From Catelliglobosispora koreensis DSM 44566 (GTDB lineage: Bacteria; Actinomycetota; Actinomycetes; Mycobacteriales; Micromonosporaceae): a stretch of 64,000 bases of DNA. The position numbers and the translations under genes were made by a program. Of the stretch, positions 1 through 64,000 are shown one piece after another. Position 1 is the first letter of the stretch. Every line of letters starts with the position of its first letter. The stretch is taken from positions 248,001-312,000 of the forward strand of contig NZ_KB903292.1 of the NCBI RefSeq assembly GCF_000379685.1, written 5' to 3'. Under the pieces are notes generated by a model. It ran no database searches and was not told where the DNA came from. It saw only the letters and a program-made list of their open reading frames with translations.

Positions 1-299
1 GCGCCCAGGACATCGCTGAAGGCGTGCAGCAGGGGCAGACCCCGGTCGTTGAGCGCCTCAATGGTCAGGGTGCGGGCGCTGGCCGTGATGGACAAAGGCG
101 GGTCGACAAAGCCGATATCGGCTCGCGTATAACGCCCTGGAGTTTCGACCCCGGAGGTCAGGACCATCCCGCGACGGGAGTCGATCGCCTCGATCATGTC
201 GTCTAGAATCGATTGGCCGTCGACATTCTCATAGGTCGCCCAGACGGTGACCCCTCCTGGAGTTGACCAGGTCGCATGCTGCTTCTGACCGGTGCTCAT
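1..299 (-). CDS. trpE: anthranilate synthase, fused TrpE/TrpG type (5' end only)
   Basis: Partial gene running leftward off the window; about 99 N-terminal codons are visible. The ATG at 299-297 has a strong GAAGGGGG ribosome site a few bases upstream. The segments SRRGMVLTSGVE, PGRYTRADIGFVDPPL and TIEALNDRG match the start of single-chain anthranilate synthases, which convert chorismate and glutamine to anthranilate in tryptophan or aryl-metabolite synthesis. The catalytic and amidotransferase parts lie outside the window, so a role in primary tryptophan synthesis versus a secondary pathway (PhzE-like) cannot be decided. The divergent gene on the other strand begins near 393. Confidence 0.75.
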   Translation of the reverse strand, partial: MSTGQKQHATWSTPGGVTVWATYENVDGQSILDDMIEAIDSRRGMVLTSGVETPGRYTRADIGFVDPPLSITASARTLTIEALNDRGLPLLHAFSDVLG

Positions 300-379
300 C
301 GGGCCCCCTTCGAGTCCAGGCGCAGGTCGGCGGTGACCTTGGCGCGAATTGATCCTGCGAGGATATCAGCCTTAGCCCC

Positions 380-392
380 TAAACTCGGGCCG
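380..392 (+). promoter_or_regulatory. leaderless promoter of the 1074-aa gene
   Basis: A TAAACT -10 hexamer (380-385) lies 7 bases before a GTG at 393, the spacing expected when transcription starts at the start codon. No ribosome site precedes this GTG. I see no convincing -35 element. This spacing is the reason for choosing 393 rather than an ATG at 276, which would overlap the divergent trpE start. Confidence 0.5.
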
Positions 393-3300
393 GTGGAGGC
401 CGTGGATGAGCTGGGCGAGGGCGACGTTCGCGCGTGGTTAGGCACGCTTGATCAGTCGCAAGTGGACCGTTGGCTGCGCCAGGTCGCGCTTGAGTTGCTG
501 CACACGGTGGAGTTCAGCGGGCGGCTGGAGTTTGGTGCGCTGCTGCCCGCCACACACCCGTTTCGGGCTGGCTGCGCGGGCTTGCGTGACTGGCTGCTCG
601 GCGAGGCGCCATCGTTGCCGGTGGCGCTCGGGCACGGGTTCGGGGCTCAGGGAAATCTCGCCGAACTCACCCGTTTGTGTTCGCTCTTCACTCGCATGTC
701 AGTCCAGATTGGACACAGTGATGTGAATGGCACGGTCGACCGGCTCAACGCCCTCTGCAAGCGCCTGACCGACGTCGAGGTCACCGGCATCATGCGCGCG
801 AGCCTCGACCTCGTGCCGGCTCCTTCACCCGCGGACCTCGATACCGCACTGCCCGACGCACAGGCGTGGCTTGGTGACCTCTCGGCACGGATTGGTGGAC
901 TGTCCGCGATAGAACGGCTGGAGTGCGCGACCAGGCTGGAAGACGGAATCAGCAAGTACGTTCGCGATCCTAAGATCTTTCTAGAGCTGGCCGGGCCGGG
1001 ATACCCGGGAACCAAGCAGCCACGGGCAATGGGCCGCCGTTGGCCCACCGACACGTTGCCCTCCTTCGACTGGGCGGGCGCGGCCTTGGCCCGGGTGCAG
1101 GACGCGGCGGCGAGCGCGGTCGCCCCGCGAGGAGACTCCGAGACGGGCCTGATCAAGACGTTCGGTTTAGTGGACGAGGCGGTGTGGGCGGGACAGCTCG
1201 CCGGGCAGTTCGCCTTTCCCGGCTCTGCCGACGCTGACGCGCTGGCGGTCGCGCGCAACGGCTTGCGGAGGTTCCGCGCACGGGCACTGGATACGCTTGA
1301 TGTGCAAGCGTTTCTGCCCGTGCCCAAGGCGATGACGGCCGCGCCCTCAGACGACATCTACGGTCTGCTTTACGCCGCGGTGCCGAGTGAAGCGGCCGAG
1401 TTCTTCACTTCTGTGATCACGGAACTGGCCGATCTAATCGACCCGCAGGAGTGGTATGTCACGAAGCAGGCACTCAAAGCGGTCAGCCGGTTCAGTGAGC
1501 CGCTGGACTTGGAGCTACTGCAAACCCTCAGCAGGATAAGGCTTTCCGAGCCTGAACGATCGCTGCTGGGTTACGCGGCAGGCATGGCCTGGCGTTCCAT
1601 CGTGCGCAGCAGGGAGGTGCTGCCACGACGGTCTATTCCTAGCGCTGGCCATCCCGCCGACTGGGAACGGTCGTACGCCGCCGAAGCCGACCGCGCCGAA
1701 GCCTTGCGTGCCCTGGCACTTGTCGCGCCGAGCGCGGATTGGCTCACCCAACGCTGGCCGCGTCCCCTCGCGACGGACGAAACCGTATGCGGTCCAGCGG
1801 GTTCCGCCGGCATACAGGCGATGGCGGGACGCCCGCGGGCGATGTGGGTGACCGACACGGGCTGCGCGCTTCCCGCGCAGATCGTCGTGAACGACCGGGG
1901 CCTCGTGGTCGCCGCTGATGGCATCAGTGCGCTCTTCGATCCGGCGACCGGGGCACAGCGCGGCAAGCTGCACGCGTCTTTCGGTGGCATCAGTGGCCGG
2001 GCGGTCCGCGTGGGGGACCTCGGCCGTGACCTGATCACGGGGGCCGAACTGCCGTCGCCGCCATCGGTGAAAGCGTTGCAGGAGCCGGTTTACCGCACGC
2101 ATGACGGGCTGATCGTCCAGGAGACGACGATCGCGCAAGGCATCACCTATGACGCTGTTGGCACTTTCATTCGCGCCTGCGACGACGAAGGTGCTCAGGT
2201 CTGGGAAGTGAGCGTCGGTGAACTGATCGGGCACTTACGCCCACGGCTGGATACCTATCCCGAGGATCCGGGCGACCACGGCTACGGCGTCGCGGCGATG
2301 ACTCCCGCCAACGGCTGCCTTTACGTGCTGACGACCGGAAAACTGTTGCTGCGCTTGGAAGCCGATCCGGAAGGTTCGCTCTATCCTCCGCTCGATGTGC
2401 GGCGGCCAGTTTCCGATCCGCTGCCGCCCGAGGTCACTGACGTGACCGGCTGGCGTTACGCCACGAGGGTCTCGTTCGGGCAGGAGAAGGCTTTGCTATG
2501 CGGTTCGGAACCCTTTACAGCACAACGGGTTTATGAAGCACTGACACGGCGCGGCTATCAGGTGTCGCGGGTGACCGGTGAGGAGAGGTGGGTCGCCGGG
2601 GTCGAAAACCCCGACCAGGAACGGTATCGCGTGCACGCCTCCCGAGACAGCAGCGCTAAGTGGTACTCGCTGATCGGCCCGCGCTGGGTCACGCTCGACG
2701 CCGCGCACCGGCGCTGGTTCTACTGGAGCCGGCGCGAGGACATGTTCTATGACGACGACCGCTTCATCTACGTCAGTGACGAGATGGCCCGGCTCATCGC
2801 GCTATGCCAGGGCGCGGAGTTGCTCGACGACGAGGCCAACGGGCTGGTCTATCAGCACGCGTGGGCGCGGGGCCAGCGGCCGCGCCACGAACCAGCGGGC
2901 CTGGAAGGCAGACTGTCCGCCTTGGAGGAACAGGCGGCTTCGCTAACGGAGATAGAGCCACACCGCGAGGTGGTACGCCGGGGCTACGCCCCTGAGCCGC
3001 AACGGGTGGCCCAACTGCCCGCCGTCGCGGCCGCGTTCAACGAGAGCTTCCCGCTCGTGCGCTTGAACTACGGCTTCTTCGAAAGCCCCGTTCTCCTGGT
3101 CAACAAATTGGCGATTGACGGAGTGGCTTACTCGATCTACGTGCAGTTGTGGACGTCGAGTTTGGAGTATCAAGCCGTGACGCCGTTTTGCCCCGAGGAG
3201 GGTTACCGCATCGACGGTGACGACCTCGACCCCGCGCGCAGACGTGCCAAGGTGGGCACGCGATCAAACTTCCCCGTCTCGCCGTGGCGGCTGTGGACCT

Positions 3301-3617
3301 ATGTCGACCACGACGCTGATCCTGGCTCGCCCGCGGCGGCGGTGGCCGAGTCGCTCTGGCTGGAACTGACCTTCCCCGGCGATCAAGCCTTCCGCAGCGC
3401 GTCCTATCGTCGTGGCCGGTGGGGCATGGTCTACGACGAGTGGGTGCAGGAGCCCTATGGCCTGCTGCCCGTGGTCCCCGGGCTAGCCCCGGAGTGGGTC
3501 TCGATCCAGCTGCCAAAGTTGCCTGAGCTGCTGAAAACCGTGACGGCCCGCCTGCGTTACCTGCCTGATCAGCCGAGGCCGGCGGACACCAGCTTCTTCG
3601 AAGCACACCGGCCGTAA
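393..3617 (+). CDS. large protein of unknown function
   Basis: A 1074-aa protein that I cannot place in a family. It has no signal peptide and no membrane segment, so it is probably cytoplasmic. The N-terminal half is helix-rich and leucine/alanine-rich. The middle (roughly 500-800) carries short beta-type stretches such as AQIVVNDRGLVVAADG and CLYVLTTGKLLLRLE that resemble propeller blades or a sensor beta-domain. The C-terminal third is rich in tryptophan and tyrosine (RRWFYWSRR, WRLWTYVDH). An earlier in-frame ATG at 276 would add 39 residues. It stands alone between divergent trpE and a secreted phosphoesterase whose TTG/ATG starts follow at once, so it may share its transcript with that gene. 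Confidence 0.6.
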   Translation: MEAVDELGEGDVRAWLGTLDQSQVDRWLRQVALELLHTVEFSGRLEFGALLPATHPFRAGCAGLRDWLLGEAPSLPVALGHGFGAQGNLAELTRLCSLFTRMSVQIGHSDVNGTVDRLNALCKRLTDVEVTGIMRASLDLVPAPSPADLDTALPDAQAWLGDLSARIGGLSAIERLECATRLEDGISKYVRDPKIFLELAGPGYPGTKQPRAMGRRWPTDTLPSFDWAGAALARVQDAAASAVAPRGDSETGLIKTFGLVDEAVWAGQLAGQFAFPGSADADALAVARNGLRRFRARALDTLDVQAFLPVPKAMTAAPSDDIYGLLYAAVPSEAAEFFTSVITELADLIDPQEWYVTKQALKAVSRFSEPLDLELLQTLSRIRLSEPERSLLGYAAGMAWRSIVRSREVLPRRSIPSAGHPADWERSYAAEADRAEALRALALVAPSADWLTQRWPRPLATDETVCGPAGSAGIQAMAGRPRAMWVTDTGCALPAQIVVNDRGLVVAADGISALFDPATGAQRGKLHASFGGISGRAVRVGDLGRDLITGAELPSPPSVKALQEPVYRTHDGLIVQETTIAQGITYDAVGTFIRACDDEGAQVWEVSVGELIGHLRPRLDTYPEDPGDHGYGVAAMTPANGCLYVLTTGKLLLRLEADPEGSLYPPLDVRRPVSDPLPPEVTDVTGWRYATRVSFGQEKALLCGSEPFTAQRVYEALTRRGYQVSRVTGEERWVAGVENPDQERYRVHASRDSSAKWYSLIGPRWVTLDAAHRRWFYWSRREDMFYDDDRFIYVSDEMARLIALCQGAELLDDEANGLVYQHAWARGQRPRHEPAGLEGRLSALEEQAASLTEIEPHREVVRRGYAPEPQRVAQLPAVAAAFNESFPLVRLNYGFFESPVLLVNKLAIDGVAYSIYVQLWTSSLEYQAVTPFCPEEGYRIDGDDLDPARRRAKVGTRSNFPVSPWRLWTYVDHDADPGSPAAAVAESLWLELTFPGDQAFRSASYRRGRWGMVYDEWVQEPYGLLPVVPGLAPEWVSIQLPKLPELLKTVTARLRYLPDQPRPADTSFFEAHRP

Positions 3618-3678
3618 TTTGTTTTCAGTTCATCTCCAGGTCTTGAAAATTAGTCACCTAATCAGGTTGACTGCCGGC

Positions 3679-6600
3679 ATGAGTCGTGCGCGTGGAAGGG
3701 TTGCCCTCCACTTTGTCCTGATCTCTGCGCTCGTGCTGCCACTGCCCAGTCCCGCGGTCGCAGTGGCCAACACCGCGCAGGCCCTTCAGGCTCAGCCAAC
3801 CCTGGAAACTGACAAGGACGTCCGGCCAGTCGCGCCCGGCGTCACACTGACCTCCTTCGACCGGATCGACAGCCTGGGCTGGCTGCGGGCCGACGCGCTC
3901 AGCGCCGACCTGTCCGGCGGGGCTTCGGTCGACTACCTCTACTCCGGAGCGGTCTCCACCCCCGAGCCGCTGACCGGCCCGGCTGGGCGAACCCGTGCCG
4001 TGGCCGCCGTCAACGGAGACTTCTTCGACATCAACAACTCCAGCGCGGCGCAAGGCATCGGCATCCAAAGTGGACAGCTGATCCAATCGCCGGTCGCCGG
4101 GCACAACGCCGCCGTCGGGATCACGGCCGAGGGCCTGGGCAAAGTCCTTGAGGTGTACTTCGAGGGAACGGCGACCAAGACGGGTGCTAGCCCGGTCGCG
4201 TTGACGCAGTTCAACAACCTCATCCAGGCCAACGGTGTCGGGGCGTTCACCTCGCTTTGGGGCGCTTACACGCGTACCCGCGCGGTTTCCGGCGCGAGCC
4301 GGGTCACTGAGGTGACGGTCTCCGGCGGAGTCGTCACCGCCGTGGCCAACGTCGCCGGAGCGGGTGAAATCCCTTCGGGCACCACGGTTTTGCTCGGCCG
4401 TGACGCGGGCGCTGACGCCTTGTCCACCTTGGCCGTTGGCGATCCCATGGTGATTGCCTATCAGCCCAAGCCGACCGGCGACGCCAACCTGAAGGCGGCC
4501 ATCGGCGGCAACTACGTGCTCGTGCGCGACGGTGTGCCGCAGCAGATCGCCGATCCGTCACTGGCACCGCGTACGGCGGTCGGATTCTCCGCCGACGGCC
4601 GCACGATGCACCTGCTCACGGTTGACGGACGTCAGGTCGACAGCCGCGGCGTGACACTCACCGAGATGGGCCAGATGATGGCCGAGCTTGGCGCGCACAA
4701 CGCGCTAAACCTCGACGGTGGCGGATCGTCGACTTTGCTGGCCCGCGAACCGGGATCGGCCAGTGTGCAGACGGAGAACCAGCCGTCTGACGGAAGCCTG
4801 CGCCCGGTGCCGAACGGGCTGGGCATCTTCGCCCCGGCTGGTTCCGGGAATTTGAAAGGATTCTGGGTCGAGACCGCGATCGACGCCCGTGACGCGGCGG
4901 GCGTGGGTCCCGTGCGCGGCGGCCGTCCGGACCGGGTGTTCCCCGGCCTGACCCGCCAGCTGACCGCCGCCGGTTATGACGAGACCTTCGGCCCGGCCGC
5001 GGCCACACCGCAATGGCGCAGCTCCAACCTGATCCACGGTTACGTCAAGAACGGTGTGTTCCACGCGCTCGTGCCCGGAAAGGTGAACGCGACCGCGTTC
5101 CAAGGGTCCGCGACCGGAAGCATCGGCCTGACCGTGCTCGGACCGCTGGACCGGATCCAGGCGACGCAGACGAAGCTCGGACTGTCCGGATTGGACGCCA
5201 CGGCCACGGTTGGTGTTGTCGGGTTCGACGGCGAGGGCACCAGCGCGCCAATCGAGCCCGGCGACGTGAAGTTGAGCTATGACACCTCACTGTTGAACGT
5301 CACCGGTGAAGGAGGCGTGCTCAAAGTCAAGGCGCTCAAGCCGGTCGGGGCAGGACTGATTACCCTAAAAGCCGGCCAGGCCGAGACCGTCATCGGTGTG
5401 ACGATCGGCTTGGAAAGCGTTGTCATCGCTGATTTTGAGAACGCCTCCCAGTGGTTCTACAACGCGATTCCGGCCGACATCCCGGGATCGGTCAGCCCCG
5501 TCGCGGGCAAGACGGGTACGGGCCTGAAACTGTCCGCTGACTTCACCAAGCACAGCGTGACCAGGGCCGCCTATGCCAACCCGCCCGCCTTCATCGACGT
5601 TCCCGGTCAGCCACAAGGGTTCTCGATGTGGGTGCACGGTGCTGGCAACGGCGAGTGGCCAAGCCTGCATCTCGTTGACGGCAACGGTTCCGCACTCGTG
5701 CTCCGCGGCCCCAACGTCACGTGGACGGGCTGGCAGCAGGTGACCTTCGCCGTGCCGCAGGGAGCCGTGTATCCGTTGAAGGTCCGGCGCTTCTACGCAC
5801 CGGAAATCAAGGCGGCCGCGAAGTACCAGAGTGAACTGATCATCGATGAGCTGGCCGCTCTCGTGCCACCGTCACTGGAGATGCCAGCCGCGCCGTTCCT
5901 GACGGACCGTGTGGTGATCCGGGATGGCACCGTGGACGGTGCGCCCTGGCGCTTCGCGGTCATGTCCGACTCGCAATTCGTGGCGGCCAATCCCGACAGT
6001 GACATCGTGGCCCAAGCCCGCAGAACCTTGCGGGAAATCAAGGCGGCCGGTCCCGACTTCGTCATCATCAACGGTGACTTCGTCGACACCGCCTTCCCAC
6101 AGGACTTCGCGTTGGCGAAACGCATCCTGGATGAGGAGTTGCGTGGGGAGTTGCCGTACTACTACATCCCGGGCAACCACGAGATCATGGGCGCGCCGAT
6201 CACGAACTTCCAGGCCGTATTCGGTGACGTCAACCGGGTGCTCGACCACAAGGGCACACGTTTCGTGATGCTCAACTCCGGTGACGGGTCACTGCACGTG
6301 GCACAGCTCAACATGCTGCGACAGGCACTCGACACCGCCACCGGCAACGTGGTGGTGATGCACCACCACCCGCCGCGCGACCCCACCCCGGCCAAGGCTA
6401 GCCAGCTTGGCGACCGCAAGGAAGCGGCGCTGATCGAGCAATGGCTGGGTGATTGGGAGAACGCGACAGGCCAGCAGGCCGTGTTCATCGGAGCGCACGT
6501 GGGCACGTTCTACGCGGGCCGCGTTGATGGAGTGCCCTACTTCATCAACGGCAACTCCGGCAAGGGCCCCTCGACGCCTGCCAATGAGGGCGGCTTCACC

Positions 6601-6957
6601 GGATGGACCCACTTCGGCGTGTACGGCAGTGAGCTCAAAGCCGAAGTGCAAGCGCACGTGAACGGACTGTCGCTCACCGCGCCCGGGGAAGCGAAACTGC
6701 TCACCCCCGTGACGGTGACAGCGGCTGTCGAACAGACCGGCCGCACCGTCCCCGTGGCGGCACCGGTCAGCGCGGACTGGACCGGGTCGGCAAATGTCTA
6801 CATTGGACCGGCTTTCGGGCTGCGGCCATGGCACCATGCCTGGTTCGATCCCGAGTCCGGAAAGCTGTTGCCACTGCGGCAATCCGGCTCGGTCGGCCTC
6901 TCCGTGACGGTGAATGGCGTGACCGCGACGGCGACGATCGCCTTGACGCCACGCTAG
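3679..6957 (+). CDS. secreted phosphodiester glycosidase-metallophosphoesterase fusion
   Basis: A 1092-residue exported protein. The ATG at 3679 starts a clear signal peptide (MSRARGR, a hydrophobic run, then SPAVAVA); an in-frame TTG at 3619 would bury it, so 3679 is preferred. Residues about 100-360 form an NAGPA-type phosphodiester glycosidase domain (VNGDFFDINN, LNLDGGGSSTLL). A beta-rich linker and carbohydrate-binding-like region follow. Residues about 755-960 are a calcineurin-like phosphoesterase (MSDSQF, INGDFVD, PGNHEIMG, HHHPPRD, GAHVG), with a beta-sandwich tail to the C-terminus. Two hydrolases in one chain suggest stepwise attack on sugar phosphodiesters such as teichoic or capsular polymers; that substrate is inference. 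The stop interlocks with that of the convergent regulator (CTAG at 6954-6957). Confidence 0.85.
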   Translation: MSRARGRVALHFVLISALVLPLPSPAVAVANTAQALQAQPTLETDKDVRPVAPGVTLTSFDRIDSLGWLRADALSADLSGGASVDYLYSGAVSTPEPLTGPAGRTRAVAAVNGDFFDINNSSAAQGIGIQSGQLIQSPVAGHNAAVGITAEGLGKVLEVYFEGTATKTGASPVALTQFNNLIQANGVGAFTSLWGAYTRTRAVSGASRVTEVTVSGGVVTAVANVAGAGEIPSGTTVLLGRDAGADALSTLAVGDPMVIAYQPKPTGDANLKAAIGGNYVLVRDGVPQQIADPSLAPRTAVGFSADGRTMHLLTVDGRQVDSRGVTLTEMGQMMAELGAHNALNLDGGGSSTLLAREPGSASVQTENQPSDGSLRPVPNGLGIFAPAGSGNLKGFWVETAIDARDAAGVGPVRGGRPDRVFPGLTRQLTAAGYDETFGPAAATPQWRSSNLIHGYVKNGVFHALVPGKVNATAFQGSATGSIGLTVLGPLDRIQATQTKLGLSGLDATATVGVVGFDGEGTSAPIEPGDVKLSYDTSLLNVTGEGGVLKVKALKPVGAGLITLKAGQAETVIGVTIGLESVVIADFENASQWFYNAIPADIPGSVSPVAGKTGTGLKLSADFTKHSVTRAAYANPPAFIDVPGQPQGFSMWVHGAGNGEWPSLHLVDGNGSALVLRGPNVTWTGWQQVTFAVPQGAVYPLKVRRFYAPEIKAAAKYQSELIIDELAALVPPSLEMPAAPFLTDRVVIRDGTVDGAPWRFAVMSDSQFVAANPDSDIVAQARRTLREIKAAGPDFVIINGDFVDTAFPQDFALAKRILDEELRGELPYYYIPGNHEIMGAPITNFQAVFGDVNRVLDHKGTRFVMLNSGDGSLHVAQLNMLRQALDTATGNVVVMHHHPPRDPTPAKASQLGDRKEAALIEQWLGDWENATGQQAVFIGAHVGTFYAGRVDGVPYFINGNSGKGPSTPANEGGFTGWTHFGVYGSELKAEVQAHVNGLSLTAPGEAKLLTPVTVTAAVEQTGRTVPVAAPVSADWTGSANVYIGPAFGLRPWHHAWFDPESGKLLPLRQSGSVGLSVTVNGVTATATIALTPR

Positions 6958-7820
6958 GACCACTCCCAGCGCAGGGCATAGATGCCAGGTGGCGGGTCGA
7001 GCTGAATGAGCACCGGCCCGTCACCGATCGTCCGGTGTTCACCGGAAATCGTTGCCTGATAAGAGCTGTAGCACCTTAGTGGCACCCGTGACGGGTGAAA
7101 CACGACGCTCATCGTCAGATCCCGGGCACCCGCGTTGGCGCGCAGGGTGGCCCGGGTTTCATTTTGCCCGGGCGGATATTTGATCCAGAACTCCACGAGG
7201 CCCAAGTCGCCGCGGTTGAGGGTCTGCTGCAACTGGAACTCGAAGACGCACGTCGACGAAGCGCCGTCACCCCGGAACCGGCTCAGCGTGCAGCCCTGGG
7301 CATAGGTCACGACGGGTGCCTGCGGCAGCGAGCTGCACCGCATGGCGAAAAACGTACGGGTCACGCCGTCATGCTGGGCAAGCAGAATCCGCCGCATGCG
7401 CACGCTGTGCTCCTCGCCAAACGCGTCCAGGTAATAGGTCGCGTGCTGGGCGACTTTCGCCGGCTGAGCGAGGTCCTCGGGCTGAGCGTCCAGTTTGGCC
7501 AGCATGCGGGTGAGCGCCGGGGCGCTGCGCCACGTCCGGTCGAGAAGGGACCGGTGATTGGCCCGCGGCTGGTACCGCCCACGGGGCTTTCTTGCCGGCA
7601 AAGTCGCGATAGCTGACCCAGCTGCTAAACCAAGCATGGCTTCAAGGTGACGAATAGCGGCGATCGAGGCCGCCCGCTCCGGAACGTTGGAGCCGGTCTG
7701 CCAATAGCTCAGGGCGCTGATGCTGACCGGAGTTCCGCGCTCGTGCAGCCCACGGGAGATCTCCGCCAGGCTGAGGCCGCTGCGGGCGATCGCCTCGCGC
7801 AGCAGGGCACTGAAGTCCAT
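6954..7820 (-). CDS. XRE-type DNA-binding regulator with C-terminal beta domain
   Basis: A 288-aa protein. Residues 1-65 form a Cro/CI-type helix-turn-helix (LLREAIARSGLSLAEISRGL, then SISALSYWQTG). The remaining about 200 residues are beta-rich with conserved-looking tryptophans and tyrosines (FWIKYPPGQ, LRWEWS at the C-terminus) and look like a ligand or partner domain I cannot name. The ATG at 7820 is preceded by GGGGTGA. It sits between two genes for secreted metallophosphoesterases and is divergent from the second, so it probably controls that gene, itself, or both. Confidence 0.75.
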   Translation of the reverse strand: MDFSALLREAIARSGLSLAEISRGLHERGTPVSISALSYWQTGSNVPERAASIAAIRHLEAMLGLAAGSAIATLPARKPRGRYQPRANHRSLLDRTWRSAPALTRMLAKLDAQPEDLAQPAKVAQHATYYLDAFGEEHSVRMRRILLAQHDGVTRTFFAMRCSSLPQAPVVTYAQGCTLSRFRGDGASSTCVFEFQLQQTLNRGDLGLVEFWIKYPPGQNETRATLRANAGARDLTMSVVFHPSRVPLRCYSSYQATISGEHRTIGDGPVLIQLDPPPGIYALRWEWS

Positions 7821-7905
7821 ATGGCATCACCCCGGCGTCCAGAGTTATCCAGTTCTGCGCACTCTAGGCCTGGAGGGGCAGCATGGCAAGGAGTTGAGTC
7901 TGTCT

Positions 7906-10440
7906 ATGCACAAGCAAAGATCACGTTGGTATGTACCCTTAACCCTCTGCCTCCTGGCCACCAGCACCATCGGCTTGGAGGCTCAGGCGCGGCCCGCGGC
8001 GGCACCGGCCGACATCCGCTCGGTGCATCAGATCTGTGGCGACGGTGCCAAGTGGCTGCGTCTGCACGTCACCTCACTGAGCCTCGCCGACGGCGACTCG
8101 GTCACCCTGACCGGATCGGCCGGCGGCTCCTACACCCTCACCGGACGCAACTGGGCCGGGAAACCCTTCCACACCAGGTCTTTCGAAGGCAGTTGTGTCA
8201 CGGTCACGCCGTCGCTCAAGTCGCCATCGAGTTCGTACTCCTTCGGCGGCTACGAGACCGGAACCCAAGCGCTAGCGGCGGCGACAGTGACCGTCGCGGC
8301 GGTCGGTGACATCTGCGGGTCCAATTGCGACCGGACCGCCGACGTCATCGAGGCGATGAACCCCAACGCCCTCATCATGCCGGGCGACCTGGCCTATGAG
8401 AGCGGCACGTTGTCGGAGTTCAACAACAACTACGACCCGTATTACGGCCAGTTCAAGAACATCTCGTATCCCTCGCCAGGCAACCACGAGTACCAAACCT
8501 CAGGCGCCGCAGGCTATTTCGACTACTGGGGTGCCCGCGCCGGTGAACGCGGCAAAGGCTACTACAGCTTCGACGTGGGCGACTGGCACTTCGTGGCGCT
8601 GAACTCCAACATCGCCCGGGGAGCCGGATCGGCGCAGGAGCAATGGCTGCGCACCGATCTGACCGCGAACACCAAACCGTGCACCGCGGCCTACTGGCAC
8701 CACCCACGGTTCAGCCGCGGCAGCCACGGCGACGACACCTCCGTGACGCCGCTCTACCAGGCGCTCTACGACCACCGTGCCGACCTGCTGATCGTGGGTC
8801 ACGATCACAACTATCAGCGGTTCGCCATGGCACGGCCGAATGGCACGACCGACACGGTCAACGGCATCCGGCAGTTGCTCATCGGCACGGGCGGGCGTGG
8901 CTTCTACAGCTTCGACTCCACTCCTGCGGCCGTCGTCGAGGCCAGTAACGCCAACACCTTTGGCGTGGGCAAGCTGACCCTCACCGCGACGACCTACCGC
9001 GCCGATTTCGTTCCCGTGGCGGGAAGCACCTACACCGACTCTGTCACCGGCACGTGTAAGAAGGCCAGCGGATTCGACGTGAGTGTCAGCCCAGGGGCGG
9101 TTAGTGTCGCGCCGGGCGGTCAGGGCGCGGCGACGGTCAGCGTCTCCGGTTCTGGCGCCGCTGTGGCACTTTCGGCCAGCGGCCTGCCGAGTGGTGTCAC
9201 GGCTTCGTTCAGCCCGTCGTCAGTTACCCCTCCGGGGACCTCAACCGTGACCCTGACGGCCAGTGCGAGCGCGGCACCGGGCACCTATCCGGTCACCCTG
9301 ACCGCAACGTCTGGCAGTGTTTCCAGAACGGCGACGCTCAGCCTGACTGTCCAAGGACAAGGGTCAGACATCTTCGCCGATGATTTCGAGACGAACAAAG
9401 GCTGGACTGTCAACCCGGGTGGCACCGACACGGCCACGCTTGGCGTGTTCGAGCGGGGCGATCCCGAGCAGACGGATTCGTCTGGCATCAAACAGCTGGG
9501 CACGACTCCCAGTGGCACCAACAGTCTCGTGACCGGGCGCTTGGCGGGATCGTCAGCGGGCGCTTATGACCTCGATGGCGGCACGACGACGGTCCGCTCA
9601 CCGGCGATCGCTTTGCCCGCGCAGGCGGCGAACCTGTCGTTCCAGTACAACCTGGCGCACGGCAGCAACTCCGGCACCAATGACTACCTGCGGGTGCAGG
9701 TGGTCGACGGCAGCACGGTCACCACCGTGTTCCAGCAGGCTGGAGCCGCGAGCAACGTGAACGGTGCCTGGAAAGCAGCCACGGCAAGCCTTTCCGCGTT
9801 CGCGGGACGGACGATCCAGCTGCAGGTGACAGCCGCTGATCTGGGCACGGCGAGCCTGCTCGAAGCACAGATCGACGACATTAAGATCGCCGCCTCCACC
9901 GGCGGTGGCGGTTTCAGCGACAACTTCGAGTCGGTGACGGGCTGGACCGCGAACCCTAGCGGAACCGACACGGCGTCGTCTGGTTTGTTCGAGCGGGGCG
10001 ATCCCGAGGAGACCACCTCCACTTACAGCAATCAGGTCAAGCAGCTCGGCACCACAGCGAGCGGCACGAACTGTTTGTCAACGGGACGGCTGGCCGGAAG
10101 TGCCTATGGCGCCAACGATCTGGACGGCGGGGTGACTTCGATCAGGTCGCCCGCGTTCACGGTTCCATCGGCGGCCAGGCTAACGTTCGCCTACTCCATC
10201 GCTCACGGCGACAATTCGTCCACGGCAGACTATCTGCGGGTGCGGATCGTCGATGGCACCACGGTGACGACCGTGTTCGAACGGCTTGGCGCGGCCGCGG
10301 AAGTCGCCGGTGCCTGGCAGAACGCGAACGTTGACCTCAGCACCTATGCCGGGCGCAGTGTCCAGATCCTCGTCGAGGCGGCGGATGCCAGCGGCGGCAG
10401 CCTCTTCGAGGCACAGGTCGACGACATCGCGGTGAGTTAA
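7906..10440 (+). CDS. secreted metallophosphoesterase with Ig-like and duplicated C-terminal domains
   Basis: An 844-aa exported protein. AAGGAG (7888-7893) lies 12 bases before the ATG at 7906, which opens a signal peptide (RSRWYVPL plus a hydrophobic run). After a beta domain, residues about 130-385 form a purple-acid-phosphatase-like calcineurin fold (VGDICG, MPGDLAYE, PGNHEYQ, YWHHPRF, GHDHNYQRF) with the expected metal ligands. Residues about 388-485 are an Ig-like repeat (SVSPGAVSVAPGG). Two related domains of about 180 residues follow, at about 488-668 and 669-844, each with DNFE/DDFE, FERGDPE, DLDGG, YNLAHG/YSIAHG and AQ(I/V)DDI. They look like carbohydrate- or surface-binding modules. 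It likely cleaves extracellular phosphomonoesters or diesters while attached to a polymer. Confidence 0.88.
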   Translation: MHKQRSRWYVPLTLCLLATSTIGLEAQARPAAAPADIRSVHQICGDGAKWLRLHVTSLSLADGDSVTLTGSAGGSYTLTGRNWAGKPFHTRSFEGSCVTVTPSLKSPSSSYSFGGYETGTQALAAATVTVAAVGDICGSNCDRTADVIEAMNPNALIMPGDLAYESGTLSEFNNNYDPYYGQFKNISYPSPGNHEYQTSGAAGYFDYWGARAGERGKGYYSFDVGDWHFVALNSNIARGAGSAQEQWLRTDLTANTKPCTAAYWHHPRFSRGSHGDDTSVTPLYQALYDHRADLLIVGHDHNYQRFAMARPNGTTDTVNGIRQLLIGTGGRGFYSFDSTPAAVVEASNANTFGVGKLTLTATTYRADFVPVAGSTYTDSVTGTCKKASGFDVSVSPGAVSVAPGGQGAATVSVSGSGAAVALSASGLPSGVTASFSPSSVTPPGTSTVTLTASASAAPGTYPVTLTATSGSVSRTATLSLTVQGQGSDIFADDFETNKGWTVNPGGTDTATLGVFERGDPEQTDSSGIKQLGTTPSGTNSLVTGRLAGSSAGAYDLDGGTTTVRSPAIALPAQAANLSFQYNLAHGSNSGTNDYLRVQVVDGSTVTTVFQQAGAASNVNGAWKAATASLSAFAGRTIQLQVTAADLGTASLLEAQIDDIKIAASTGGGGFSDNFESVTGWTANPSGTDTASSGLFERGDPEETTSTYSNQVKQLGTTASGTNCLSTGRLAGSAYGANDLDGGVTSIRSPAFTVPSAARLTFAYSIAHGDNSSTADYLRVRIVDGTTVTTVFERLGAAAEVAGAWQNANVDLSTYAGRSVQILVEAADASGGSLFEAQVDDIAVS

Positions 10441-10444
10441 GCGG

Positions 10445-11620
10445 ATGTATCTGTCCACTGTGCACACCTCGCCGGGCCGGTCCTTCCGGCTCGGCGGGGT
10501 GCCGGGAACGGTTGTCACCCTGGGGATCGTCAGCATGCTCACGGACATCTCCTCGGAGATGGTCACCGCGATCCTGCCGATGTATCTCATCTACGGTGCC
10601 GGGATCGGGCTTGCCGCCCTCGGTGCGATTGACGCCCTGTACATCGGTGCCACGGCTGTGCTGCGGGTAGTAGGCGGCTGGCTCGCCGACCGGTTAGGGC
10701 GGCCCAAAGCCGTTGCTACGGCAGGATACGCGCTCTCGACGGTCAGCCGGCTGCTGCTGCCCGTCGCGGTGCCGGTCGCGCTGGCGATCGACCGCGCGGG
10801 CAAAGGCATGCGCACGGCACCCCGCGACGCGATGATCAGCCTGGCGGCGCCGCCGGAGCTGATGGGGCGGTCGTTCGGGGTACACCGGGCATTGGACGCC
10901 GCTGGGGCCTTGCTGGGCCCGCTGGTGGCCTTCGGGTTGATCAGCCTGGTGGCCGGGGGATACGACGTGGTCTTCGTCGCGAGTTTCGCCTTCGGTGTCG
11001 CCGGGGTTCTGGTCATCGCTCATTGGGTACCCCATAAGCCCGCCCCTGAAAGGAAAGCGAGCTTTAGCCTGCGTGAGGCTTGGCGAGCCGTGCCGAAGAA
11101 GCCCGTCCTGAGCACCGTCTTGTTCGGACTGTGCACCGCCGGCGACATGGTGCTGTTCGTTACGCTGCAACGCCAAGCGGGCCTGCCCGCCCAAGTCCTG
11201 CCGCTGCTGCCCCTCGGCACCGCCGTCACCTTCCTGCTCTCCGCGGCACCGGTGGGCCGTCTCGCCGACCGCATCGGAAGGTGGCGTATGTTCGCCATCG
11301 GGCACGGGCTCCTAGTGGCCGCCTACCTCATCATCGGGCTAACGCCAGGGCTCGCGATCGGCGCACTGGTCCTGCACGGCTTGTTCTACGCTGCGACCGA
11401 TGGGGTCCTGATGGCTTATGCCGGACCGCTCATCCCCGCGCACGCCAGGTCTAGCGGGCTAGCTCTTCTGCAAACAGCGCAAGCGTTAGCGCGGGCGGCC
11501 GGAGCCGTCGTCTTTGGACTCCTCGCCGCGACCGTTGGCCCCGGTCTTCCGCTGGCCGCCTACGGCGGCGCGCTCGCCCTGCTGACCGCTACCGCCCTGA
11601 TGAACCGGAGACGCGCATGA
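10445..11620 (+). CDS. MFS transporter
   Basis: A 391-aa membrane protein with about twelve hydrophobic segments. The N-terminal stretch LTDISSEM and the loop DRLGRPKAVA after the second helix are typical of a major-facilitator subgroup of drug or metabolite exporters. The second half repeats the loop as DRIGRWRMF. The ATG lies 4 bases after the stop of the phosphoesterase gene and the 3' end overlaps the next gene by ATGA, so the three genes are likely co-transcribed. The substrate is unknown. Confidence 0.85.
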   Translation: MYLSTVHTSPGRSFRLGGVPGTVVTLGIVSMLTDISSEMVTAILPMYLIYGAGIGLAALGAIDALYIGATAVLRVVGGWLADRLGRPKAVATAGYALSTVSRLLLPVAVPVALAIDRAGKGMRTAPRDAMISLAAPPELMGRSFGVHRALDAAGALLGPLVAFGLISLVAGGYDVVFVASFAFGVAGVLVIAHWVPHKPAPERKASFSLREAWRAVPKKPVLSTVLFGLCTAGDMVLFVTLQRQAGLPAQVLPLLPLGTAVTFLLSAAPVGRLADRIGRWRMFAIGHGLLVAAYLIIGLTPGLAIGALVLHGLFYAATDGVLMAYAGPLIPAHARSSGLALLQTAQALARAAGAVVFGLLAATVGPGLPLAAYGGALALLTATALMNRRRA

Positions 11621-12525
11621 GCAAACGAACGTCGAGCCTGGTGCTCATCATCCTGACCGTGGTGTCGACGGCCAGTTACATCGTGTTCCGCGCCCAGCAG
11701 AGCGCACCACAAGAGACGTCTTTACGGCCGGGCGCCTTACTCAAAGTGCACGAAGGCGTTGTCCGCATTGACGGTCAGAACGGCCCGGCGTGTGTGCGGG
11801 CCTATGCGGCCGGTGGCACGGTCGTGTGCCTGCGGCCCGGTATCCCACCCGACGGGTCCAAGGTCGTCATCTACGACAGTCAGTTCAAGGAGCTGAAATC
11901 GTTGTCACAGTGGGGATTGCCAAGCCGGGCGCGCGTGTCGGCCTCAGGCCGCCTGGTCGCGTGGACCGTCTTTCGCACCGGAGACTCCTATCTCGCTCCC
12001 AACGGTCAGTTCTCCACCACCGCCGGGGCATATGACCTCAAGACCGGTGCCCATTACGGATCGCTCGAAGACTTCAGCGTGAACCTGAACGGACAGCCTT
12101 ACGAGGCTGTGGACCGCAACTTCTGGGGCATCACGTTTACCAGTGACGACAACACCTTCTACGCGACGATGTGGTCTGGTGGCAAGACGTGGCTCATGCG
12201 CGGGGACCTCACGAAACGGCACCTGGAGTCGTTGCGGGAAAACGTCGAGTGCCCGTCCCTGTCACCTGACGGAACGCGCCTGGCGTACAAGAAACGGTTC
12301 GGGGATCGCTGGCGCCTGCACTTGCTCGATCTTGTGCGAAACACCGACATCGCCCTCGCCGAGACGGACAGTGTGGACGATCAGCTGGCCTGGGTGGACA
12401 ACGCTCACGTCGCCTATGCCAAAGCACATGAGGGCCAGCCAGCGATCTTCAGACTGCCGGCCGACGGCACGGGACGGCCAGAGCTCGTCGGCCCGGGGTC
12501 CTCTCCAGCGTTTCTGGGAGGCTAA
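11617..12525 (+). CDS. membrane-anchored TolB/WD40-like beta-propeller protein
   Basis: A 302-aa protein with one N-terminal membrane anchor (LVLIILTVVSTASYIVF, residues about 8-24) and an extracytoplasmic domain. The segments LSPDGTRLAYK and LAWVDNAHVAYAK are TolB/PD40 propeller blades, and earlier blades are looser (ARVSASGRLVAW). It overlaps the MFS gene by 4 bases (ATGA), implying translational coupling. Propellers of this kind commonly bind proteins or sugars; no catalytic residues are visible. Confidence 0.7.
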   Translation: MSKRTSSLVLIILTVVSTASYIVFRAQQSAPQETSLRPGALLKVHEGVVRIDGQNGPACVRAYAAGGTVVCLRPGIPPDGSKVVIYDSQFKELKSLSQWGLPSRARVSASGRLVAWTVFRTGDSYLAPNGQFSTTAGAYDLKTGAHYGSLEDFSVNLNGQPYEAVDRNFWGITFTSDDNTFYATMWSGGKTWLMRGDLTKRHLESLRENVECPSLSPDGTRLAYKKRFGDRWRLHLLDLVRNTDIALAETDSVDDQLAWVDNAHVAYAKAHEGQPAIFRLPADGTGRPELVGPGSSPAFLGG

Positions 12526-12536
12526 ATTAGACAACG

Positions 12537-13598
12537 ATGAACAACCGCGATATCGCGACGTGGCGCATGCACGAGCACAGACTGTGGGGCACGCCGTTCG
12601 GCGATCCCGTTGAAGCGCTGCGCTGGTTTGGTGCCATGCAGGCGCAAGAGTTCGGCCCGGCGAAGTGGGCGCTCGGTCAGCGCACACGAGCGAGCGACGA
12701 TGGCGCGATCGAAAGGCTCTACCGCGACGGCACGATCCTGCGCACCCACGTGCTGCGGCCGACGTGGCATTTCGTGCACCGCGACGATATCCGCTGGGTG
12801 CTGCAGGCGACCAAGGCCCGCGTGCACCAGGTCAACGGCACCTACTACCGCAAGTACGGAGTCGACGAGGAGTCGTTCGCCAAGTGCGCGACGGTGTTCA
12901 CCAAGGCGCTCAACGGCGGCAACGAACTCAACCGTAAAGAACTCATGGACGTGCTTGCCAAAGACGCGGGACTCACCGCCAGCGGACTGCACATGGCCTA
13001 TGTCCTCATGCGTGCTGAGCTCGAAGCCGTGATCGTGAGCGGAACCGTGGGCGGCAAAGCCCCAACTTACGCGTTCTTCGACGATCGCGTTCCAGATAAG
13101 AAGTCCTTGCCCGTGGAAGAAGCGATCGTGGAACTCGCCCGCCGCTACTTCACGAGTCGTGGCCCCGCGACAGTGAAGGACTTCGTCCGCTGGTGCAGCC
13201 TGACCGTGGCCGACACCAAGAAAGCCCTCTCGGTGCTCAACGCCGAGCAGGACGGAAACTTCTACTTCGTCAAACCAAACACGGGCAAGGCACCAAAGTC
13301 GCCGCGGATCGACCTTGTGCAGGGCTTCGACGAATACATCATGTCCTACAGCGAAAGCAAAGACGTCCTGCGCTCGGACACCCCGGCCCGCGACATCGAC
13401 CTCAGGACGTACTTGCACGCGATCCTGCTTGACGGTCAGGTCATCGGGCACTGGCGGCTGGTGCCGAAGCCGCTGACTGTCGAAGCTGAGCTTTACCGCC
13501 CGCTGAGCAAGGCTGAGACAGCCGCCCTGGACAGCGCGGTGAAAAGGCTGGGCGAGTTCTTTGGTACCAAGGCATCCTGGCTCATTGCCGGGTCTTGA
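12537..13598 (+). CDS. winged-helix DNA-binding protein, AlkZ/HTH_42 glycosylase family
   Basis: A 353-aa protein of the HTH_42 (winged helix DNA-binding domain) family, which includes the interstrand-crosslink DNA glycosylases AlkZ and YcaQ. It carries the QxQ motif of that family at Gln35-Ala36-Gln37 (AMQAQEFG), followed by WALGQR and the LRPTWHFV signature. A role in excising bulky or crosslinked alkylation damage is therefore plausible but unproven. A TAAATT box lies 8 bases before the ATG. The 3' end overlaps the convergent phosphatase gene by 17 bases. Confidence 0.8.
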   Translation: MNNRDIATWRMHEHRLWGTPFGDPVEALRWFGAMQAQEFGPAKWALGQRTRASDDGAIERLYRDGTILRTHVLRPTWHFVHRDDIRWVLQATKARVHQVNGTYYRKYGVDEESFAKCATVFTKALNGGNELNRKELMDVLAKDAGLTASGLHMAYVLMRAELEAVIVSGTVGGKAPTYAFFDDRVPDKKSLPVEEAIVELARRYFTSRGPATVKDFVRWCSLTVADTKKALSVLNAEQDGNFYFVKPNTGKAPKSPRIDLVQGFDEYIMSYSESKDVLRSDTPARDIDLRTYLHAILLDGQVIGHWRLVPKPLTVEAELYRPLSKAETAALDSAVKRLGEFFGTKASWLIAGS

Positions 13599-14343
13599 TG
13601 GCCTCGGCGAGCGCGATCGTGACAGCGGGCGTGCCCACAATGGACAGTGGCATCCCGCCGTCTAGCGTGGTGGTCACCAGCCCGCCAGCGCGTTGCACAA
13701 GCAGATGCCCGGCGGCGGTGTCCCACAACGGAATGTCTGGCGACAGATAGGCGTCGTGCTCGCCCATCGTGATCAGCAGCATCGCCCAGGCGGCGGAACC
13801 AGTGCGCCGCTCCTGCCGCACGAGCGGACCCAACAGGGAGCGAAGCCGGGTTGCCACCTCACTGCGGCTTTGTTCGTGCGGCCGGCTGACCGTAATCACG
13901 GCTTCGGACAACGGTCTGCCCGGCAGCAAAGCCGGAACATAAGAACCGTCTAATCCCGACGGTGTAGTCGCTAGCCAGCGATCGTCAGCAGGACGGTAAA
14001 TTACCGCTGCCGTGGGCACTCCCGCCACATAGGCGGCGACGCAGACCGCGTAGTCGGGAGTGCCCGCCACGAAGTTGGCTGTCCCGTCGAGCGGATCGAC
14101 ATACCAGCACACCGAAGTTGACCCAGCGAACCGCCCCGACTCCTCGGCCACGATGGCGTCGCCGGGCCGGTGCCGGCGGATGACTTCGGTAATCGCCTCC
14201 TCCGAAGCGAGATCCGCCGCGGTGACGAAATCCTCGATCCCGCCCTTGTCCCGCGTGGCCAAATCGTCGCGGGACACGGACACGATCGCCGCGGCACCTG
14301 CTCTGGCCGCCGCTAACGCCACCGAATGCAGATCATCAGACAC
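13582..14343 (-). CDS. inositol monophosphatase family protein
   Basis: A 253-aa Mg-dependent phosphatase fold. Metal ligands are visible: the EE pair at 67-68, DPLDGTAN with Asp83 and Asp86, and Asp208 in PLWDTAAGH, followed by QRAGG. The length matches the family. Substrates could be inositol phosphate, histidinol phosphate (HisN) or PAP, and no neighbour decides between them. The start lies 8 bases inside the end of the upstream flavin-binding protein gene, so the two are coupled. Confidence 0.88.
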   Translation of the reverse strand: MSDDLHSVALAAARAGAAAIVSVSRDDLATRDKGGIEDFVTAADLASEEAITEVIRRHRPGDAIVAEESGRFAGSTSVCWYVDPLDGTANFVAGTPDYAVCVAAYVAGVPTAAVIYRPADDRWLATTPSGLDGSYVPALLPGRPLSEAVITVSRPHEQSRSEVATRLRSLLGPLVRQERRTGSAAWAMLLITMGEHDAYLSPDIPLWDTAAGHLLVQRAGGLVTTTLDGGMPLSIVGTPAVTIALAEAIKTRQ

Positions 14344-14977
14344 GTGCTGAGCTTAGGCCCACCGCCGCATGCGGCATCTGCCAGCCTTCAGCCAGCCGTG
14401 AGGCCGCCACATTTCGGCCGTCACCGAAGAATTCACAGAACTTCATGATGAGCGGATCCCACTTCTCCGGGTCGACATAGTGGGTTCCAGGGATGATGAG
14501 CTCCTGCTCGACATGTGCTCGCAGGACTTTGACGTGAATGGTGCTGGCGCTGAGATCCCCGACCGGATGGATCGCGGTTACCTTGGCTTCCAGCTGAATC
14601 GGGCACTGCCGCACGCGCGGCGCCCACACGAGTTCCGACGCTTGCTGATTGAGGCCCGCGTGGGCGAACTTATCGGCCACATGGCGGTAACCCATGCGTG
14701 CCTTGCCTTCCGGCACAGAGTGCTTTCCGGTCGTCATAGCCAGGTTGTCGATAGCGGAGACCAAGCTGGACGGCACCAGGTTCAGCACACACTCGCGTTC
14801 GCGGGCCAGGTTCGCCGTTGTCTGCGAGCTGTTGCCCATTCCCAGCACGGCTTCCTGGCCCAGCCACCACGCTGATGACATCGGCGCGAGGTTAGCCGTG
14901 CCGTCCTCGTTACGGGTGCTGATGAGCACTACTGGAGTGCCGAAATACAGCACCTTCAAGTCGGTTTTCATATGCAC
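14336..14977 (-). CDS. flavin reductase-like FMN-binding split-barrel protein
   Basis: A 213-aa protein of the DIM6/NTAB flavin reductase family. NLAPMSSAWWLG and GMGNSSQTTANL match the FMN-binding loop, and ECVLNLVPSSL follows. The family binds FMN and either reduces it for a partner oxygenase or acts as an oxidoreductase. GTG (14977) and ATG (14971, M3) are both possible starts; a CAGGCT box lies 6 bases before the GTG. It overlaps the inositol phosphatase gene. Confidence 0.75.
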   Translation of the reverse strand: MHMKTDLKVLYFGTPVVLISTRNEDGTANLAPMSSAWWLGQEAVLGMGNSSQTTANLARERECVLNLVPSSLVSAIDNLAMTTGKHSVPEGKARMGYRHVADKFAHAGLNQQASELVWAPRVRQCPIQLEAKVTAIHPVGDLSASTIHVKVLRAHVEQELIIPGTHYVDPEKWDPLIMKFCEFFGDGRNVAASRLAEGWQMPHAAVGLSSARV

Positions 14978-15035
14978 CCGTCGAGCCTGTCACCGGCGGG
15001 ACGCCCATGCTGGCGCTTTTCAGACGTCCCATCGC

Positions 15036-15070
15036 GTGACGCACGGGATCGAACACGGTACCTTTCCGAC
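15036..15070 (+). promoter_or_regulatory. leaderless promoter of the YidD fusion gene
   Basis: GTGACG (15036-15041), a 17-base spacer and TACCTT (15059-15064) lie 6 bases before the GTG at 15071. Both hexamers and the spacing fit a housekeeping-sigma promoter with transcription starting at the GTG. No ribosome site is present. Confidence 0.55.
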
Positions 15071-15787
15071 GTGCCTAAGCGATCTAAGCTGATTTGGTGG
15101 GTGTTCGGGGTGGTGGCCTCGGCTGCCGCTGCATGCACCGTGGTGTTGTATTGGCTGCTCCGCCGGGGCCGGCCTAGCGTCAGCACACCGGCACCGTCCA
15201 AATCCGACGGTGTGGTCACCCAGCCCGGCGGTGGGCCGCCGGTCGCACCGCCCAGCGGCGACACCAACGATGGCTGCCAGATTTCCTGCGACGATTCTTG
15301 CGGCCCAGCCACCGGCGCCGTTTGCGATGACGTGTTCAACGATGTCTGCCAGCAGCCGATGGATGATGTCTGCGGCGCCACGGCAGACAGTTGCACCTCG
15401 GGGAACGAGGGCTGCAATTCCGCAAGCGGCAGTTGCGACTCGGGATCCCGCAGTTGTGATACGGGCACAAGCAACTGTGGAAGCACCGTCGCCGGCAGCC
15501 ACCTATTCCAGCTTCTCACCGGTGCCCAGCCATGGATGTCTGCGGCTGACACTCGGCCACGCGATCGGGTGACGCTTCCCGCACGGATCGGCGTTTGGGT
15601 GATCCGCGCCTATCAGCGTCACGTCTCGCGAAGTTTGGGCACGCGCTGCCGCTTCACCCCTAGCTGCAGTGAATATGGCGTGGACGCGTTGCGCCGCTAT
15701 GGCGCGCTTGACGGCGCGATGCTCACGATCGCCAGGATTAGGCGGTGCACGGTCACGGTGCCTTTCGGCACCCTCGACCCGGCCTAG
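15071..15787 (+). CDS. yidD: membrane-anchored Cys-rich repeat protein fused to YidD
   Basis: A 238-aa protein starting at the leaderless GTG 15071. Residues about 7-30 form a membrane segment (LIWWVFGVVASAAAACTVV). After a Pro/Gly linker, residues about 69-136 hold 11 cysteines, the last five spaced exactly seven residues apart (C-TSGNEG-C-NSASGS-C-DSGSRS-C-DTGTSN-C). Residues about 172-238 are a complete YidD domain (IRAYQRHVS, RCRFTPSCSEYG, LTIARIRRC), normally a stand-alone factor of about 80 residues that helps YidC insert membrane proteins. It is not in the usual rpmH-rnpA-yidD-yidC locus, so it may be a second, specialised copy. What the cysteine repeat does is unknown; disulfide or metal binding is inference. 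Confidence 0.8.
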   Translation: MPKRSKLIWWVFGVVASAAAACTVVLYWLLRRGRPSVSTPAPSKSDGVVTQPGGGPPVAPPSGDTNDGCQISCDDSCGPATGAVCDDVFNDVCQQPMDDVCGATADSCTSGNEGCNSASGSCDSGSRSCDTGTSNCGSTVAGSHLFQLLTGAQPWMSAADTRPRDRVTLPARIGVWVIRAYQRHVSRSLGTRCRFTPSCSEYGVDALRRYGALDGAMLTIARIRRCTVTVPFGTLDPA

Positions 15788-15794
15788 CGTCGCG

Positions 15795-16229
15795 TTAGGC
15801 GCGCTCGATGACGACCACCGGGATCTGGCGGGTGGCCTTGGCCTGATAGGTGGAATATTGCTGGAACAAGCCGGTCATCAGCTCCCACAACGCGGGCCGT
15901 TCACCGGGCTCGGCAAGGCGGGCGGTGGCGGGGAACACGTCCGGCCCGACCTGGACGGTGACGTTCGGGTCGGCGGCCAGGTTGAGGTACCACAACGGGT
16001 GCGTGGCTGAGCCGCCGTTGGACGCCACGACAATCAGCCGGTCGCCGTCTTGCCCGTAATACAGCGCGGTCCGCCGTAGTTTGCCGGACTTGCGGCCCCG
16101 CGTGGTCAGCAGCAGCGCGTCGTTGTTGTAATGACGGTGGCCTTTAGCGCCATCACTGTCCACGTAGGACTTGATGTGGTTGGCTACCCAGCCGGTCGGG
16201 CTGTCAATCACTTCTTCGTCAGAGGGCAT
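15795..16229 (-). CDS. F420-dependent nitroreductase family protein (Ddn-like)
   Basis: A 144-aa protein of the deazaflavin-dependent nitroreductase family. ALLLTTRGRKSGKLRRTAL and HPLWYLNLAADPNVTVQVG are the F420-binding split-barrel signatures. These enzymes reduce quinones or nitro compounds with reduced F420. The ATG at 16229 follows a TAGTCT box by 6 bases, suggesting a leaderless transcript of its own, although the YqeB-like gene ends only 9 bases upstream. Confidence 0.9.
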   Translation of the reverse strand: MPSDEEVIDSPTGWVANHIKSYVDSDGAKGHRHYNNDALLLTTRGRKSGKLRRTALYYGQDGDRLIVVASNGGSATHPLWYLNLAADPNVTVQVGPDVFPATARLAEPGERPALWELMTGLFQQYSTYQAKATRQIPVVVIERA

Positions 16230-16238
16230 CCGCCAAGA

Positions 16239-16916
16239 CTACTGAACGGCTCTCCAGTACTGCTTATTTTTCTCGTCACGCACGACTATCCCGATCTTGG
16301 CCAGCTCTTCGCGCAGCTCAGAGGCGTCGTCTTCGCGGTCTTTGCTGATGGCTTTGGCCCGCGCTTTGAGCACCGCGTTGGCGGCACCGGGCACCGACGG
16401 GTCGTCTTCGATCCAGCGGCGGAACTCGGCGGCATGCGGATCGGCGTCCAGCCAGCGGTAACCATGCTTCTCAAAGGCCGGGCGCAACGCCGTACCCTCT
16501 AGGTCGGATTTTTCTCTGGCGAGTTCTTCGGTGTTCTTGCCCAGGAGCACCAAGTATTTCCCGTCCAGAAAGACCGCGGCGATCTTCGAGCGGTGAAACT
16601 CCTTGGGGTCCTTCCATTTGCGGTTCAGCTCCACGCTGTCACCGGACAAGGCCACACTCATGCTCTCGGCGGCGGCGAGGAATGACACGACAAGGCCGAT
16701 GAGGGCGCCAATCGCCAGGGCGCCGATGGTGGCGTGGGGTTCTTTGATCGAGGCGATCAGCTTGAAGGGCCCTTGGAGCGGTGCCCACTGCAGGCCCGCC
16801 ACCCAGCCAGCGATCGACTTGAGTAGCCATCCCGCCGCGGCCCCGATCACCGGGAACCCAGTCCACACGAGCACGGGAATCCAGCGGGGTTCGGTCACCA
16901 CGTCGCGATCGCTCAT
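16239..16916 (-). CDS. YqeB-like membrane protein
   Basis: A 225-aa protein whose ATG at 16916 is preceded 7 bases upstream by TAGGCT (16929-16924), a leaderless arrangement. Two hydrophobic segments (IPVLVWTGFPVIGAAAGWLL and IGALAIGALIGLVVSFLAAA) lead into a cytoplasmic domain with VELNRKWKDPKEFHRSKIAAVFLDGKYL split by charged loops, as in the YqeB PH-like family. The C-terminal half is charged and helical. Its function is unknown. Confidence 0.7.
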   Translation of the reverse strand: MSDRDVVTEPRWIPVLVWTGFPVIGAAAGWLLKSIAGWVAGLQWAPLQGPFKLIASIKEPHATIGALAIGALIGLVVSFLAAAESMSVALSGDSVELNRKWKDPKEFHRSKIAAVFLDGKYLVLLGKNTEELAREKSDLEGTALRPAFEKHGYRWLDADPHAAEFRRWIEDDPSVPGAANAVLKARAKAISKDREDDASELREELAKIGIVVRDEKNKQYWRAVQ

Positions 16917-16926
16917 GGGCCTTAGC

Positions 16927-17574
16927 CTAAGACAGCTCCGCGTCATGGATGAGGATGGCTGCCTGCACCCGGTTGCTCAGCCCGAGTTTGGCCAGCGCCC
17001 GGCTCATATGGGCCTTCACGGTCGTCTCGGCCATGTCGAGCTGACGGGCGATCTCCGCATTGGACAGACCGAGCCCCGCTTGGCTGACGACCTCCATTTC
17101 CCGGTCGGTCAGTACGGTCAAACGCTGCCTGGCGTTGTGCGCGAGCGACGGTCCCTTGCTAGCGAACGAACTGATGAGCCGCCGGGTAACAGTTGGTGAA
17201 AGCATGGCGTTGCCTGCCGCGACCGTGCGTACGGCTTCGGCGAGATCCTTCGGCGGCGTGTCTTTGAGCAGGAATCCGACCGCTCCGGCACGCAGTGCCC
17301 GGTGCACATATTCGTCTATATCAAACGTCGTCAGCATGACGATCTTCGGCGGATCCGGTTGCTGGTTCAGCTCTTCGGCGGCACTCAGCCCATCGCGCCC
17401 GGGCATCCGGACGTCCATCAGGACCACCTGCGGGCGGTGCCGCACGACCGCTTCCACGGCTTCGTTTCCGTCCCGGGCTTCGGCGACGACGGCGATGTCC
17501 CCGGCCGCTTCGAGGATCATCCGCAACCCTGAGCGCACCAGTGCTTCGTCATCGACAATCAAAACCCGGATCAT
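16927..17574 (-). CDS. NarL/LuxR-type response regulator
   Basis: A 215-aa regulator. AAGGAG lies 8 bases before the ATG at 17574. Residues 1-120 are a receiver (VDDEALVRSG, phospho-acceptor Asp in VLMDVRMPG, Lys in FLLKDTPP). Residues about 150-210 are a LuxR HTH (LTDREMEVVSQAGLGLSNAE, TVKAHMSRALAKLGL). It lies 13 bases after its partner kinase gene and should bind promoters nearby, probably including the divergent ABC exporter. Confidence 0.93.
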   Translation of the reverse strand: MIRVLIVDDEALVRSGLRMILEAAGDIAVVAEARDGNEAVEAVVRHRPQVVLMDVRMPGRDGLSAAEELNQQPDPPKIVMLTTFDIDEYVHRALRAGAVGFLLKDTPPKDLAEAVRTVAAGNAMLSPTVTRRLISSFASKGPSLAHNARQRLTVLTDREMEVVSQAGLGLSNAEIARQLDMAETTVKAHMSRALAKLGLSNRVQAAILIHDAELS

Positions 17575-17587
17575 TCGGGGGTACTCC

Positions 17588-18748
17588 TTAAGCTTCGCCC
17601 GGAAGAAACGCGGTGACCGTGAATCCGCCGTCAAGACGGGGCCTGGCTTCGAACCGGCCGTAAAGCAGCGCGACTCGTTCACGCAAGCCGATCAGCCCGA
17701 GCCCGCTGCCGGGAAGGCGCTCCGCACCGGACCGGGCCGGCTCGTTGTCCACCTTCAGCTCCACCGAGCTGCCAAGGTAGTGCATGCTGACCCTCGTGTC
17801 GGCGCCGCCGGAGTGCTTGACGACGTTGGTCAGCGCCTCCTGCACGAGGCGATAGGCGGTGCGCTGCACGACAAGAGGCAGCGGTCTCGCCTCGCCGGTT
17901 TGGGTATAGGTGACGTTCACTCCAGCGGCCCGTGTCTGGTCGAGCAGACGCTCCAGATCGGACAGATCAGGTTGCGGTGCCAGGTCACCGGTATCTTCTG
18001 TGCGCAGAACCCCAAGCACTTGCCGCAGCTCGGTTAGCGCCTCGCGGCCCGTGGTGCGGATCAGGGCCGCCTCGGTGCTGAGCTTCTCGTCGGCCGTGTT
18101 GACTTCGATCGCCCCGGCGTGCAAGACCATGAGGGCGACCCGGTGGGCCACAACGTCATGCATTTCGCGGGCGATCCGTGCGCGTTCCTCAACGCGTGCC
18201 TGCTCGGCCCGGGTGGCCTGCTCCCGTTCTAGCCGCGCGGCTTTGTCCTCAAGCGCGGCGAAGACCTGCCGGCGGGCGCGCACCGCGAAGCCCACCGCGA
18301 ACGGCAGGCCGACCATGAGGCCATAGACCGCCATGCCGACCAAGGAGCCGGTGCCCAGGTCATCGGTGTGGGCGATGCCGAACGCGGTCGGGACGACGAC
18401 AGCGGTGGCCGCCGCGGCCAGGTAGGCGAAGATGTGCGGCCAGCGGCTTAGCCGCAGCGCGACGTAATAGGACAGCACACCGACGACGGGAAACATCGTC
18501 AGCAGGCACCAGCCGAGCGTGGCGACTACGGCCAGCGGCCAGATCCAGCGGCGGGCCAGCCCAGCGGTCAGCCCGGCGAGCGCGGCCCCGGTGAACAGCA
18601 ACGGGTAGATCACGTCGGAGCCGGAGTACTCGCTCATGGTCTGCACCGGCGTGACGCCAGGCGAGGAGAGCGAGGCGATGGCCACGATGCCACCGAGCCC
18701 CCACGGGGTAACTCGGCGGATCAGCCGGGTCACGCGCTGTTCGTCCAC
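17588..18748 (-). CDS. NarX/DesK-type sensor histidine kinase
   Basis: About 386 aa from a GTG at 18748; the exact start is uncertain because no strong ribosome site is visible. Several N-terminal membrane segments (about residues 10-165) form the sensor part. A HisKA_3 dimerisation helix follows with the phospho-His in ARIAREMHDVVAHRV, then the ATPase domain with QEALTNVVKHSG and GSGLGLIGLRERV. It forms a pair with the downstream response regulator. Its position divergent from an FtsX-type ABC exporter resembles membrane-stress or peptide-sensing modules. Confidence 0.9.
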   Translation of the reverse strand: MDEQRVTRLIRRVTPWGLGGIVAIASLSSPGVTPVQTMSEYSGSDVIYPLLFTGAALAGLTAGLARRWIWPLAVVATLGWCLLTMFPVVGVLSYYVALRLSRWPHIFAYLAAAATAVVVPTAFGIAHTDDLGTGSLVGMAVYGLMVGLPFAVGFAVRARRQVFAALEDKAARLEREQATRAEQARVEERARIAREMHDVVAHRVALMVLHAGAIEVNTADEKLSTEAALIRTTGREALTELRQVLGVLRTEDTGDLAPQPDLSDLERLLDQTRAAGVNVTYTQTGEARPLPLVVQRTAYRLVQEALTNVVKHSGGADTRVSMHYLGSSVELKVDNEPARSGAERLPGSGLGLIGLRERVALLYGRFEARPRLDGGFTVTAFLPGEA

Positions 18749-18878
18749 CAACCGAGCGTAGGCCGCGCGGTGGCGATCGTCTCTGCTGCCAAAGTCACAA
18801 GCGCTGCAACTTAAGTAGGAGGCCCGAAAGCACTCAAGCCAGATTTGGCTTCGCCCAGCGCACGGAAGCCTTGCCACC

Positions 18879-19625
18879 ATGACGAGAGGTGCGGCCGCAC
18901 GGGCCGTTGAGCTGACAAAGATTTATGGGCAGGGCGAGGCGCGGGTGACCGCTTTGGCCGGGGTAACGGTCAGCTTCCACGCGGGCGAACTGACCGCCAT
19001 CATGGGCCCCTCGGGCTCGGGGAAATCGACACTTATGCACTGCGTGGCCGGTCTTGATACCGCCTCGAGCGGGAAGTCCTGGATCGGGGACACAGAACTT
19101 TCGGCGCTTAGCGATGACGCCCTGACGATTTTGCGGCGCGACCGCGTGGGATTCGTCTTTCAGGCGTTCAACCTGCTGCCGACATTGACAGCGATCGAAA
19201 ACATCGTGCTTCCGCTCGACCTGGCCGGGCGCAAACCTGACCCGGCGCACGCCGATGCCATCATCGACGCGATTGGCCTGCGCGACCGGCTGCACCACCG
19301 CCCAGGCCAGCTTTCTGGCGGGCAACAGCAGCGCGTGGCGTGTGCCCGCGCGCTCATCACCAAGCCTGACGTCATCTTCGCTGACGAGCCCACGGGAGCG
19401 CTGGACTCACGCTCGTCGGCCGAGCTGCTGAGCCTGTTGCGGCGCAGCGTCGATGAGCTACGCCAGACCGTGGTCATGGTGACGCACGACCCGGCCGCGG
19501 CCGCCTACGCCGACCGGGTGCTGTTCCTCGCCGATGGCCAGATCGTCGGCGAGCTGCTCAAGCCCGACGCCGACAGCATCCTGGACCGCATGCGCGATCT
19601 GGAGCACCGGGCGGTGACGGTCTAA
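18879..19625 (+). CDS. MacB/LolD-type ABC exporter ATPase
   Basis: A 248-aa ATPase with Walker A GPSGSGKST (43-51), Q-loop FQAFNLLP, signature LSGGQQQR, Walker B VIFADEPTGALD and H-loop VTHD. FQAFNLLPTLTAIENI is characteristic of the LolD/MacB branch that works with FtsX-type permeases. Its stop and the permease start share bases (TAATG), so the two proteins are made together. The divergent two-component system probably regulates it. Confidence 0.93.
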   Translation: MTRGAAARAVELTKIYGQGEARVTALAGVTVSFHAGELTAIMGPSGSGKSTLMHCVAGLDTASSGKSWIGDTELSALSDDALTILRRDRVGFVFQAFNLLPTLTAIENIVLPLDLAGRKPDPAHADAIIDAIGLRDRLHHRPGQLSGGQQQRVACARALITKPDVIFADEPTGALDSRSSAELLSLLRRSVDELRQTVVMVTHDPAAAAYADRVLFLADGQIVGELLKPDADSILDRMRDLEHRAVTV

Positions 19626-22060
19626 TGCTGCGCGCCGTATTACGCGATATGCGAGCGCACCCGGGGCGGATGGCGATGACGTTGGTCGCGATCGTGCTCG
19701 GGGTGGGGTTCGTCGTGGCCACGTGGGTCGTGTCCGACTCGGCCGCCGAGACCGTCTCCAGTGGATCGTCCAGATCGGACGTTGCGGTGCAGGTGACGGG
19801 GGAAGAGCTGACACCGGAAACGGTCAGCGAACTTCGGGCGCTGCCGGGTGTGACGAAGGCCCAAGGCGTCGCCTTCGGTTACTCGGCGCTCGTCGGCAAG
19901 GACGGGAAGATCAGCGGGTACTCCTTCCCCGACATGGGCGGCACCGCCTGGGATTCCAGCGAACGGTTCAGTCTTGTCAGCGGCCGGGCTCCGGCCACTG
20001 ACAAGGAAGTCGCGCTGGAAGAAGCATCCGCCTCCGATGCTGGCGTGGGCGTGGGGGAGAGCGCACGGTTACTCAACGGCGACGGCAGTTCCCGCGACGC
20101 CACTGTCGTTGGCATCTACACCTATCGCCGGCTTTCCGTGGACGAGTCCACACCGGTGGCCGCGTTCGATCCAGCGACCGCTAAGCAGACGCTCGGGGAG
20201 AAGTATTCCTGGATCGAGCTAACCGGCACCGATGCCACAGCGATCGCCAAAGCCATTGCCGGCCTTGGACTGGACGCCAAAACCGGAGTTGAGCTGAAGG
20301 CCGACCGCGAAAGAGCGGCGACCAGTGAGGCTGAATTCGCGCGCAACTTCCTGCTCGCCTTCGCCGGTGTCGCCCTGCTGGCCGGGATGTTCGTCATCGC
20401 CAACACGTTCACGATGCTGGTGGCGCAACGGTCGCGGCACTTCGCGCTCCTGCGCGCCGTGGGTGCGCGGCGGGGTCAGGTGCGCCGGGCGATCATCGCC
20501 GAAGCGGCCGTGCTCGGCCTGATCGGCTCCACTATCGGTGCGGCCCTTGGTGTTGGCCTCGGCTGGCTCGCGATGACGCTCATCCGCACGACGGGGGAGA
20601 CCATCGTCTTCGCCGTATCACCGCTCGCGATTCTGATCGGTTACCTGGTTGGTGTGGTGGTGACCGTGGTCGCCGCCTACGGTTCGGCTCGCCGGGGCTC
20701 AGCTATCGCTCCGGTCGCCGCGTTGCGGGCCGACGCGTCGCTGCCGCGCCGCTCGATCGTCCTGCGGACGGTCGCTGGAGCGATCTTCATCACCGGCGGC
20801 GTGGCCGCTGTGATCGCCACGAGTGGCACCCCGCTATCGAAGATGGAACGTGCCGTGGGCATGGGCGGTGCCCTGATCGCCTGGCTGGGCGTGCTGTTCT
20901 TGGCGCCGTTGCTCGCGTCGGCCTTCCTGAAGCCATTGTCCAAAGTGGCCAGAAGCGCGACCTCGCGGCTGGCCGTGCGCAACGCGATCCGGGATCCTCT
21001 GCGGACCGCCGCTACCGCGTCGGCGCTGATGATCGGGCTGGCGCTGGTCACCTCGTTTGCCACGGTGAGCAGTTCCGTTGAGGAGGTCATGACGAAGACC
21101 GTCAAGAATGACCTCCCGGCGCAAACCCTTGCGGTGCAACCTGTTCAGGCTTGGTTCGATCTGCCTGAAGCAGTCATCGAGCGAGTGAAGGGCATGTCGC
21201 CCAAGGACAGTGTCGCGACGCCGGTGCAAGGCGGAGTGCGTGTCACACTTCCCGGCCACGAGCTGCGCGGGCAGACGTGGACGGCGGTTGAACCGGCCGC
21301 TATCGGGACGGTCCTCACTCCGCCTATCAAGGAAGGACGCTGGGACCTTAAGGGCGGCTTCGCCGTTTCGACGGAGCTGGCCGACGAGTTCGGGCTGAAA
21401 GTGGGCACGCAGCTGACCCTGCACTTCGAGGAGGCCGCGCCGATCACCGCTCCCGTCACGGGGATTTACCCGGATAGTTACGTCATGCGGGGCGTCGTTC
21501 TGAACAAGGAGCTGCTTCCGGCCGGGCTCAAAGGGTACCCACTGGGGGTCTTCGTCAAGGGTGGCGACCAGAGCAAGCTGACCGCGGCCTTGGCTGACCG
21601 GCCCGATGTGGTTGTGCGCGATCGTGATGGCCTCATCGCCGCGCAGACCGAGCCGATCCGGCTGGCGCTGGGGATCATCTCAGCGTTGCTGGGAGCGGCT
21701 GTCGTGATCGCGGTGTTTGGCGTGGTAAACACGCTGGCGCTGTCGGTGCTGGAGCGCACGCGGGAGATCGGGGTGTTCCGGGCGGTTGGTGCGACGCGCA
21801 AACTCGTGCGCAGCTCGGTCAGATGGGAAAGCATCGTGATCGCCAGTTATGGCGGGGTGCTCGGCATCGGGGTCGGTGTCCTATTAGGAGCCGTGATGCA
21901 GCACGTCATCTTGACCCAGCCCATCTTCAGCCTGACCGTCCCGTGGCTGCTCGTGGGCGGCGCACTGGCCGGGATGGTCGTGGTGGGAGTCGTCGCGGCG
22001 CTTTGGCCAGCGCGCCGGGCAGCTCGCACCGACGTGCTGGCCGCGATCGCGACCGCGTAA
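19625..22060 (+). CDS. FtsX-type ABC permease with two FtsX domains
   Basis: An 811-aa permease with an N-terminal helix (LVAIVLGVGFVVATWVV), a large extracytoplasmic domain, three helices at about 235-355, a second set starting near 380, a second extracytoplasmic domain and three C-terminal helices. This is the duplicated FtsX/MacB_PCD layout of actinobacterial exporters. FALLRAVGARRGQVRRAII and FRAVGATRKLVR are the coupling segments contacting the ATPase. It probably exports peptides, lipids or antibiotics; the substrate is unknown. Confidence 0.92.
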   Translation: MLRAVLRDMRAHPGRMAMTLVAIVLGVGFVVATWVVSDSAAETVSSGSSRSDVAVQVTGEELTPETVSELRALPGVTKAQGVAFGYSALVGKDGKISGYSFPDMGGTAWDSSERFSLVSGRAPATDKEVALEEASASDAGVGVGESARLLNGDGSSRDATVVGIYTYRRLSVDESTPVAAFDPATAKQTLGEKYSWIELTGTDATAIAKAIAGLGLDAKTGVELKADRERAATSEAEFARNFLLAFAGVALLAGMFVIANTFTMLVAQRSRHFALLRAVGARRGQVRRAIIAEAAVLGLIGSTIGAALGVGLGWLAMTLIRTTGETIVFAVSPLAILIGYLVGVVVTVVAAYGSARRGSAIAPVAALRADASLPRRSIVLRTVAGAIFITGGVAAVIATSGTPLSKMERAVGMGGALIAWLGVLFLAPLLASAFLKPLSKVARSATSRLAVRNAIRDPLRTAATASALMIGLALVTSFATVSSSVEEVMTKTVKNDLPAQTLAVQPVQAWFDLPEAVIERVKGMSPKDSVATPVQGGVRVTLPGHELRGQTWTAVEPAAIGTVLTPPIKEGRWDLKGGFAVSTELADEFGLKVGTQLTLHFEEAAPITAPVTGIYPDSYVMRGVVLNKELLPAGLKGYPLGVFVKGGDQSKLTAALADRPDVVVRDRDGLIAAQTEPIRLALGIISALLGAAVVIAVFGVVNTLALSVLERTREIGVFRAVGATRKLVRSSVRWESIVIASYGGVLGIGVGVLLGAVMQHVILTQPIFSLTVPWLLVGGALAGMVVVGVVAALWPARRAARTDVLAAIATA

Positions 22061-22867
22061 CTACTTGTAGTAGGTCACGACAAGCTGAAGCGCGGTGAAA
22101 CAGCGGTGATATTGCGTGTCCCACGGGTTCGGGCGGGCTAGGTCATCGATGATGCGCATCAGCAGGCCGTGATTGCTCGCGGCGCCGGAAGCCCAGTCCT
22201 GGGCGATCCTCGTGATCGTCCAGGACCAGACGCCTTCGTAGGCCGGTTTGTCGCCCGAACATCCTTGCGGGTCTTTGGTTGTCGCCTCGTTCACCGAGGT
22301 CGTGGGCGGCTGATTGAACCAGCTCGACTGATCGTGGTTCCAGGCGGCCGTGATGCGCTGCAGTTTGACCGCTTGACTGGCCGTGCAGCCCCAGCCCCAG
22401 CTGCCGGGAGCGACGACTTTGGCCGACGCGATTTCCTTGCCCAGGAACGCGTTGACGTCAAACTTGAACAACGTCCGGTGCACACGCCGCCGATCCGGGT
22501 TCGACGTATCGACATAGCCCGCTTCGGCTGGGTGGCCGACATTGGTGCCATCGGACAGGATCGACCGCAGGAACTTGGTGTCCAGCGTCATCGTCGCGGT
22601 CTGCCGCGGCGGCGCGGGTGCTGCTGTCGTGGGAGCCGTGCCCGGCTTTGGACCGTCCACAGTGGACGGCGCTGACGCTGTGGCCGACGCTTCCGCTGAC
22701 GGCGACACCGAAGGCGACCCGACCGCGATCACCGGCATATCCCAAGCCGGGCCGGTCGCCAAGACGTGACCTTGATGGCCATTGTCTTCGTTGCCGGTCA
22801 GCATGACGCCACCAGCGGTGGCAACAACGGCAGCGAGCAGCGCCGCGGGAAGAATGGCCCGATCCAT
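22061..22867 (-). CDS. secreted DNRLRE-type beta-sandwich protein
   Basis: A 268-aa exported protein. GAGGAG precedes the ATG at 22867, and residues 1-25 are a signal sequence or anchor. A Pro/Ala/Thr-rich linker (about 50-90) leads to a DNRLRE/CBM96-like domain: TLDTKFLRSILSDG, TLFKFDVNAFLG, AWNHDQSSWFNQPPTT and ITRIAQDWASG. Such domains are stalk or adhesion modules on secreted enzymes, here without an enzyme. The linker contains a palindromic 17-mer discussed under findings. The stop abuts the stop of the convergent permease gene. Confidence 0.72.
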   Translation of the reverse strand: MDRAILPAALLAAVVATAGGVMLTGNEDNGHQGHVLATGPAWDMPVIAVGSPSVSPSAEASATASAPSTVDGPKPGTAPTTAAPAPPRQTATMTLDTKFLRSILSDGTNVGHPAEAGYVDTSNPDRRRVHRTLFKFDVNAFLGKEIASAKVVAPGSWGWGCTASQAVKLQRITAAWNHDQSSWFNQPPTTSVNEATTKDPQGCSGDKPAYEGVWSWTITRIAQDWASGAASNHGLLMRIIDDLARPNPWDTQYHRCFTALQLVVTYYK

Positions 22868-22918
22868 TCGCTTTCTCCTCGTCCCCTGCCGCTGACCAAA
22901 ATACAGGAGATTCGGGCC

Positions 22919-23722
22919 CTAGATGAGGCGGCGGTTGGCGAGGCTAGGGAGTTCTGTGCGGATCTTGGCGAGCCGGGCCAGGTCGAGGTCGGCGATGGTG
23001 ACGCCGACGGTGTCGGGGGCTTGAGCGATTACCGTGCCCCAGGGGTCGATGACCATGCTGCGGCCAAAACAGGTGCGGCCCGGGTCGTGGTCACCGATCT
23101 GGCCCGCGGCGATGACGTAGCACTGGTTTTCGATGGCGCGGGCGCGCAGCAGCACTTCCCAGTGGTCGCGGCCGGTATGCAGCATGAACGCCGCTGGCAC
23201 GACGATGACCTGGGCGCCGCCTTCGACGGCGAGGCGCCGGTAGAGCTCGGGGAAGCGCAGGTCGTAGCAGATCGACAGGCCGACGCGGACACCTTCGACA
23301 TCGGCGACGACGGTCTCTTCACCGGCCGCGATGGTGGCTGACTCCAAATAGGACACTCGCCCGGGGATGTCCACGTCGTAGAGGTGGATTTTGCGGTAGG
23401 CCGCGACAAGGTAACCCTCGCGGTCGAAAAGCGGTGCCGTGTTGTGCGAACGGCCGGGGGAGCCGCTGGCCTCGTGGAACGATCCGGCTAGTACCCACAT
23501 GCCCAGCTCGCGAGCTGCCTCGGCGAAGAACGTGGCGTATTCGCCGTCGAGCTTTTCCGCAGCGGGAGTGCCTTCGGCGGGCCCGAGATAGTCGGTGAAT
23601 TCGGGCAGCACAGCCAAATCGGCACCGGCCGCGGCGGCGCGCGTCAGCAGGTCACGCGCCACGGCAAGGTTGGCCGCGCGGTCGTCTCGGGCGTTGAGCT
23701 GGCAAACAGCGACTCTCATCAT
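22919..23722 (-). CDS. carbon-nitrogen hydrolase, Nit/omega-amidase family
   Basis: A 267-aa nitrilase-superfamily amidase with the catalytic triad Glu41 (VLPEFTDY), Lys111 (YRKIHLYD) and Cys152 (SICYDLRFPE). The subgroup contains deaminated-glutathione amidase (Nit1) and omega-amidase (Nit2), which release ammonia from keto-amides. It overlaps the upstream aminotransferase gene by 4 bases, so both are probably made from one message. The pairing suggests hydrolysis of the keto-amide the transaminase produces from glutamine. Confidence 0.87.
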   Translation of the reverse strand: MMRVAVCQLNARDDRAANLAVARDLLTRAAAAGADLAVLPEFTDYLGPAEGTPAAEKLDGEYATFFAEAARELGMWVLAGSFHEASGSPGRSHNTAPLFDREGYLVAAYRKIHLYDVDIPGRVSYLESATIAAGEETVVADVEGVRVGLSICYDLRFPELYRRLAVEGGAQVIVVPAAFMLHTGRDHWEVLLRARAIENQCYVIAAGQIGDHDPGRTCFGRSMVIDPWGTVIAQAPDTVGVTIADLDLARLAKIRTELPSLANRRLI

Positions 23723-24879
23723 CGGCTCCGGAAGCTCGACAGTCTGGATATTCCTTCGTTGAGCACCCCGTCAGACTTGCAGAACGCGAACCGGACGAAC
23801 CGCCGCCCGGTTTCGGTGTCGTCAAAGAAGACCTGGGCGGGAATCGCGACCACGCCACCCTTGACCGCCAGATCCTGACATAGGTCGATGCCATCGGCAT
23901 AGCCCAGCGAGCGGGCGTCGATTTGCAGGAAATACGTTCCCTCACACGGATAAACAGACGCGCCAAGGGTTTCGAGCCCATCGCGCAGCCGGTCACGCCT
24001 CTCTTGCAGGTCATCGCGCAGCCGAGTGACCCAGCCCATTTCCTGCGTCAGGCCAACCGCGATCGCCGCGTGAAACGGCGTGCCGCCGGCGAAGGTTAGG
24101 AACTGCTTGGCCTTACGCGCGGCGGCGACAAGTGGCGACGGTCCGCAGACCCAGCCCACCTTCCAGCCGGTGACGCTGAAAGTCTTGCCAGCGGAGGAGA
24201 TCGTGAGAGTCCGCTCAGCCATGCCGGGCAGTGTCGCGAGCGGAATGTGCTGCTTGCCGTCATAGATAAGGTGTTCGTAAACCTCGTCGGTGACCGCGAT
24301 CAAGTCGTGCTCCTGGCACAACTGCGCGATCAGGTCCAGCTCTTCGCGAGTGAACACCTTGCCCGTCGGATTGTGCGGACTGTTCAGCAGCAACAGCCGA
24401 GCCTTGGGCGTGATGGCCGCGCGCAGTTCGGCAGGGTCAAACGTGAAGCGAGAACCTTCCGAGCGCAGCTGCACCGGCCGGCGTACCGCCCCGGCCATCG
24501 CCAAGTTGGCCAAATAGCTGTCGTAGTAAGGCTCGAAGACCACCACTTCGTCGCCCGGCTCGCACAGAGCGATCAGCACAGCCGCGATCGCCTCGGTCGC
24601 GCCAGCCGTGACCATGATGTCGCCGAACTGCTGTCCGTAGTGGTCAAGCCGCGTCTTAGCGATCGCTTCGCGCAACTCCGGCAAACCATCGAGCGGAGGG
24701 TACTGATTGAGCCCGCCCGCGATCGCCGATTGCGCCGCGGCCAGCACGGCAGGCGGGCCGTCGCTGTCGGGGAAACCTTGACCGAGGTTGACCGCACCCG
24801 TCCGCCGGGCCAGAGCGGTCATCTCAGTGAAGATGGTCGTCCCGACGCTGCGAAGCTTCGAACTAGTAGGCTCGCGCAC
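23719..24879 (-). CDS. PLP-dependent class I aminotransferase
   Basis: A 386-aa fold-type I aminotransferase. The PLP lysine lies in SSAGKTFSVTGWKVGW. NSPHNPTGKVF, DEVYEHLIYDG and the C-terminal RRFVRFAFCKSD (carboxylate Arg) are visible. It resembles the KAT/glutamine transaminase K-YbdL-DapC group. The GTG at 24879 follows a TACCCT box by 6 bases, suggesting a leaderless start. With the downstream amidase it could run the glutamine transaminase-omega-amidase route or serve keto-acid salvage; a DapC role is an alternative. Confidence 0.88.
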   Translation of the reverse strand: MREPTSSKLRSVGTTIFTEMTALARRTGAVNLGQGFPDSDGPPAVLAAAQSAIAGGLNQYPPLDGLPELREAIAKTRLDHYGQQFGDIMVTAGATEAIAAVLIALCEPGDEVVVFEPYYDSYLANLAMAGAVRRPVQLRSEGSRFTFDPAELRAAITPKARLLLLNSPHNPTGKVFTREELDLIAQLCQEHDLIAVTDEVYEHLIYDGKQHIPLATLPGMAERTLTISSAGKTFSVTGWKVGWVCGPSPLVAAARKAKQFLTFAGGTPFHAAIAVGLTQEMGWVTRLRDDLQERRDRLRDGLETLGASVYPCEGTYFLQIDARSLGYADGIDLCQDLAVKGGVVAIPAQVFFDDTETGRRFVRFAFCKSDGVLNEGISRLSSFRSR

Positions 24880-25654
24880 GCGCTAAGGGTAGCTGCCTGG
24901 TGTCGTAGAGTCCCGGCTTGCTCGCTTGTGCACGCGCCGGCCCGGCCGCCTTCTGCATCTCGCGGGCTTGCTGCTCGGCGAAGAAGGCTTCCTGGCGCAG
25001 GTTGCGCACGGCTGTCGCGGCCAGTTGAGCTGATTCCCAGGCCTTGGATTCCTTGACGACAGCCGCCTTGTGCTCGCGCAGCAGACTTTCGCGGATGCGC
25101 CGTTGCAGGATGACTTCCTGCTTAACCGGGTGCAGCCGTGGGTCCCAGCCGTTGCGGTGAGCCAGGGCGTCGCTGAGGTCCAAGGCGGACAGCTGGCGGT
25201 GACTGCATGCACGCATCGCGGCGCGGTGCAGGTAACGCTCGCGATCGGCGTATTCCGCTGGTGTCTTTGGGGTTTCGGGATCGGGCAGGGCGAGGGTCGC
25301 CTCGATGCGGCGGGTTAGCGCGTCGCCTTCCTCAAAGGCCTGCCATGTTTGCGCGGCCTGATTCATGGCTGCCAGCCAGGCTTCGCGCCGCTTGCGCGCG
25401 GTTTCTTCGGCCTGATCGGCGATGGAGCGCAGTCTTCTCGCGTGCAGGCGCAGCTCACGCGCCTCGGAGCTGAGACGCACACGCTTGAGAACGGGGCCAA
25501 GCGCCGGATCTGGCGCGTTGGCAGCGACCGGCTTGACGCGCTTGTCGCGTGGCATAAGGAACGCCACGCACATCGCGGCGACGAGGAGGAGTAGGGACCA
25601 GATAGCGAGGGCATGCTGGACGTCGGAAAAGAATTCAGCAACAACAATGTTCAT
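24863..25654 (-). CDS. membrane-anchored coiled-coil protein, unknown
   Basis: A 263-aa protein with one N-terminal membrane helix (ALAIWSLLLLVAAMCVAFLM, residues about 15-34) and a long Arg/Glu/Ala-rich cytoplasmic part. Helices rich in charged heptads (about 60-110 and 175-235) suggest coiled coil. No enzyme motif is visible. The 3' end overlaps the aminotransferase gene by 17 bases. Upstream the message would begin with a pyrimidine-rich leader (see findings). Membrane scaffold or division-associated roles are possible but unsupported. Confidence 0.65.
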   Translation of the reverse strand: MNIVVAEFFSDVQHALAIWSLLLLVAAMCVAFLMPRDKRVKPVAANAPDPALGPVLKRVRLSSEARELRLHARRLRSIADQAEETARKRREAWLAAMNQAAQTWQAFEEGDALTRRIEATLALPDPETPKTPAEYADRERYLHRAAMRACSHRQLSALDLSDALAHRNGWDPRLHPVKQEVILQRRIRESLLREHKAAVVKESKAWESAQLAATAVRNLRQEAFFAEQQAREMQKAAGPARAQASKPGLYDTRQLPLARARAY

Positions 25655-25702
25655 GTGAGCACCTAGCGAGGGGAGAGGAGTGAGAAGGGTGAAAGGGGAG
25701 CT

Positions 25703-25912
25703 CTAGACGCCGAAACGCGGCGGAGCTCGCTCGCCCAATGGTGCGAAGGAAGAGGTAGTCACGGCTGACCGGGCGTCTGTAAACGACACGAGGGCCACAA
25801 AACCGAAGTGGTGCAATAGTTCGCGCACTATGGAAGCGGCGCTGGCCTGCCCGGCTTCAAGCCGGGCGACAAGCGGCGCCCATCCAGTGATCAATCGCGC
25901 GAATGCGACCAC
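25703..25912 (-). CDS. small 69-aa hypothetical protein with leaderless promoter
   Basis: A GTG at 25912 opens a 69-codon frame (MVAFARLITGW ... ERAPPRFGV). It is supported mainly by its promoter: TGGACA (25947-25942), 16 bases, TAAGTT (25925-25920), then 7 bases to the GTG. The protein is helix-prone in its first half and resembles nothing I know. A 9-bp-arm hairpin (25849-25867) and an ATAGT-N6-ACTAT repeat (25816-25831) lie inside the frame, so the region could instead be an untranslated leader or the end of the upstream gene's transcript. This is the only inter-gene gap above 300 bases in the window (25655-25968). Confidence 0.4.
   Translation of the reverse strand: MVAFARLITGWAPLVARLEAGQASAASIVRELLHHFGFVALVSFTDARSAVTTSSFAPLGERAPPRFGV
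25849..25867. repeat. perfect inverted repeat, possible terminator
   Basis: Arms GCCCGGCTT and AAGCCGGGC are separated by one base. It lies about 100 bases past the stop of the leftward LPATG gene (stop at 25969), so it could end that transcript. It has no U-run, and it also falls inside the candidate 69-aa frame. Confidence 0.35.
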
Positions 25913-25968
25913 GATTCATAACTTACCCCATGCACCCGCATTGTCCATATCGGGGGTCGTCCCTCCGC

Positions 25969-27066
25969 TTAGGACAGCCGGCGCCGCCGCGTGCCCACCC
26001 AGAACAAAATCGCGCCGGTACCAAGCATCGCGGCACCTGTTTGGACATATGCGCCGATGGATGTGCCGGTCGCGGGCAAGGTCGGCACGAAGACGGTGAA
26101 GGTGCCCGCCGGAATGTTCACCGGACCTTCTTCGGTTTTGACGATGATCGGGAAGTCCGTCGGCCCGGTGATCTCACCGCAGGAACCGGTGGTCAGGTGC
26201 AGGTTGTAGCTGCCGTCAGCTACCCCGTCGATGACGGCCTCGCCGTTAGCGCCGGTTTCGGCTGTCACAGGGTTGCCATTCGCGTCAAGAATCGGGGTGC
26301 CATCCGGTTCGTCCAGTTCGACCGTCGCGGGGCACTCCGGGGTCACGCCGCCAACGGGAACGACGACCGGGACGGACTTGGTGGCCAGCCACAGCTGGAA
26401 CACGGGAAAACCAACGATGGCAGTGAACTTGAACGTCAGCGTCTTGATGGCGGCGGTCGGCTCGAACCACGCCGAAGCACCCATGGTGTCGAGCGTGTTG
26501 CCTGTTAGCCTCGACGTCCCTGGGTTCCAGGTGGGAACATCCGTGAACGGACCGGGGCCGGCGCAGCTGCCGGGCTTCGGTGAAGAGGCGCAGTAGTTGA
26601 AGGTGCTCTGAAAACCTAGCTGTGCCGCGGGAACCGGGTCGCCGTTTTCGTCTGTGGCGGAGATCTGGACCCGGTCGGCGTCGACGTCACCGACCGCGAA
26701 CGCCCACTTGCCAGCGGGTGTGGGCGAATCAAAGGTCCACGTGCTCGTGGATTCCGTGATGCCAGCAGCGGTGGAGATGTTGAGGTAGTTCATGTTCTGT
26801 GAGCTGCCGTACGCGGCGCCAATGGGTGTCCCGGGACCCATGAAAGCGCTCGCGCCACTGGGTGAGCTGACGGACGTCGCGTTGGAAGCCATGCTGGCCA
26901 TGGGGAATCCAGCGGCGGGCGTGCCCTTGGCGGTCCAGTTGCCGTTGCTGCCAGACAGCGCCCAGTTCGCATAGGTTCCGGGCTCGGCGCCATAGGCGGC
27001 CGACGGAATGAGGCTTACGGCTGTGGTGATAAAAGCGGTAATGCCCAGCTTTGTGGTACGGCGCAC
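25969..27066 (-). CDS. LPATG sortase-anchored surface protein
   Basis: A 365-aa surface protein. The GTG at 27066 begins a signal peptide (MRRTTKLG, hydrophobic run, SAAYGA). The C-terminus has a classic sorting signal: LPATG, a hydrophobic span and the positive tail TRRRRLS. The body is beta-rich with few charges, and residues about 240-300 contain a Cna-B/SdrD-like segment (DANGNPVTAETGANGEAVID, VADGSYNLHL). It is likely covalently attached to peptidoglycan; the ligand is unknown. Confidence 0.85.
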   Translation of the reverse strand: MRRTTKLGITAFITTAVSLIPSAAYGAEPGTYANWALSGSNGNWTAKGTPAAGFPMASMASNATSVSSPSGASAFMGPGTPIGAAYGSSQNMNYLNISTAAGITESTSTWTFDSPTPAGKWAFAVGDVDADRVQISATDENGDPVPAAQLGFQSTFNYCASSPKPGSCAGPGPFTDVPTWNPGTSRLTGNTLDTMGASAWFEPTAAIKTLTFKFTAIVGFPVFQLWLATKSVPVVVPVGGVTPECPATVELDEPDGTPILDANGNPVTAETGANGEAVIDGVADGSYNLHLTTGSCGEITGPTDFPIIVKTEEGPVNIPAGTFTVFVPTLPATGTSIGAYVQTGAAMLGTGAILFWVGTRRRRLS

Positions 27067-27105
27067 AGTCGCATAACGATCTAGCTGGCGATTTAGGTGT
27101 TCCCT

Positions 27106-27135
27106 GAACGTTCGTAGATCCTATATGATTCGCGG
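27106..27135 (+). promoter_or_regulatory. leaderless promoter and possible operator of lutABC
   Basis: TATGAT (27124-27129) lies 6 bases before the GTG of lutA at 27136, so the transcript probably begins at the start codon. An 8-bp palindrome GAACGTTC (27106-27113) covers the expected -35 position and could be a repressor site. No good -35 hexamer is visible. Confidence 0.5.
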
Positions 27136-27819
27136 GTGCGGATAGCCCTCTTCGTGACCTGCCTCAACGACGTGCTCTTTCCCCGCACGGGCATCGCTGT
27201 GGTGTCGCTTTTGGAGCGTCTGGGGCACGAGGTCGTCTTTCCGCAGGAGCAGACTTGCTGCGGTCAAATGCATGCCAACAGTGGGTACTCTGCACCCGCC
27301 CGGGCATTGGAATCCCTTACCGAGCAAGCGTTCGCGGGCTGTGAGGTGATCGTGTCGCCCAGCGGCTCCTGTGTGGCTCACCTTCGCGCGCACACTTCGC
27401 TGCCGGTGTACGAGCTGTCCGAGCTGCTCATCGACGTCCTCGGCGTGACCGACGTGGGCGCGCGGTTTCCGCATCGGGTCACCTATCACCCGTCGTGTCA
27501 CGGGCTGCGCATGCTGCGCCTGGGGGACCGGCCACGGCGGCTTCTCGAAGCGGTTGACGGACTGGAGTTTGCCGAGCTGCCCGACGCGGAACAATGCTGT
27601 GGCTTCGGCGGAACGTTCGCCTTGAAGAACGCCGCCGTTTCCGGGGCCATGCTCGCCGACAAGTGCGCGGCGGCCTGCGCGACTGATGCCGCTTTCCTGA
27701 CCGCTGGCGACAACTCGTGTCTAGCTCACCTGAGCGGTGGCCTCGCGCGCCGCCCCGGCGCGCCCAAAGCCGTTCACTACGCGGAAATCCTCGCCGGCAC
27801 CGTAAAGACCGGCGCATGA
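27136..27819 (+). CDS. lutA: lactate utilization Fe-S oxidoreductase LutA
   Basis: A 227-aa protein with two CCG domains: QEQTCCGQMHANSGY, YHPSCHGLR, and the second DAEQCCGFGGTF. These cysteine motifs bind Fe-S clusters in LutA/GlcF/HdrB proteins. With LutB and LutC it forms the FAD-independent L-lactate oxidation complex at the membrane. The length is normal. lutB begins within its last bases (ATGA). Confidence 0.93.
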   Translation: MRIALFVTCLNDVLFPRTGIAVVSLLERLGHEVVFPQEQTCCGQMHANSGYSAPARALESLTEQAFAGCEVIVSPSGSCVAHLRAHTSLPVYELSELLIDVLGVTDVGARFPHRVTYHPSCHGLRMLRLGDRPRRLLEAVDGLEFAELPDAEQCCGFGGTFALKNAAVSGAMLADKCAAACATDAAFLTAGDNSCLAHLSGGLARRPGAPKAVHYAEILAGTVKTGA

Positions 27820-29270
27820 ACGCGCGGCCTTTCGAACTGCCACCAACAGGCTCCGGCATGGGGGTCGTCAGTAAGGTGCCGTTTGAGAAGGCCGCTCCGG
27901 TGTTTCTGGGGAATCCTCAGCTGCGGGCGAATCTCGGCAACGCGACCCGGACGATCCGGGGCAAGCGGGCGGCGGTGATCGCGGAACTGGACGACTGGGA
28001 GGGCCTGCGCTCACAAGCCGCGTCCATTAAGGACGATGTGCTCGACAACATGCCGTCCTACCTGGCTGCTTTCACCGCGGCGGCCGAAGCGGCGGGCGCG
28101 ACCGTTCACCGTGCCGCAGACGCCGCGGAAGCGTGCGCTCTCGTGGCCTCCCTCGCCGGTGACGCACGCGAGGTCATCAAGGTGAAGTCGATGGCCACGC
28201 AAGAGATCGGCCTGAACGAAGCCCTTGCGGCGGCAGGGATTTCCGCCATCGAGACCGACCTCGCTGAACTGATCGTTCAGTTGGCCGATGACACCCCCTC
28301 ACACATTCTGGTGCCCGCGATCCACTACAACCGCAGCCAGATCCGCGACATCTTCGCCGCCCGGATGCCGGGGTTCAGCAGCCCGTCCGATGAGCCCGCC
28401 GAGCTGGCCGCCGCGGCCCGCTCCTATCTGCGCCAGAAGTTCCTCACCACTGACGTGGCCGTCTGCGGCGCCAACTTCGCCGTCGCGGAGAGCGGGTCGC
28501 TCGTGGTCGTGGAGTCCGAAGGCAACGGGCGCATGTGCCTGACGCTGCCCAAGAAACTCATCGCCGTGGTCGGCATCGAGAAGCTGTTGCCCCGCTTCAG
28601 CGATCTCGGCGTGTTCCTGCAGCTGCTGCCACGGTCAGCCACCGGTGAGCGGATGAACCCGTACACGTCGATATTTACCGGTGTCACCCCAGGGGACGGG
28701 CCGTCGTCGGTGCACATCGTGCTGCTCGACAACGGGCGGTCCAACCTGCTCGCCGATCCCGTTGGCCGTCCAGCGCTGCGGTGCATTCGATGCTCGGCGT
28801 GCCTCAACGTGTGCCCGGTCTACGAACGCGTGGGCGGGCACGCCTATGGCTCGGTTTACCCGGGGCCGATCGGGGCGATCCTGTCACCGCAACTGACCGG
28901 GCAGCAAGCCGGTGCCAACAGCAGTCTTCCTTATGCGTCAACGCTTTGCGGCGCCTGCTATGACGTGTGCCCGGTGAAGATAAACATCCCGGAGATCCTG
29001 GTGCACTTGCGTCAGCAGGGGCCGCATCCGGTCGCGGAGAGCGCGGTGATGCGTACGCTCAGCTGGGTCATGCGGGACCGGCGCCGGTGGAAAGCCGCTG
29101 TGCGCTTGGCGCGCACGGGAGCCGCGCCTGCGCGGTTCTTGACGCGGCGCCGTGGCGGGACGATCCGCCGGCTGCCCTTCCCCATGTCGGCGTGGACGGA
29201 GCACCGGGACGCTCCGCTGCCGGCGAGCCAAAGCTTCCGGGACTGGTGGGCCAAGCGCCATGACTCTTGA
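27816..29270 (+). CDS. lutB: lactate utilization iron-sulfur protein LutB
   Basis: A 484-aa protein. The ATG at 27816 overlaps lutA by 4 bases. An N-terminal LUD domain (about 60-290: MATQEIGLNEAL, CGANFAVAESGSLVVVESEG) is followed by two 4Fe-4S motifs, RCSACLNVCPVY and CGACYDVCPVK, as in B. subtilis LutB. It is the large electron-transferring subunit of the lactate oxidation complex. The C-terminal 100 residues are basic and poorly defined. Its 3' end overlaps lutC by 11 bases. Confidence 0.94.
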   Translation: MNARPFELPPTGSGMGVVSKVPFEKAAPVFLGNPQLRANLGNATRTIRGKRAAVIAELDDWEGLRSQAASIKDDVLDNMPSYLAAFTAAAEAAGATVHRAADAAEACALVASLAGDAREVIKVKSMATQEIGLNEALAAAGISAIETDLAELIVQLADDTPSHILVPAIHYNRSQIRDIFAARMPGFSSPSDEPAELAAAARSYLRQKFLTTDVAVCGANFAVAESGSLVVVESEGNGRMCLTLPKKLIAVVGIEKLLPRFSDLGVFLQLLPRSATGERMNPYTSIFTGVTPGDGPSSVHIVLLDNGRSNLLADPVGRPALRCIRCSACLNVCPVYERVGGHAYGSVYPGPIGAILSPQLTGQQAGANSSLPYASTLCGACYDVCPVKINIPEILVHLRQQGPHPVAESAVMRTLSWVMRDRRRWKAAVRLARTGAAPARFLTRRRGGTIRRLPFPMSAWTEHRDAPLPASQSFRDWWAKRHDS

Positions 29271-29742
29271 GATGTTCGCCGACCGTCTCCGTGACTACAA
29301 GGCAGGAGTAACGCTTTGTGCCGCAAGCGAAGTGGCCGCGGTAGTCGCCTCACTTGTGTCCGAAGTGGTCGTAGCTCCCGGCTTGCCAACCGAGTGGGCG
29401 CCAGCGTTCGCCATCACGGACACCGGCTTTACCCCAGCGGAGCTGACCCGTCCCGTGCTCACGGGATGTGCCGTCGCCATCGCGAGCACAGGAACCATCG
29501 TGCTCGACGGTGGACCGGGTCAGGGGCGTCGCGTGCTCACCCTCGTGCCAGACCATCACGTGTGCGTCGTGCGCACCGAGCAGATCGTCGCTGACGTACC
29601 AGACATGTTCGCCGCCTTGGCAGATCCCACCCGGCCGCTGACCCTCATCTCGGGCCCGTCAGCCACGAGCGACATCGAGCTGAACCGCGTCGAAGGCGTG
29701 CACGGCCCGCGCCGGCTCGACGTGATCATCGTCGTTCAGTGA
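29260..29742 (+). CDS. lutC: lactate utilization protein LutC (LUD domain)
   Basis: A 160-aa LUD-domain protein starting inside the end of lutB. VLTGCAVAIASTGTIVLDG and SDIELNRVEGVHGPRRLDVI are the family hallmarks. It completes the lutABC set for growth on L-lactate. It is shorter at the N-terminus than many LutC proteins (usually 200-240 aa). The stop overlaps the convergent phosphoesterase stop by 7 bases, leaving no room for a terminator. Confidence 0.92.
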   Translation: MTLEMFADRLRDYKAGVTLCAASEVAAVVASLVSEVVVAPGLPTEWAPAFAITDTGFTPAELTRPVLTGCAVAIASTGTIVLDGGPGQGRRVLTLVPDHHVCVVRTEQIVADVPDMFAALADPTRPLTLISGPSATSDIELNRVEGVHGPRRLDVIIVVQ

Positions 29743-31076
29743 CAAGCCGTGGAACCTATGTCAGTAAACGTCTTTCCGGGCACGGGAACGAACTCCCAGT
29801 CGTAACTGGCCGGGCGCAGCGTTAACTTCAGCACGCCGAAGGTGTCGTTGTTGCGGATTTCGCTGTTCGCCGCGACGCGCGTGAAAGCGTAGTGATTCGA
29901 CCCGCCCATCCCGGCGACAAACTGCCGGATTCCGCTAGTGACGTCGAGCCTGCCTGCCGGGTCCTGTGGCGCGAACCGTTCGTACTGGTGGTTGTGTCCA
30001 CCCAGGACAGCTTCGACACCGAAGTCATACAGGGCTTGAAACAGCGGCAGCGTCTCTGGTGTTGGCTTGTGGTTTAGTCCCGAAGTGAACAGGGGATGGT
30101 GCCACATCGCCAGCGTGCACAGCCGGGGATTGCTGGCCAGATCGGCCCGCAGCCACTGCTCCTGCGGCGATCCCGCGACGCAGGCGACGAACTCGCAGTT
30201 TGAGTTGAGCACGACGACATGCCAGGCACCGAGGTCATAGGAGTAGTAACCCTTGTCGCGGTCGCCTGCGGCGGCACCAAAGTAGTCGTAGTAACCCGCG
30301 GCGTCAGGTTCCTTGTATTCGTGGTTGCCAGCCACCGGCCGCGTGCGTGCCTTGTGCCGGCCCCAGGTCGGTTCATAACAGTCCTGGAACGACAGCCACG
30401 ACCCGGTGGGGTAGACGCCGTCGCCCAGCAACGCGACGGTTCCGGGGATCGAGTCGATGAGTCCTGCGGTCTCGGTGTCGCCTGTCGTCCAGCAGGAGGA
30501 GACGTCACCGGCCGCCAGCACGACCGGGTCGTCGCTGAACGTTTCGGTCACGACGTGCAGTTGCGGACCGTGCGCTCCGGCTTCCCGGGCGTCAAAGACG
30601 AGCGCATCGCCTGACTCGGCGGTGATCGCGATGCTGAACGTTCCGTTGCCTGTCACCAGTTGACGCAGGTCGGCTTCGGCCCACTCACCGCGCTTCGCGA
30701 GACGCATCTTGCCCAGTGCCACGCCATCAACCGTGGGCTGGCTGGCCCATGTGACGTTTTCGGCCCACGAATTCGTCACCGCACGGACCGTCCCGCCGTG
30801 CTTGCTGCTCGACGCGAGCCGCAACCGAAGGCGCGCTTGGGTCACCGCTCCGGTCAGTCCGGTCACGTCGAACTTCAGGAACACCCGCCGGGTGGGGGAG
30901 CTGTCGGCGATCAGGCGTCTCGTGGAGCCGAAGCTCTCGCGGGGCTCACTTTTGTCCACATAAGTGTCAGCCACGGCGGCGAAAGCTGTGCTCTGTGCCG
31001 CGAGTGCAGGCAGCGGCGGCACGAAGGTGGCGTTGACCGTGATGACCAAAAGGGCAGCCGCAAGCGTTCGCCTCAC
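29736..31076 (-). CDS. secreted DNRLRE-metallophosphoesterase
   Basis: A 446-aa exported protein. GAGGA lies 6 bases before the GTG at 31076, and a TAGGCT -10 box sits at 31097-31092. A signal peptide (MRRTLAAALLVITVNATF, ending near LAA) precedes a DNRLRE-type beta-sandwich (about 30-180: ADTYVDKSEPRESFGS, VFLKFDVTGL). The rest is a calcineurin-like phosphatase (AAGDVSSCW, LLGDGVYPTG, AGNHEYKEP, MWHHPLF, GGHNHQYERF). It is the third secreted phosphoesterase in the window and shares its N-terminal module type with the 22-kb DNRLRE protein. Phosphate scavenging or wall-polymer turnover is likely. Confidence 0.9.
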   Translation of the reverse strand: MRRTLAAALLVITVNATFVPPLPALAAQSTAFAAVADTYVDKSEPRESFGSTRRLIADSSPTRRVFLKFDVTGLTGAVTQARLRLRLASSSKHGGTVRAVTNSWAENVTWASQPTVDGVALGKMRLAKRGEWAEADLRQLVTGNGTFSIAITAESGDALVFDAREAGAHGPQLHVVTETFSDDPVVLAAGDVSSCWTTGDTETAGLIDSIPGTVALLGDGVYPTGSWLSFQDCYEPTWGRHKARTRPVAGNHEYKEPDAAGYYDYFGAAAGDRDKGYYSYDLGAWHVVVLNSNCEFVACVAGSPQEQWLRADLASNPRLCTLAMWHHPLFTSGLNHKPTPETLPLFQALYDFGVEAVLGGHNHQYERFAPQDPAGRLDVTSGIRQFVAGMGGSNHYAFTRVAANSEIRNNDTFGVLKLTLRPASYDWEFVPVPGKTFTDIGSTACH

Positions 31077-31146
31077 GAATAGTCCTCACATGAGCCTAGC
31101 CAGAGCCCCCGGCAGCTCTGGCAGTCAACCCACTAAACGATCACCA

Positions 31147-32319
31147 TTAGGCGAGGTGACCGCCAATAGAGGTATATCCGCGCAACAAATCGCGCGAGAT
31201 GATCAAGCGCTGCATCTCGTCGGTGCCCTCAAAGATGCGCAGCAGCCGGACATAGCGGTACCACCGCTCGATGGGCAGCTCGCGGGTGTAGCCCATGCCA
31301 CCGTGGATCTGCATCACGCGGTCGACGACGTTGTTGGCCATCGTCGCGCCATACAGCTTGGCCATCGACGAGGAGTGCCGTGGGTCCATGCCCTGATCGA
31401 CCGTCCACGCCGCACGCAGAATCAGCCATCGGGCCGCCTCCAGCTCGGTCTCCGAATCCGCGATCATCCACTGGATCGCTTGGTACGTAGCGATTTTCGC
31501 CCCAAACGTCTCACGGTTGTTCGCGTGCTCGATGGCCATCTGCAGTCCCCGCTCGGCGATCCCGAGCGCGTGCGAGGGGATGATGTAGCGGCCCTTGCCG
31601 ATCCATTTCATCCCGAGCTCGAAGCCCTGGCCTATCTCGCCCAGGATGTTGCGGTGTGGCACGCGCACGTTGTCGAACACGAGACTGGCCGGCCCGCCTT
31701 CGCCCATCGTCTGGATCCACTCCGAGCGCCAGCCCATGTCCCGGTCGACGAGGAACGCGGTGGTGCCGCCACCCCGGACACCCTTTTCCCGGTCCGTCAC
31801 CGCGACGACGATGACGAAATCGGCGTCATGCCCGTTGGTGATAAACGTCTTCTCGCCGTTGAGCACCCAGTCGTCCCCGTCGCGGCGAGCCGAGAGCTTG
31901 ATATTCGCGGCGTCCGATCCCGCGCCGGGCTCGGTGATGGCGAAACAGGAGATGCGATCGCCCGAGATCGTGGGGAGCAAGAACTCCTCGCGCTGGGAAG
32001 CGTTGGCGTAGAACAGAATGTTGTCGGCCTCACCGCCGAAGCGAAACGGCACCCACGAGCGCCCGATCTCGGTCCAGATCAGCGACTGCATCACGGCGGG
32101 CAGGTTCATCCCGCCAAATTCCTCCGGAGTGGACAGTCCCCAGAAGCCAAACTGCTTAGCTTTGAGCTGGAGCTCACGCAACTCGTCGCGCGACAGGCCG
32201 GGCTGATGTGCCCGTTCGCGGCGCAGCACCTCCTGCTCCAGCGGCATGACTTCCTTGCGGATGAAACTGCGGGCGGTGTCGCGAACGGCTCTTTCTTCGT
32301 CGCTTAGCGAGAAGTCCAC
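31147..32319 (-). CDS. acyl-CoA dehydrogenase
   Basis: A 390-aa FAD enzyme starting at a GTG (32319) with AAGGGA upstream. CFAITEPGAGSDAAN, WVLNGEKTFITNG and the C-terminal HGGMGYTRELPIERWYR match the family, and the usual Glu-position region RIFEGTDEMQ is present. It introduces a double bond into an acyl-CoA and passes electrons to ETF. It lies 16 bases after a second acyl-CoA dehydrogenase gene, so the two may act on related substrates of one catabolic route. Confidence 0.92.
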   Translation of the reverse strand: MDFSLSDEERAVRDTARSFIRKEVMPLEQEVLRRERAHQPGLSRDELRELQLKAKQFGFWGLSTPEEFGGMNLPAVMQSLIWTEIGRSWVPFRFGGEADNILFYANASQREEFLLPTISGDRISCFAITEPGAGSDAANIKLSARRDGDDWVLNGEKTFITNGHDADFVIVVAVTDREKGVRGGGTTAFLVDRDMGWRSEWIQTMGEGGPASLVFDNVRVPHRNILGEIGQGFELGMKWIGKGRYIIPSHALGIAERGLQMAIEHANNRETFGAKIATYQAIQWMIADSETELEAARWLILRAAWTVDQGMDPRHSSSMAKLYGATMANNVVDRVMQIHGGMGYTRELPIERWYRYVRLLRIFEGTDEMQRLIISRDLLRGYTSIGGHLA

Positions 32320-32335
32320 GTGCGGGATATCCCTT

Positions 32336-33481
32336 CTACACGAAGGCGTTGACGCCGGTGAGCGCCCGCCCGATGAGGAGTTGCTGGATCTGGCTGGTGC
32401 CTTCATAGAGCGTGGTGACGCGGGCGTCCCGCAGGTACTTGCCCGCTGGTGTCTCGTCGACATAACCAGCCCCGCCGAACACTTGCAAGGCATTGTTCGC
32501 CGCCCGGACAGCGGCTTCACTGGCGAACAGTTTCGCCATCGACGCCTGCGTGGCGAACGGCTCGTGCCGGTCGATCAGATCGGCCACCTGCCAGGTGAGC
32601 AGACGGGCCGCCGCTGTGTCGACCGCTATCTCGCTTAGGAGCTGCTGCACGAGCTGGAAGCTGGCGATGGGTTTGCCAAACTGGGTGCGCTGGCCGGCAT
32701 AGGTCAACGCGGCGTCGAGGCAGCCTTGAGCGATGCCAACGCATCCCGCCGCCACGGACATGCGTCCTTTGTCGAGCGTGGACATGGCGATAGCGAAACC
32801 CCGGCCTTCATCGCCGAGGCGCGCTGTGTCTGGTACCCGCAAAGAATCAAAGAACAGCTCGGCGGTGGGCTGGCCACGTAGCCCAAGTTTCCCTTTGATC
32901 TCCCTTCGGGAAACCCCATCCATGGGTACTAGGAAAGCCGTCACCCCACGCGGTCCCGAACCCCCGGTCCGGGCGAACACGAGTGCCACATCGGCCCACG
33001 TGCCGTTGGTGATGAACACTTTGGACCCTGTGAGCAGCCAGTCACTCCCATCACGGGCTGCCCGCAGGGTTAGTGATCCGGCGTCGGATCCGGTGCCCGG
33101 CTCGGTTAGAGCAAAGCAGCCCAAAGCGTCACCGGAACACAGCTTGGGGAGCCACTCCGCTTGCTGGTCTGCATTCCCATGGGCGGCAATGGCTTTGGCG
33201 ACCAGCCCGAGCGACACCGAGACCAGACCGCGCACGGCTGAGTCGCCGCGCCCGAGCTCTTCGAGCACGAGGCAGTAGGCCAGATGGTCGCCACCGGAGC
33301 CGCCGAGGTCCTCGTCGATGGTTAGGCCAAGGAACCCGAGGGCGCCCAGTTTGGCGATGATCGCGCGGTCGACCTGCTCTCGCCGGTCCCACTCGGCCGC
33401 GTAGGGCAGCAGCTCACGGTCGGCGAACGCGGCCGCGAGCTCGCGCACGGCGACCTGTTCCGGTGAGAGTTTCAGGTCCAT
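32336..33481 (-). CDS. acyl-CoA dehydrogenase
   Basis: A 381-aa acyl-CoA dehydrogenase (CFALTEPGTGSDAGS, WLLTGSKVFITNG, FGGAGYVDETPAGKYLRDAR, TTLYEGTSQIQ). The ATG at 33481 is 7 bases after TAGTTT, with TGGACA 18 bases further upstream, giving a leaderless promoter divergent from a TetR gene. That TetR regulator probably controls it. It resembles short-chain or branched-chain enzymes; the exact substrate is unknown. Confidence 0.92.
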   Translation of the reverse strand: MDLKLSPEQVAVRELAAAFADRELLPYAAEWDRREQVDRAIIAKLGALGFLGLTIDEDLGGSGGDHLAYCLVLEELGRGDSAVRGLVSVSLGLVAKAIAAHGNADQQAEWLPKLCSGDALGCFALTEPGTGSDAGSLTLRAARDGSDWLLTGSKVFITNGTWADVALVFARTGGSGPRGVTAFLVPMDGVSRREIKGKLGLRGQPTAELFFDSLRVPDTARLGDEGRGFAIAMSTLDKGRMSVAAGCVGIAQGCLDAALTYAGQRTQFGKPIASFQLVQQLLSEIAVDTAAARLLTWQVADLIDRHEPFATQASMAKLFASEAAVRAANNALQVFGGAGYVDETPAGKYLRDARVTTLYEGTSQIQQLLIGRALTGVNAFV

Positions 33482-33539
33482 GGCCGATAAACTAGCGCTG
33501 GAAGTTTTATTGTGTCCAGTGGCTGATAGGGTGTGATTC
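33482..33539. promoter_or_regulatory. back-to-back leaderless promoters between acyl-CoA dehydrogenase and TetR genes
   Basis: Leftward: TGGACA (33518-33513), an 18-base spacer and TAGTTT (33494-33489), then 7 bases to the ATG at 33481. Rightward: TAGGGT (33527-33532), then 7 bases to the GTG at 33540. The two transcripts would start 58 bases apart, so a regulator bound between them can block both. The centre (33495-33512) includes AGCGCT, a possible core of the TetR operator. Confidence 0.55.
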
Positions 33540-34181
33540 GTGCCCAGGCCAAAGCAAGCGCTGCTGAGCAGGCAGCTCATCGTGGAAACCGCTGCCACGC
33601 TGATCGACCGCGACGGGCTGGCCGTGTTTTCCACCCGCCGCCTCGCCGCCGAGCTAGGCGTGCGCGGACCGTCGTTGTACAACCATTTCAAGACCAAGGA
33701 CGAGATCCTCGACGCGGTGGCCGACACGATCACCGCGAAGGTCGATGTGTCGTTCTTCGCCACTCACGACTGGCGTGAAGCGCTGCTGCTCTGGGGAAAG
33801 TCCTACCGCGACGCCCTGACTGCGCACCCGAATATCGTGCCGTTCCTCGCGCAAGGGCCGGGCCGTCGTCCCGCCGCGCTCGCCGTCGCGGACGCGGTCT
33901 ATGGCGGCCTGGTCAAGGCGGGGTGGCCACCGGCGAGGGCCACGCACATCGGGGCACTCATGCGTTACTACGTCGCGGGTTCGGCACTCGGCTCGTTCGC
34001 TCGCGGGTTCGTTGAGGACCCGCAGCTTTACGCGGCTCACTATCCCCACCTCAGCCAGGCTCACCGGCTCGCGGGCAAGTCCGAAAGCGTTGATGAAGGG
34101 GCCTTTCAGCTCGGCCTGGAAGCGTTGATCGCCGGTCTTTCTGGCATCTACGAGACGGTTGTGGTCAAAAACTTGCAGTGA
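33540..34181 (+). CDS. TetR-family transcriptional regulator
   Basis: A 213-aa regulator with an N-terminal TetR HTH (IVETAATLIDRDGLAVFSTR, LGVRGPSLYNHFKTKDEIL) and a TetR_C-like ligand domain (residues about 80-205). The GTG start follows TAGGGT by 7 bases. It is flanked by a divergent acyl-CoA dehydrogenase gene and a downstream aldehyde dehydrogenase gene, so it likely senses an acyl-CoA, aldehyde or alcohol of this module. Confidence 0.9.
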   Translation: MPRPKQALLSRQLIVETAATLIDRDGLAVFSTRRLAAELGVRGPSLYNHFKTKDEILDAVADTITAKVDVSFFATHDWREALLLWGKSYRDALTAHPNIVPFLAQGPGRRPAALAVADAVYGGLVKAGWPPARATHIGALMRYYVAGSALGSFARGFVEDPQLYAAHYPHLSQAHRLAGKSESVDEGAFQLGLEALIAGLSGIYETVVVKNLQ

Positions 34182-34193
34182 TAGTTTCTGACC
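34159..34193 (+). promoter_or_regulatory. leaderless promoter of the aldehyde dehydrogenase gene
   Basis: TTGTGG (34159-34164), a 17-base spacer and TAGTTT (34182-34187) lie 6 bases before the ATG at 34194. The promoter overlaps the 3' end of the TetR gene, allowing the dehydrogenase pair to be expressed independently of it. Confidence 0.55.
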
Positions 34194-35606
34194 ATGGACC
34201 GGGCGCATCTGTACTACGGCGGGCAGTGGATGCCGCCTTTGGGCACTGGCGTGATCACGGTGGAAAACCCCACCACGGAAGAGGTCATCGCGCGCGTGCC
34301 CGCGGGCGATGCGTCCGATGTGGACGCTGCCGTGGCATCGGCCCGAGCCGCCTTCCCAGCGTGGGCCGGGCTCGCCGCGGCGAAACGAGCCTCCTATCTG
34401 GAGGCGTTGCACCGGGAGCTGAGCGCTCGTGCCGAGCAGATCGCCCACACGATCGCCACTGAACTGGGCACGCCGCTAAAGATCGCCTCGCGTGTGCAAA
34501 CGCAGCTGCCGCTCAAGGTGCTCGAAGGTTATGCGGCGATGGCAGCGGCACCACCCGAGCCGGAGGTCGTCGGCAACTCACTGATCGTCTGCGAACCCAT
34601 TGGTGTCGTTGGAGCGATCACGCCGTGGAACTATCCGCTGCACCAGATCATGGCCAAGGTGGCACCAGCGTTGGCGGCAGGATGCACCGTCGTCCTCAAG
34701 CCCGCTGAGCTGACACCCCTGGTGTCCTACCTGCTTTTCGACGCCGTGCACGCGGCTGGATTGCCCGCCGGGGTGCTCAACCTGGTCACGGGCGAAGGCG
34801 CTGTCGTGGGCGCGGCGCTCGCGGCGCATCCGGAAGTCGACCTGGTCTCGTTCACCGGCTCCACGGCCGTGGGCGCTGAAGTGTCTCGCCTTGCTTCGGC
34901 CCGGATCGCTCGGGTCTGCCTGGAGCTGGGCGGCAAGTCAGCCAACATCATCCTTGACGACGCGGATCTGCCGCGCGCCGTGAAAACTGGTGTGGCTAAT
35001 GCCTTCCTGAACTCCGGTCAAACCTGCACCGCGTGGACGCGGATGCTCGTGGCCGCCAGCCGGTACGAAGAAACGCTCGCCCTCATCACCGAAGCCGTTG
35101 GCGGCTACCAGATGGGTGACCCGTTCGACAGCGCGACCAGGATCGGCCCGCTCGTGTCGGCCGCCCAGCGTGAGCGGGTCAAGGGCTACATCCTTCGCGG
35201 CATCAACGACGGCGCTCGCGTCATCGCCGGCGGCCTGGACGCGAAGGTCCCCGACAGCGGCTATTTCGTCGCGCCAACCGTGCTCGCCGACGCTGAGCCG
35301 GACAGTGTGGTCGCGCAGGAGGAAATCTTCGGACCAGTGCTCGTGGTCATGCCGTTTGACACCGACGCCGAGGCGGTCGAGATCGCGAACAACTCCCGTT
35401 ACGGGCTCGCCGGAGCTGTGTGGTCCGAAGACGAAGAGCGCGCGCTATCGGTCGCTTGGCAGCTGCGCACGGGCGCGGTCGACATCAACGGTGCCGCGTT
35501 CAATCCGCTGGCACCCTTCGGCGGTTACAAACAGTCCGGCAACGGACGCGAGCTTGGCACGCACGGCCTGACCGAATTCTTTGAGGTAAAGGCGATTCAG
35601 CGATGA
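34194..35606 (+). CDS. NAD(P)-dependent aldehyde dehydrogenase
   Basis: A 470-aa aldehyde dehydrogenase with WNYPLHQIM, LELGGKSANIIL (general-base Glu), FLNSGQTCTAWTR (catalytic Cys) and EEIFGPVL. The length is typical. It oxidises an aldehyde to the acid with NAD(P). It overlaps the alcohol dehydrogenase gene by 4 bases (ATGA), a natural pair for alcohol to acid conversion feeding the neighbouring acyl-CoA dehydrogenases. Confidence 0.93.
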   Translation: MDRAHLYYGGQWMPPLGTGVITVENPTTEEVIARVPAGDASDVDAAVASARAAFPAWAGLAAAKRASYLEALHRELSARAEQIAHTIATELGTPLKIASRVQTQLPLKVLEGYAAMAAAPPEPEVVGNSLIVCEPIGVVGAITPWNYPLHQIMAKVAPALAAGCTVVLKPAELTPLVSYLLFDAVHAAGLPAGVLNLVTGEGAVVGAALAAHPEVDLVSFTGSTAVGAEVSRLASARIARVCLELGGKSANIILDDADLPRAVKTGVANAFLNSGQTCTAWTRMLVAASRYEETLALITEAVGGYQMGDPFDSATRIGPLVSAAQRERVKGYILRGINDGARVIAGGLDAKVPDSGYFVAPTVLADAEPDSVVAQEEIFGPVLVVMPFDTDAEAVEIANNSRYGLAGAVWSEDEERALSVAWQLRTGAVDINGAAFNPLAPFGGYKQSGNGRELGTHGLTEFFEVKAIQR

Positions 35607-36631
35607 AGGCTCTGGTCTGGAACGGTCCGGGCACGCAACTGGGGGTCGAGGAGCTCGAGCTGCCGGAGCCGCGTGAGGGAGAAGTTAGGGTCCGCATCAA
35701 GGCGGCCGGTGTCTGCCACTCCGACCTGTCCATGGTGGACGGAACGCTCAATCCACCGCATCCACTGGTGATCGGGCACGAAGCCGCCGGCGTCATCGTG
35801 GAGACCGGCGAACACGTCGTGCTCAACTGGGCGCCGCCGTGCCGTGAGTGCTGGTTCTGTGCCCATGGCGAGCCGTGGCTGTGCGCTTCACTGGGCGCCG
35901 CGACGACCCCTCAAGGCGACCGGCACGTAACACTCGGGCTCGGTGCGCTGGCCGAAGAAGTCGTGGTTCCCCGGCGGGCGATCATCCCGGTGCCGCAAGA
36001 GCTTCCATTCCCACTGGCGGCCTTGCTCGGCTGCGCCGTGCTGACCGGGTTCGGCGCGGTTCGCCGCACAGCCAACGTCAAGCCCGGCGAAAGCGTTGTG
36101 GTCATTGGGCTTGGCGGCGTCGGCCTGTCCGCTGTCATCGCCGCGAAGGCGGCTGGCGCGAGCACGGTCATCGCCGTCGACCGGGCCGAGGGTAAGCGCG
36201 ATCTGGCCCTGGCTGCCGGGGCGACGCACTTCGCGCTCTCCGATGACACACTGTCCAAAGTGGTGCGTGGGCTAACCGACGGACGCGGTGCCGACCACAC
36301 CTTCGAGTGTGTGGGCCGGGCGGCGACGATCCGGGCCGCCTGGCGCGCCGCGCGCCGCGGTGGCACGGTCACGGTGGTGGGCATGGGTTCCAACGATGAC
36401 CTGGTGCAGTTGAGCGCACTGGACATATTTCACTCGTCGCGCTCGCTGCGCTCGTCGGTGTTTGGCTCCTCCGATCCCGACCGTGATCTGCCTACGCTCG
36501 CGGCCGAGGTGGTCGCTGGCGATCTGAGCCTCGACGCGCTCATCAGCGACACCATCACCCTCGAGGAGGCACCGGAAGCCTTCGCGCGCATGGCTCGGGG
36601 CGTGGGCGCCCGGTCTGTCGTGGTGTTCTAA
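35603..36631 (+). CDS. zinc-dependent medium-chain alcohol dehydrogenase
   Basis: A 342-aa MDR enzyme. Catalytic zinc ligands are in AAGVCHSDL and VIGHEAAG. The structural zinc cysteines are in CRECWFCAHGEPWLC. The NAD fold shows GLGGVGLSAVIAAKAAGAS followed by VDRAEGK (acidic residue favouring NAD). It is coupled to the aldehyde dehydrogenase gene. Its stop interlocks with that of the convergent LuxR gene (CTAA at 36628-36631). Confidence 0.92.
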   Translation: MKALVWNGPGTQLGVEELELPEPREGEVRVRIKAAGVCHSDLSMVDGTLNPPHPLVIGHEAAGVIVETGEHVVLNWAPPCRECWFCAHGEPWLCASLGAATTPQGDRHVTLGLGALAEEVVVPRRAIIPVPQELPFPLAALLGCAVLTGFGAVRRTANVKPGESVVVIGLGGVGLSAVIAAKAAGASTVIAVDRAEGKRDLALAAGATHFALSDDTLSKVVRGLTDGRGADHTFECVGRAATIRAAWRAARRGGTVTVVGMGSNDDLVQLSALDIFHSSRSLRSSVFGSSDPDRDLPTLAAEVVAGDLSLDALISDTITLEEAPEAFARMARGVGARSVVVF

Positions 36632-39081
36632 CGCAACATCTTCGTCAGCTCCACCCGCGAGCGGATGCCGAGCCTGGTGAAGATATTGCGCAGGTGATGA
36701 TCAACCGTGCGGGGGCTGAGGAAGAGTTGCGCGGCCACTTCACGGTTCGTGGCACCTTCGGCCACCAACCGCGCGATGTGCTGCTGTTGTGCCGTAAGGC
36801 TTTCCGGGATCGCGATGCTTTCCGTCAGGGCACCGGCCGCTCGCAGTTCCGCCTGGGCCTGCTCGACCCACGCCGTGACACCCAAGTGGTGAAACGTTTC
36901 CACAGCACGATTGAGGAACTCCCGTGCTTCCCGTGACCGGCGTGACCGGCGCAGCTCTTGGCCGAACAGAAGTTCCGTGCGCGCCCGCTCGAAGTCGGCC
37001 TCTCCGGACAGGTGCAGGTGCAGTGCTTCCCGGAAGTGCTCTTCGGCCTCGGTGCTTCCCCGTGGCGCGAGCAGAGCCCGGCAGCGGGCGGAAAGTGCTT
37101 GGCGCAACGCGTCTCCGGTGCTGCCAGCCCAGCGGGCGAAGGCCGCGTGCGCGGCGAGCGCCGCGTCCCGGCCGCCACTGCGCACGGCTGCTTCGACGAG
37201 CCAGGGCGTTGCCATCATTTGCACAACCACATGGCCTTGCCCGGTCAGCGGATCGGCGATCGAGGTTAGCCGCGTGACAGCGTCGGCTGGGCGGCCCGCG
37301 ACGACGTCGAGGACGGCCCGTGCCCATCGGCTCAGCGCCGCGGGACGGCTGATCTGACCGGCACCCGCGGGGACGCTGAGCGTGTGCAGCAATTCCAGGC
37401 ACGTGCCACGCTCACCCCGGATCGCCGCGAGCACGGCCAGCATCGCCTGGTGATCGCTGGCGTAGTTGTCCTGCCCGCACGCGTGCGCCAGACTCAGCCC
37501 TTCTTGCGACGTCGTCGCCGCGATGTCATAGCGGCCCAGCCAGTACTCAGCGACCGCTTGCATCTCCAGGGCGATCGGCAACGCGGCGAGATCACCGGCC
37601 GAGCGAGCGGCGATGATCGCCTTGACCGCGAAGCGATGCGCGGTGTGATCGTCGCCGAGGAGCAGCGCCGAAGCGCTCGCGCACGTGAGCGAAGCCGGGT
37701 CGGTCAGCTCCGCAGCCAGCTGAAGGACGCGACGCAGGGCGATCGTCCCTTCCCGGAACCGTCCCATGAACGTCGCGCCAAGCCCGGTCAGGTAGGCGAA
37801 TATCAGTGCGCTCGCGGGAGAATCTCCGGGCGGCTTCAGTCGCGCGGTGATTTCCGCGAACCGTTCGTGGTCGCCAGAGAAGCAAACGGCTTCGCTGGCT
37901 CGAATCAAGGCCGCCAGCGACAGTGAGCTGTCGCCGAACCGGTCGGCGGCGGCGAGCAGACGGTCCAAAGTGGACGACGCGGCACCGGAGCGCAGCTCGA
38001 TCTCGCCCGCCAAGACGTCTCGGCGGCCTTCGTCCACTCCGGACACGGGGCTGGCCGTTTCGAGGAGCGACCGGGCCCGGTGCGGACTGCCCGCCAGCCA
38101 CGCGTATTGCGCCGCGGTCACCAAGCGCTTGGCGGCCCCGGCCGGTGAGGCGGTCAGCTGCGCTGCGCGTTCGAGTGCTGTGGACGCACCGTCATATCCT
38201 TCCGCCTCTCCGGCCGCCTGCTCTAGTTCCGCGGCGAGGCGCGCGTCTGGCCCGACCGCGGCGGCGGCCCGGTGCACGGCACGTCGCAGCCGGCTGATGC
38301 CGGGCACCTGCGCCAGCAACAGGTGTGCCGCACGCCGGTGCGCGAGCGGTGCTTCGCGGTAGATCACGTCCCGCAGCATCGGCCACTCAAAACAGAGCCG
38401 TTCCCCGGCGTGGACCAAGCCAGCTTCCTCAGCCGGGCTAAGCGCCAGAACGTCCACTCCCGACAGGCTTGCCGCGTGCAGCAGCGTCACCGTGTCCATC
38501 TCTTCCTCGGCGGCGGCCACGAGCAGCAGCCATCGTGTGCTCTGAGGCAGAAGGTCAAGCCGTCGCACATAGGCGTCAAACAACAGTGAGCGGTCCACGA
38601 GCGCTTGCGGATTGCCCTGCGCCATCTCCACCAGCTCTGCCTGACGGTCCGCTGGCGTCCCTAGGTTGTCCAGTAGCACGAAGGATTCCTGCCGTGACAA
38701 CGGTTCCAGGCGGTGAACCGGAATCCCCGCCGGTGCGGTCCGCGCGCTGGTCGCCAGAATCATCATGACGGACCGCCCTTGCAGCCGCCGCGCGGCGAAG
38801 GTCAGCGCGTTCAGCGACTCCTCATCGGCCCACTGCAGATCGTCGGCCAGGCACAACACCGGACCGTCCAACGCGGTCAGATAACGGAGCAGATCGGGGC
38901 GGTCCACCATCGAGCCTGGCACCGTCGTCTCGTCGGGATAGGCGGTGAACCGCACGACGGTCAGCCCGGGGGACACCGCTGATTCCAGCAGTGAGGTCTT
39001 GCCCGAGCCCGGCGGTCCTTGCAGGACAAGCGAACCGGAGCCCGCTGCCAGAAGTTCTTGCACTGCGAGTGCACTAACCAT
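36628..39081 (-). CDS. LAL-type LuxR regulator (AAA ATPase, TPR, HTH)
   Basis: An 817-aa regulator. Walker A GPPGSGKTS (22-30) and Walker B VLCLADDLQW define the STAND/AAA ATPase. A long helical-repeat region (about 250-740) is TPR-like. The C-terminal LuxR HTH is ESLTAQQQHIARLVAEGATN and SPRTVDHHLRNIFTRLGI. Large ATP-dependent LuxR proteins of this kind activate catabolic or secondary-metabolite genes. An imperfect inverted repeat (TACCC-N3-GGGTA, near 39095) lies upstream of its start and could be a control site. The target is unknown. Confidence 0.9.
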   Translation of the reverse strand: MVSALAVQELLAAGSGSLVLQGPPGSGKTSLLESAVSPGLTVVRFTAYPDETTVPGSMVDRPDLLRYLTALDGPVLCLADDLQWADEESLNALTFAARRLQGRSVMMILATSARTAPAGIPVHRLEPLSRQESFVLLDNLGTPADRQAELVEMAQGNPQALVDRSLLFDAYVRRLDLLPQSTRWLLLVAAAEEEMDTVTLLHAASLSGVDVLALSPAEEAGLVHAGERLCFEWPMLRDVIYREAPLAHRRAAHLLLAQVPGISRLRRAVHRAAAAVGPDARLAAELEQAAGEAEGYDGASTALERAAQLTASPAGAAKRLVTAAQYAWLAGSPHRARSLLETASPVSGVDEGRRDVLAGEIELRSGAASSTLDRLLAAADRFGDSSLSLAALIRASEAVCFSGDHERFAEITARLKPPGDSPASALIFAYLTGLGATFMGRFREGTIALRRVLQLAAELTDPASLTCASASALLLGDDHTAHRFAVKAIIAARSAGDLAALPIALEMQAVAEYWLGRYDIAATTSQEGLSLAHACGQDNYASDHQAMLAVLAAIRGERGTCLELLHTLSVPAGAGQISRPAALSRWARAVLDVVAGRPADAVTRLTSIADPLTGQGHVVVQMMATPWLVEAAVRSGGRDAALAAHAAFARWAGSTGDALRQALSARCRALLAPRGSTEAEEHFREALHLHLSGEADFERARTELLFGQELRRSRRSREAREFLNRAVETFHHLGVTAWVEQAQAELRAAGALTESIAIPESLTAQQQHIARLVAEGATNREVAAQLFLSPRTVDHHLRNIFTRLGIRSRVELTKMLR

Positions 39082-39106
39082 GCTTCCGAGTGTTACCCAC
39101 GGGTAC

Positions 39107-39688
39107 CTAGCTTGCCAAGAGGGCAGCCACTGTTCGCGTCATTACGGCACGTGCCTTGTCCACGGAAAGGTCTAACCCATCGCGCAGCATCGACCAGGCC
39201 GGCCACATCGTCGCGGCGATGAGCGCGTGCGTCAGTTGCTCCCGGCCGCTGCCCGCTTTGCTTAGCTCGTCAGCGAAAAGCACCGAGATCTCATCGCGCA
39301 GCCGCTCGACGTGAACCAGCCGGTTGCGATGCAGCTGTGGTGACAAGGGCTCCAGCATGTGCGCTGCCTTGGCTGTCGGCCCGATCAGCTGGAGCATGCT
39401 GGCCCGCTGCCGGCAGAACGCGTCAATCCGCTTGGGCAGAGGCAACGTTGGCGAGACCGGCTTGAAGGCGGCATCCACCTGGGCCAGCACCCGTTCGCCA
39501 CTCGCGGCGAAGAGGGTCTCCATGTTCTTGAAATTCGTCCAGAGGGTACGCAGCGAAACGCCCGCCCGGTCGGCGATCTTCTCCCCGCTGGGTTTGAGAT
39601 CGCCCTCGTTGATCAGAGCAAGGTGGGCATCAACGATCGCGGCGCGTGTGCGCTCAGCCCGGGCAACCCGGCCGTCGACGGTCGTCAC
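39107..39688 (-). CDS. TetR-family transcriptional regulator
   Basis: A 193-aa TetR protein starting at a GTG with GGAGGTG 8 bases upstream. The HTH is ERTRAAIVDAHLALINEG and AGVSLRTLWTNFKNMETLF. The C-terminal ligand domain is unclassified. It is encoded after the liv-type transporter genes on the same strand but beyond a strong hairpin, so it is probably a separate unit that may still regulate the transporter. Confidence 0.88.
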   Translation of the reverse strand: MTTVDGRVARAERTRAAIVDAHLALINEGDLKPSGEKIADRAGVSLRTLWTNFKNMETLFAASGERVLAQVDAAFKPVSPTLPLPKRIDAFCRQRASMLQLIGPTAKAAHMLEPLSPQLHRNRLVHVERLRDEISVLFADELSKAGSGREQLTHALIAATMWPAWSMLRDGLDLSVDKARAVMTRTVAALLAS

Positions 39689-39727
39689 TGGCGTTCACCT
39701 CCAGAAAGCTAGGTGCGAGTGTAACGA

Positions 39728-39757
39728 GAACGGGCCGGTTCGCAGACCGGCCCGTTC
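39728..39757 (-). terminator. terminator after the liv-type operon
   Basis: A 12-bp perfect stem (GAACGGGCCGGT / ACCGGCCCGTTC) with a 6-base loop starts 17 bases past the stop of the substrate-binding protein gene (39774). There is no strong U-run, as is common in actinobacteria. Confidence 0.8.
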
Positions 39758-39773
39758 CGCCCGCGAGGAGGGG

Positions 39774-41036
39774 TTAACTCGCGATGGTGTTAGCAGGCGG
39801 TGTCGGCCGCTGCTCACCAAACACGTTCACGGATCCGTCGGCCGAGTCGGTCTCGAAGACGTCACCGAAGAAGACCTGAACTCCCGCTGCCACTTTCGTC
39901 AACCGGTGGCCGCCGTATCCAGAGTGGTTCGTCTTGGAATAGCGCAGGGGTGCGAAACCCGGGCCCTTGAAGCCGTTCTTCTCGACCGCGGCAAGCAGAC
40001 CTTCGCGGGTCAGGTCCTTGCCCGCCGCCTGGAGTGCTTGCACGAACAGGTAACCGACCGACAGACCGTAGACCGCGTTGCCGTTGAACGGTGCCTTGCC
40101 GTTGTACTGGTCGTGGATCTTCTTGAACGCCGCCGTCCACGGGTCGGTCAGATCGGCCGGTGATGGCAGGTTGGACACCCCGACCATGCCTTCGAGCAGG
40201 GGCGCGGCGTTGCCCAGTTGCTTAGCCAGCGTGGGGTGATCGGATCCGACGTTGGACACGACCCACTGTGGTTTGAAGGCGAGTCGTGCGGCAGTACCCA
40301 TGGAAAGGGCCGTGAATCCCGGAATCGTGGCCAGCACGACCACCTCGCACCCCGCGGCCTTCATGGCTCCAACTTGTGGCGCGACATCGGTGTTGCTGGT
40401 GACGTATTTCTGCTTGGACACCACAGCCGTCGCCCCAAGCACCTTTTCCACCCCGAGCAGACTGTCGCGGCCGAAGTCATCGTCCTGGCCGAAGAAGCAG
40501 ACCTTCTTGCCGGGCAGACTCTGCTTGATGTAGTTGCCGAGAATCTTGCCCTCAACGGTGTAGTCCGTGTTGAAACCAAACGTGTGCGGATACTTCTCCG
40601 GCTGGTTCCACGTCCGGCTGCCCGACGCGACAAAGAGATCAGGCACCTTGTTGGTCTTCAGGAAGTCGAGAACACCGGTGTGCGTTGGCGTGCCGAGCCC
40701 GTTGAGGATCGCGAAAACCCTGTCCTGCAACACCAGCTGGCGCACGACGGTCTGGGTGTTGGCCGGGTTGTAGCCGTCATCCATCACCTTGTAAGTGATT
40801 TTTCGGCCGTGCACCCCGCCGCTGGCGTTGACGTGATCGAAATACGCCTTGGTCGCGGGAGCGATCTCGGAGTATCCGGCCGCGGCCGGGCCGGTCAGTG
40901 GCATATGTGTGCCGACAACGATTTCGGTATCGGTGACGCCCGTGCTGTCGCCTTTCGCGCCGCCGGGGGTCTCGCCGCCGCTGCTGCACGCCGCGACAAG
41001 AACCGCGGCGAGGGCGACACTAACTATTCGGTGCAT
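39774..41036 (-). CDS. branched-chain amino-acid-type ABC substrate-binding lipoprotein
   Basis: A 420-aa periplasmic-binding-like protein with a lipobox (LVAACSSGG, Cys about 17). IVVGTHMPLTGPAA, VRQLVLQDRVFAILNGLGTP and FGQDDDFGRDSL are LivJ/LivK (Peripla_BP_6) features. It delivers a substrate to the permeases encoded just upstream, with a 17-base overlap. In actinobacteria such systems take up amino acids, but also amides, aromatics or steroid fragments; the ligand cannot be read from sequence. Confidence 0.9.
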   Translation of the reverse strand: MHRIVSVALAAVLVAACSSGGETPGGAKGDSTGVTDTEIVVGTHMPLTGPAAAGYSEIAPATKAYFDHVNASGGVHGRKITYKVMDDGYNPANTQTVVRQLVLQDRVFAILNGLGTPTHTGVLDFLKTNKVPDLFVASGSRTWNQPEKYPHTFGFNTDYTVEGKILGNYIKQSLPGKKVCFFGQDDDFGRDSLLGVEKVLGATAVVSKQKYVTSNTDVAPQVGAMKAAGCEVVVLATIPGFTALSMGTAARLAFKPQWVVSNVGSDHPTLAKQLGNAAPLLEGMVGVSNLPSPADLTDPWTAAFKKIHDQYNGKAPFNGNAVYGLSVGYLFVQALQAAGKDLTREGLLAAVEKNGFKGPGFAPLRYSKTNHSGYGGHRLTKVAAGVQVFFGDVFETDSADGSVNVFGEQRPTPPANTIAS

Positions 41037-41994
41037 GGTGACCTCTCTTCAGCAAACGGGAGAACAGGCCTTGCAATCCGCCCGGCGCCGCGAGCATCAC
41101 GATGATGAGCGTGACGCCGAAGATGGCGAGCGGAAGATTGCCTTCGAGACGGCTGGCCATGGCTGGTTTGAGCACCATGCCCTCGGTCAGCGAGTGGATG
41201 ACATCCGGCAGTGCGACGAGGAGCACAGCTCCCCACAACGCACCGGCCAGACTGCCCAGACCGCCAATCACCACCGCCATTAGCAAAAACAGCGACAACG
41301 TGAGCGGAAAGGCGCCAGGGGAAACACTTTGGGCGAGGAAGGCCATCAACGCTCCGCCCAGTCCCGCGCAAGCTGAGCTGATGACGAAGGCCAGAACTTG
41401 CGTACGCGACACCGCTACCCCCGTGAGCGACGCAGCCACCTCGTTGTCCCGCACGGCACGCATGCGCCGCCCGAGGTGGCTGCGAGACAGGTTGGCCAGC
41501 AACCACATCACGAGCACAGCCGCGCCGCCAGCGACCAGTGCCTGCCACCGCTCGATGTCCAAAGTCCGCGGTGGCGTAAGAAAGACTGGCAGCCCTTGTT
41601 CGCTGTTGAACACGCTCTGGAACGTGATGGTGATCGAGGGCACCGCGATCGCCAGTGCCAGCGTGGCCCCGGCCAGATACGGCCCGCGTAACCGGGCGGC
41701 GGCGAGCCCGACGACCGCGCCCGCCACCGTGGTGACCACGACGGCGAGCGCGAGCGAGAGATACAAGCTGTCCCAAGACTTTTGAGCGAAGGCGACCGTA
41801 TAGGCACCGATCGCCATCAGCGCACCGTGGCCGAGCGAGAGCTGGCCGTTGAGTCCGGTCAGGACGGTCAGCCCAGCCGTCGCGCACAGGTAGGCCGCGA
41901 TCGTCGCGAGCTGATAGTTACGAAACGGGTCGAGCATCGCTGTCGCGGCGACAAGACCGGCCGCCGCGGCGACGCTCCAGAGCAATGTCCTCAT
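41020..41994 (-). CDS. livM: LivM-type ABC permease
   Basis: A 324-aa permease with about nine hydrophobic segments. GLNGQLSLGHGALMAIGAYT is the hallmark of LivM/LivH permeases, and RDNEVAASLTGVAVSRTQVLAF is the LivM coupling region. It overlaps livH by 4 bases and the substrate-binding gene by 17. Confidence 0.93.
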   Translation of the reverse strand: MRTLLWSVAAAAGLVAATAMLDPFRNYQLATIAAYLCATAGLTVLTGLNGQLSLGHGALMAIGAYTVAFAQKSWDSLYLSLALAVVVTTVAGAVVGLAAARLRGPYLAGATLALAIAVPSITITFQSVFNSEQGLPVFLTPPRTLDIERWQALVAGGAAVLVMWLLANLSRSHLGRRMRAVRDNEVAASLTGVAVSRTQVLAFVISSACAGLGGALMAFLAQSVSPGAFPLTLSLFLLMAVVIGGLGSLAGALWGAVLLVALPDVIHSLTEGMVLKPAMASRLEGNLPLAIFGVTLIIVMLAAPGGLQGLFSRLLKRGHHAPNS

Positions 41995-42869
41995 GCCTGC
42001 CTCGCTTTCGAAGCCGCGAACAAGCCCTGTGGCCGGGCCAATAGCACCGCGAGCAGGGCGGCGAACGCCGCGATGGGAGTGACGCTGGAACCGAGGTATC
42101 CGCTGACGTAAGACAGCACGAGCCCCAGCAACAGCCCGCCGACGACGGCTCCAGGCGGGCTGTCCAGCCCGCCGATCACCGCCGCCGTGAACGACGTGAC
42201 GAAGACGAGATCCATCGCGTGCGGGTGCAGGCCGAGTTCCGTGGGAATGACGAGCATCGCGGCGACCGCTCCGGCACCGGCGGCCAGCGCCCAGCCGAGC
42301 GTCAGCATGCCGCCGACATTCACCCCGAGCAGGCGGGAGACTTCGGGAGCGAACGCGGCGGCCCGCATCCGCAGTCCCGTGGACGTTTTCGTGAACAGCA
42401 GCGCCAGCAAGAGCACGATCGTCAGCACGGCCGCGAAGACGAACACGTCGTACTGCGACAGCAGCGGCACGCCACCGACATCGATCGCGTCCCGGCTAAA
42501 CGGTGTGCCCACGGGACGGAACTCGTTGCCGTACAACATGCCTAGCCCGGCCTGAATGGTCAGCACGAGTCCTAACGCGACGATCACCTGGTTCAGCGGA
42601 GCGCTGTGACTGGTGAAGCGCATGACACCGCGCTCGACGAGCACGCCCAAGGCCATCCCGCCGGCAAGGGCCGCGGCGAAGCCGAGCCAGTAGGAGCCCG
42701 TCGCGGAGGTGACGGCATAGGCGGCGTAAGCCGCGGCGACCGCCATCGCGCCCTGGGCGAAGTTGACGATGCGGGCCGCGCGCCAGATCAAGACGAGTGC
42801 GAGCGCGAAAGCGGAGTAGACCGCTCCGTTGGCCAAGCCGTCAAAGGTGAGGAAGGCAAAGCGTTCCAT
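41991..42869 (-). CDS. livH: LivH-type ABC permease
   Basis: A 292-aa permease with multiple membrane helices and the family motif VNFAQGAMAVAAAYAAY near the N-terminus, plus AAAFAPEVSRLLGVNVG as the coupling loop. It pairs with the LivM-type subunit to form the translocation channel. It lies 9 bases after the LivF-type gene. Confidence 0.93.
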   Translation of the reverse strand: MERFAFLTFDGLANGAVYSAFALALVLIWRAARIVNFAQGAMAVAAAYAAYAVTSATGSYWLGFAAALAGGMALGVLVERGVMRFTSHSAPLNQVIVALGLVLTIQAGLGMLYGNEFRPVGTPFSRDAIDVGGVPLLSQYDVFVFAAVLTIVLLLALLFTKTSTGLRMRAAAFAPEVSRLLGVNVGGMLTLGWALAAGAGAVAAMLVIPTELGLHPHAMDLVFVTSFTAAVIGGLDSPPGAVVGGLLLGLVLSYVSGYLGSSVTPIAAFAALLAVLLARPQGLFAASKARQA

Positions 42870-42878
42870 GGCTTCCTT

Positions 42879-43559
42879 TCAGGACCCGAGGTAGGCGGCA
42901 CGCATGTCGCCGGAGCTGGTTTCGGCCAGCCTGCCGAGCGACATCGCCACCGCCGCGTCGGCGATCGACAAAGCGCTGCGGGCGTTCTGCTCGACGAGCA
43001 GGACGGACAGCCCGTCGTTGTCGCGCAGCTGGCGAAGCAGGCTCATGATTTGCGCCGTTACCTTGGGCGCGAGGCCAAGCGACGGTTCGTCGAGCAACAG
43101 CAGCCGTGGCCGTGCCATCAGCGCCCGGCCGATCGCGAGCATCTGCCGTTCACCGCCGGAAAGTTGATGCCCCATGCTTTTGTTACGGCGTGCCAGCGGC
43201 TCGAACAGCTCGTAGACCTCGCTCATCGTGGCGGCACTGTCCTTTCGCCACAGTCCGCCGAGCCGCAGGTTCTCCTCGACGGTCAGTTCGGTGATGACAC
43301 CGCGGCCTTCGGGGACGAGGGCGAGCCCACGGCGTACCAGATGCTCCACCCGAACCCCACGCAAGTCGTCGCCGTCAAACAGGATTCGGCCTGTCGTGGG
43401 CTTAAGGAGTCCCGCGATCGTGCGCAACAGCGTCGTCTTGCCGGCTCCGTTGGGCCCGAGCACGGTCACGATGGAACCCTGGGGCACCTCAAGATGGATG
43501 TCCCGCAGCACGGGTGCCGCGCCATAGCCAGCGGTCAGCCCTTCGAGCTGAAGAATCAC
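42879..43559 (-). CDS. livF: LivF-type ABC ATPase
   Basis: A 226-aa ATPase with Walker A GPNGAGKTT, signature LSGGERQML, Walker B LLLLDEPSLGLAP and H-loop LVEQNARSAL. LVPEGRGVITELTVEENL is typical of LivF. The GTG start overlaps the end of livG by 4 bases. Confidence 0.93.
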   Translation of the reverse strand: MILQLEGLTAGYGAAPVLRDIHLEVPQGSIVTVLGPNGAGKTTLLRTIAGLLKPTTGRILFDGDDLRGVRVEHLVRRGLALVPEGRGVITELTVEENLRLGGLWRKDSAATMSEVYELFEPLARRNKSMGHQLSGGERQMLAIGRALMARPRLLLLDEPSLGLAPKVTAQIMSLLRQLRDNDGLSVLLVEQNARSALSIADAAVAMSLGRLAETSSGDMRAAYLGS

Positions 43560-44296
43560 GCCGCCACCCCCAGATAGGCGTCAGCGACGGCCGGATTGTC
43601 GCGAATCTCTTGGGGCGCACCAGAAGCGATCACACGGCCGAAGTCCAGCACGGTGACTTCGTCGCAGACCTCCATTACGAGATCCATGTGATGTTCGACG
43701 AGAAGCACCGTGCACGTCCCGCGCAGAGTGCGGATCAGCGTCGCCAGTTCCGCGATCTCCTCTTCGGACAGACCGCCAGCCGGTTCGTCGAGCAGCAGGT
43801 AACGGGGCCGGGTCACGAGTGCCCGGGCGAGCGCGACCTTCTTGCCTACCGCATAGGGAAGCGTTGCCGGGTAAGCTTTTTCGTAGGCGGCGATGCCGAA
43901 CTCATCCAGCCGGGCACGTGCTGACTCGCGCAACACGCGTTCGCTGCGGGCGGATGAGGGTAACCCCAGCAATGCGGACAGAAACCCAGCGCTGCCCGTC
44001 GCGCCGGCCATGACGTTTTCTAACGCTGTCATGCCGGGAAACAGCCCGACCCCTTGCAGCGTGCGGGCGACGCCGAGCCGCGTTAGCTGATGCGGCTTGG
44101 GTTTTAGCGGCTTCCCGTCGAGGGTCATGCTCCCGCTTGAGGGCGCGATCAGTCCACATAAGACGTTGAAGAGCGTGGTCTTGCCCGCACCGTTAGGCCC
44201 GATGATCCCCAGAACATGCCCGCGAGTGGCCGTCAGCGTGACGTCCTCCAGCGCCACCAGGCCGCCAAACCGCACTCCGATGCCGTGCAGCTCCAT
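43556..44296 (-). CDS. livG: LivG-type ABC ATPase
   Basis: A 246-aa ATPase, first gene of the five-gene transporter operon. GGAGGTGGGG precedes the ATG at 44296. Walker A is GPNGAGKTT, Walker B LLLDEPAGGLS, and H-loop VEHHMDLVMEVCD is the LivG signature. Its ABC signature is degenerate: LPYAVGKKVALARAL replaces the usual LSxGQ, with Ala-Val-Gly in place of Ser-Gly-Gly/Tyr-Gly. The LivF partner keeps a normal motif, so one ATP site may be atypical. Confidence 0.92.
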   Translation of the reverse strand: MELHGIGVRFGGLVALEDVTLTATRGHVLGIIGPNGAGKTTLFNVLCGLIAPSSGSMTLDGKPLKPKPHQLTRLGVARTLQGVGLFPGMTALENVMAGATGSAGFLSALLGLPSSARSERVLRESARARLDEFGIAAYEKAYPATLPYAVGKKVALARALVTRPRYLLLDEPAGGLSEEEIAELATLIRTLRGTCTVLLVEHHMDLVMEVCDEVTVLDFGRVIASGAPQEIRDNPAVADAYLGVAA

Positions 44297-44389
44297 CCCC
44301 ACCTCCAAACTATTGACACGGAGAGTGCATGTTTTTTTCCACAACGTCAAGGGGTTCATCCTGAAGAAATATGCATTCGTGATGCCGAA

Positions 44390-44417
44390 AGGGCGGCAGC
44401 CACGATGCTGCCGCCCT
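44390..44417 (-). terminator. terminator after the polyester hydrolase gene
   Basis: An 11-bp perfect stem (AGGGCGGCAGC / GCTGCCGCCCT) with a 6-base loop begins 15 bases past the hydrolase stop at 44432. On the leftward transcript it is followed by UUCGG. It separates the hydrolase from the liv-type operon. Confidence 0.8.
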
Positions 44418-44431
44418 CGTTGGCCTGAGCT

Positions 44432-45298
44432 TTAGGAGTTCGGGCAGGTGTTGCGATACTCCTCGATCGCGCTACCGCTCGGGCCTGGGCAAAGGAACTG
44501 CTCATAGCGTGTGTCGTTGTCGACAAATCGCTTGAGCCAGGCGACCATCATCTTGCCGGTGGGCGTGTTGACGGACTGCGGGAAGAAATGGCTTGCCGCG
44601 TTCAGCTCCAGGTAGGCCTTCTCGGCCGAGCTGGGAATGCTGTTGTAGAACGGAACCGAGTGCGAGCTCACGGGAGCGATGGAGTCGCTTTCGCCACCGA
44701 TGATGAGGGTGGGCGTCCGCAGCTCCGACCAGGTCTTGTCGGAGTTCCACGGTGCGATCGGAATCGCGGCCTGAAGCGACGGGCGGTCGCTGGCCGCTTC
44801 GAGACTGCCGCCGCCACCCATCGAGTGACCGGCCACGGCAAGCCGCGTGTTGTCGATCCGGGAGCGGACCGAGCTGCTCTGCGTCAGATAGTCCAGCGCC
44901 GCCAGGAGCTGCGTGCCCCGGCTGCTGGGCTGGTCATAGACCGAGTTGGTCTCGATGCCGATGACCACGAAACCGTGCGAGGCGATGCGCGGGCCCAGCC
45001 AGTCGATGCTTGACCACCGGGCGGTGAAGCCGGGCGAGATCGCGATCGCGCCAAAGGTGCCTTGGCTCGTGTCAGTGGGGTAATAGATGACCCCGCCGCC
45101 GAAGCCACTAACGAGGGATGAGACGGAGACCGAAGACGTCGCGAATGGACCCCGGGATGCTTCCAGAATCGCGTTCGTCGGGTCCGGGCCCCGCTCGTAC
45201 GGGTTGTCTGCCGCTTGCGCGGCCTGGGGGACGATGATCGAGAGTGCCACCGCTGCCATTGTTGCCACGACAGCTTTGGCGGTGCGTGACGTTCGCAC
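44432..45298 (-). CDS. secreted cutinase/polyester hydrolase (PET-hydrolase family)
   Basis: A 288-aa exported alpha/beta hydrolase. GGGAGG lies 7 bases before the GTG at 45298; an upstream ATG at 45337 is less likely. After a signal peptide ending near AQAA, the mature start DNPYERGPDPT is nearly that of Thermobifida cutinases. The triad is Ser159 (GHSMGGGG), Asp205 (GGESDSIAPV) and His237 (AASHFFP). Trp184 (APWN) sits at the aromatic-clamp position and Cys270/Cys285 form the C-terminal disulfide. Phe91 replaces the tyrosine usual at the oxyanion hole (SPGFTARWSS). The family hydrolyses cutin, aliphatic polyesters and PET; activity of this one is unproven. It is divergent from an alpha/beta hydrolase across a long palindrome. 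Confidence 0.93.
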   Translation of the reverse strand: MRTSRTAKAVVATMAAVALSIIVPQAAQAADNPYERGPDPTNAILEASRGPFATSSVSVSSLVSGFGGGVIYYPTDTSQGTFGAIAISPGFTARWSSIDWLGPRIASHGFVVIGIETNSVYDQPSSRGTQLLAALDYLTQSSSVRSRIDNTRLAVAGHSMGGGGSLEAASDRPSLQAAIPIAPWNSDKTWSELRTPTLIIGGESDSIAPVSSHSVPFYNSIPSSAEKAYLELNAASHFFPQSVNTPTGKMMVAWLKRFVDNDTRYEQFLCPGPSGSAIEEYRNTCPNS

Positions 45299-45361
45299 GT
45301 CCTTGCCTCCCTGCTCTCGGGGATTGATAAGCGCCATTTTTTACGGGTACGCCGTGAGCCT

Positions 45362-45395
45362 GCATCGGCGAAATCACCGGTCATTTCACCGATGC
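45362..45395. promoter_or_regulatory. 34-bp near-perfect palindrome, candidate operator
   Basis: Arms GCATCGGCGAAAT and ATTTCACCGATGC (13 bp, one mismatch) flank CACCGGTC, whose inner six bases are also self-complementary. Only two of 17 pairs mismatch. It lies 64 bases upstream of the polyester hydrolase start and 35 bases upstream of the divergent hydrolase start, which places it as a shared operator rather than a terminator. Confidence 0.6.
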
Positions 45396-45429
45396 GAGCA
45401 CGGTCGCCGGAGCACCAAACTCACCAGGC

Positions 45430-46191
45430 ATGAAGACGTTCACCAGTGCCGATGGCCTGAACCTCGCCTATTACGAGTGGGGCTCACCCGGATCCGGCGT
45501 CCCAGTCGTGCTGCATCACGGGTTCAGCGCGAGCGCGCTGTCCAACTGGGAGCTGCCCGGTGTCGTGGCCGCGCTAACCGAGGCGGGACGGCACGTGTTC
45601 GCCATCGACTCCCGTGGGCACGGCGCCTCGGACAAGCCGCACGATCCGGCCTTCTACGGTGAACACCGGATGGCCGAAGACGTGTCCACTTTGCTCGGAG
45701 TGATTGGCGCGGAGCAGATCGACCTCGTGGGCTACTCGATGGGTGGCATCGTGGCGCTGCTTGTCGCGATCAGTGACAAGCGGGTCCGGCGTCTTGTCGC
45801 GGGTGGCATTGGCTCCAGCGCGGTGGAACTCGGTGGTCTCGACTCGCGCGCGCTGCCGGGCCGGGCGCTGGTGGACGGTCTACAGGCGCAAGATGTCGCG
45901 TCCATTGACGATCCGCAGGTCATGGCGTTTCGTGCCTTCGCCGACGCCGCCGGAGCGGACCGTCAAGCCCTTGCTGCCCAAGTGCTCGCGTCACACCGTA
46001 GTCCTATCGCCCTCGACCGCATCACCGCTCCCACGCTCGTGCTCGCCGGCGTGGACGACCACTTGGCCACCCGTCCCGAAGTGCTCGCTGACGCGATCAC
46101 GGGCGCCCGCTGGCGCGTGCTTTCCGGCGACCACCTCACCGCCGTCCGCAATCCCGACTTCGCTTCCGCGATCGTCAAATTCCTGGCGTGA
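45430..46191 (+). CDS. alpha/beta hydrolase
   Basis: A 253-aa intracellular hydrolase. VVLHHGFSASAL is the oxyanion HG motif, the nucleophile is in GYSMGG, the acid in LAGVDDHLA and the base in SGDHLTAV. It has no signal peptide. It resembles small-ester or lactone hydrolases. Because it is divergent from the secreted polyester hydrolase with a shared palindrome, it may process the released oligomers or monomers; that link is inference. Confidence 0.88.
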   Translation: MKTFTSADGLNLAYYEWGSPGSGVPVVLHHGFSASALSNWELPGVVAALTEAGRHVFAIDSRGHGASDKPHDPAFYGEHRMAEDVSTLLGVIGAEQIDLVGYSMGGIVALLVAISDKRVRRLVAGGIGSSAVELGGLDSRALPGRALVDGLQAQDVASIDDPQVMAFRAFADAAGADRQALAAQVLASHRSPIALDRITAPTLVLAGVDDHLATRPEVLADAITGARWRVLSGDHLTAVRNPDFASAIVKFLA

Positions 46192-46272
46192 CCCGGCCTT
46201 TGGCGGGGCATGGCTTCCTGCGGCGCCTGCCGTCAGTCTCAGCGTGACCTCGCCCGACCGGCGCGGATGCCG

Positions 46273-47553
46273 TCAGGTTCCCAGCGTGACGTCGACGCTC
46301 TGGTGTCCGGTCAGGTCTGTGGGCAGGAGGATGGTGTCCGCGGCTTGGCCTGTGCCGGTCACGTGGATATCGAGGGTCATGTCCCGATAACGGAAGCCGG
46401 TTAGAGTCAGCTCGCGGAACCCTTCTGGGACAAGAGGGCGGATCTTCAGGCCCTCTTCGCTCGCTTGGATGCCGAACAGTCCGAAGTGGACCATCGCCTG
46501 ATACCCGGCGGCGCTCCACAACTGGCGTGCTGACCCGTCGGGCCGGCCGCTCACAGGACGGTAGAACTCATGAAACGAACCGTCCCGCCCGGCCAGATCG
46601 GCCAGCTTCGTCAACTCGGCGCTCAGGAGATCGGACCTTCCTTGCGACGCGGCGGCCAGCGCCCAGTAGCCCTGAACGAAAGGCCACACCATGCCGTTGT
46701 GGTAGTAGTGGGCGTCATTCCACGTCAGGCGCCACAACGCATAAGGCGGCCACAGGCAGGGGATGCCGTGTTTGGTGACGTGTGCTTGGCTGAGGATTCC
46801 TTCGGCCTGATCATCATCGGCGACACCCCACAGCACCGCCAGCGATTCGCCTAGGCCCTCCATGCGACTGGACTTCGTCCCGTGCTCATACTCGAAATAG
46901 GCGTAGAGCTGCTTATCTGGTACCCACAGATGTTCGTTGATTTTGTCGCGAAGCTCGTTTGCCTTGGCGTAGAAGGAACTCACGTCAGCACCGAGCAGCG
47001 CGCCCATGCGGGCCGCGAGCAGGTAGCCCCGGTAGTACAAAACGTTGGTGCTCAGCGCTTTGGTGCGGCCGACCTTGGTCCCGTTGTGGTGAAAGCGAAA
47101 CGGGTAGCCGCTGTTGGATTCCATGAAACTGGAGCACCCGCGAAACAGGCCCGTCTCGGCATCCCAAGCCTCGTGCTCGGCCCGCTCTAGCGTGAGCCGG
47201 CTGACGTTGAAGCTCCATCGCAGAAACTCTTCGTCGCCGTTGGCGAGGTAAACCGCCCAAGCCCCCACGGTGCCAACGATCGAGTCGGTCAGATTCGGCC
47301 AGCCCCCGAAGTGACGGCACGGGTCCTGTCGCCAAAACCCTTGCGGCGCGAGCGCTTCCAGTGTCGCGCGTGCCTCGGCCGGGTGGCTGAAAGCGACTCC
47401 GAGGTCAAACGCGTAGGAACTGTCGCGGGTCCAGATGGTGTTCCACCGTTTCCCCGCGACGAACCGTCCATTGACGACATTGCCCGCCACATCCGCCGCC
47501 GCTTTCGCGTAGGCAGCGTCATACGCTAAGTCCCCACTGCGAAACTCCGCCAT
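46273..47553 (-). CDS. six-hairpin glycoside hydrolase (trehalase/GH63-like)
   Basis: A 426-aa (alpha/alpha)6-barrel protein. KRWNTIWTRDSSYAFDLG, HFGGWPNLTDSIVGTVGAW, WNDAHYYHNGMVWPFVQGYW and DGSARQLWSAAGYQAM match MGH1/GH63-GH37-like hydrolases and amylo-alpha-1,6-glucosidase domains. It has no signal peptide. The likely substrate is an alpha-glucoside such as glucosylglycerate or an oligosaccharide. TAAGCT sits 6 bases before the ATG (47565-47560), a leaderless promoter. Confidence 0.85.
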   Translation of the reverse strand: MAEFRSGDLAYDAAYAKAAADVAGNVVNGRFVAGKRWNTIWTRDSSYAFDLGVAFSHPAEARATLEALAPQGFWRQDPCRHFGGWPNLTDSIVGTVGAWAVYLANGDEEFLRWSFNVSRLTLERAEHEAWDAETGLFRGCSSFMESNSGYPFRFHHNGTKVGRTKALSTNVLYYRGYLLAARMGALLGADVSSFYAKANELRDKINEHLWVPDKQLYAYFEYEHGTKSSRMEGLGESLAVLWGVADDDQAEGILSQAHVTKHGIPCLWPPYALWRLTWNDAHYYHNGMVWPFVQGYWALAAASQGRSDLLSAELTKLADLAGRDGSFHEFYRPVSGRPDGSARQLWSAAGYQAMVHFGLFGIQASEEGLKIRPLVPEGFRELTLTGFRYRDMTLDIHVTGTGQAADTILLPTDLTGHQSVDVTLGT

Positions 47554-47612
47554 CCCTGCAGCTTAGCGGCGCGCGGCCACCAGTCGCTCCAGCTCCGCGG
47601 CCAGTTCCTGCG

Positions 47613-48026
47613 CTATCTGGGGCGCAGGGTGGCGAAGGCGCGTTCCATTTCCCACATCGCCCGCAGGGACTTGATCAGACCGTCGTCGCCGACGCGGTAG
47701 ACGAAGACGCCCTCGGTATCCACGCGCATGCCGCCGGGCATGAAGGCGACGATGGTGCCGACGTTGGCGACCTCGCTGCCGGCCGCGAACGAGTCCGCGA
47801 TCTGGAATTCGAATCCTTCGGCCTGAGCGATGGCGTTGTCCCAGAAGGCGGCGATGGCTTCCTTGCCGTGGTGGCCTTTGCCGTCGGGGTCGAACATCGA
47901 TGGGCCGACCGGGTCCTCAACGACGGCGTCCTCGGCGAACAAGGAGAGCCATTCCTCTTTCGCGCCACGGGTTACGGCGTCCATGGAGCGTTTGGAAGCC
48001 GCGCGCGCCGGGTGTTCGTCACTCAT
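47613..48026 (-). CDS. SnoaL-like/NTF2-fold protein
   Basis: A 137-aa protein of the SnoaL/NTF2-like superfamily (LFAEDAVVEDPVGPSMFDPDG, GKEAIAAFWDNAI, VFVYRVGDDGLIKSLRAMWE). Members are small ligand-binding proteins, isomerases or hydratases, often in steroid or polyketide metabolism. It starts 1 base after an F420-dependent oxidoreductase gene with GGAGA upstream, so the two likely act on the same compound. Confidence 0.82.
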   Translation of the reverse strand: MSDEHPARAASKRSMDAVTRGAKEEWLSLFAEDAVVEDPVGPSMFDPDGKGHHGKEAIAAFWDNAIAQAEGFEFQIADSFAAGSEVANVGTIVAFMPGGMRVDTEGVFVYRVGDDGLIKSLRAMWEMERAFATLRPR

Positions 48027-48027
48027 G

Positions 48028-48903
48028 TCAGTTCTCCATTTTGGAAATGATTTCGTCGGCGAAGCGCCGCAGACCGTCCTTCTTCACTTGCACATCGGCG
48101 TCGAAACCCGCGCCGTAGAACAGCCAGGGCACCACGATCGCGTCGGTGACGCCCGCTTCGGCCTGCTGCTTGTAGCCGTCAACGCCAAACCGGTCAATGC
48201 ACACGGCCTGGATCTCAAACGGCAGGTGGGAGCGACCGTATTCTTCGCGCAGTTCGCCCAGGCGGGCGATAGTCGCGGTCAGATCGCGGAACTTCATCAT
48301 CGCTGACGACCAGCCGTCGCCAACGCGTGCCGCACGGCGCAGCCCCGCTTCGGTATGCCCGCCAACGTAAATAGGCACAGGCTCCGTCGGCGCCGGGCTC
48401 ATCTGCAGATTATTAAAGTCAAAGTGCTTCCCGTGGTACTCCACCATTCCGCCACCGAGAATCAGTTTGAGGATGTCGATCGACTCATCGGCACGGGCAC
48501 CCTTGTTCTTGAACGGCGCCCCGCACCACTCGAACTCCTCCGGTGTCCACCCGAGACCGACCCCAAGCCCAAACCGGTTGTTGGTGAGGTAGGCCAGCGA
48601 TCCCACCTGCCGTGCCAGCAGCACAGGGTTACGCGGACCGAGCTTGAGCACCTGCGTGTAATAGCGGATCGTCGAGGTGGTGGCACCCATCACGGCGGCG
48701 GCGACCATCGGGTCGGGCCAGTGGGTGTCTTTGGTCCAGAAGCGGCTGCCGTCCGGAGTGTACGGATAGGGGTTGGCCACTTCTTCGGCGAAGAAGATGG
48801 AATCCGGCAAGGCGATGGAGGCGAAACCGCACTCCTCGGCCGTTTGGGCCAGCTCGACGATCTGCTCGAGCGGGTTCAGCGCGATTCCGAGCGTGAACTT
48901 CAT
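48028..48903 (-). CDS. LLM-class F420-dependent oxidoreductase
   Basis: A 291-aa luciferase-like TIM barrel starting at ATG 48903 (a GTG four codons earlier is possible). LTNNRFGLGVGLGWTPEEFE and PVPIYVGGHTEAGLRRAARVGDG (split by loops) are the LLM-F420 signatures. It would oxidise or reduce a small organic substrate with F420. The downstream NTF2-like gene is coupled to it. Confidence 0.9.
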   Translation of the reverse strand: MKFTLGIALNPLEQIVELAQTAEECGFASIALPDSIFFAEEVANPYPYTPDGSRFWTKDTHWPDPMVAAAVMGATTSTIRYYTQVLKLGPRNPVLLARQVGSLAYLTNNRFGLGVGLGWTPEEFEWCGAPFKNKGARADESIDILKLILGGGMVEYHGKHFDFNNLQMSPAPTEPVPIYVGGHTEAGLRRAARVGDGWSSAMMKFRDLTATIARLGELREEYGRSHLPFEIQAVCIDRFGVDGYKQQAEAGVTDAIVVPWLFYGAGFDADVQVKKDGLRRFADEIISKMEN

Positions 48904-49040
48904 CGCGGACCCCACTTACCGGCGTGGTGGGGCGGCAGTGAGGGCGAAGCTCCGGTTAACTTCATGGGCAAAACTGTAACGTGTTCTAATATCGCGTGTC
49001 ACGCCTTGATTCCACCTGCTTTCTGGGGTCAGCTAGCTGA

Positions 49041-49637
49041 GTGATCTTTAGGGCGGCAGCGGCGATGGCATTAGCAGCGGCTCTTCAGCTCAGTCACGGC
49101 AGCGCTGTCGACATGATCACCGCAGCCGGGCTCACCTGGTCATCGAGCGGAAACTGCGACGACCGTAACAACCCCAACTGCACGTCTTTCGAAGGCATCC
49201 GGCAGGACACCATCGATGGCATCATCACCTTGAAGACGGCAAGCGGGTGCCCCGTGAACGTCACCGGTGGCACGGAGACTGGCCACGGCAGCGGCGGAAT
49301 GTACACGCATTGGGATGGCTGGAAAATCGACATCAGCCGGGGCGGCTGCGTTGACGCCTATATCCGAAATGGATTCCGCTACCTGGGTCATGTGGGCTGG
49401 GGACACCAGTACAAATCACCGGCCGGGAACATCTACACCGACGAGGGTGATCATTGGGACATCCTCTATTACAACTGCGGCGGCTGTGAGCCTGCGCCCG
49501 CACCGTCGGCGACACCGAGCCCGGCTGTGACACCGAGCCCATCGCCGTCGGCGAATCCCGGACCGAGCGCTGAACCGGCCCCATCCGTGGGCCCATCGGC
49601 CGTCCCGGCGCGCAAGACCTTCCGCTACAAGGGCTGA
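49041..49637 (+). CDS. secreted M15/DD-peptidase-like protein with Pro/Ser tail
   Basis: A 198-aa exported protein from a GTG. After the signal peptide (RAAAAMALAAALQLSHGSA), residues about 25-145 contain VTGGTETGH, THWDGWKIDIS and EGDHWDILYY. The spacing of H...D and HWD recalls zinc D-Ala-D-Ala peptidases and Hedgehog-type folds, but the classic SxHxxGxAxD motif is changed, so activity is uncertain. Four cysteines are present. Residues about 150-190 form a (P/S/A)-rich linker, and the end is KTFRYKG, with no sorting signal. A role at the cell wall is likely. Confidence 0.6.
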   Translation: MIFRAAAAMALAAALQLSHGSAVDMITAAGLTWSSSGNCDDRNNPNCTSFEGIRQDTIDGIITLKTASGCPVNVTGGTETGHGSGGMYTHWDGWKIDISRGGCVDAYIRNGFRYLGHVGWGHQYKSPAGNIYTDEGDHWDILYYNCGGCEPAPAPSATPSPAVTPSPSPSANPGPSAEPAPSVGPSAVPARKTFRYKG

Positions 49638-49654
49638 GGCCTTACGGTGACCCG

Positions 49655-50569
49655 ATGGCTGAGGTTCCCTACCGGATAGGCCGTCACTGGGCACAGCTTT
49701 CGCGGCCCAAAGCGTTTGGCGTCGTGACCGCCGCTTACGTTCTCGCCGCGCTCGCGGGCTGGGCTGTCGTCATCGCGCTGAAGTCCTGGCACCCCATCGG
49801 GGCACTGTTCTGGGCCGACATCGTGGCGACTGTCGTCATCTTCGCGCTGTCGATGCTGCTCGCCAATTCGAGTCTCTACGATCCATATTGGAGCCTCGCC
49901 CCGCCCCTCATCGCGGTCGCGTGGCTGCTGTCCACATCAGACGGCGTCGCGCTGCGGCAGGTCTGCCTGCTCGTACTGATGACGGTGTGGGCAGTGCGGC
50001 TTACCGCGAACTGGGCGATCGGCTGGACCGGATTTGGTCACGAAGACTGGCGTTACGTTCAGATCCGCAACGAGTCCGGAGGGCGGCTGCCTTGGTGGCT
50101 CGTCAGCTTCACCGGCATCCAGCTCGTGCCGACGCTCGTGGTCTTCCTGGGCATGCTGCCCGTTTGGCCCGCTATCACAGGTAGCAAGCCGTTTGGGCTG
50201 ATTGATATAGCGGCGATTCTGGTAACCGCGGGCTTCATCGGCATCGAAGCCTTGTCCGACATTCAGTTGCGCCGCTTCACCAGCGATCCCGCCAACCGGG
50301 GCAAGACTGTCGACATTGGACTGTGGAAGCATTCGAGGCATCCCAACTATCTGGGCGAAATAGGCTTTTGGTGGGGCATGTGGCTGTTTGGCCTGGCAGC
50401 CGCACCCAACTGGTGGTGGACCGTGATCGGACCGCTCGCCATGGTGGGGCTGTTCCTCGGCGTGAGCATCCCGCTTATGGAACGTCGTTCGCTTAGCCGC
50501 CGGCCCGCTTACGCGGCCTATCAGAAGGCGGTTCCGGTGCTGGTGCCGTGGCGTTTGGGAAGGAAGTAG
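49655..50569 (+). CDS. DUF1295 membrane protein (steroid 5-alpha-reductase-like)
   Basis: A 304-aa protein with about seven hydrophobic segments. YDPYWSLAPPL, NWAIGWTGFGHEDWRY, LWKHSRHPNYLGEIGFWWG and the C-terminal MERRSLSRRPAYAAYQK are DUF1295 hallmarks, shared with isoprenylcysteine methyltransferases and steroid reductases. Function in bacteria is not established. TACGGT lies 6 bases before the ATG, a leaderless promoter inside the intergenic space. Confidence 0.87.
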   Translation: MAEVPYRIGRHWAQLSRPKAFGVVTAAYVLAALAGWAVVIALKSWHPIGALFWADIVATVVIFALSMLLANSSLYDPYWSLAPPLIAVAWLLSTSDGVALRQVCLLVLMTVWAVRLTANWAIGWTGFGHEDWRYVQIRNESGGRLPWWLVSFTGIQLVPTLVVFLGMLPVWPAITGSKPFGLIDIAAILVTAGFIGIEALSDIQLRRFTSDPANRGKTVDIGLWKHSRHPNYLGEIGFWWGMWLFGLAAAPNWWWTVIGPLAMVGLFLGVSIPLMERRSLSRRPAYAAYQKAVPVLVPWRLGRK

Positions 50570-50630
50570 CCAGGTGCGCACGCAAGGTGAGCTGGAGCTG
50601 CGGCGATTCCGTGCGGTAATGTGGCCGACC

Positions 50631-51674
50631 GTGACCCCTTCGGTGTTCCCTCGCCACCGGCGGTTCATGGTGGCCACAGCCTTGCTAGCTGTGGTGTCTG
50701 TGGTCCTCGGCCTGGCGACCCCCGCGTCGGCTGAGCCGGTTCCCAACCACGGCAGCAACCAGACGCTGAATACGCTCCGGGCCAATCTCGAATCCGCCGC
50801 GGCCGGATACATCCAGGCTGAAGCGCGGCTTGATAAGTCCAAGGAGCGCCAAGCTGAGTACGAGCAGAAGCAGAAGCAGGCGCAGGCGGAAATCGCCGCC
50901 GTGCAAGGCTCGGTACGGAAGTACGCGGCTCAGGCCTACACGATGGGCCGCCTGAGCCCCCTGGGCTTGATGCTCAGCTCCCGTTCGCAAGACGAGCTGC
51001 TTGACCGGATGGTCGCTTTTGACCGGCTGACCCAGCGTGACATCACCGCGCTCGACAAGTACACGCAGGCACAGACCCTCCTCATGGTCGCCTCAGATGG
51101 CATCCAAGAGGAGATCGACAAGCAGAACAAAGAAGTCGAAGAAATGCGGGTACGCAAGCAGGTCGCCGAGCGGGCTCTCGCCGCTGTCGGCGGCACGCCG
51201 ACCCGCGTTGACGTCGACCACGCGTCACTACCGGACGCCACACCCTCTCCGCGTAACCCCGATGGCAGCTTCCCATCGCAGTCGTGCTCTGAGGACGACC
51301 CGACCACCAGCGGATGCCTAACGCCCCGCACGAAGCACGCCTTGCTGGAAACCCAGGCAGACGGATTCGGCCGCTATGTGTCGTGCTACCGGCCGGGTGA
51401 TCAATATGAGCACCCGAAGGGCCGGGCCTGCGACTGGGCGTCGGCGGAATCCACGTTCCGGGGCACGGCGACCGGCGCTGAGAAGGTCTATGGCGACCGG
51501 CTCGCGTCCTACTACGTCAAGAACAACAAGGCCTTCGGCGTGATGTATGTCGTGTGGTACTGCACGATTTGGCATCCGGCCACAGGCTGGCGAAAGTACA
51601 ACTCGTCCGGGTCAAGATGTGGTGATGATCCCGCCGGGGACCATACGAACCACGTGCACTTGTCCATCTACTGA
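50631..51674 (+). CDS. secreted coiled-coil protein with ARB_07466-like C-terminal domain
   Basis: About 347 aa from a GTG at 50631, preceded by TAATGT; a GTG at 50574 with AAGGAAG upstream would add 19 residues. The signal peptide (RHRRFMVATALL ... TPASA) is followed by a coiled coil (about 45-195) resembling the N-terminal part of RipA/NlpC wall hydrolases. A C-terminal domain (about 235-347) contains GRYVSCYRPGDQYEHPKGRA, WYCTIWHPATGW and HTNHVHLSIY, with four cysteines in total. It resembles the ARB_07466-like domain seen in actinobacterial wall proteins. A role in peptidoglycan turnover is likely. A terminator follows at once. Confidence 0.8.
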   Translation: MTPSVFPRHRRFMVATALLAVVSVVLGLATPASAEPVPNHGSNQTLNTLRANLESAAAGYIQAEARLDKSKERQAEYEQKQKQAQAEIAAVQGSVRKYAAQAYTMGRLSPLGLMLSSRSQDELLDRMVAFDRLTQRDITALDKYTQAQTLLMVASDGIQEEIDKQNKEVEEMRVRKQVAERALAAVGGTPTRVDVDHASLPDATPSPRNPDGSFPSQSCSEDDPTTSGCLTPRTKHALLETQADGFGRYVSCYRPGDQYEHPKGRACDWASAESTFRGTATGAEKVYGDRLASYYVKNNKAFGVMYVVWYCTIWHPATGWRKYNSSGSRCGDDPAGDHTNHVHLSIY

Positions 51675-51681
51675 CGTCATG

Positions 51682-51711
51682 AAGGCGGTTCCCGTTACAG
51701 GGAGCCGCCTT
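51682..51711. terminator. bidirectional terminator between convergent genes
   Basis: A 12-bp stem (AAGGCGGTTCCC / GGGAGCCGCCTT, one G-T pair) with a 6-base loop. The rightward transcript ends UUUAU; the leftward one has AAGGC then UUC. It starts 7 bases after the coiled-coil gene stop and its right arm overlaps the stop codon of the leftward GspS-like gene. Confidence 0.8.
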
Positions 51712-53044
51712 TATACGATCCGATGGTGTGCGGCACGAAGAAGGAACCGTTGCCCGTGATGAGGCCGCCTTCCCGGATCCCCAGTCCCGCGGGCTCACCG
51801 TCGATCATCCAGACGCCGAGCACTGGATGATTCCCGTCAAACTCAGGCAGTTCCTTTAGCTCTTGGTAAATGAACCCTTCGCTGCCATAGGCGCCCTCAT
51901 TGTGAGCGACCGTCTGTCCATTGCGGACAAGCGACACGTTGGCGCCCTCACGAGACCACAGAGGCTTGCGGGCAAAGGAAGTCATCGAGGCTGGCTTGTT
52001 GTGCTCGAAGTAGGCTGGCAGCAGCAAATCGTTGCCAGGAAACAACTCCCACAGAACCGCGAGCAGTGCCTTGCCCGACCACAGGGCCGTCCATGGCGGT
52101 TCGATCCAGACAGTGCCGCGTTTCGTGGGATCGGCCATATTTAGGAAGATGGGTTTGCCGCCTTCCTCGTGCCACACCCATTCCCACGGGTAGAGCATGA
52201 AGATGACGTCAATGCTCTTGCCGTTGAAGCGAATGCTGCCATCGGCCTGATCGACGCCAACGTCGGCAACCGTCATGAGTTCGGTGGGAAAGCCTGCCTG
52301 ATGCGCGGTTTCCATGAGATAACCCGCGGTCATTAGGTCCTCGCCCGAGGACTCCCGGCCGTCATAGGCGAAGTGAATGACCGGCTTTTCCGGCAGCCAA
52401 GGGCGGGCAGCCCGTAGCTCAGCCATATTGCGTTGCCAGGCCGCGATCAGCCGGTCGTGCATGCTCGACCACTGCCGCTCAGGGTGCCAGGTCTGCATCG
52501 TCTGCTCCATCCATTGCCACTGCACGACAGCGGCTTCCAGGAGGGAGGTGGGCGTCTGGGCGTTGTATTCCAGCAACTTCGGCGTCGTACCACGTCCGCC
52601 GTACCAAAGGTCGAAGCGGCCGTAGACGCTCGGGGAGTAGTCGGTCCCTTGTGCCGCATAGGCATGCGTGCCGAACAAATCCTTGTCGCCGTGCTGCCAA
52701 GCCTCGGGACTGTTGTCGTGCCAGGTCCGGATGATCTGCTCGTGCGCGTATTCCGGTATCCCGATGCGGGTCAGCAGACAGTCCTCCGGCGTGCAGACCT
52801 GCTCCAGATAGGACCGATGACGAACGTCGCGGCTGCTGCGCGGGCACTGCCGGGCCATGTGATCTCCGGCCACGACGCACATGCGATGCAGGGTTGTGGC
52901 GGCCTGTTCCAGCACGAGAATCTCGTCGAGTTCGAAGTCGTAGAACGGCCCTTCGCGCCAGTAGTCCTGTCCGTAGACGAGGCCCAGTGAGCGGTTGGTT
53001 TCCTCCCAGCTCGGGCGGATCATGCCATTGGCGATGCGGCGCAC
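51695..53044 (-). CDS. glutathionylspermidine synthase-like ATP-grasp ligase
   Basis: A 449-aa protein of the GspS C-terminal (ATP-grasp) family, like E. coli YgiC/YjfC. LLEYNAQTPTSLLEAAVVQW, DVIFMLYPWEWVWHEEGG, PAYFEHNKPA and KPLWSREGANV are the conserved ATP- and substrate-site segments. It lacks the amidase half of E. coli Gsp. It would join an amine or peptide to a carboxylate using ATP; since actinobacteria use mycothiol rather than glutathione, the true substrate is open. It overlaps in coupling (TGACGTG) with an upstream lipoprotein gene. Confidence 0.88.
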   Translation of the reverse strand: MRRIANGMIRPSWEETNRSLGLVYGQDYWREGPFYDFELDEILVLEQAATTLHRMCVVAGDHMARQCPRSSRDVRHRSYLEQVCTPEDCLLTRIGIPEYAHEQIIRTWHDNSPEAWQHGDKDLFGTHAYAAQGTDYSPSVYGRFDLWYGGRGTTPKLLEYNAQTPTSLLEAAVVQWQWMEQTMQTWHPERQWSSMHDRLIAAWQRNMAELRAARPWLPEKPVIHFAYDGRESSGEDLMTAGYLMETAHQAGFPTELMTVADVGVDQADGSIRFNGKSIDVIFMLYPWEWVWHEEGGKPIFLNMADPTKRGTVWIEPPWTALWSGKALLAVLWELFPGNDLLLPAYFEHNKPASMTSFARKPLWSREGANVSLVRNGQTVAHNEGAYGSEGFIYQELKELPEFDGNHPVLGVWMIDGEPAGLGIREGGLITGNGSFFVPHTIGSYKGGSL

Positions 53045-53045
53045 G

Positions 53046-53444
53046 TCAGGAGCCCGACGTGGTCCCGGTGCCTGAACCGCTCGTGCCGATCACACCAGAT
53101 TTCACCGTCGTCCCGTTGCTGATGCGCCCGGTGGTGGGCAGTCCCCAGGAGGCCCGTGCCGCGGTGTCCGAGGCGGCGAACCGGCTGCCCCCGGAGGGCA
53201 GGCGCGTGCCGGGCTTGAGGCCCTTGACGAAGAAGGGAGCGAAGGCGAGGAAGTAGAGGCCGCTGCGGTCGTTGTCACACTTGTCCTCGTCGACAATGAC
53301 CTCGTTAGCGTCAGTGCAGTAGAAGGTTGGCGGCGTATCGGAGTCGTCCCCGGACGACGAGCACGCGCTCGTTCCCGAGGCAGCCAGGCCCAGGAAGAAC
53401 GCACTCAACATCACCCGGCCTGTTCTGAGTCGACCCCCATGCAT
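53046..53444 (-). CDS. small lipoprotein paired with GspS-like ligase (YgiB-like role)
   Basis: A 132-aa protein. An ATG at 53444 with GAGAAGG upstream is preferred over an in-frame TTG at 53462. A basic N-terminus, hydrophobic run and lipobox (SGTSACSSSG) indicate a lipoprotein. The mature part has YCTDANEVIVDEDKCD, a Gly/Ser-rich C-terminus, and Phe-rich GLYFLAFAPFF. In E. coli the GspS-like YgiC is likewise encoded beside the lipoprotein YgiB; the same layout here suggests a conserved envelope partnership, although sequence similarity is slight. Confidence 0.65.
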   Translation of the reverse strand: MHGGRLRTGRVMLSAFFLGLAASGTSACSSSGDDSDTPPTFYCTDANEVIVDEDKCDNDRSGLYFLAFAPFFVKGLKPGTRLPSGGSRFAASDTAARASWGLPTTGRISNGTTVKSGVIGTSGSGTGTTSGS

Positions 53445-53463
53445 GCTGACCAGCCTTCTCAAC

Positions 53464-53483
53464 TGTCAAGTTTCCGCTTGACG
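53464..53483. repeat. short inverted repeat upstream of the lipoprotein gene
   Basis: GTCAAG (53465-53470) and CTTGAC (53477-53482) are separated by six bases. On the leftward strand the first arm forms a consensus TTGACA, which could be a -35 element for the lipoprotein gene, although no good -10 follows. It could also mark the end of the upstream operon. Confidence 0.3.
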
Positions 53484-53513
53484 GCCACTGTCGCACACCA
53501 GCGCAAGGGGTCG

Positions 53514-54173
53514 CTACCAGCCACTTCCCGGTCCGTCGAGGTCCGCGAACCCCGCTGACCTGGCCAGCTCGGCCGCTTCCTCCGGCTTACCGCCATGGTA
53601 GTGCAGAAATACACTATGCCCAGGAAATCCCTCGTTACCCCAAATGGGGTAGCCGTTCAAGGCGAGTTGCAGCCCGCCGCGATCATGTTCGCGCGGCCAG
53701 CACAGTCGCCAAGCCAGCTCTGCCTGCGCGTCTTCGACGACAGAGAGGAACAACTCCGCATTCGCGTTGCTGATGTCGAGGTAGGGCGTGGAGATGTCGG
53801 CCACGAAGTTGGGCAGGCTGCGGAACGCTGAGACTAGGGCGGGAGTGAGGTCAAGGTTGAGGTGGATCTTTCCGGAGTCGCGGTAGTACGTCGCCCAGTC
53901 GCGGTCGCGCCGAAGGTCGTTGACGGACGCGGCGATCGCTGGCCACTGCTCCAGCGGCACGTCGAAGCTGGCGCTCGCTCCGGGGATGGCCAGGAACCGA
54001 TCCAGATCAGTAGCCGTGGACAGGCCTTGAGCGTAGAAATCCAGGTGCGACGGGCAGCATCCCGTGCGGTGGCGCTCAAGCAGCGCTGAGGCCGCCGCCC
54101 ACGCGAGACCCACCTCGGGCGAGCTGAACACCCGCCACGTCACCGAATTGCCCACGGGGCGGCATTCTGCCAT
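53514..54173 (-). CDS. hypothetical protein, last gene of the MauE/Cys-rich operon
   Basis: A 219-aa protein without signal peptide. It contains no motif I recognise; it is Trp-rich (WRVFSSPEVGLAWAAA, AWRLCWPREHD, YPIWGNEGFPGHSVF) and acidic. It starts 3 bases after the MauE-like gene, so it is co-translated with it. Whether it belongs functionally to the system or is a passenger cannot be told. Confidence 0.6.
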   Translation of the reverse strand: MAECRPVGNSVTWRVFSSPEVGLAWAAASALLERHRTGCCPSHLDFYAQGLSTATDLDRFLAIPGASASFDVPLEQWPAIAASVNDLRRDRDWATYYRDSGKIHLNLDLTPALVSAFRSLPNFVADISTPYLDISNANAELFLSVVEDAQAELAWRLCWPREHDRGGLQLALNGYPIWGNEGFPGHSVFLHYHGGKPEEAAELARSAGFADLDGPGSGW

Positions 54174-54176
54174 CTT

Positions 54177-54899
54177 TCAGCGCGCGACGATCGCGAGTTT
54201 TATGCGGTCGGGTTCATCGGTCAGCCGGGGGACGGCGAAGACCGCGTCAGCGAGCTTGCCCTCGTGCCCGATGGTGTAACGAAGGATGCGCCACTCGCCC
54301 TCGTCCCAGCTTTCGACCACGTCTGAGCGCAGCAGCCCGCCGACGCGGCGGAAGGCCTCACTGCGCTGGAGTTGCTGCACGGTCGCCAGCAACGGGATGT
54401 CGCCCGTCGCTGTGTCCGCGAGCGGATGCGTGAGCTTAACCTTGAGACGGCGCAAGGGATACAGCCACCAGCGGTCCAGATCTGGTGACACCAAAGCGAA
54501 AACCAGCAGTTCGAGCGCTGACACGACCACAGCGGTCAGCAGCGGCACTGGCCCGGCAATCACGGCATGAACAGCCGCGGCGAGCAGGAGACCGGCCCTG
54601 GCGAAGTGGCGCACGCCAATGGGGGAAGGCTGCGCACTCGTGCAGCCGCACGATGATTCGGGACGGGTCACCTTGCGGTAGCCCAGAAACACAAGGAAGC
54701 CAAGCGCCAGCGGCACAGCCACGATGGGCACGATGAAGACAGCGAAAGCAGCCGCTAGCTCAACGGCGCCAACCGTTCGGTAGAACCAGACGGGCAGTCC
54801 AGATTGGACGGCGGCGACCGGGGCTGACCGGGCGAAGGCCTTGAAGACCCCCGCCCAAAGCAGCGCGGCGCCGACGAACAGTGTCGAGGCGGTGAGCAT
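54177..54899 (-). CDS. MauE/DoxX-like redox-associated membrane protein
   Basis: A 240-aa protein from ATG 54899, 1 base after the upstream stop. Residues 1-145 have four hydrophobic segments and fit the MauE/DoxX family: FKAFARSAPVAAVQSG, VGAVELAAAFAVFIVP, then a Cys84-Gly-Cys86 pair (SSCGCTS) at the start of the third segment. MauE in methylotrophs is needed to form the many disulfides of the methylamine dehydrogenase light chain. A 95-residue soluble C-terminal extension is unusual. Here the likely client is the 14-cysteine protein encoded two genes upstream. Confidence 0.8.
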   Translation of the reverse strand: MLTASTLFVGAALLWAGVFKAFARSAPVAAVQSGLPVWFYRTVGAVELAAAFAVFIVPIVAVPLALGFLVFLGYRKVTRPESSCGCTSAQPSPIGVRHFARAGLLLAAAVHAVIAGPVPLLTAVVVSALELLVFALVSPDLDRWWLYPLRRLKVKLTHPLADTATGDIPLLATVQQLQRSEAFRRVGGLLRSDVVESWDEGEWRILRYTIGHEGKLADAVFAVPRLTDEPDRIKLAIVAR

Positions 54900-54900
54900 G

Positions 54901-55488
54901 TCAGACCGCCGCGTAGACGGTCGCGATGTCGATTTCGTTGGTGTCTGGCCGCCAGGCACCGATCACCTTGACGTGCTTGCCGACCTTCAACAGCGACATG
55001 TCACTGACCGCTGGCGTCCCGTTGTAGACCGAGGCCGTGATGCCCGGCCGCACGTGACCGACAATCTTGCTGCCAAAGTGTTCCATGTGCAGCACGTTGT
55101 GGCTGATGGAACTGATGTGCACTTCGAGGTTCACGATGTTCACCCAGACGGATTCCGCGGCGAGCAAGCCATCCGGCATGCGCACACCACGGGCGTAAAG
55201 GCCATCGCCTAAGGCGACTTTGCTGAAGTCGACCGGGGTCAGCTTCCAGATGCTGGTTCCTTCGGTGACCTGAATCCGGTGAAACACACCGTCCGAACCC
55301 GACACGAAAAGCTTGCTGCCCTCAATGCTCTTGATGCGGCCTTCGGCGAAATTCGGGTCGGGTGCGCCGGGGGCGACATCGAAAGCCGGTGCCGCCAACG
55401 CATCTTCGGGAGCCAGTGACCCAAACGCAGTCGCGCCGGTGAGTGCGGCCGCGGTGAGCACCTGACGGCGGTCCAAAGTTGTTGTCAT
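54901..55488 (-). CDS. Tat-type exported beta-barrel protein (DUF5666-like)
   Basis: A 195-aa protein. The N-terminus LDRRQVLTAAALTG is a twin-arginine-type signal, ending near ALAAPA. The mature part is beta-rich with repeated OB/DUF5666-like strands (GRIKSIEGSKLFVSGSDG, LLKVGKHVKVIGAWRPD). It has no cysteines. It lies 10 bases after the Cys-rich protein gene and 1 base before the MauE-like gene. It could be the exported partner or carrier of the Cys-rich protein. Confidence 0.7.
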   Translation of the reverse strand: MTTTLDRRQVLTAAALTGATAFGSLAPEDALAAPAFDVAPGAPDPNFAEGRIKSIEGSKLFVSGSDGVFHRIQVTEGTSIWKLTPVDFSKVALGDGLYARGVRMPDGLLAAESVWVNIVNLEVHISSISHNVLHMEHFGSKIVGHVRPGITASVYNGTPAVSDMSLLKVGKHVKVIGAWRPDTNEIDIATVYAAV

Positions 55489-55498
55489 CTCAGCCGCC

Positions 55499-55909
55499 TT
55501 AGGGGAGGGTGACGCGCGCTGGGCGCAGTCCGGTGGAGAGGCTGGCGATCACGCTGTAGGCCGAGGGCGTCAGGTCGACGATGCGATGACGGCCGCAGTT
55601 GGCGCCACAGCAGCTTTGCTCGCCGCAGAAGCTCTTTGTCCGTGGCCCGCAGTCAGCTATCGAGGTGACGACCGAGGAGCCGTTGCAGAGGTTGGTGGTG
55701 CGGTGCTGGAATCCGCAGCCACGGCGCGACATCCCGCTGATGCCGCACAGATCCGGGCGCGTGATGTCGTAGCACGCCTGGGAGGCGTTGGGCCAGGCGT
55801 GCTGGCGCGACCCGGAGTTGCAAGTGCCGCATGCGCCGCGCCCGGTGGAACCACAAGGGCCCCAGGCACTTCCGCAGCAGAACCATGACATTTCACCGAC
55901 AATGGTCAT
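55499..55909 (-). CDS. 14-cysteine RlpA/expansin-like double-psi beta-barrel protein
   Basis: A 136-aa protein with 14 cysteines in its first 105 residues (FCCGSAWGPCG, GACGTC, QACY, DLCG, RGCG, NLCN, ADCG, SFCG, SCCGANC). The C-terminal two thirds follow the RlpA/DPBB pattern: VVTSIADCGP (cf. the conserved V-x-D-x-GP), then RIVDLTPSAYSVIASL (cf. IDLS...A) and a final valine strand. Such folds occur in expansins, barwins and lytic transglycosylases that act on walls. There is no signal peptide with either start (M1 or M7). The AT-rich upstream gap may hold its promoter. Confidence 0.75.
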   Translation of the reverse strand: MTIVGEMSWFCCGSAWGPCGSTGRGACGTCNSGSRQHAWPNASQACYDITRPDLCGISGMSRRGCGFQHRTTNLCNGSSVVTSIADCGPRTKSFCGEQSCCGANCGRHRIVDLTPSAYSVIASLSTGLRPARVTLP

Positions 55910-55967
55910 GCCTTCAATCGTCAGACATAAAAACTAGTTACGTCAATATATCGATTGAAGAAAATTT
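55910..55967 (-). promoter_or_regulatory. AT-rich intergenic promoter region of the Cys-rich/MauE operon
   Basis: A 58-base gap, markedly AT-rich against its surroundings. Reading leftward it contains TATATTGACG followed by TAACTAGTTTTTATG. TTGACG could be a -35, but the matching -10 is poor. The HelR gene upstream ends at 55968, so this is the only space for a separate promoter of the four-gene operon. Confidence 0.35.
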
Positions 55968-58172
55968 TCACCGGAGCAAGGTCAACCGTTGGGTAGCTCG
56001 CGTAAGTGCGACGTAGAGGTCGTTTCGCCCTCGTGGCGACTCGGATTTAATGGCATCAGGGTCAACCACGATGACGGAATCGAACTCCAGACCTTTGGCC
56101 TCGCGGACCGTCAAAATGGCGACCTGGCTGTCCAGGTCAGCCGAGCGCTCGGCCGCTTTCGCTTGCGGCACAATCACTCCGATCTTCCCGCCGAGTGCGG
56201 CCTCTTCCGCGATGACGTCCTGAAGCTTTCTTCCAAAGATCTCTCTTGGGGGTACTCCCGAAGCCCGCACCGAATCTGGAGGACGAAGCGACGGATCGAT
56301 CTCGGCCAGCACCTCGGCGGCGAGCTCCATGATTTCAGCGGGAGTGCGGTAGTTGACGGTCAGTTCGGCTAGGCGCCAGCGTTGCGCGACGAACGGCTCG
56401 AACACCTCGCCCCAGCTGCGGGCTCCGCCCAGGTCACCGGTCTGGGCCACGTCACCGGCGACAGTCATCGACCGGCTCGGTGTGCGGCGCATGAGCAAAC
56501 GCCACGCCATCGGCGAGAGTTCTTGTGCCTCATCGATAATCACGTGCCCGAAGGTCCACTTGCGATCCGTGGCGGCCCGTTGGGAGGCGGTCAGGTCTTC
56601 GGTGACGACCTGACGTTCGGCTAGCTCACTGGCGCTCAGAATGTCAGTGGCCACAAGGACTTCGGCCTCTTCGCCGACCTCGACGTCGGTGGAGACGGAC
56701 CCGGCGGAAATGTCGAGCACACCCTCGGCGTAAGCGATCTGGCGCCGTAGCCGGGCCGTCAGGGCACGGGCCTCTTCCTCGTCCTCGCCCAGCAGCTCGG
56801 CCGCCTCGTCGAGCAGGGGGACGTCTGCGGGCGACCAGTCGCCTGGTTCCCGCCGCAGTGCCTCGATGTCGGTCGTGGCGTAGAACTCCGCCAGGAAGCG
56901 TTGTGGCGTGAGCTTGGGCCACAGCTCATCCATCGCGGCGGCCAGCTCGGTGTCCTCGCGAAGCTCGCGGCGGATTTCCGCGACATCGTTGTCATCGAGC
57001 AGGAGCGTCCCTTCGCCCGGGGCGTCATCACCGCCGAGCGCTTCTCCGGCGAACGGGTCAAACCCTTGCAGCTCAGCGATTTGCCTCGCCAAGGTCGCGA
57101 TGATTTCTTCGGTGAAGAACGGCCGGGCGAGGTTGTGTGGCTTTCCGCTCTGGCGGGCGATGCCGATCGCGCGGCCGATCGTCTCGCGGTCGATGGCGAC
57201 CTTCTCGCGCTGATAGCCCAGGCCCTCGTGAGTGTCAGACAACAGAACCTCGACGTCGGCCGGGGGCACCTGCTGACGGGCCGCGATCGCCTCGCGCAGG
57301 ATGGCCAGCATTTCCAGGCTGCCCTTGAACCGGGCCAGCTCGGCGGATTCTTCGCGCCGCGCCCGCAAACCAGGAAAGAGGTCGCCGAGGGTGCACAGCA
57401 GCACGCTGGTTTCCCCTAGCCCCGGCAGCACCTGCGAGATGTAACGCAGGAACGTCTCGTTTGGACCGAGGATCAGCACCCCTTGGCGCGTCAGCGACTC
57501 ACGGTGGGTGTAGAGCAGATAGGCCGCGCGGTGCAACGCCACCGCGGTCTTTCCGGTGCCCGGACCGCCCTGCACCACGAGCACTCCACTGAGCGGAGCG
57601 CGAATGATGCGGTCCTGCTCGGCCTGGATGGTCTCGACGATGTCCTTCATATGGCCCGTGCGGTTGGCGTTCAGCGCGCCCAGAAGGGCCGCCTCGCCGA
57701 CCAGACCCTGATCACTGGCGTCCTGAACCGCGCTCAGGTCAAGGATCTCCTCATCGACGCCCGTGACTTCGCGCAGTCTCGTGCGGATGTGGCGGCGCCG
57801 CCGGACCGGGCCGGGTGCCGCCGCGGTGGCGAGATAAAAAGGCCTGGCCGCTGGGGCTCGCCAGTCGATGAGCAGGGGCTCATAGTCGTCGTCGAACAGC
57901 CCGATCCGGCCGATGTGCAGGCGGTCGTCGCCCGAGGCGTCGAAGTCGATGCGGCCAAAGCACAACCCGTGCTCGGCGGCGTCCCACTGGCGGATTTGCT
58001 GGCGCAGCTGGCTGACCGCGGAGTCGCGCTCAGAACGGGCCTGATGGGTCCCTCCGGGACCACCTTGCATGGTCTCGTCCAGCCGTTGCGCCGCTTGATC
58101 CCGTAACGTGTCCAGCCGTTCATAGAGCCCAGAAATGATCTCTTGTTCCTGGCTGATGTTGTCGCTCGGCAA
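55968..58172 (-). CDS. helD: HelD/HelR-type RNA polymerase-recycling ATPase
   Basis: About 734 aa from a TTG at 58172 with GGGGTGGG just upstream; the frame is open further but that part overlaps the divergent gene. The N-terminal coiled arm (EQEIISGLYERLDTLRDQAA) is the HelD secondary-channel element. UvrD-like motifs follow: Walker A GGPGTGKTA, Walker B VIIDEAQELSP, GDVAQTGD, NYRTP and YVALTRATQ. HelD frees stalled RNA polymerase, and actinobacterial HelR can displace rifamycins. It is the gene upstream of the Cys-rich operon. Confidence 0.9.
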   Translation of the reverse strand: MPSDNISQEQEIISGLYERLDTLRDQAAQRLDETMQGGPGGTHQARSERDSAVSQLRQQIRQWDAAEHGLCFGRIDFDASGDDRLHIGRIGLFDDDYEPLLIDWRAPAARPFYLATAAAPGPVRRRRHIRTRLREVTGVDEEILDLSAVQDASDQGLVGEAALLGALNANRTGHMKDIVETIQAEQDRIIRAPLSGVLVVQGGPGTGKTAVALHRAAYLLYTHRESLTRQGVLILGPNETFLRYISQVLPGLGETSVLLCTLGDLFPGLRARREESAELARFKGSLEMLAILREAIAARQQVPPADVEVLLSDTHEGLGYQREKVAIDRETIGRAIGIARQSGKPHNLARPFFTEEIIATLARQIAELQGFDPFAGEALGGDDAPGEGTLLLDDNDVAEIRRELREDTELAAAMDELWPKLTPQRFLAEFYATTDIEALRREPGDWSPADVPLLDEAAELLGEDEEEARALTARLRRQIAYAEGVLDISAGSVSTDVEVGEEAEVLVATDILSASELAERQVVTEDLTASQRAATDRKWTFGHVIIDEAQELSPMAWRLLMRRTPSRSMTVAGDVAQTGDLGGARSWGEVFEPFVAQRWRLAELTVNYRTPAEIMELAAEVLAEIDPSLRPPDSVRASGVPPREIFGRKLQDVIAEEAALGGKIGVIVPQAKAAERSADLDSQVAILTVREAKGLEFDSVIVVDPDAIKSESPRGRNDLYVALTRATQRLTLLR

Positions 58173-58236
58173 AGCCCACCCCAGTTCGCGCCGCCCAACC
58201 CGCAAGCTGACCAGTTTAGCCGCTACCGTGGCGGCC

Positions 58237-58875
58237 ATGACGCCGATCAGAGATGCGTACCTGACCGCAGCGCAGGCAGCGGTGAACCTGATCAACAATG
58301 ATGCGGTGGCTTCGGCCTGGGATAAGCCCAGTGCGCTCGAAGGATTCACGGTGGGCGGTCTCGCGTCCCATCTTGGAGGGCAGCTGTTCTCGGTGCAGTT
58401 CGCGCTGACGCGGGAACAGCCGGAGACTGAGGCGATTCCGATCACAGGACACTACGAGCGCGCGGCCTGGGTCGGTGCTGACCTTGACGCCGAAGTGAAC
58501 GTGAAGATCCGCAAGAACGGTGAGGACCGGGCTCACGAAGGCCCGGAGCAGCTGCGTTCCGACATGGCCCAAGCCTTGGCGACGGTAACGGAGCTGTTGC
58601 CACAGCAGCCCGTGGAGCGGACCGCACCCGTGCCAGCCGGCCCTTGGGCGCTGACCCTCGATGACTTTTTGATCACACGAATGATGGAGATCGCTGTCCA
58701 CTCTGACGATCTCGCGTGCAGTGTGCGGCTGGAGACGCCGGATCTGCCGTCCAATGTGCTCGATCCGGTGCTGTCGTTGCTAACCAAGCTGTCGGTGGCG
58801 CGCCACGGGCAAGCGGCAGTGTTGCGCGCCCTGACCAGGGCCGAACGCGCACCGTCAACCATTACCGCTTTTTAG
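58237..58875 (+). CDS. maleylpyruvate isomerase/DinB-fold mycothiol-type protein
   Basis: A 212-aa protein of the maleylpyruvate isomerase N-terminal (MDMPI/DinB) superfamily. The early VNLINNDAVASAWDKPSALE, VGGLASHLGGQL (metal His) and RMMEIAVHSDDLACSV (HxxD) fit. Such proteins bind a metal and often use mycothiol. TACCGT lies 7 bases before the ATG, a leaderless promoter. Its stop interlocks with the convergent 64-aa gene (TTAG at 58872-58875). Confidence 0.82.
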   Translation: MTPIRDAYLTAAQAAVNLINNDAVASAWDKPSALEGFTVGGLASHLGGQLFSVQFALTREQPETEAIPITGHYERAAWVGADLDAEVNVKIRKNGEDRAHEGPEQLRSDMAQALATVTELLPQQPVERTAPVPAGPWALTLDDFLITRMMEIAVHSDDLACSVRLETPDLPSNVLDPVLSLLTKLSVARHGQAAVLRALTRAERAPSTITAF

Positions 58876-59066
58876 GGCACCGTTATTTCGATCGCCTTCG
58901 GCCCGAGCTCCGCGAGCTCGCGCCGGGCGCGCTCGACATTTTTCGGAGTGGGGTCCAGCCCCTTGGCCATAGCGAGGTCTTCTGGATCCCACGGCTGATC
59001 TGAACCAGTGCGAAAGACCATCGGATGTGGAGTGTCGAGGGGGCTGTTCGGGGTGAGATCGCTCAT
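58872..59066 (-). CDS. small conserved-looking 64-aa protein
   Basis: A 64-aa acidic protein (QPWDPEDLAMAKG, DPTPKNVERARRELAELG). GGGAGA precedes the ATG at 59066 by 8 bases. The C-terminal helix KNVERARRELAELGPKAIE and the PWDPEDL motif look like a real conserved family of actinobacterial small proteins, from memory. Function unknown. Confidence 0.7.
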   Translation of the reverse strand: MSDLTPNSPLDTPHPMVFRTGSDQPWDPEDLAMAKGLDPTPKNVERARRELAELGPKAIEITVP

Positions 59067-59212
59067 GCCGTCGTCTCCCTTCGGTCGCCGGCGTCATGAG
59101 GCACTAGCGAACCTGAACTGCTGACTCGCTCAGGCAAGCCTTCGCCCGGAATTTTCTCCCGTCTGCCGGACATGCCCAATCTCGCACACCCTCGCGCGTG
59201 ATCGCTAGGGTT

Positions 59213-59836
59213 TCACCTAATGACCAAGGCGGGATGAGCTGGATCATTCACCCTGATGACAACGTCGGCGAACGAAGCTGGCCCCACTTCCTCGGCGTAG
59301 CGCGCGAACGCCGGCAGTGTCCACGAGTCTTCCGGCGGGGTGCGCCGGGCCAGCGCTGGCGCCGACATTTCCAAGTGCACTTCAAGGTCGAAGGGCAGTC
59401 TGGCCCCGAGTAACAGTGGGCCGCTGAGCACGAGCACGCTTCCGGCCGGCAGTTCGGCGTACCCACTGCGGGTGTTGCGGTCTTTAATGGGGTCCCAAAA
59501 CGTTGGCAGCACACGGCCGCTGCCACCGGGAGCCAGTGGCTCTAGCACTTCGCGCGTTAGCGCCTTGAGGTCAAACCAGCCGTCGTAGTAGGAGTCCGGG
59601 TTGGACCGCCCGAATTCCAGGCGCAGCGACGCTGGCCGCAGGAAGTCGGCGGTCCTGACGTGCAAAGCGGTGCGGCCCGTCTCGCGGATCGCGGCGGCGA
59701 GCGATTCGGCCCAGGTGTCCGGTGCGGCGGCGGGCGCGCCATCGAGCGCCACCCGAGTCCAGGGTGCCGGCAGCTCAAGGATCCGGCTCACGATCATGGC
59801 GGTCACGGCGTCCTGGCTCATCGGCTTTACGCGCAC
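59213..59836 (-). CDS. uridine-kinase-like protein with degenerate P-loop
   Basis: A 207-aa protein resembling the uridine kinase family (YYDGWFDLKALTREVLEPL, SVLVLSGPLLLG, EVHLEMS, RYAEEVGP). The P-loop position reads LDGAPAAAPDTWAE, lacking the GK(T/S) needed for ATP phosphates, so it is probably not an active kinase. A GTG at 59836 follows TAGGCT by 7 bases (leaderless). It is encoded after the Xaa-Pro peptidase gene's stop on the opposite order of the same strand, separated by 10 bases. Confidence 0.7.
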   Translation of the reverse strand: MRVKPMSQDAVTAMIVSRILELPAPWTRVALDGAPAAAPDTWAESLAAAIRETGRTALHVRTADFLRPASLRLEFGRSNPDSYYDGWFDLKALTREVLEPLAPGGSGRVLPTFWDPIKDRNTRSGYAELPAGSVLVLSGPLLLGARLPFDLEVHLEMSAPALARRTPPEDSWTLPAFARYAEEVGPASFADVVIRVNDPAHPALVIR

Positions 59837-59846
59837 GACGGCCAGC

Positions 59847-60935
59847 CTAGATAACGCGCAGTTCCCGTGGCGTCTGGTTTACCCGCTCGGAACCGTCCTC
59901 GGTGCAGATGACGATGTCTTCGATGCGCGCACCGTGCTTGCCGGGCAGATAGATCCCGGGCTCGATGGAAAACGCCATGCCCGGCTCCAAAACGCGGCTC
60001 GAGCTGGACACGATGTAGGGCTCTTCGTGCGTCTCCAGCCCGATCCCATGACCGGTGCGGTGAATGAAGAATTCGCCATATCCGGCCGCGGCGATGATGT
60101 CCCGCCCGACAGCGTCCAGTTCGGCGGCGGTGATCCCCGGCCGGGCCGCCTCGGTTTGCGCCATCTGGGCCCGCAGGAGCACGTCGTAATAGGTCGCGAA
60201 CTCGGCGGGCGGCTCGCCCACGCTGTAGGTGCGGGTGGAGTCCGAGCAGTAGCCGTCGGGCATGGTCCCGCCGATGTCGACCACGACCGGATCGCCCGCT
60301 TCGATGACGCGCTCGGAGACTTCGTGGTGTGGACTGGCGCCATTCGGCCCGGACGCGACGATGACGAAATCGGCCCGTGAGTGTCCTGATTGGATGATCG
60401 CGTCCGCGATGTCCTTGCCCACTTCACGTTCCGTCCGGCCAGGGCGCAGCCAGTCAGCCATCTGGTGGTGCACCCGGTCGATCGCGGCGCCGGCGGCCTT
60501 CAGCGAGGCGGCTTCCTCCGGCGTCTTGCGCATACGCAGTTCACTGAGCACCGGCCCGGCCAGCACTTGCCGTGCTCCGGGCAACGCGTCCTGGAAGGCA
60601 AGCACCTTCTCGGCCCACATGTGATTGTCGACCGCCACCCGGATCAGCCCGGCCGGCAGACGTCCCGCCAGCAGCAGGTAGGGGTCCTCGGTCTCCTGCC
60701 ACGCGACCAGCTCGATGCCGAGCGTTCCGACCGCGGAGGCCTGTGCCGCAGGCTTTTCCAGCAACGGCACCACCATGAACGGCTCACCATGAGCGGGCAG
60801 CACCAAACACGTCAGCCGCTCCAAGGGCAGGGCGTCATAGCCGGTGAGGTAACGCAGATCCGGCCCAGGCGAGATCAGAAGGGCATCGATGCCAGCAGCC
60901 GCCGCAGCCGCTTGAGCGCGCTCAATGTGTGCCAC
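59847..60935 (-). CDS. Xaa-Pro peptidase (M24, PepQ/PepP-like)
   Basis: A 362-aa metallopeptidase. Ligands are visible: Asp in VVVDIGGTMPDG and SDSTRTYSV, His in HRTGHGIGLETHEEPY, Glu in SIEPGIYLPG and in ARIEDIV. The N-terminal creatinase-like domain (about 1-125) is present. It cleaves Xaa-Pro bonds in the cytoplasm. The GTG at 60935 is 7 bases after TAGGTT (60948-60943), hence a leaderless start; a TTG three codons earlier is the alternative. Confidence 0.92.
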   Translation of the reverse strand: MAHIERAQAAAAAAGIDALLISPGPDLRYLTGYDALPLERLTCLVLPAHGEPFMVVPLLEKPAAQASAVGTLGIELVAWQETEDPYLLLAGRLPAGLIRVAVDNHMWAEKVLAFQDALPGARQVLAGPVLSELRMRKTPEEAASLKAAGAAIDRVHHQMADWLRPGRTEREVGKDIADAIIQSGHSRADFVIVASGPNGASPHHEVSERVIEAGDPVVVDIGGTMPDGYCSDSTRTYSVGEPPAEFATYYDVLLRAQMAQTEAARPGITAAELDAVGRDIIAAAGYGEFFIHRTGHGIGLETHEEPYIVSSSSRVLEPGMAFSIEPGIYLPGKHGARIEDIVICTEDGSERVNQTPRELRVI

Positions 60936-60958
60936 GGCCTCCAACCTACCGCTTCAAG

Positions 60959-60996
60959 CGCGGGCTCATCCGGGAAGTCCGGCGTTTGAGCCCGCG
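60959..60996 (-). terminator. terminator after the membrane protein gene
   Basis: A 10-bp perfect stem (CGCGGGCTCA / TGAGCCCGCG) with an 18-base loop that contains a smaller CCGG/CCGG stem. It lies 7 bases past the stop of the 114-aa membrane protein (61004) and just before the leaderless promoter of the peptidase gene. No U-run. Confidence 0.65.
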
Positions 60997-61003
60997 ATTG
61001 ACG

Positions 61004-61348
61004 TTAGCGAACGCGTTCCCGGATGGGCAGGATCTCGGTGTCGCGCCGGATGGGTGCGGCGGAACTGTCCGTTGTGGACAGTTGTTTGATCAGCTGGGCG
61101 GTCAAAGCGGCTTGCTCACGCTGGAGTTGCACCAAGCGGGCGAGCCAGGAACTGAAGAAGATCAGCGCGCCGGAGAACGTCAGGCCAAGACCGAGCAGGC
61201 CGCCGGAGACCATGTAGGGAATCTGCTCGAAGACGTAACCGGTGTGCGCGGTGCCATACCAGCCGATGCCGATCACCGCGAGCCCAAGCGGCATAAGGAA
61301 TCCGCCGACTATCGTCAGGATCTGCTGGAACCGTTGTTCACGTGACAT
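61004..61348 (-). CDS. small membrane protein, unknown
   Basis: A 114-aa protein with two or three hydrophobic segments (IVGGFLMPLGLAVIGIGWYG, PYMVSGGLLGLGLTFSGALI) and a charged C-terminal helix (RLVQLQREQAAL). Its ATG follows the upstream gene's TAG stop directly, with GGGAG just before, so the two are coupled. It is the last gene of a set with an anchored secreted protein and a second liv-type transporter. Confidence 0.75.
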   Translation of the reverse strand: MSREQRFQQILTIVGGFLMPLGLAVIGIGWYGTAHTGYVFEQIPYMVSGGLLGLGLTFSGALIFFSSWLARLVQLQREQAALTAQLIKQLSTTDSSAAPIRRDTEILPIRERVR

Positions 61349-62683
61349 CTATTGCTCCCTGAGGTTGGGCACACCGTTGGCCGCGCCAAGGTCACAGCCA
61401 CCAGCGCCGAACATGAGCGCGGCGAACTTCTTCAAGCCACCGGCCACGGCGGCTGCCATAGCGAGCCCGACGAGCACGAGCCAGAACGGGACGCCGGGGA
61501 AGACAGGCCAGCCGGCGCTAGCGACCGGCACGGGTTCGCCGGTGGGTGCCGGGGTGATATCGCCGCCACCGCCAGAACTGCCGCCGCTGCTGCCCGAGCC
61601 GGTGTCGGCGGGCGGCGCGATGGGCGTGTCAGTGAACGCGGGAACGGCGGTCGCCTCGACAGCGGAGGTCCCGAGCATGAAGACGAATTTTGGCGCGAGA
61701 TCCAGCCAGGGCGTGACCTGGTTGCGCAGTTCCTTTGGCAGCAATGCCATGAGCGGGTCAAGCAGCCAGCTCAGGCTCAGCTTGCTCTTCATGACCGACG
61801 TGTCGAGCGTGATGGTCATGCCGCGGCTGAGCACCTTGGCGGCGGCACCTTCGACCTTCTGCTCGACCGTCGGTGGCGTGATCGTGAGGCCAAAGTCGGC
61901 TAGGCGGCGTACGACACTGTCGGGCATCTTCGGCAACGGCGTGACGCCCAGGGGCGATTGCACGCCCGCGTCGGTCGCCGCGAACGTCTGTCCCGCAACG
62001 GTTATCGAGCCCCAGCTGTACTTGCCTGAGGCGGTGCCCTTCGAGCCATCGCTCGTCGCGGTGCACTCGCTCCGCAGTCCGTGGATCTGCACGAGCCCAC
62101 CGAGCAGCGAGATCGAGCCAGCCGTGGCGTAGGCCGAAGAGGTCACCTTGTCCGCCGTGACGACGGTCTTGCTCTCCGACGAGAACGCCTCGACGGCGAT
62201 CAGCATGGGCGGGATGGGGATTCCGGCCGGGGGAGTCAGCGGCAGCTGAGGCTTGGCGATCGACGAGGTGGCGATGGTGCCTTTCTCATCGGCGTGCGAA
62301 ACCATTCCGGTGCCGGGGACAAGCTCTTGCTTGCCATCCTTAGGGCCAGACGGGTGCGCGGCGTCCACTTTGATGGGGTACTTGGCGTCCGGGTTCTTGA
62401 GAAGCTCAGGGAGCCCATAGCCGACAGCATCGCCAAGCCAGAAGAGGCTCGACACCGACCGTCCCGTAGGCCCGGTCGAGAAGTTGGCCCGCGAGAACGA
62501 CATGTCCACTTCGAGTTGTGGTTCCGCCGGGATCGGGATCAGCTTCTCGTAGATATGCATGGCGATAGGCGCCGCTTCCGCTTTCAGCTCATAGCCACCG
62601 AGCTCCACAGCCTGTGCTGGAGCGGGCAGAACGAAAAACGGGCTGGCGACGGCAAGAGCGACCACTGTCCGGGCGAGCTTCAC
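61349..62683 (-). CDS. secreted choice-of-anchor-P-type protein with C-terminal anchor
   Basis: A 444-aa exported protein. The signal peptide is RTVVALAVASPFFVLPAPAQA. The body is beta-rich with repeated IPIPP/PKMP stretches and resembles choice-of-anchor P proteins found beside liv-type transporters in actinobacteria. A Gly/Ser linker (about 350-375) precedes one membrane helix (FWLVLVGLAMAAAVAGGL) and a short tail with a cysteine. It overlaps the LivF-type ATPase gene by 4 bases. It may be an envelope accessory of the transporter; the ligand is unknown. Confidence 0.7.
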   Translation of the reverse strand: MKLARTVVALAVASPFFVLPAPAQAVELGGYELKAEAAPIAMHIYEKLIPIPAEPQLEVDMSFSRANFSTGPTGRSVSSLFWLGDAVGYGLPELLKNPDAKYPIKVDAAHPSGPKDGKQELVPGTGMVSHADEKGTIATSSIAKPQLPLTPPAGIPIPPMLIAVEAFSSESKTVVTADKVTSSAYATAGSISLLGGLVQIHGLRSECTATSDGSKGTASGKYSWGSITVAGQTFAATDAGVQSPLGVTPLPKMPDSVVRRLADFGLTITPPTVEQKVEGAAAKVLSRGMTITLDTSVMKSKLSLSWLLDPLMALLPKELRNQVTPWLDLAPKFVFMLGTSAVEATAVPAFTDTPIAPPADTGSGSSGGSSGGGGDITPAPTGEPVPVASAGWPVFPGVPFWLVLVGLAMAAAVAGGLKKFAALMFGAGGCDLGAANGVPNLREQ

Positions 62684-63390
62684 GGCGCACCTCCGAGGTA
62701 AAGATGAGTTAGGTCGGCGGCGATCTCGTCCGGTCCACCGGTGGCGACCACCTTGCCGTGCACGAGAACGGCGGCGCGGTCGGCGACGGCCAGGGCGGCG
62801 TCGGCGAACTGTTCCACCACGAGGACACTGACGCCTTCTTCAGCCAGTGCCGCGACGACTTCGTAGAGTTCTTTGACGATCAGTGGCGCGAGGCCCATGG
62901 ACAACTCGTCCACTAGAAGCAGGGCCGGATTGGTGGCCAAGGCGCGGGCCATCGCGAGCATTTGCTGTTCCCCACCGGAAAGTGATCCGGCGAGCTGGTT
63001 CGAGCGTTCGCCTAACCGGGGAAACCGGCTGAACGCGACGTCATAGACGTGTGCGGCGGGCACGCCGCCGTAGGCGGCCAGCCGAAGGTTCTCGGTGACG
63101 GTCAGGTTGGGAAAGACAGAGCGTCCTTCCGGGATAGTGCACAGGCCAGCGCGGGCAAGAGCATCGGGACTGGCGTCGTTGACGTGTGTTCCGCCCAAGT
63201 GCACATGACCGCTCGTGGCGCGCAACTGTCCACTCACGACTTTCAGCAACGTGGACTTGCCGGCTCCGTTGGGCCCGAGCAGAGCCATCACAGAGCCACG
63301 CGGGACCGTCAAGTCCACGCCATGGAGCACTTCGATCCGGCCGTACGCCGCGTGCACGTCCAGCAATTCGAGAATGGGATCATTGCGCAT
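62680..63390 (-). CDS. livF: LivF-type ABC ATPase (second cluster)
   Basis: A 236-aa ATPase from ATG 63390. Walker A is GPNGAGKST, signature LSGGEQQML, Walker B ALLLVDELSMGLAP and H-loop LVVEQFADAAL, with IPEGRSVFPNLTVTENL typical of LivF. It overlaps the upstream LivG gene by 11 bases. Walker B has DELS rather than DEPS/DEPT, a mild change. It forms part of a second branched-chain-type transporter. Confidence 0.92.
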   Translation of the reverse strand: MRNDPILELLDVHAAYGRIEVLHGVDLTVPRGSVMALLGPNGAGKSTLLKVVSGQLRATSGHVHLGGTHVNDASPDALARAGLCTIPEGRSVFPNLTVTENLRLAAYGGVPAAHVYDVAFSRFPRLGERSNQLAGSLSGGEQQMLAMARALATNPALLLVDELSMGLAPLIVKELYEVVAALAEEGVSVLVVEQFADAALAVADRAAVLVHGKVVATGGPDEIAADLTHLYLGGAP

Positions 63391-64000
63391 AGGACTGTCC
63401 CAGGTAAGCGGCTTGCACCCGGTCACTGGCCCGGACTTCGGCCGGACTGCCCGAGGCGATGACCTGGCCGAAATCGAGGACGTGCAAGTGGTCGCAGACC
63501 CGCATGATGAGTTCCATGTCGTGCTCGACGATCAGCACGGCCCGTCCTTCGTCGGCGAGTTCCTCAAGCAGGTCACCAAAATCCTCGGTCTCGGTGGTGC
63601 TAAGTCCCGAGGACGGTTCATCGAGCAGGAGCAGCCGTGGGTCGCACGCGAGGGCGCGAGCCAGCTCCAGCAAACGGGCGATGCCGGTCGGGATGGTGTC
63701 GGCTTGACGGTCGGCATAGCGTTGCAGCCCGACGCGTTCGATCAGCCGCTCGGCGACCTGTGAAGGCGATCCGGTGCCGCGCTTGATGCGTTGCGCGTGC
63801 TGACGGTGGATCTCAGCGGCGACGAGCACGTTTTCCCAGACCGACAGCGAGCCAAAGGCTTCCAGCCGCTGAAACGTTCGTGCGATCCCGCGGCGAGCCC
63901 GCTCGTGCGTTGGCTTGCCGGTGATGTCCTCGCCGTCGAAATAGACAGACCCATCCGTCGGCTTCTGCAGCCCCGTGAGCACATTGAAAAACGTCGTCTT
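63380..64000 (-). CDS. livG: LivG-type ABC ATPase (second cluster, 5' end missing)
   Basis: About 206 C-terminal codons are visible; the gene continues past the right edge, which cuts in the Walker A (KTTFFNVLTG). FQRLEAFGSLSVWENVLVA and Walker B LLLLDEPSSGLS with H-loop IVEHDMELIMRVCD are LivG features. As in the first LivG here, the signature is degenerate (PTGIARLLELARAL). The permease genes presumably lie further right. Confidence 0.9.
   Translation of the reverse strand, partial: KTTFFNVLTGLQKPTDGSVYFDGEDITGKPTHERARRGIARTFQRLEAFGSLSVWENVLVAAEIHRQHAQRIKRGTGSPSQVAERLIERVGLQRYADRQADTIPTGIARLLELARALACDPRLLLLDEPSSGLSTTETEDFGDLLEELADEGRAVLIVEHDMELIMRVCDHLHVLDFGQVIASGSPAEVRASDRVQAAYLGQSYAQ

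Follow-up and report, generated by a model that had tools for sequence, protein, structure and literature searches.

A conserved three-gene cassette of actinobacteria and its proposed role in the maturation and Tat hitchhiker export of a cysteine-rich double-psi beta-barrel protein

The cassette and its proposed function

Three adjacent genes of Catelliglobosispora koreensis, designated here P1, P2 and P3, form a real and widely conserved cassette, which encodes a protein with 14 cysteines (P1), a protein with a Tat signal (P2), and a membrane protein of the MauE family (P3). On balance, this cassette is best read as a unit of maturation and Tat hitchhiker export, in which P1 would be the passenger, P2 the carrier, and P3 a thiol oxidoreductase or docking factor. 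The signal-less P1 would fold in the cytosol and then bind P2, whose Tat signal would take the pair out through TatC, while P3 would act as a dedicated thiol oxidoreductase, or as a membrane docking factor, that enables the formation of the P1 disulfides. Given that the Tat system requires folded cargo, the oxidation of P1 would most likely occur before or during transport. Both the oxidase role of P3 and the Tat dependence of P1 export are inferred.

Locus and gene order

The window, that is, the whole stretch of 64,000 nucleotides that was analysed, has a G+C content of approximately 65% and belongs to a genome of 7.69 Mb. The four leftward open reading frames that a sequence-only reading of this DNA had grouped together are all present, with the expected gaps of 10, 1 and 3 bases (P1/P2, P2/P3 and P3/P4, respectively; Table 1). 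The start of P3 is taken as the ATG at 54899, and the longer GTG frame of the program-made list overlaps P2. A HelD/HelR-type RNA polymerase recycling ATPase is encoded upstream (window 55968-58445), and its stop codon abuts the putative promoter region of P1. Downstream of the cassette, window 51695-53462 encodes a preATP-grasp protein similar to glutathionylspermidine synthase, which follows a small lipoprotein-like frame that contains Cys.

Table 1. Features of the cassette and of two related loci (positions refer to the window, except where a locus is named).
Feature	Position	Strand	Description
P1, proposed Tat passenger	55499..55909	(-)	136 aa, 14 Cys, signal-less, double-psi beta-barrel fold (predicted)
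P2, proposed Tat carrier of P1	54901..55488	(-)	195 aa, Tat signal, DUF5666-like tandem OB-type domains
P2 Tat signal peptide	55393..55488	(-)	RR = residues 7-8, A-L-A = residues 30-32; cleavage site inferred
P3, MauE-family membrane protein	54177..54899	(-)	240 aa, ~5 hydrophobic segments, soluble C-terminal domain of ~100 aa
P3 Cys-Gly-Cys codons	54642..54650	(-)	residues 84-86; present in 79/79 homologues
P4	53514..54173	(-)	219 aa; outside the conserved unit
Putative promoter region (tentative)	55941..55969	(-)	GAAAATTTTC palindrome (55969-55960), then TTGACG (55946-55941)
Tat-signal alpha/beta-hydrolase-like protein	L052:3462-4733	(-)	~409 aa, directly upstream of P3 orthologue
Tat-signal alpha/beta-hydrolase-like protein	L051:1093-2346	(+)	~409 aa, directly upstream of P3 orthologue

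Conservation of the unit

The genes P1 and P3 were searched for independently in 200 genomes of the order, and each genome with a strong P1 match has P3 alongside, with P2 in between. A scan of the P1 alignment against 84,980 species genomes recovered 174 relatives, and the gene order was read in the best 80. The order P1-P2-P3 is constant, and on a single strand, in 79 of these 80 named loci, the 80th being cut at a contig end; a recurrence of this kind indicates that the arrangement is not due to chance. The spacing between P1 and P2 is 1-28 bp in all the pairs. The trio occurs in many actinobacteria of the soil and is found in the Micromonosporaceae, in Nonomuraea, Streptosporangium and Sphaerisporangium (Streptosporangiaceae), and in Kribbella, Actinoallomurus, Stackebrandtia and Phytomonospora, and the nearest named relative of the locus is that of Rhizocola hellebori (Micromonosporaceae), with a P1 identity of 93%.

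The conserved set proposed initially had four members, and it stands for these three genes and fails for the last of them. When 199 other genomes were considered, P4 was present in two; one of them, G139, also carries the cassette, but with P4 at a distance of 3.4 Mb, so that P4 is ruled out as part of the unit. No further conserved neighbour was recovered among 40 loci of 22 genera, in which the remaining clusters were either frames antisense to the cassette or families of common proteins. In two loci of one genus (L048 and L049), the whole cassette is repeated in tandem, in two or three copies, one of which, in L049, is apparently frame-shifted.

Upstream of P1 in several genera, a TTGAC element is accompanied by a nearby GAAA-N2-TTTC palindrome, similar to the region of the window listed in Table 1. 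Exact occurrences number 11 in the 79 loci, against 0.2 in shuffled sequences, a comparison that is uncorrected for the relatedness of the loci. This is a possible site of a shared regulator.

P1, a signal-less protein with 14 cysteines

All 14 cysteines of P1 (residues 11, 12, 19, 27, 30, 46, 55, 65, 75, 87, 95, 100, 101 and 105) are invariant in an alignment of 55 sequences, together with W9, F10, D86 and R109, and the cysteines would presumably pair in seven disulfides. The RlpA/expansin-like fold suspected from the sequence was recovered by structure prediction, with the AlphaFold model (pLDDT 89.1, pTM 0.85) forming a confident double-psi beta-barrel (DPBB). The model matches PA4485 with a VIA Z of 13.8 (rmsd 1.6, 93 aligned), followed by kiwellin (11.0), loosenin (10.9) and bacterial expansin (10.7), and it also resembles the Streptomyces papain inhibitor. 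In addition to the predicted fold, P1 shares Asp-x-Gly-Pro and Arg..Asp-Leu-Thr motifs with loosenin, kiwellin, expansin domain 1, the papain inhibitor and RlpA, but differs from them in its 14 cysteines, its Cys-rich N-terminal segment, and its lack of an export signal of its own.

At the level of the sequence, the Pfam DPBB_1 score of the window P1 is weak (14.1 bits; cut-off 28.8), the model being matched by 54 of the 55 family members at E<=0.1, one of them above the cut-off (31.7 bits), and no significant match of P1 to solved structures was found by sequence. Of a possible RlpA-type catalytic set, only an invariant Asp (D86, within a DCGP motif) is seen in P1. A carbohydrate-binding or inhibitory role of P1-P2 outside the cell appears plausible.

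The absence of a signal peptide, noted at the outset for this single protein, extends to all its relatives. In the 79 homologues, the WFCC motif is preceded by just 8-23 residues, none of them signal-peptide-like, and the starts have a good ribosome-binding site ahead.

P2 and the predicted P1:P2 complex

The identification of P2 as a protein with a Tat signal is supported by its twin-arginine motif, which is invariant in a 14-row alignment. When a further 80 homologues were examined, 78 had the motif, and the other two resemble artefacts of start choice or frame. The TIGR01409 score of P2 is 15.1 bits (curated cut-off 16.7), and this model is matched by 10 of the 14 homologues at E<=1; on its own, the Tat signal of P2 scores under both curated cut-offs. 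The window P2 has no cysteine, and none is conserved among its homologues.

Residues 49-114 of P2 match DUF5666 (PF18914) weakly, at 18.3 bits (gathering cut-off 27), and one relative (L047) exceeds the cut-off, with 27.7 bits. The predicted structure resembles OB folds, and the OB domains are weakly similar to the copper protein CusF. P2 differs from the DUF5666 proteins in that its OB-type domains are arranged in tandem and preceded by a Tat signal, and in that it is predicted to be bound to P1. The lariocidin lasso-peptide core model ('lario_core') is matched by 8 of the 14 P2 homologues, in the GDGLYARG region, and this match was set aside as homology, since it spans only ~10 residues and is probably due to chance.

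The complex was modelled by means of a stand-in, in which the stop of P1 is read through; in several relatives, the gap between P1 and P2 is a multiple of three, and the outcome is a single chain of P1, linker, Tat signal and P2. This chain is a modelling device, and no read-through in nature is claimed. In Micromonospora, one fused chain of this type (341 aa) was predicted with a pTM of 0.84, and its disorder is limited to residues 139-171, that is, the linker and the Tat signal. According to the pTM formula, the unrelated placement of two well-folded domains of the same sizes would be expected to give a pTM of ~0.45, while a value of at least 0.8 requires inter-domain errors of ~3 Å or less. 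A tight complex of P1 and P2 is thus predicted, and this model lends support to the initial suggestion that the folded P1 is exported piggyback on its neighbour, with hitchhiking on P2 via Tat being the most likely route by which P1 leaves the cell.

P3, a MauE-family membrane protein

The assignment of P3 as MauE-like also held, with a Pfam MauE (PF07291) score of 32.4 bits, above the cut-off of 27, and 15 of 16 homologues matching the model. All 79 homologues have the Cys-Gly-Cys motif, which lies in the loop that leads into hydrophobic segment 4, and the soluble C-terminal domain is conserved, with no clear Pfam match. No thioredoxin-like partner of the MauD or DsbA type is encoded in the cassette.

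The basic residues of P3 are found in three places, namely the loop that follows segment 1, the Cys-Gly-Cys loop, and the strongly basic stretch beyond segment 5, with almost none in the other loops. The Cys-Gly-Cys loop itself is net positive, with a mean of 4.4 K/R against 1.4 D/E. By the positive-inside rule, this pattern weakly suggests a cytosolic Cys-Gly-Cys, whereas the sequence-only reading had assumed the usual extracytoplasmic oxidation. The MauE-like proteins nevertheless show two opposite charge patterns, and a topology from the charges alone was therefore set aside. One protein, L134, combines a MauE-like membrane domain and a C-terminal DsbA-like domain, and the DsbA fusion implies that the Cys-Gly-Cys loop of its group is outside; in this group, the loop is neutral or acidic (2-4 K/R against 3-5 D/E). 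A second MauE-like group in related genomes has a basic loop like that of P3, and since this group includes a protein with a thioredoxin-like tail (L149), the charges do not fix the orientation of P3.

P3 is probably a dedicated thiol oxidase for P1. The idea of a MauE-like protein dedicated to the DPBB protein agrees with the co-occurrence of the two in the 79 loci described above, but does not hold strictly, because two genomes of a single genus (L051 and L052) have a P3 orthologue directly behind a Tat-signal alpha/beta-hydrolase-like protein, with neither P1 nor P2 nearby (Table 1). This suggests that the shared element of the P3 loci is Tat cargo in general, not the DPBB protein in particular, and P3 may have a wider role for such cargo. 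The host genome encodes one TatC, together with a VKOR and other MauE/DoxX-like genes. Given the VKOR, P3 need not be the sole oxidant, and with these other genes present, it may even be dispensable for oxidation.

Alternative readings

The side of the membrane on which P3 would act separates two versions of the export model. In one, P3 would be an inside-facing disulfide catalyst that oxidises P1 in the cytosol, so that the folded P1:P2 pair can pass the quality control of Tat, and this specific version is rather doubtful. In the other, which is possible without being the reading we would expect, P1 and P2 are exported as proposed and P3 acts at the outer face, where it would oxidise or dock the Tat cargo after its export, with the Cys-Gly-Cys on the extracytoplasmic side. 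The outside loop deduced from the DsbA fusion of L134 and the orthologues behind the Tat-signal hydrolase are consistent with action at the outer face, whereas the net positive Cys-Gly-Cys loop, unlike that of the DsbA-fused type, the strongly basic segment past the last hydrophobic stretch, and the near absence of K/R from the loops of the opposite side all argue against it.

The cytosol of actinobacteria is reducing, which, together with the absence of a signal peptide from every P1 and the weak similarity of the P2 OB domains to CusF, would fit a P1 that is cytosolic or otherwise released and binds metal through its cysteines, with P2 and P3 as envelope proteins that act separately in a metal or redox response. 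The predicted P1:P2 complex, the mostly secreted nature of the DPBB relatives that resemble P1, and the lack of conserved cysteines in P2 run counter to this reading and make it unlikely. It is more improbable still that P1 is the precursor of a RiPP-like modified peptide and P3 its modifying enzyme, a relationship that has been proposed for MauE homologues beside Cys-rich precursors of Streptomyces; mauE genes are reported to be paired with Cys-rich precursors in three candidate families (PMC7794033), but P1 is a full-length folded DPBB protein, strongly conserved along its whole length and without a leader, and no other modifying enzyme is found nearby in 40 loci.

Relationship to known systems

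The substrates of the Tat system are folded proteins, and a protein that lacks a signal can be carried along by a partner that has one, as in HybO/HybC and PaoA/PaoBC, with a similar pairing in MelC1, a related helper of tyrosinase (PMC4273604). Like these systems (HybO/HybC and PaoA/PaoBC of Escherichia coli, MelC1/MelC2 of Streptomyces), the cassette encodes a signal-less protein beside one with a Tat signal, and the two are predicted to form a complex. In contrast with them, the proposed passenger is not a cofactor enzyme but a small DPBB protein rich in Cys, and the set includes a MauE-type protein. P3 resembles the MauE of methylamine dehydrogenase maturation (PF07291) in being a membrane protein with a CxC motif and a Cys-rich partner, but differs from the mau system in its additional C-terminal soluble domain; no mauA, mauB or mauD was found near P3 in 40 loci or among the Pfam matches of the window neighbours.

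In Streptomyces, MauE homologues are reported to adjoin precursors with eight or more cysteines in three candidate families, and apart from this remark (PMC7794033), no description of the trio was found in the open-access literature on MauE and DUF5666. A search for precedents of inverted VKOR/DsbB proteins returned nothing usable. The cassette most likely unites hitchhiker export through Tat and a redox protein of the MauE type, a combination that is undescribed in the literature searched.

Implications

If the proposed reading is correct, the cassette would represent a compact genetic module by which Tat exports a protein that is already folded and dense in disulfides, and the MauE proteins would gain a defined client outside methylamine metabolism. 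It would then become testable whether bacteria can form the disulfides of Tat cargo on the cytosolic side, and the module may be of use for the secretion of disulfide-rich proteins.
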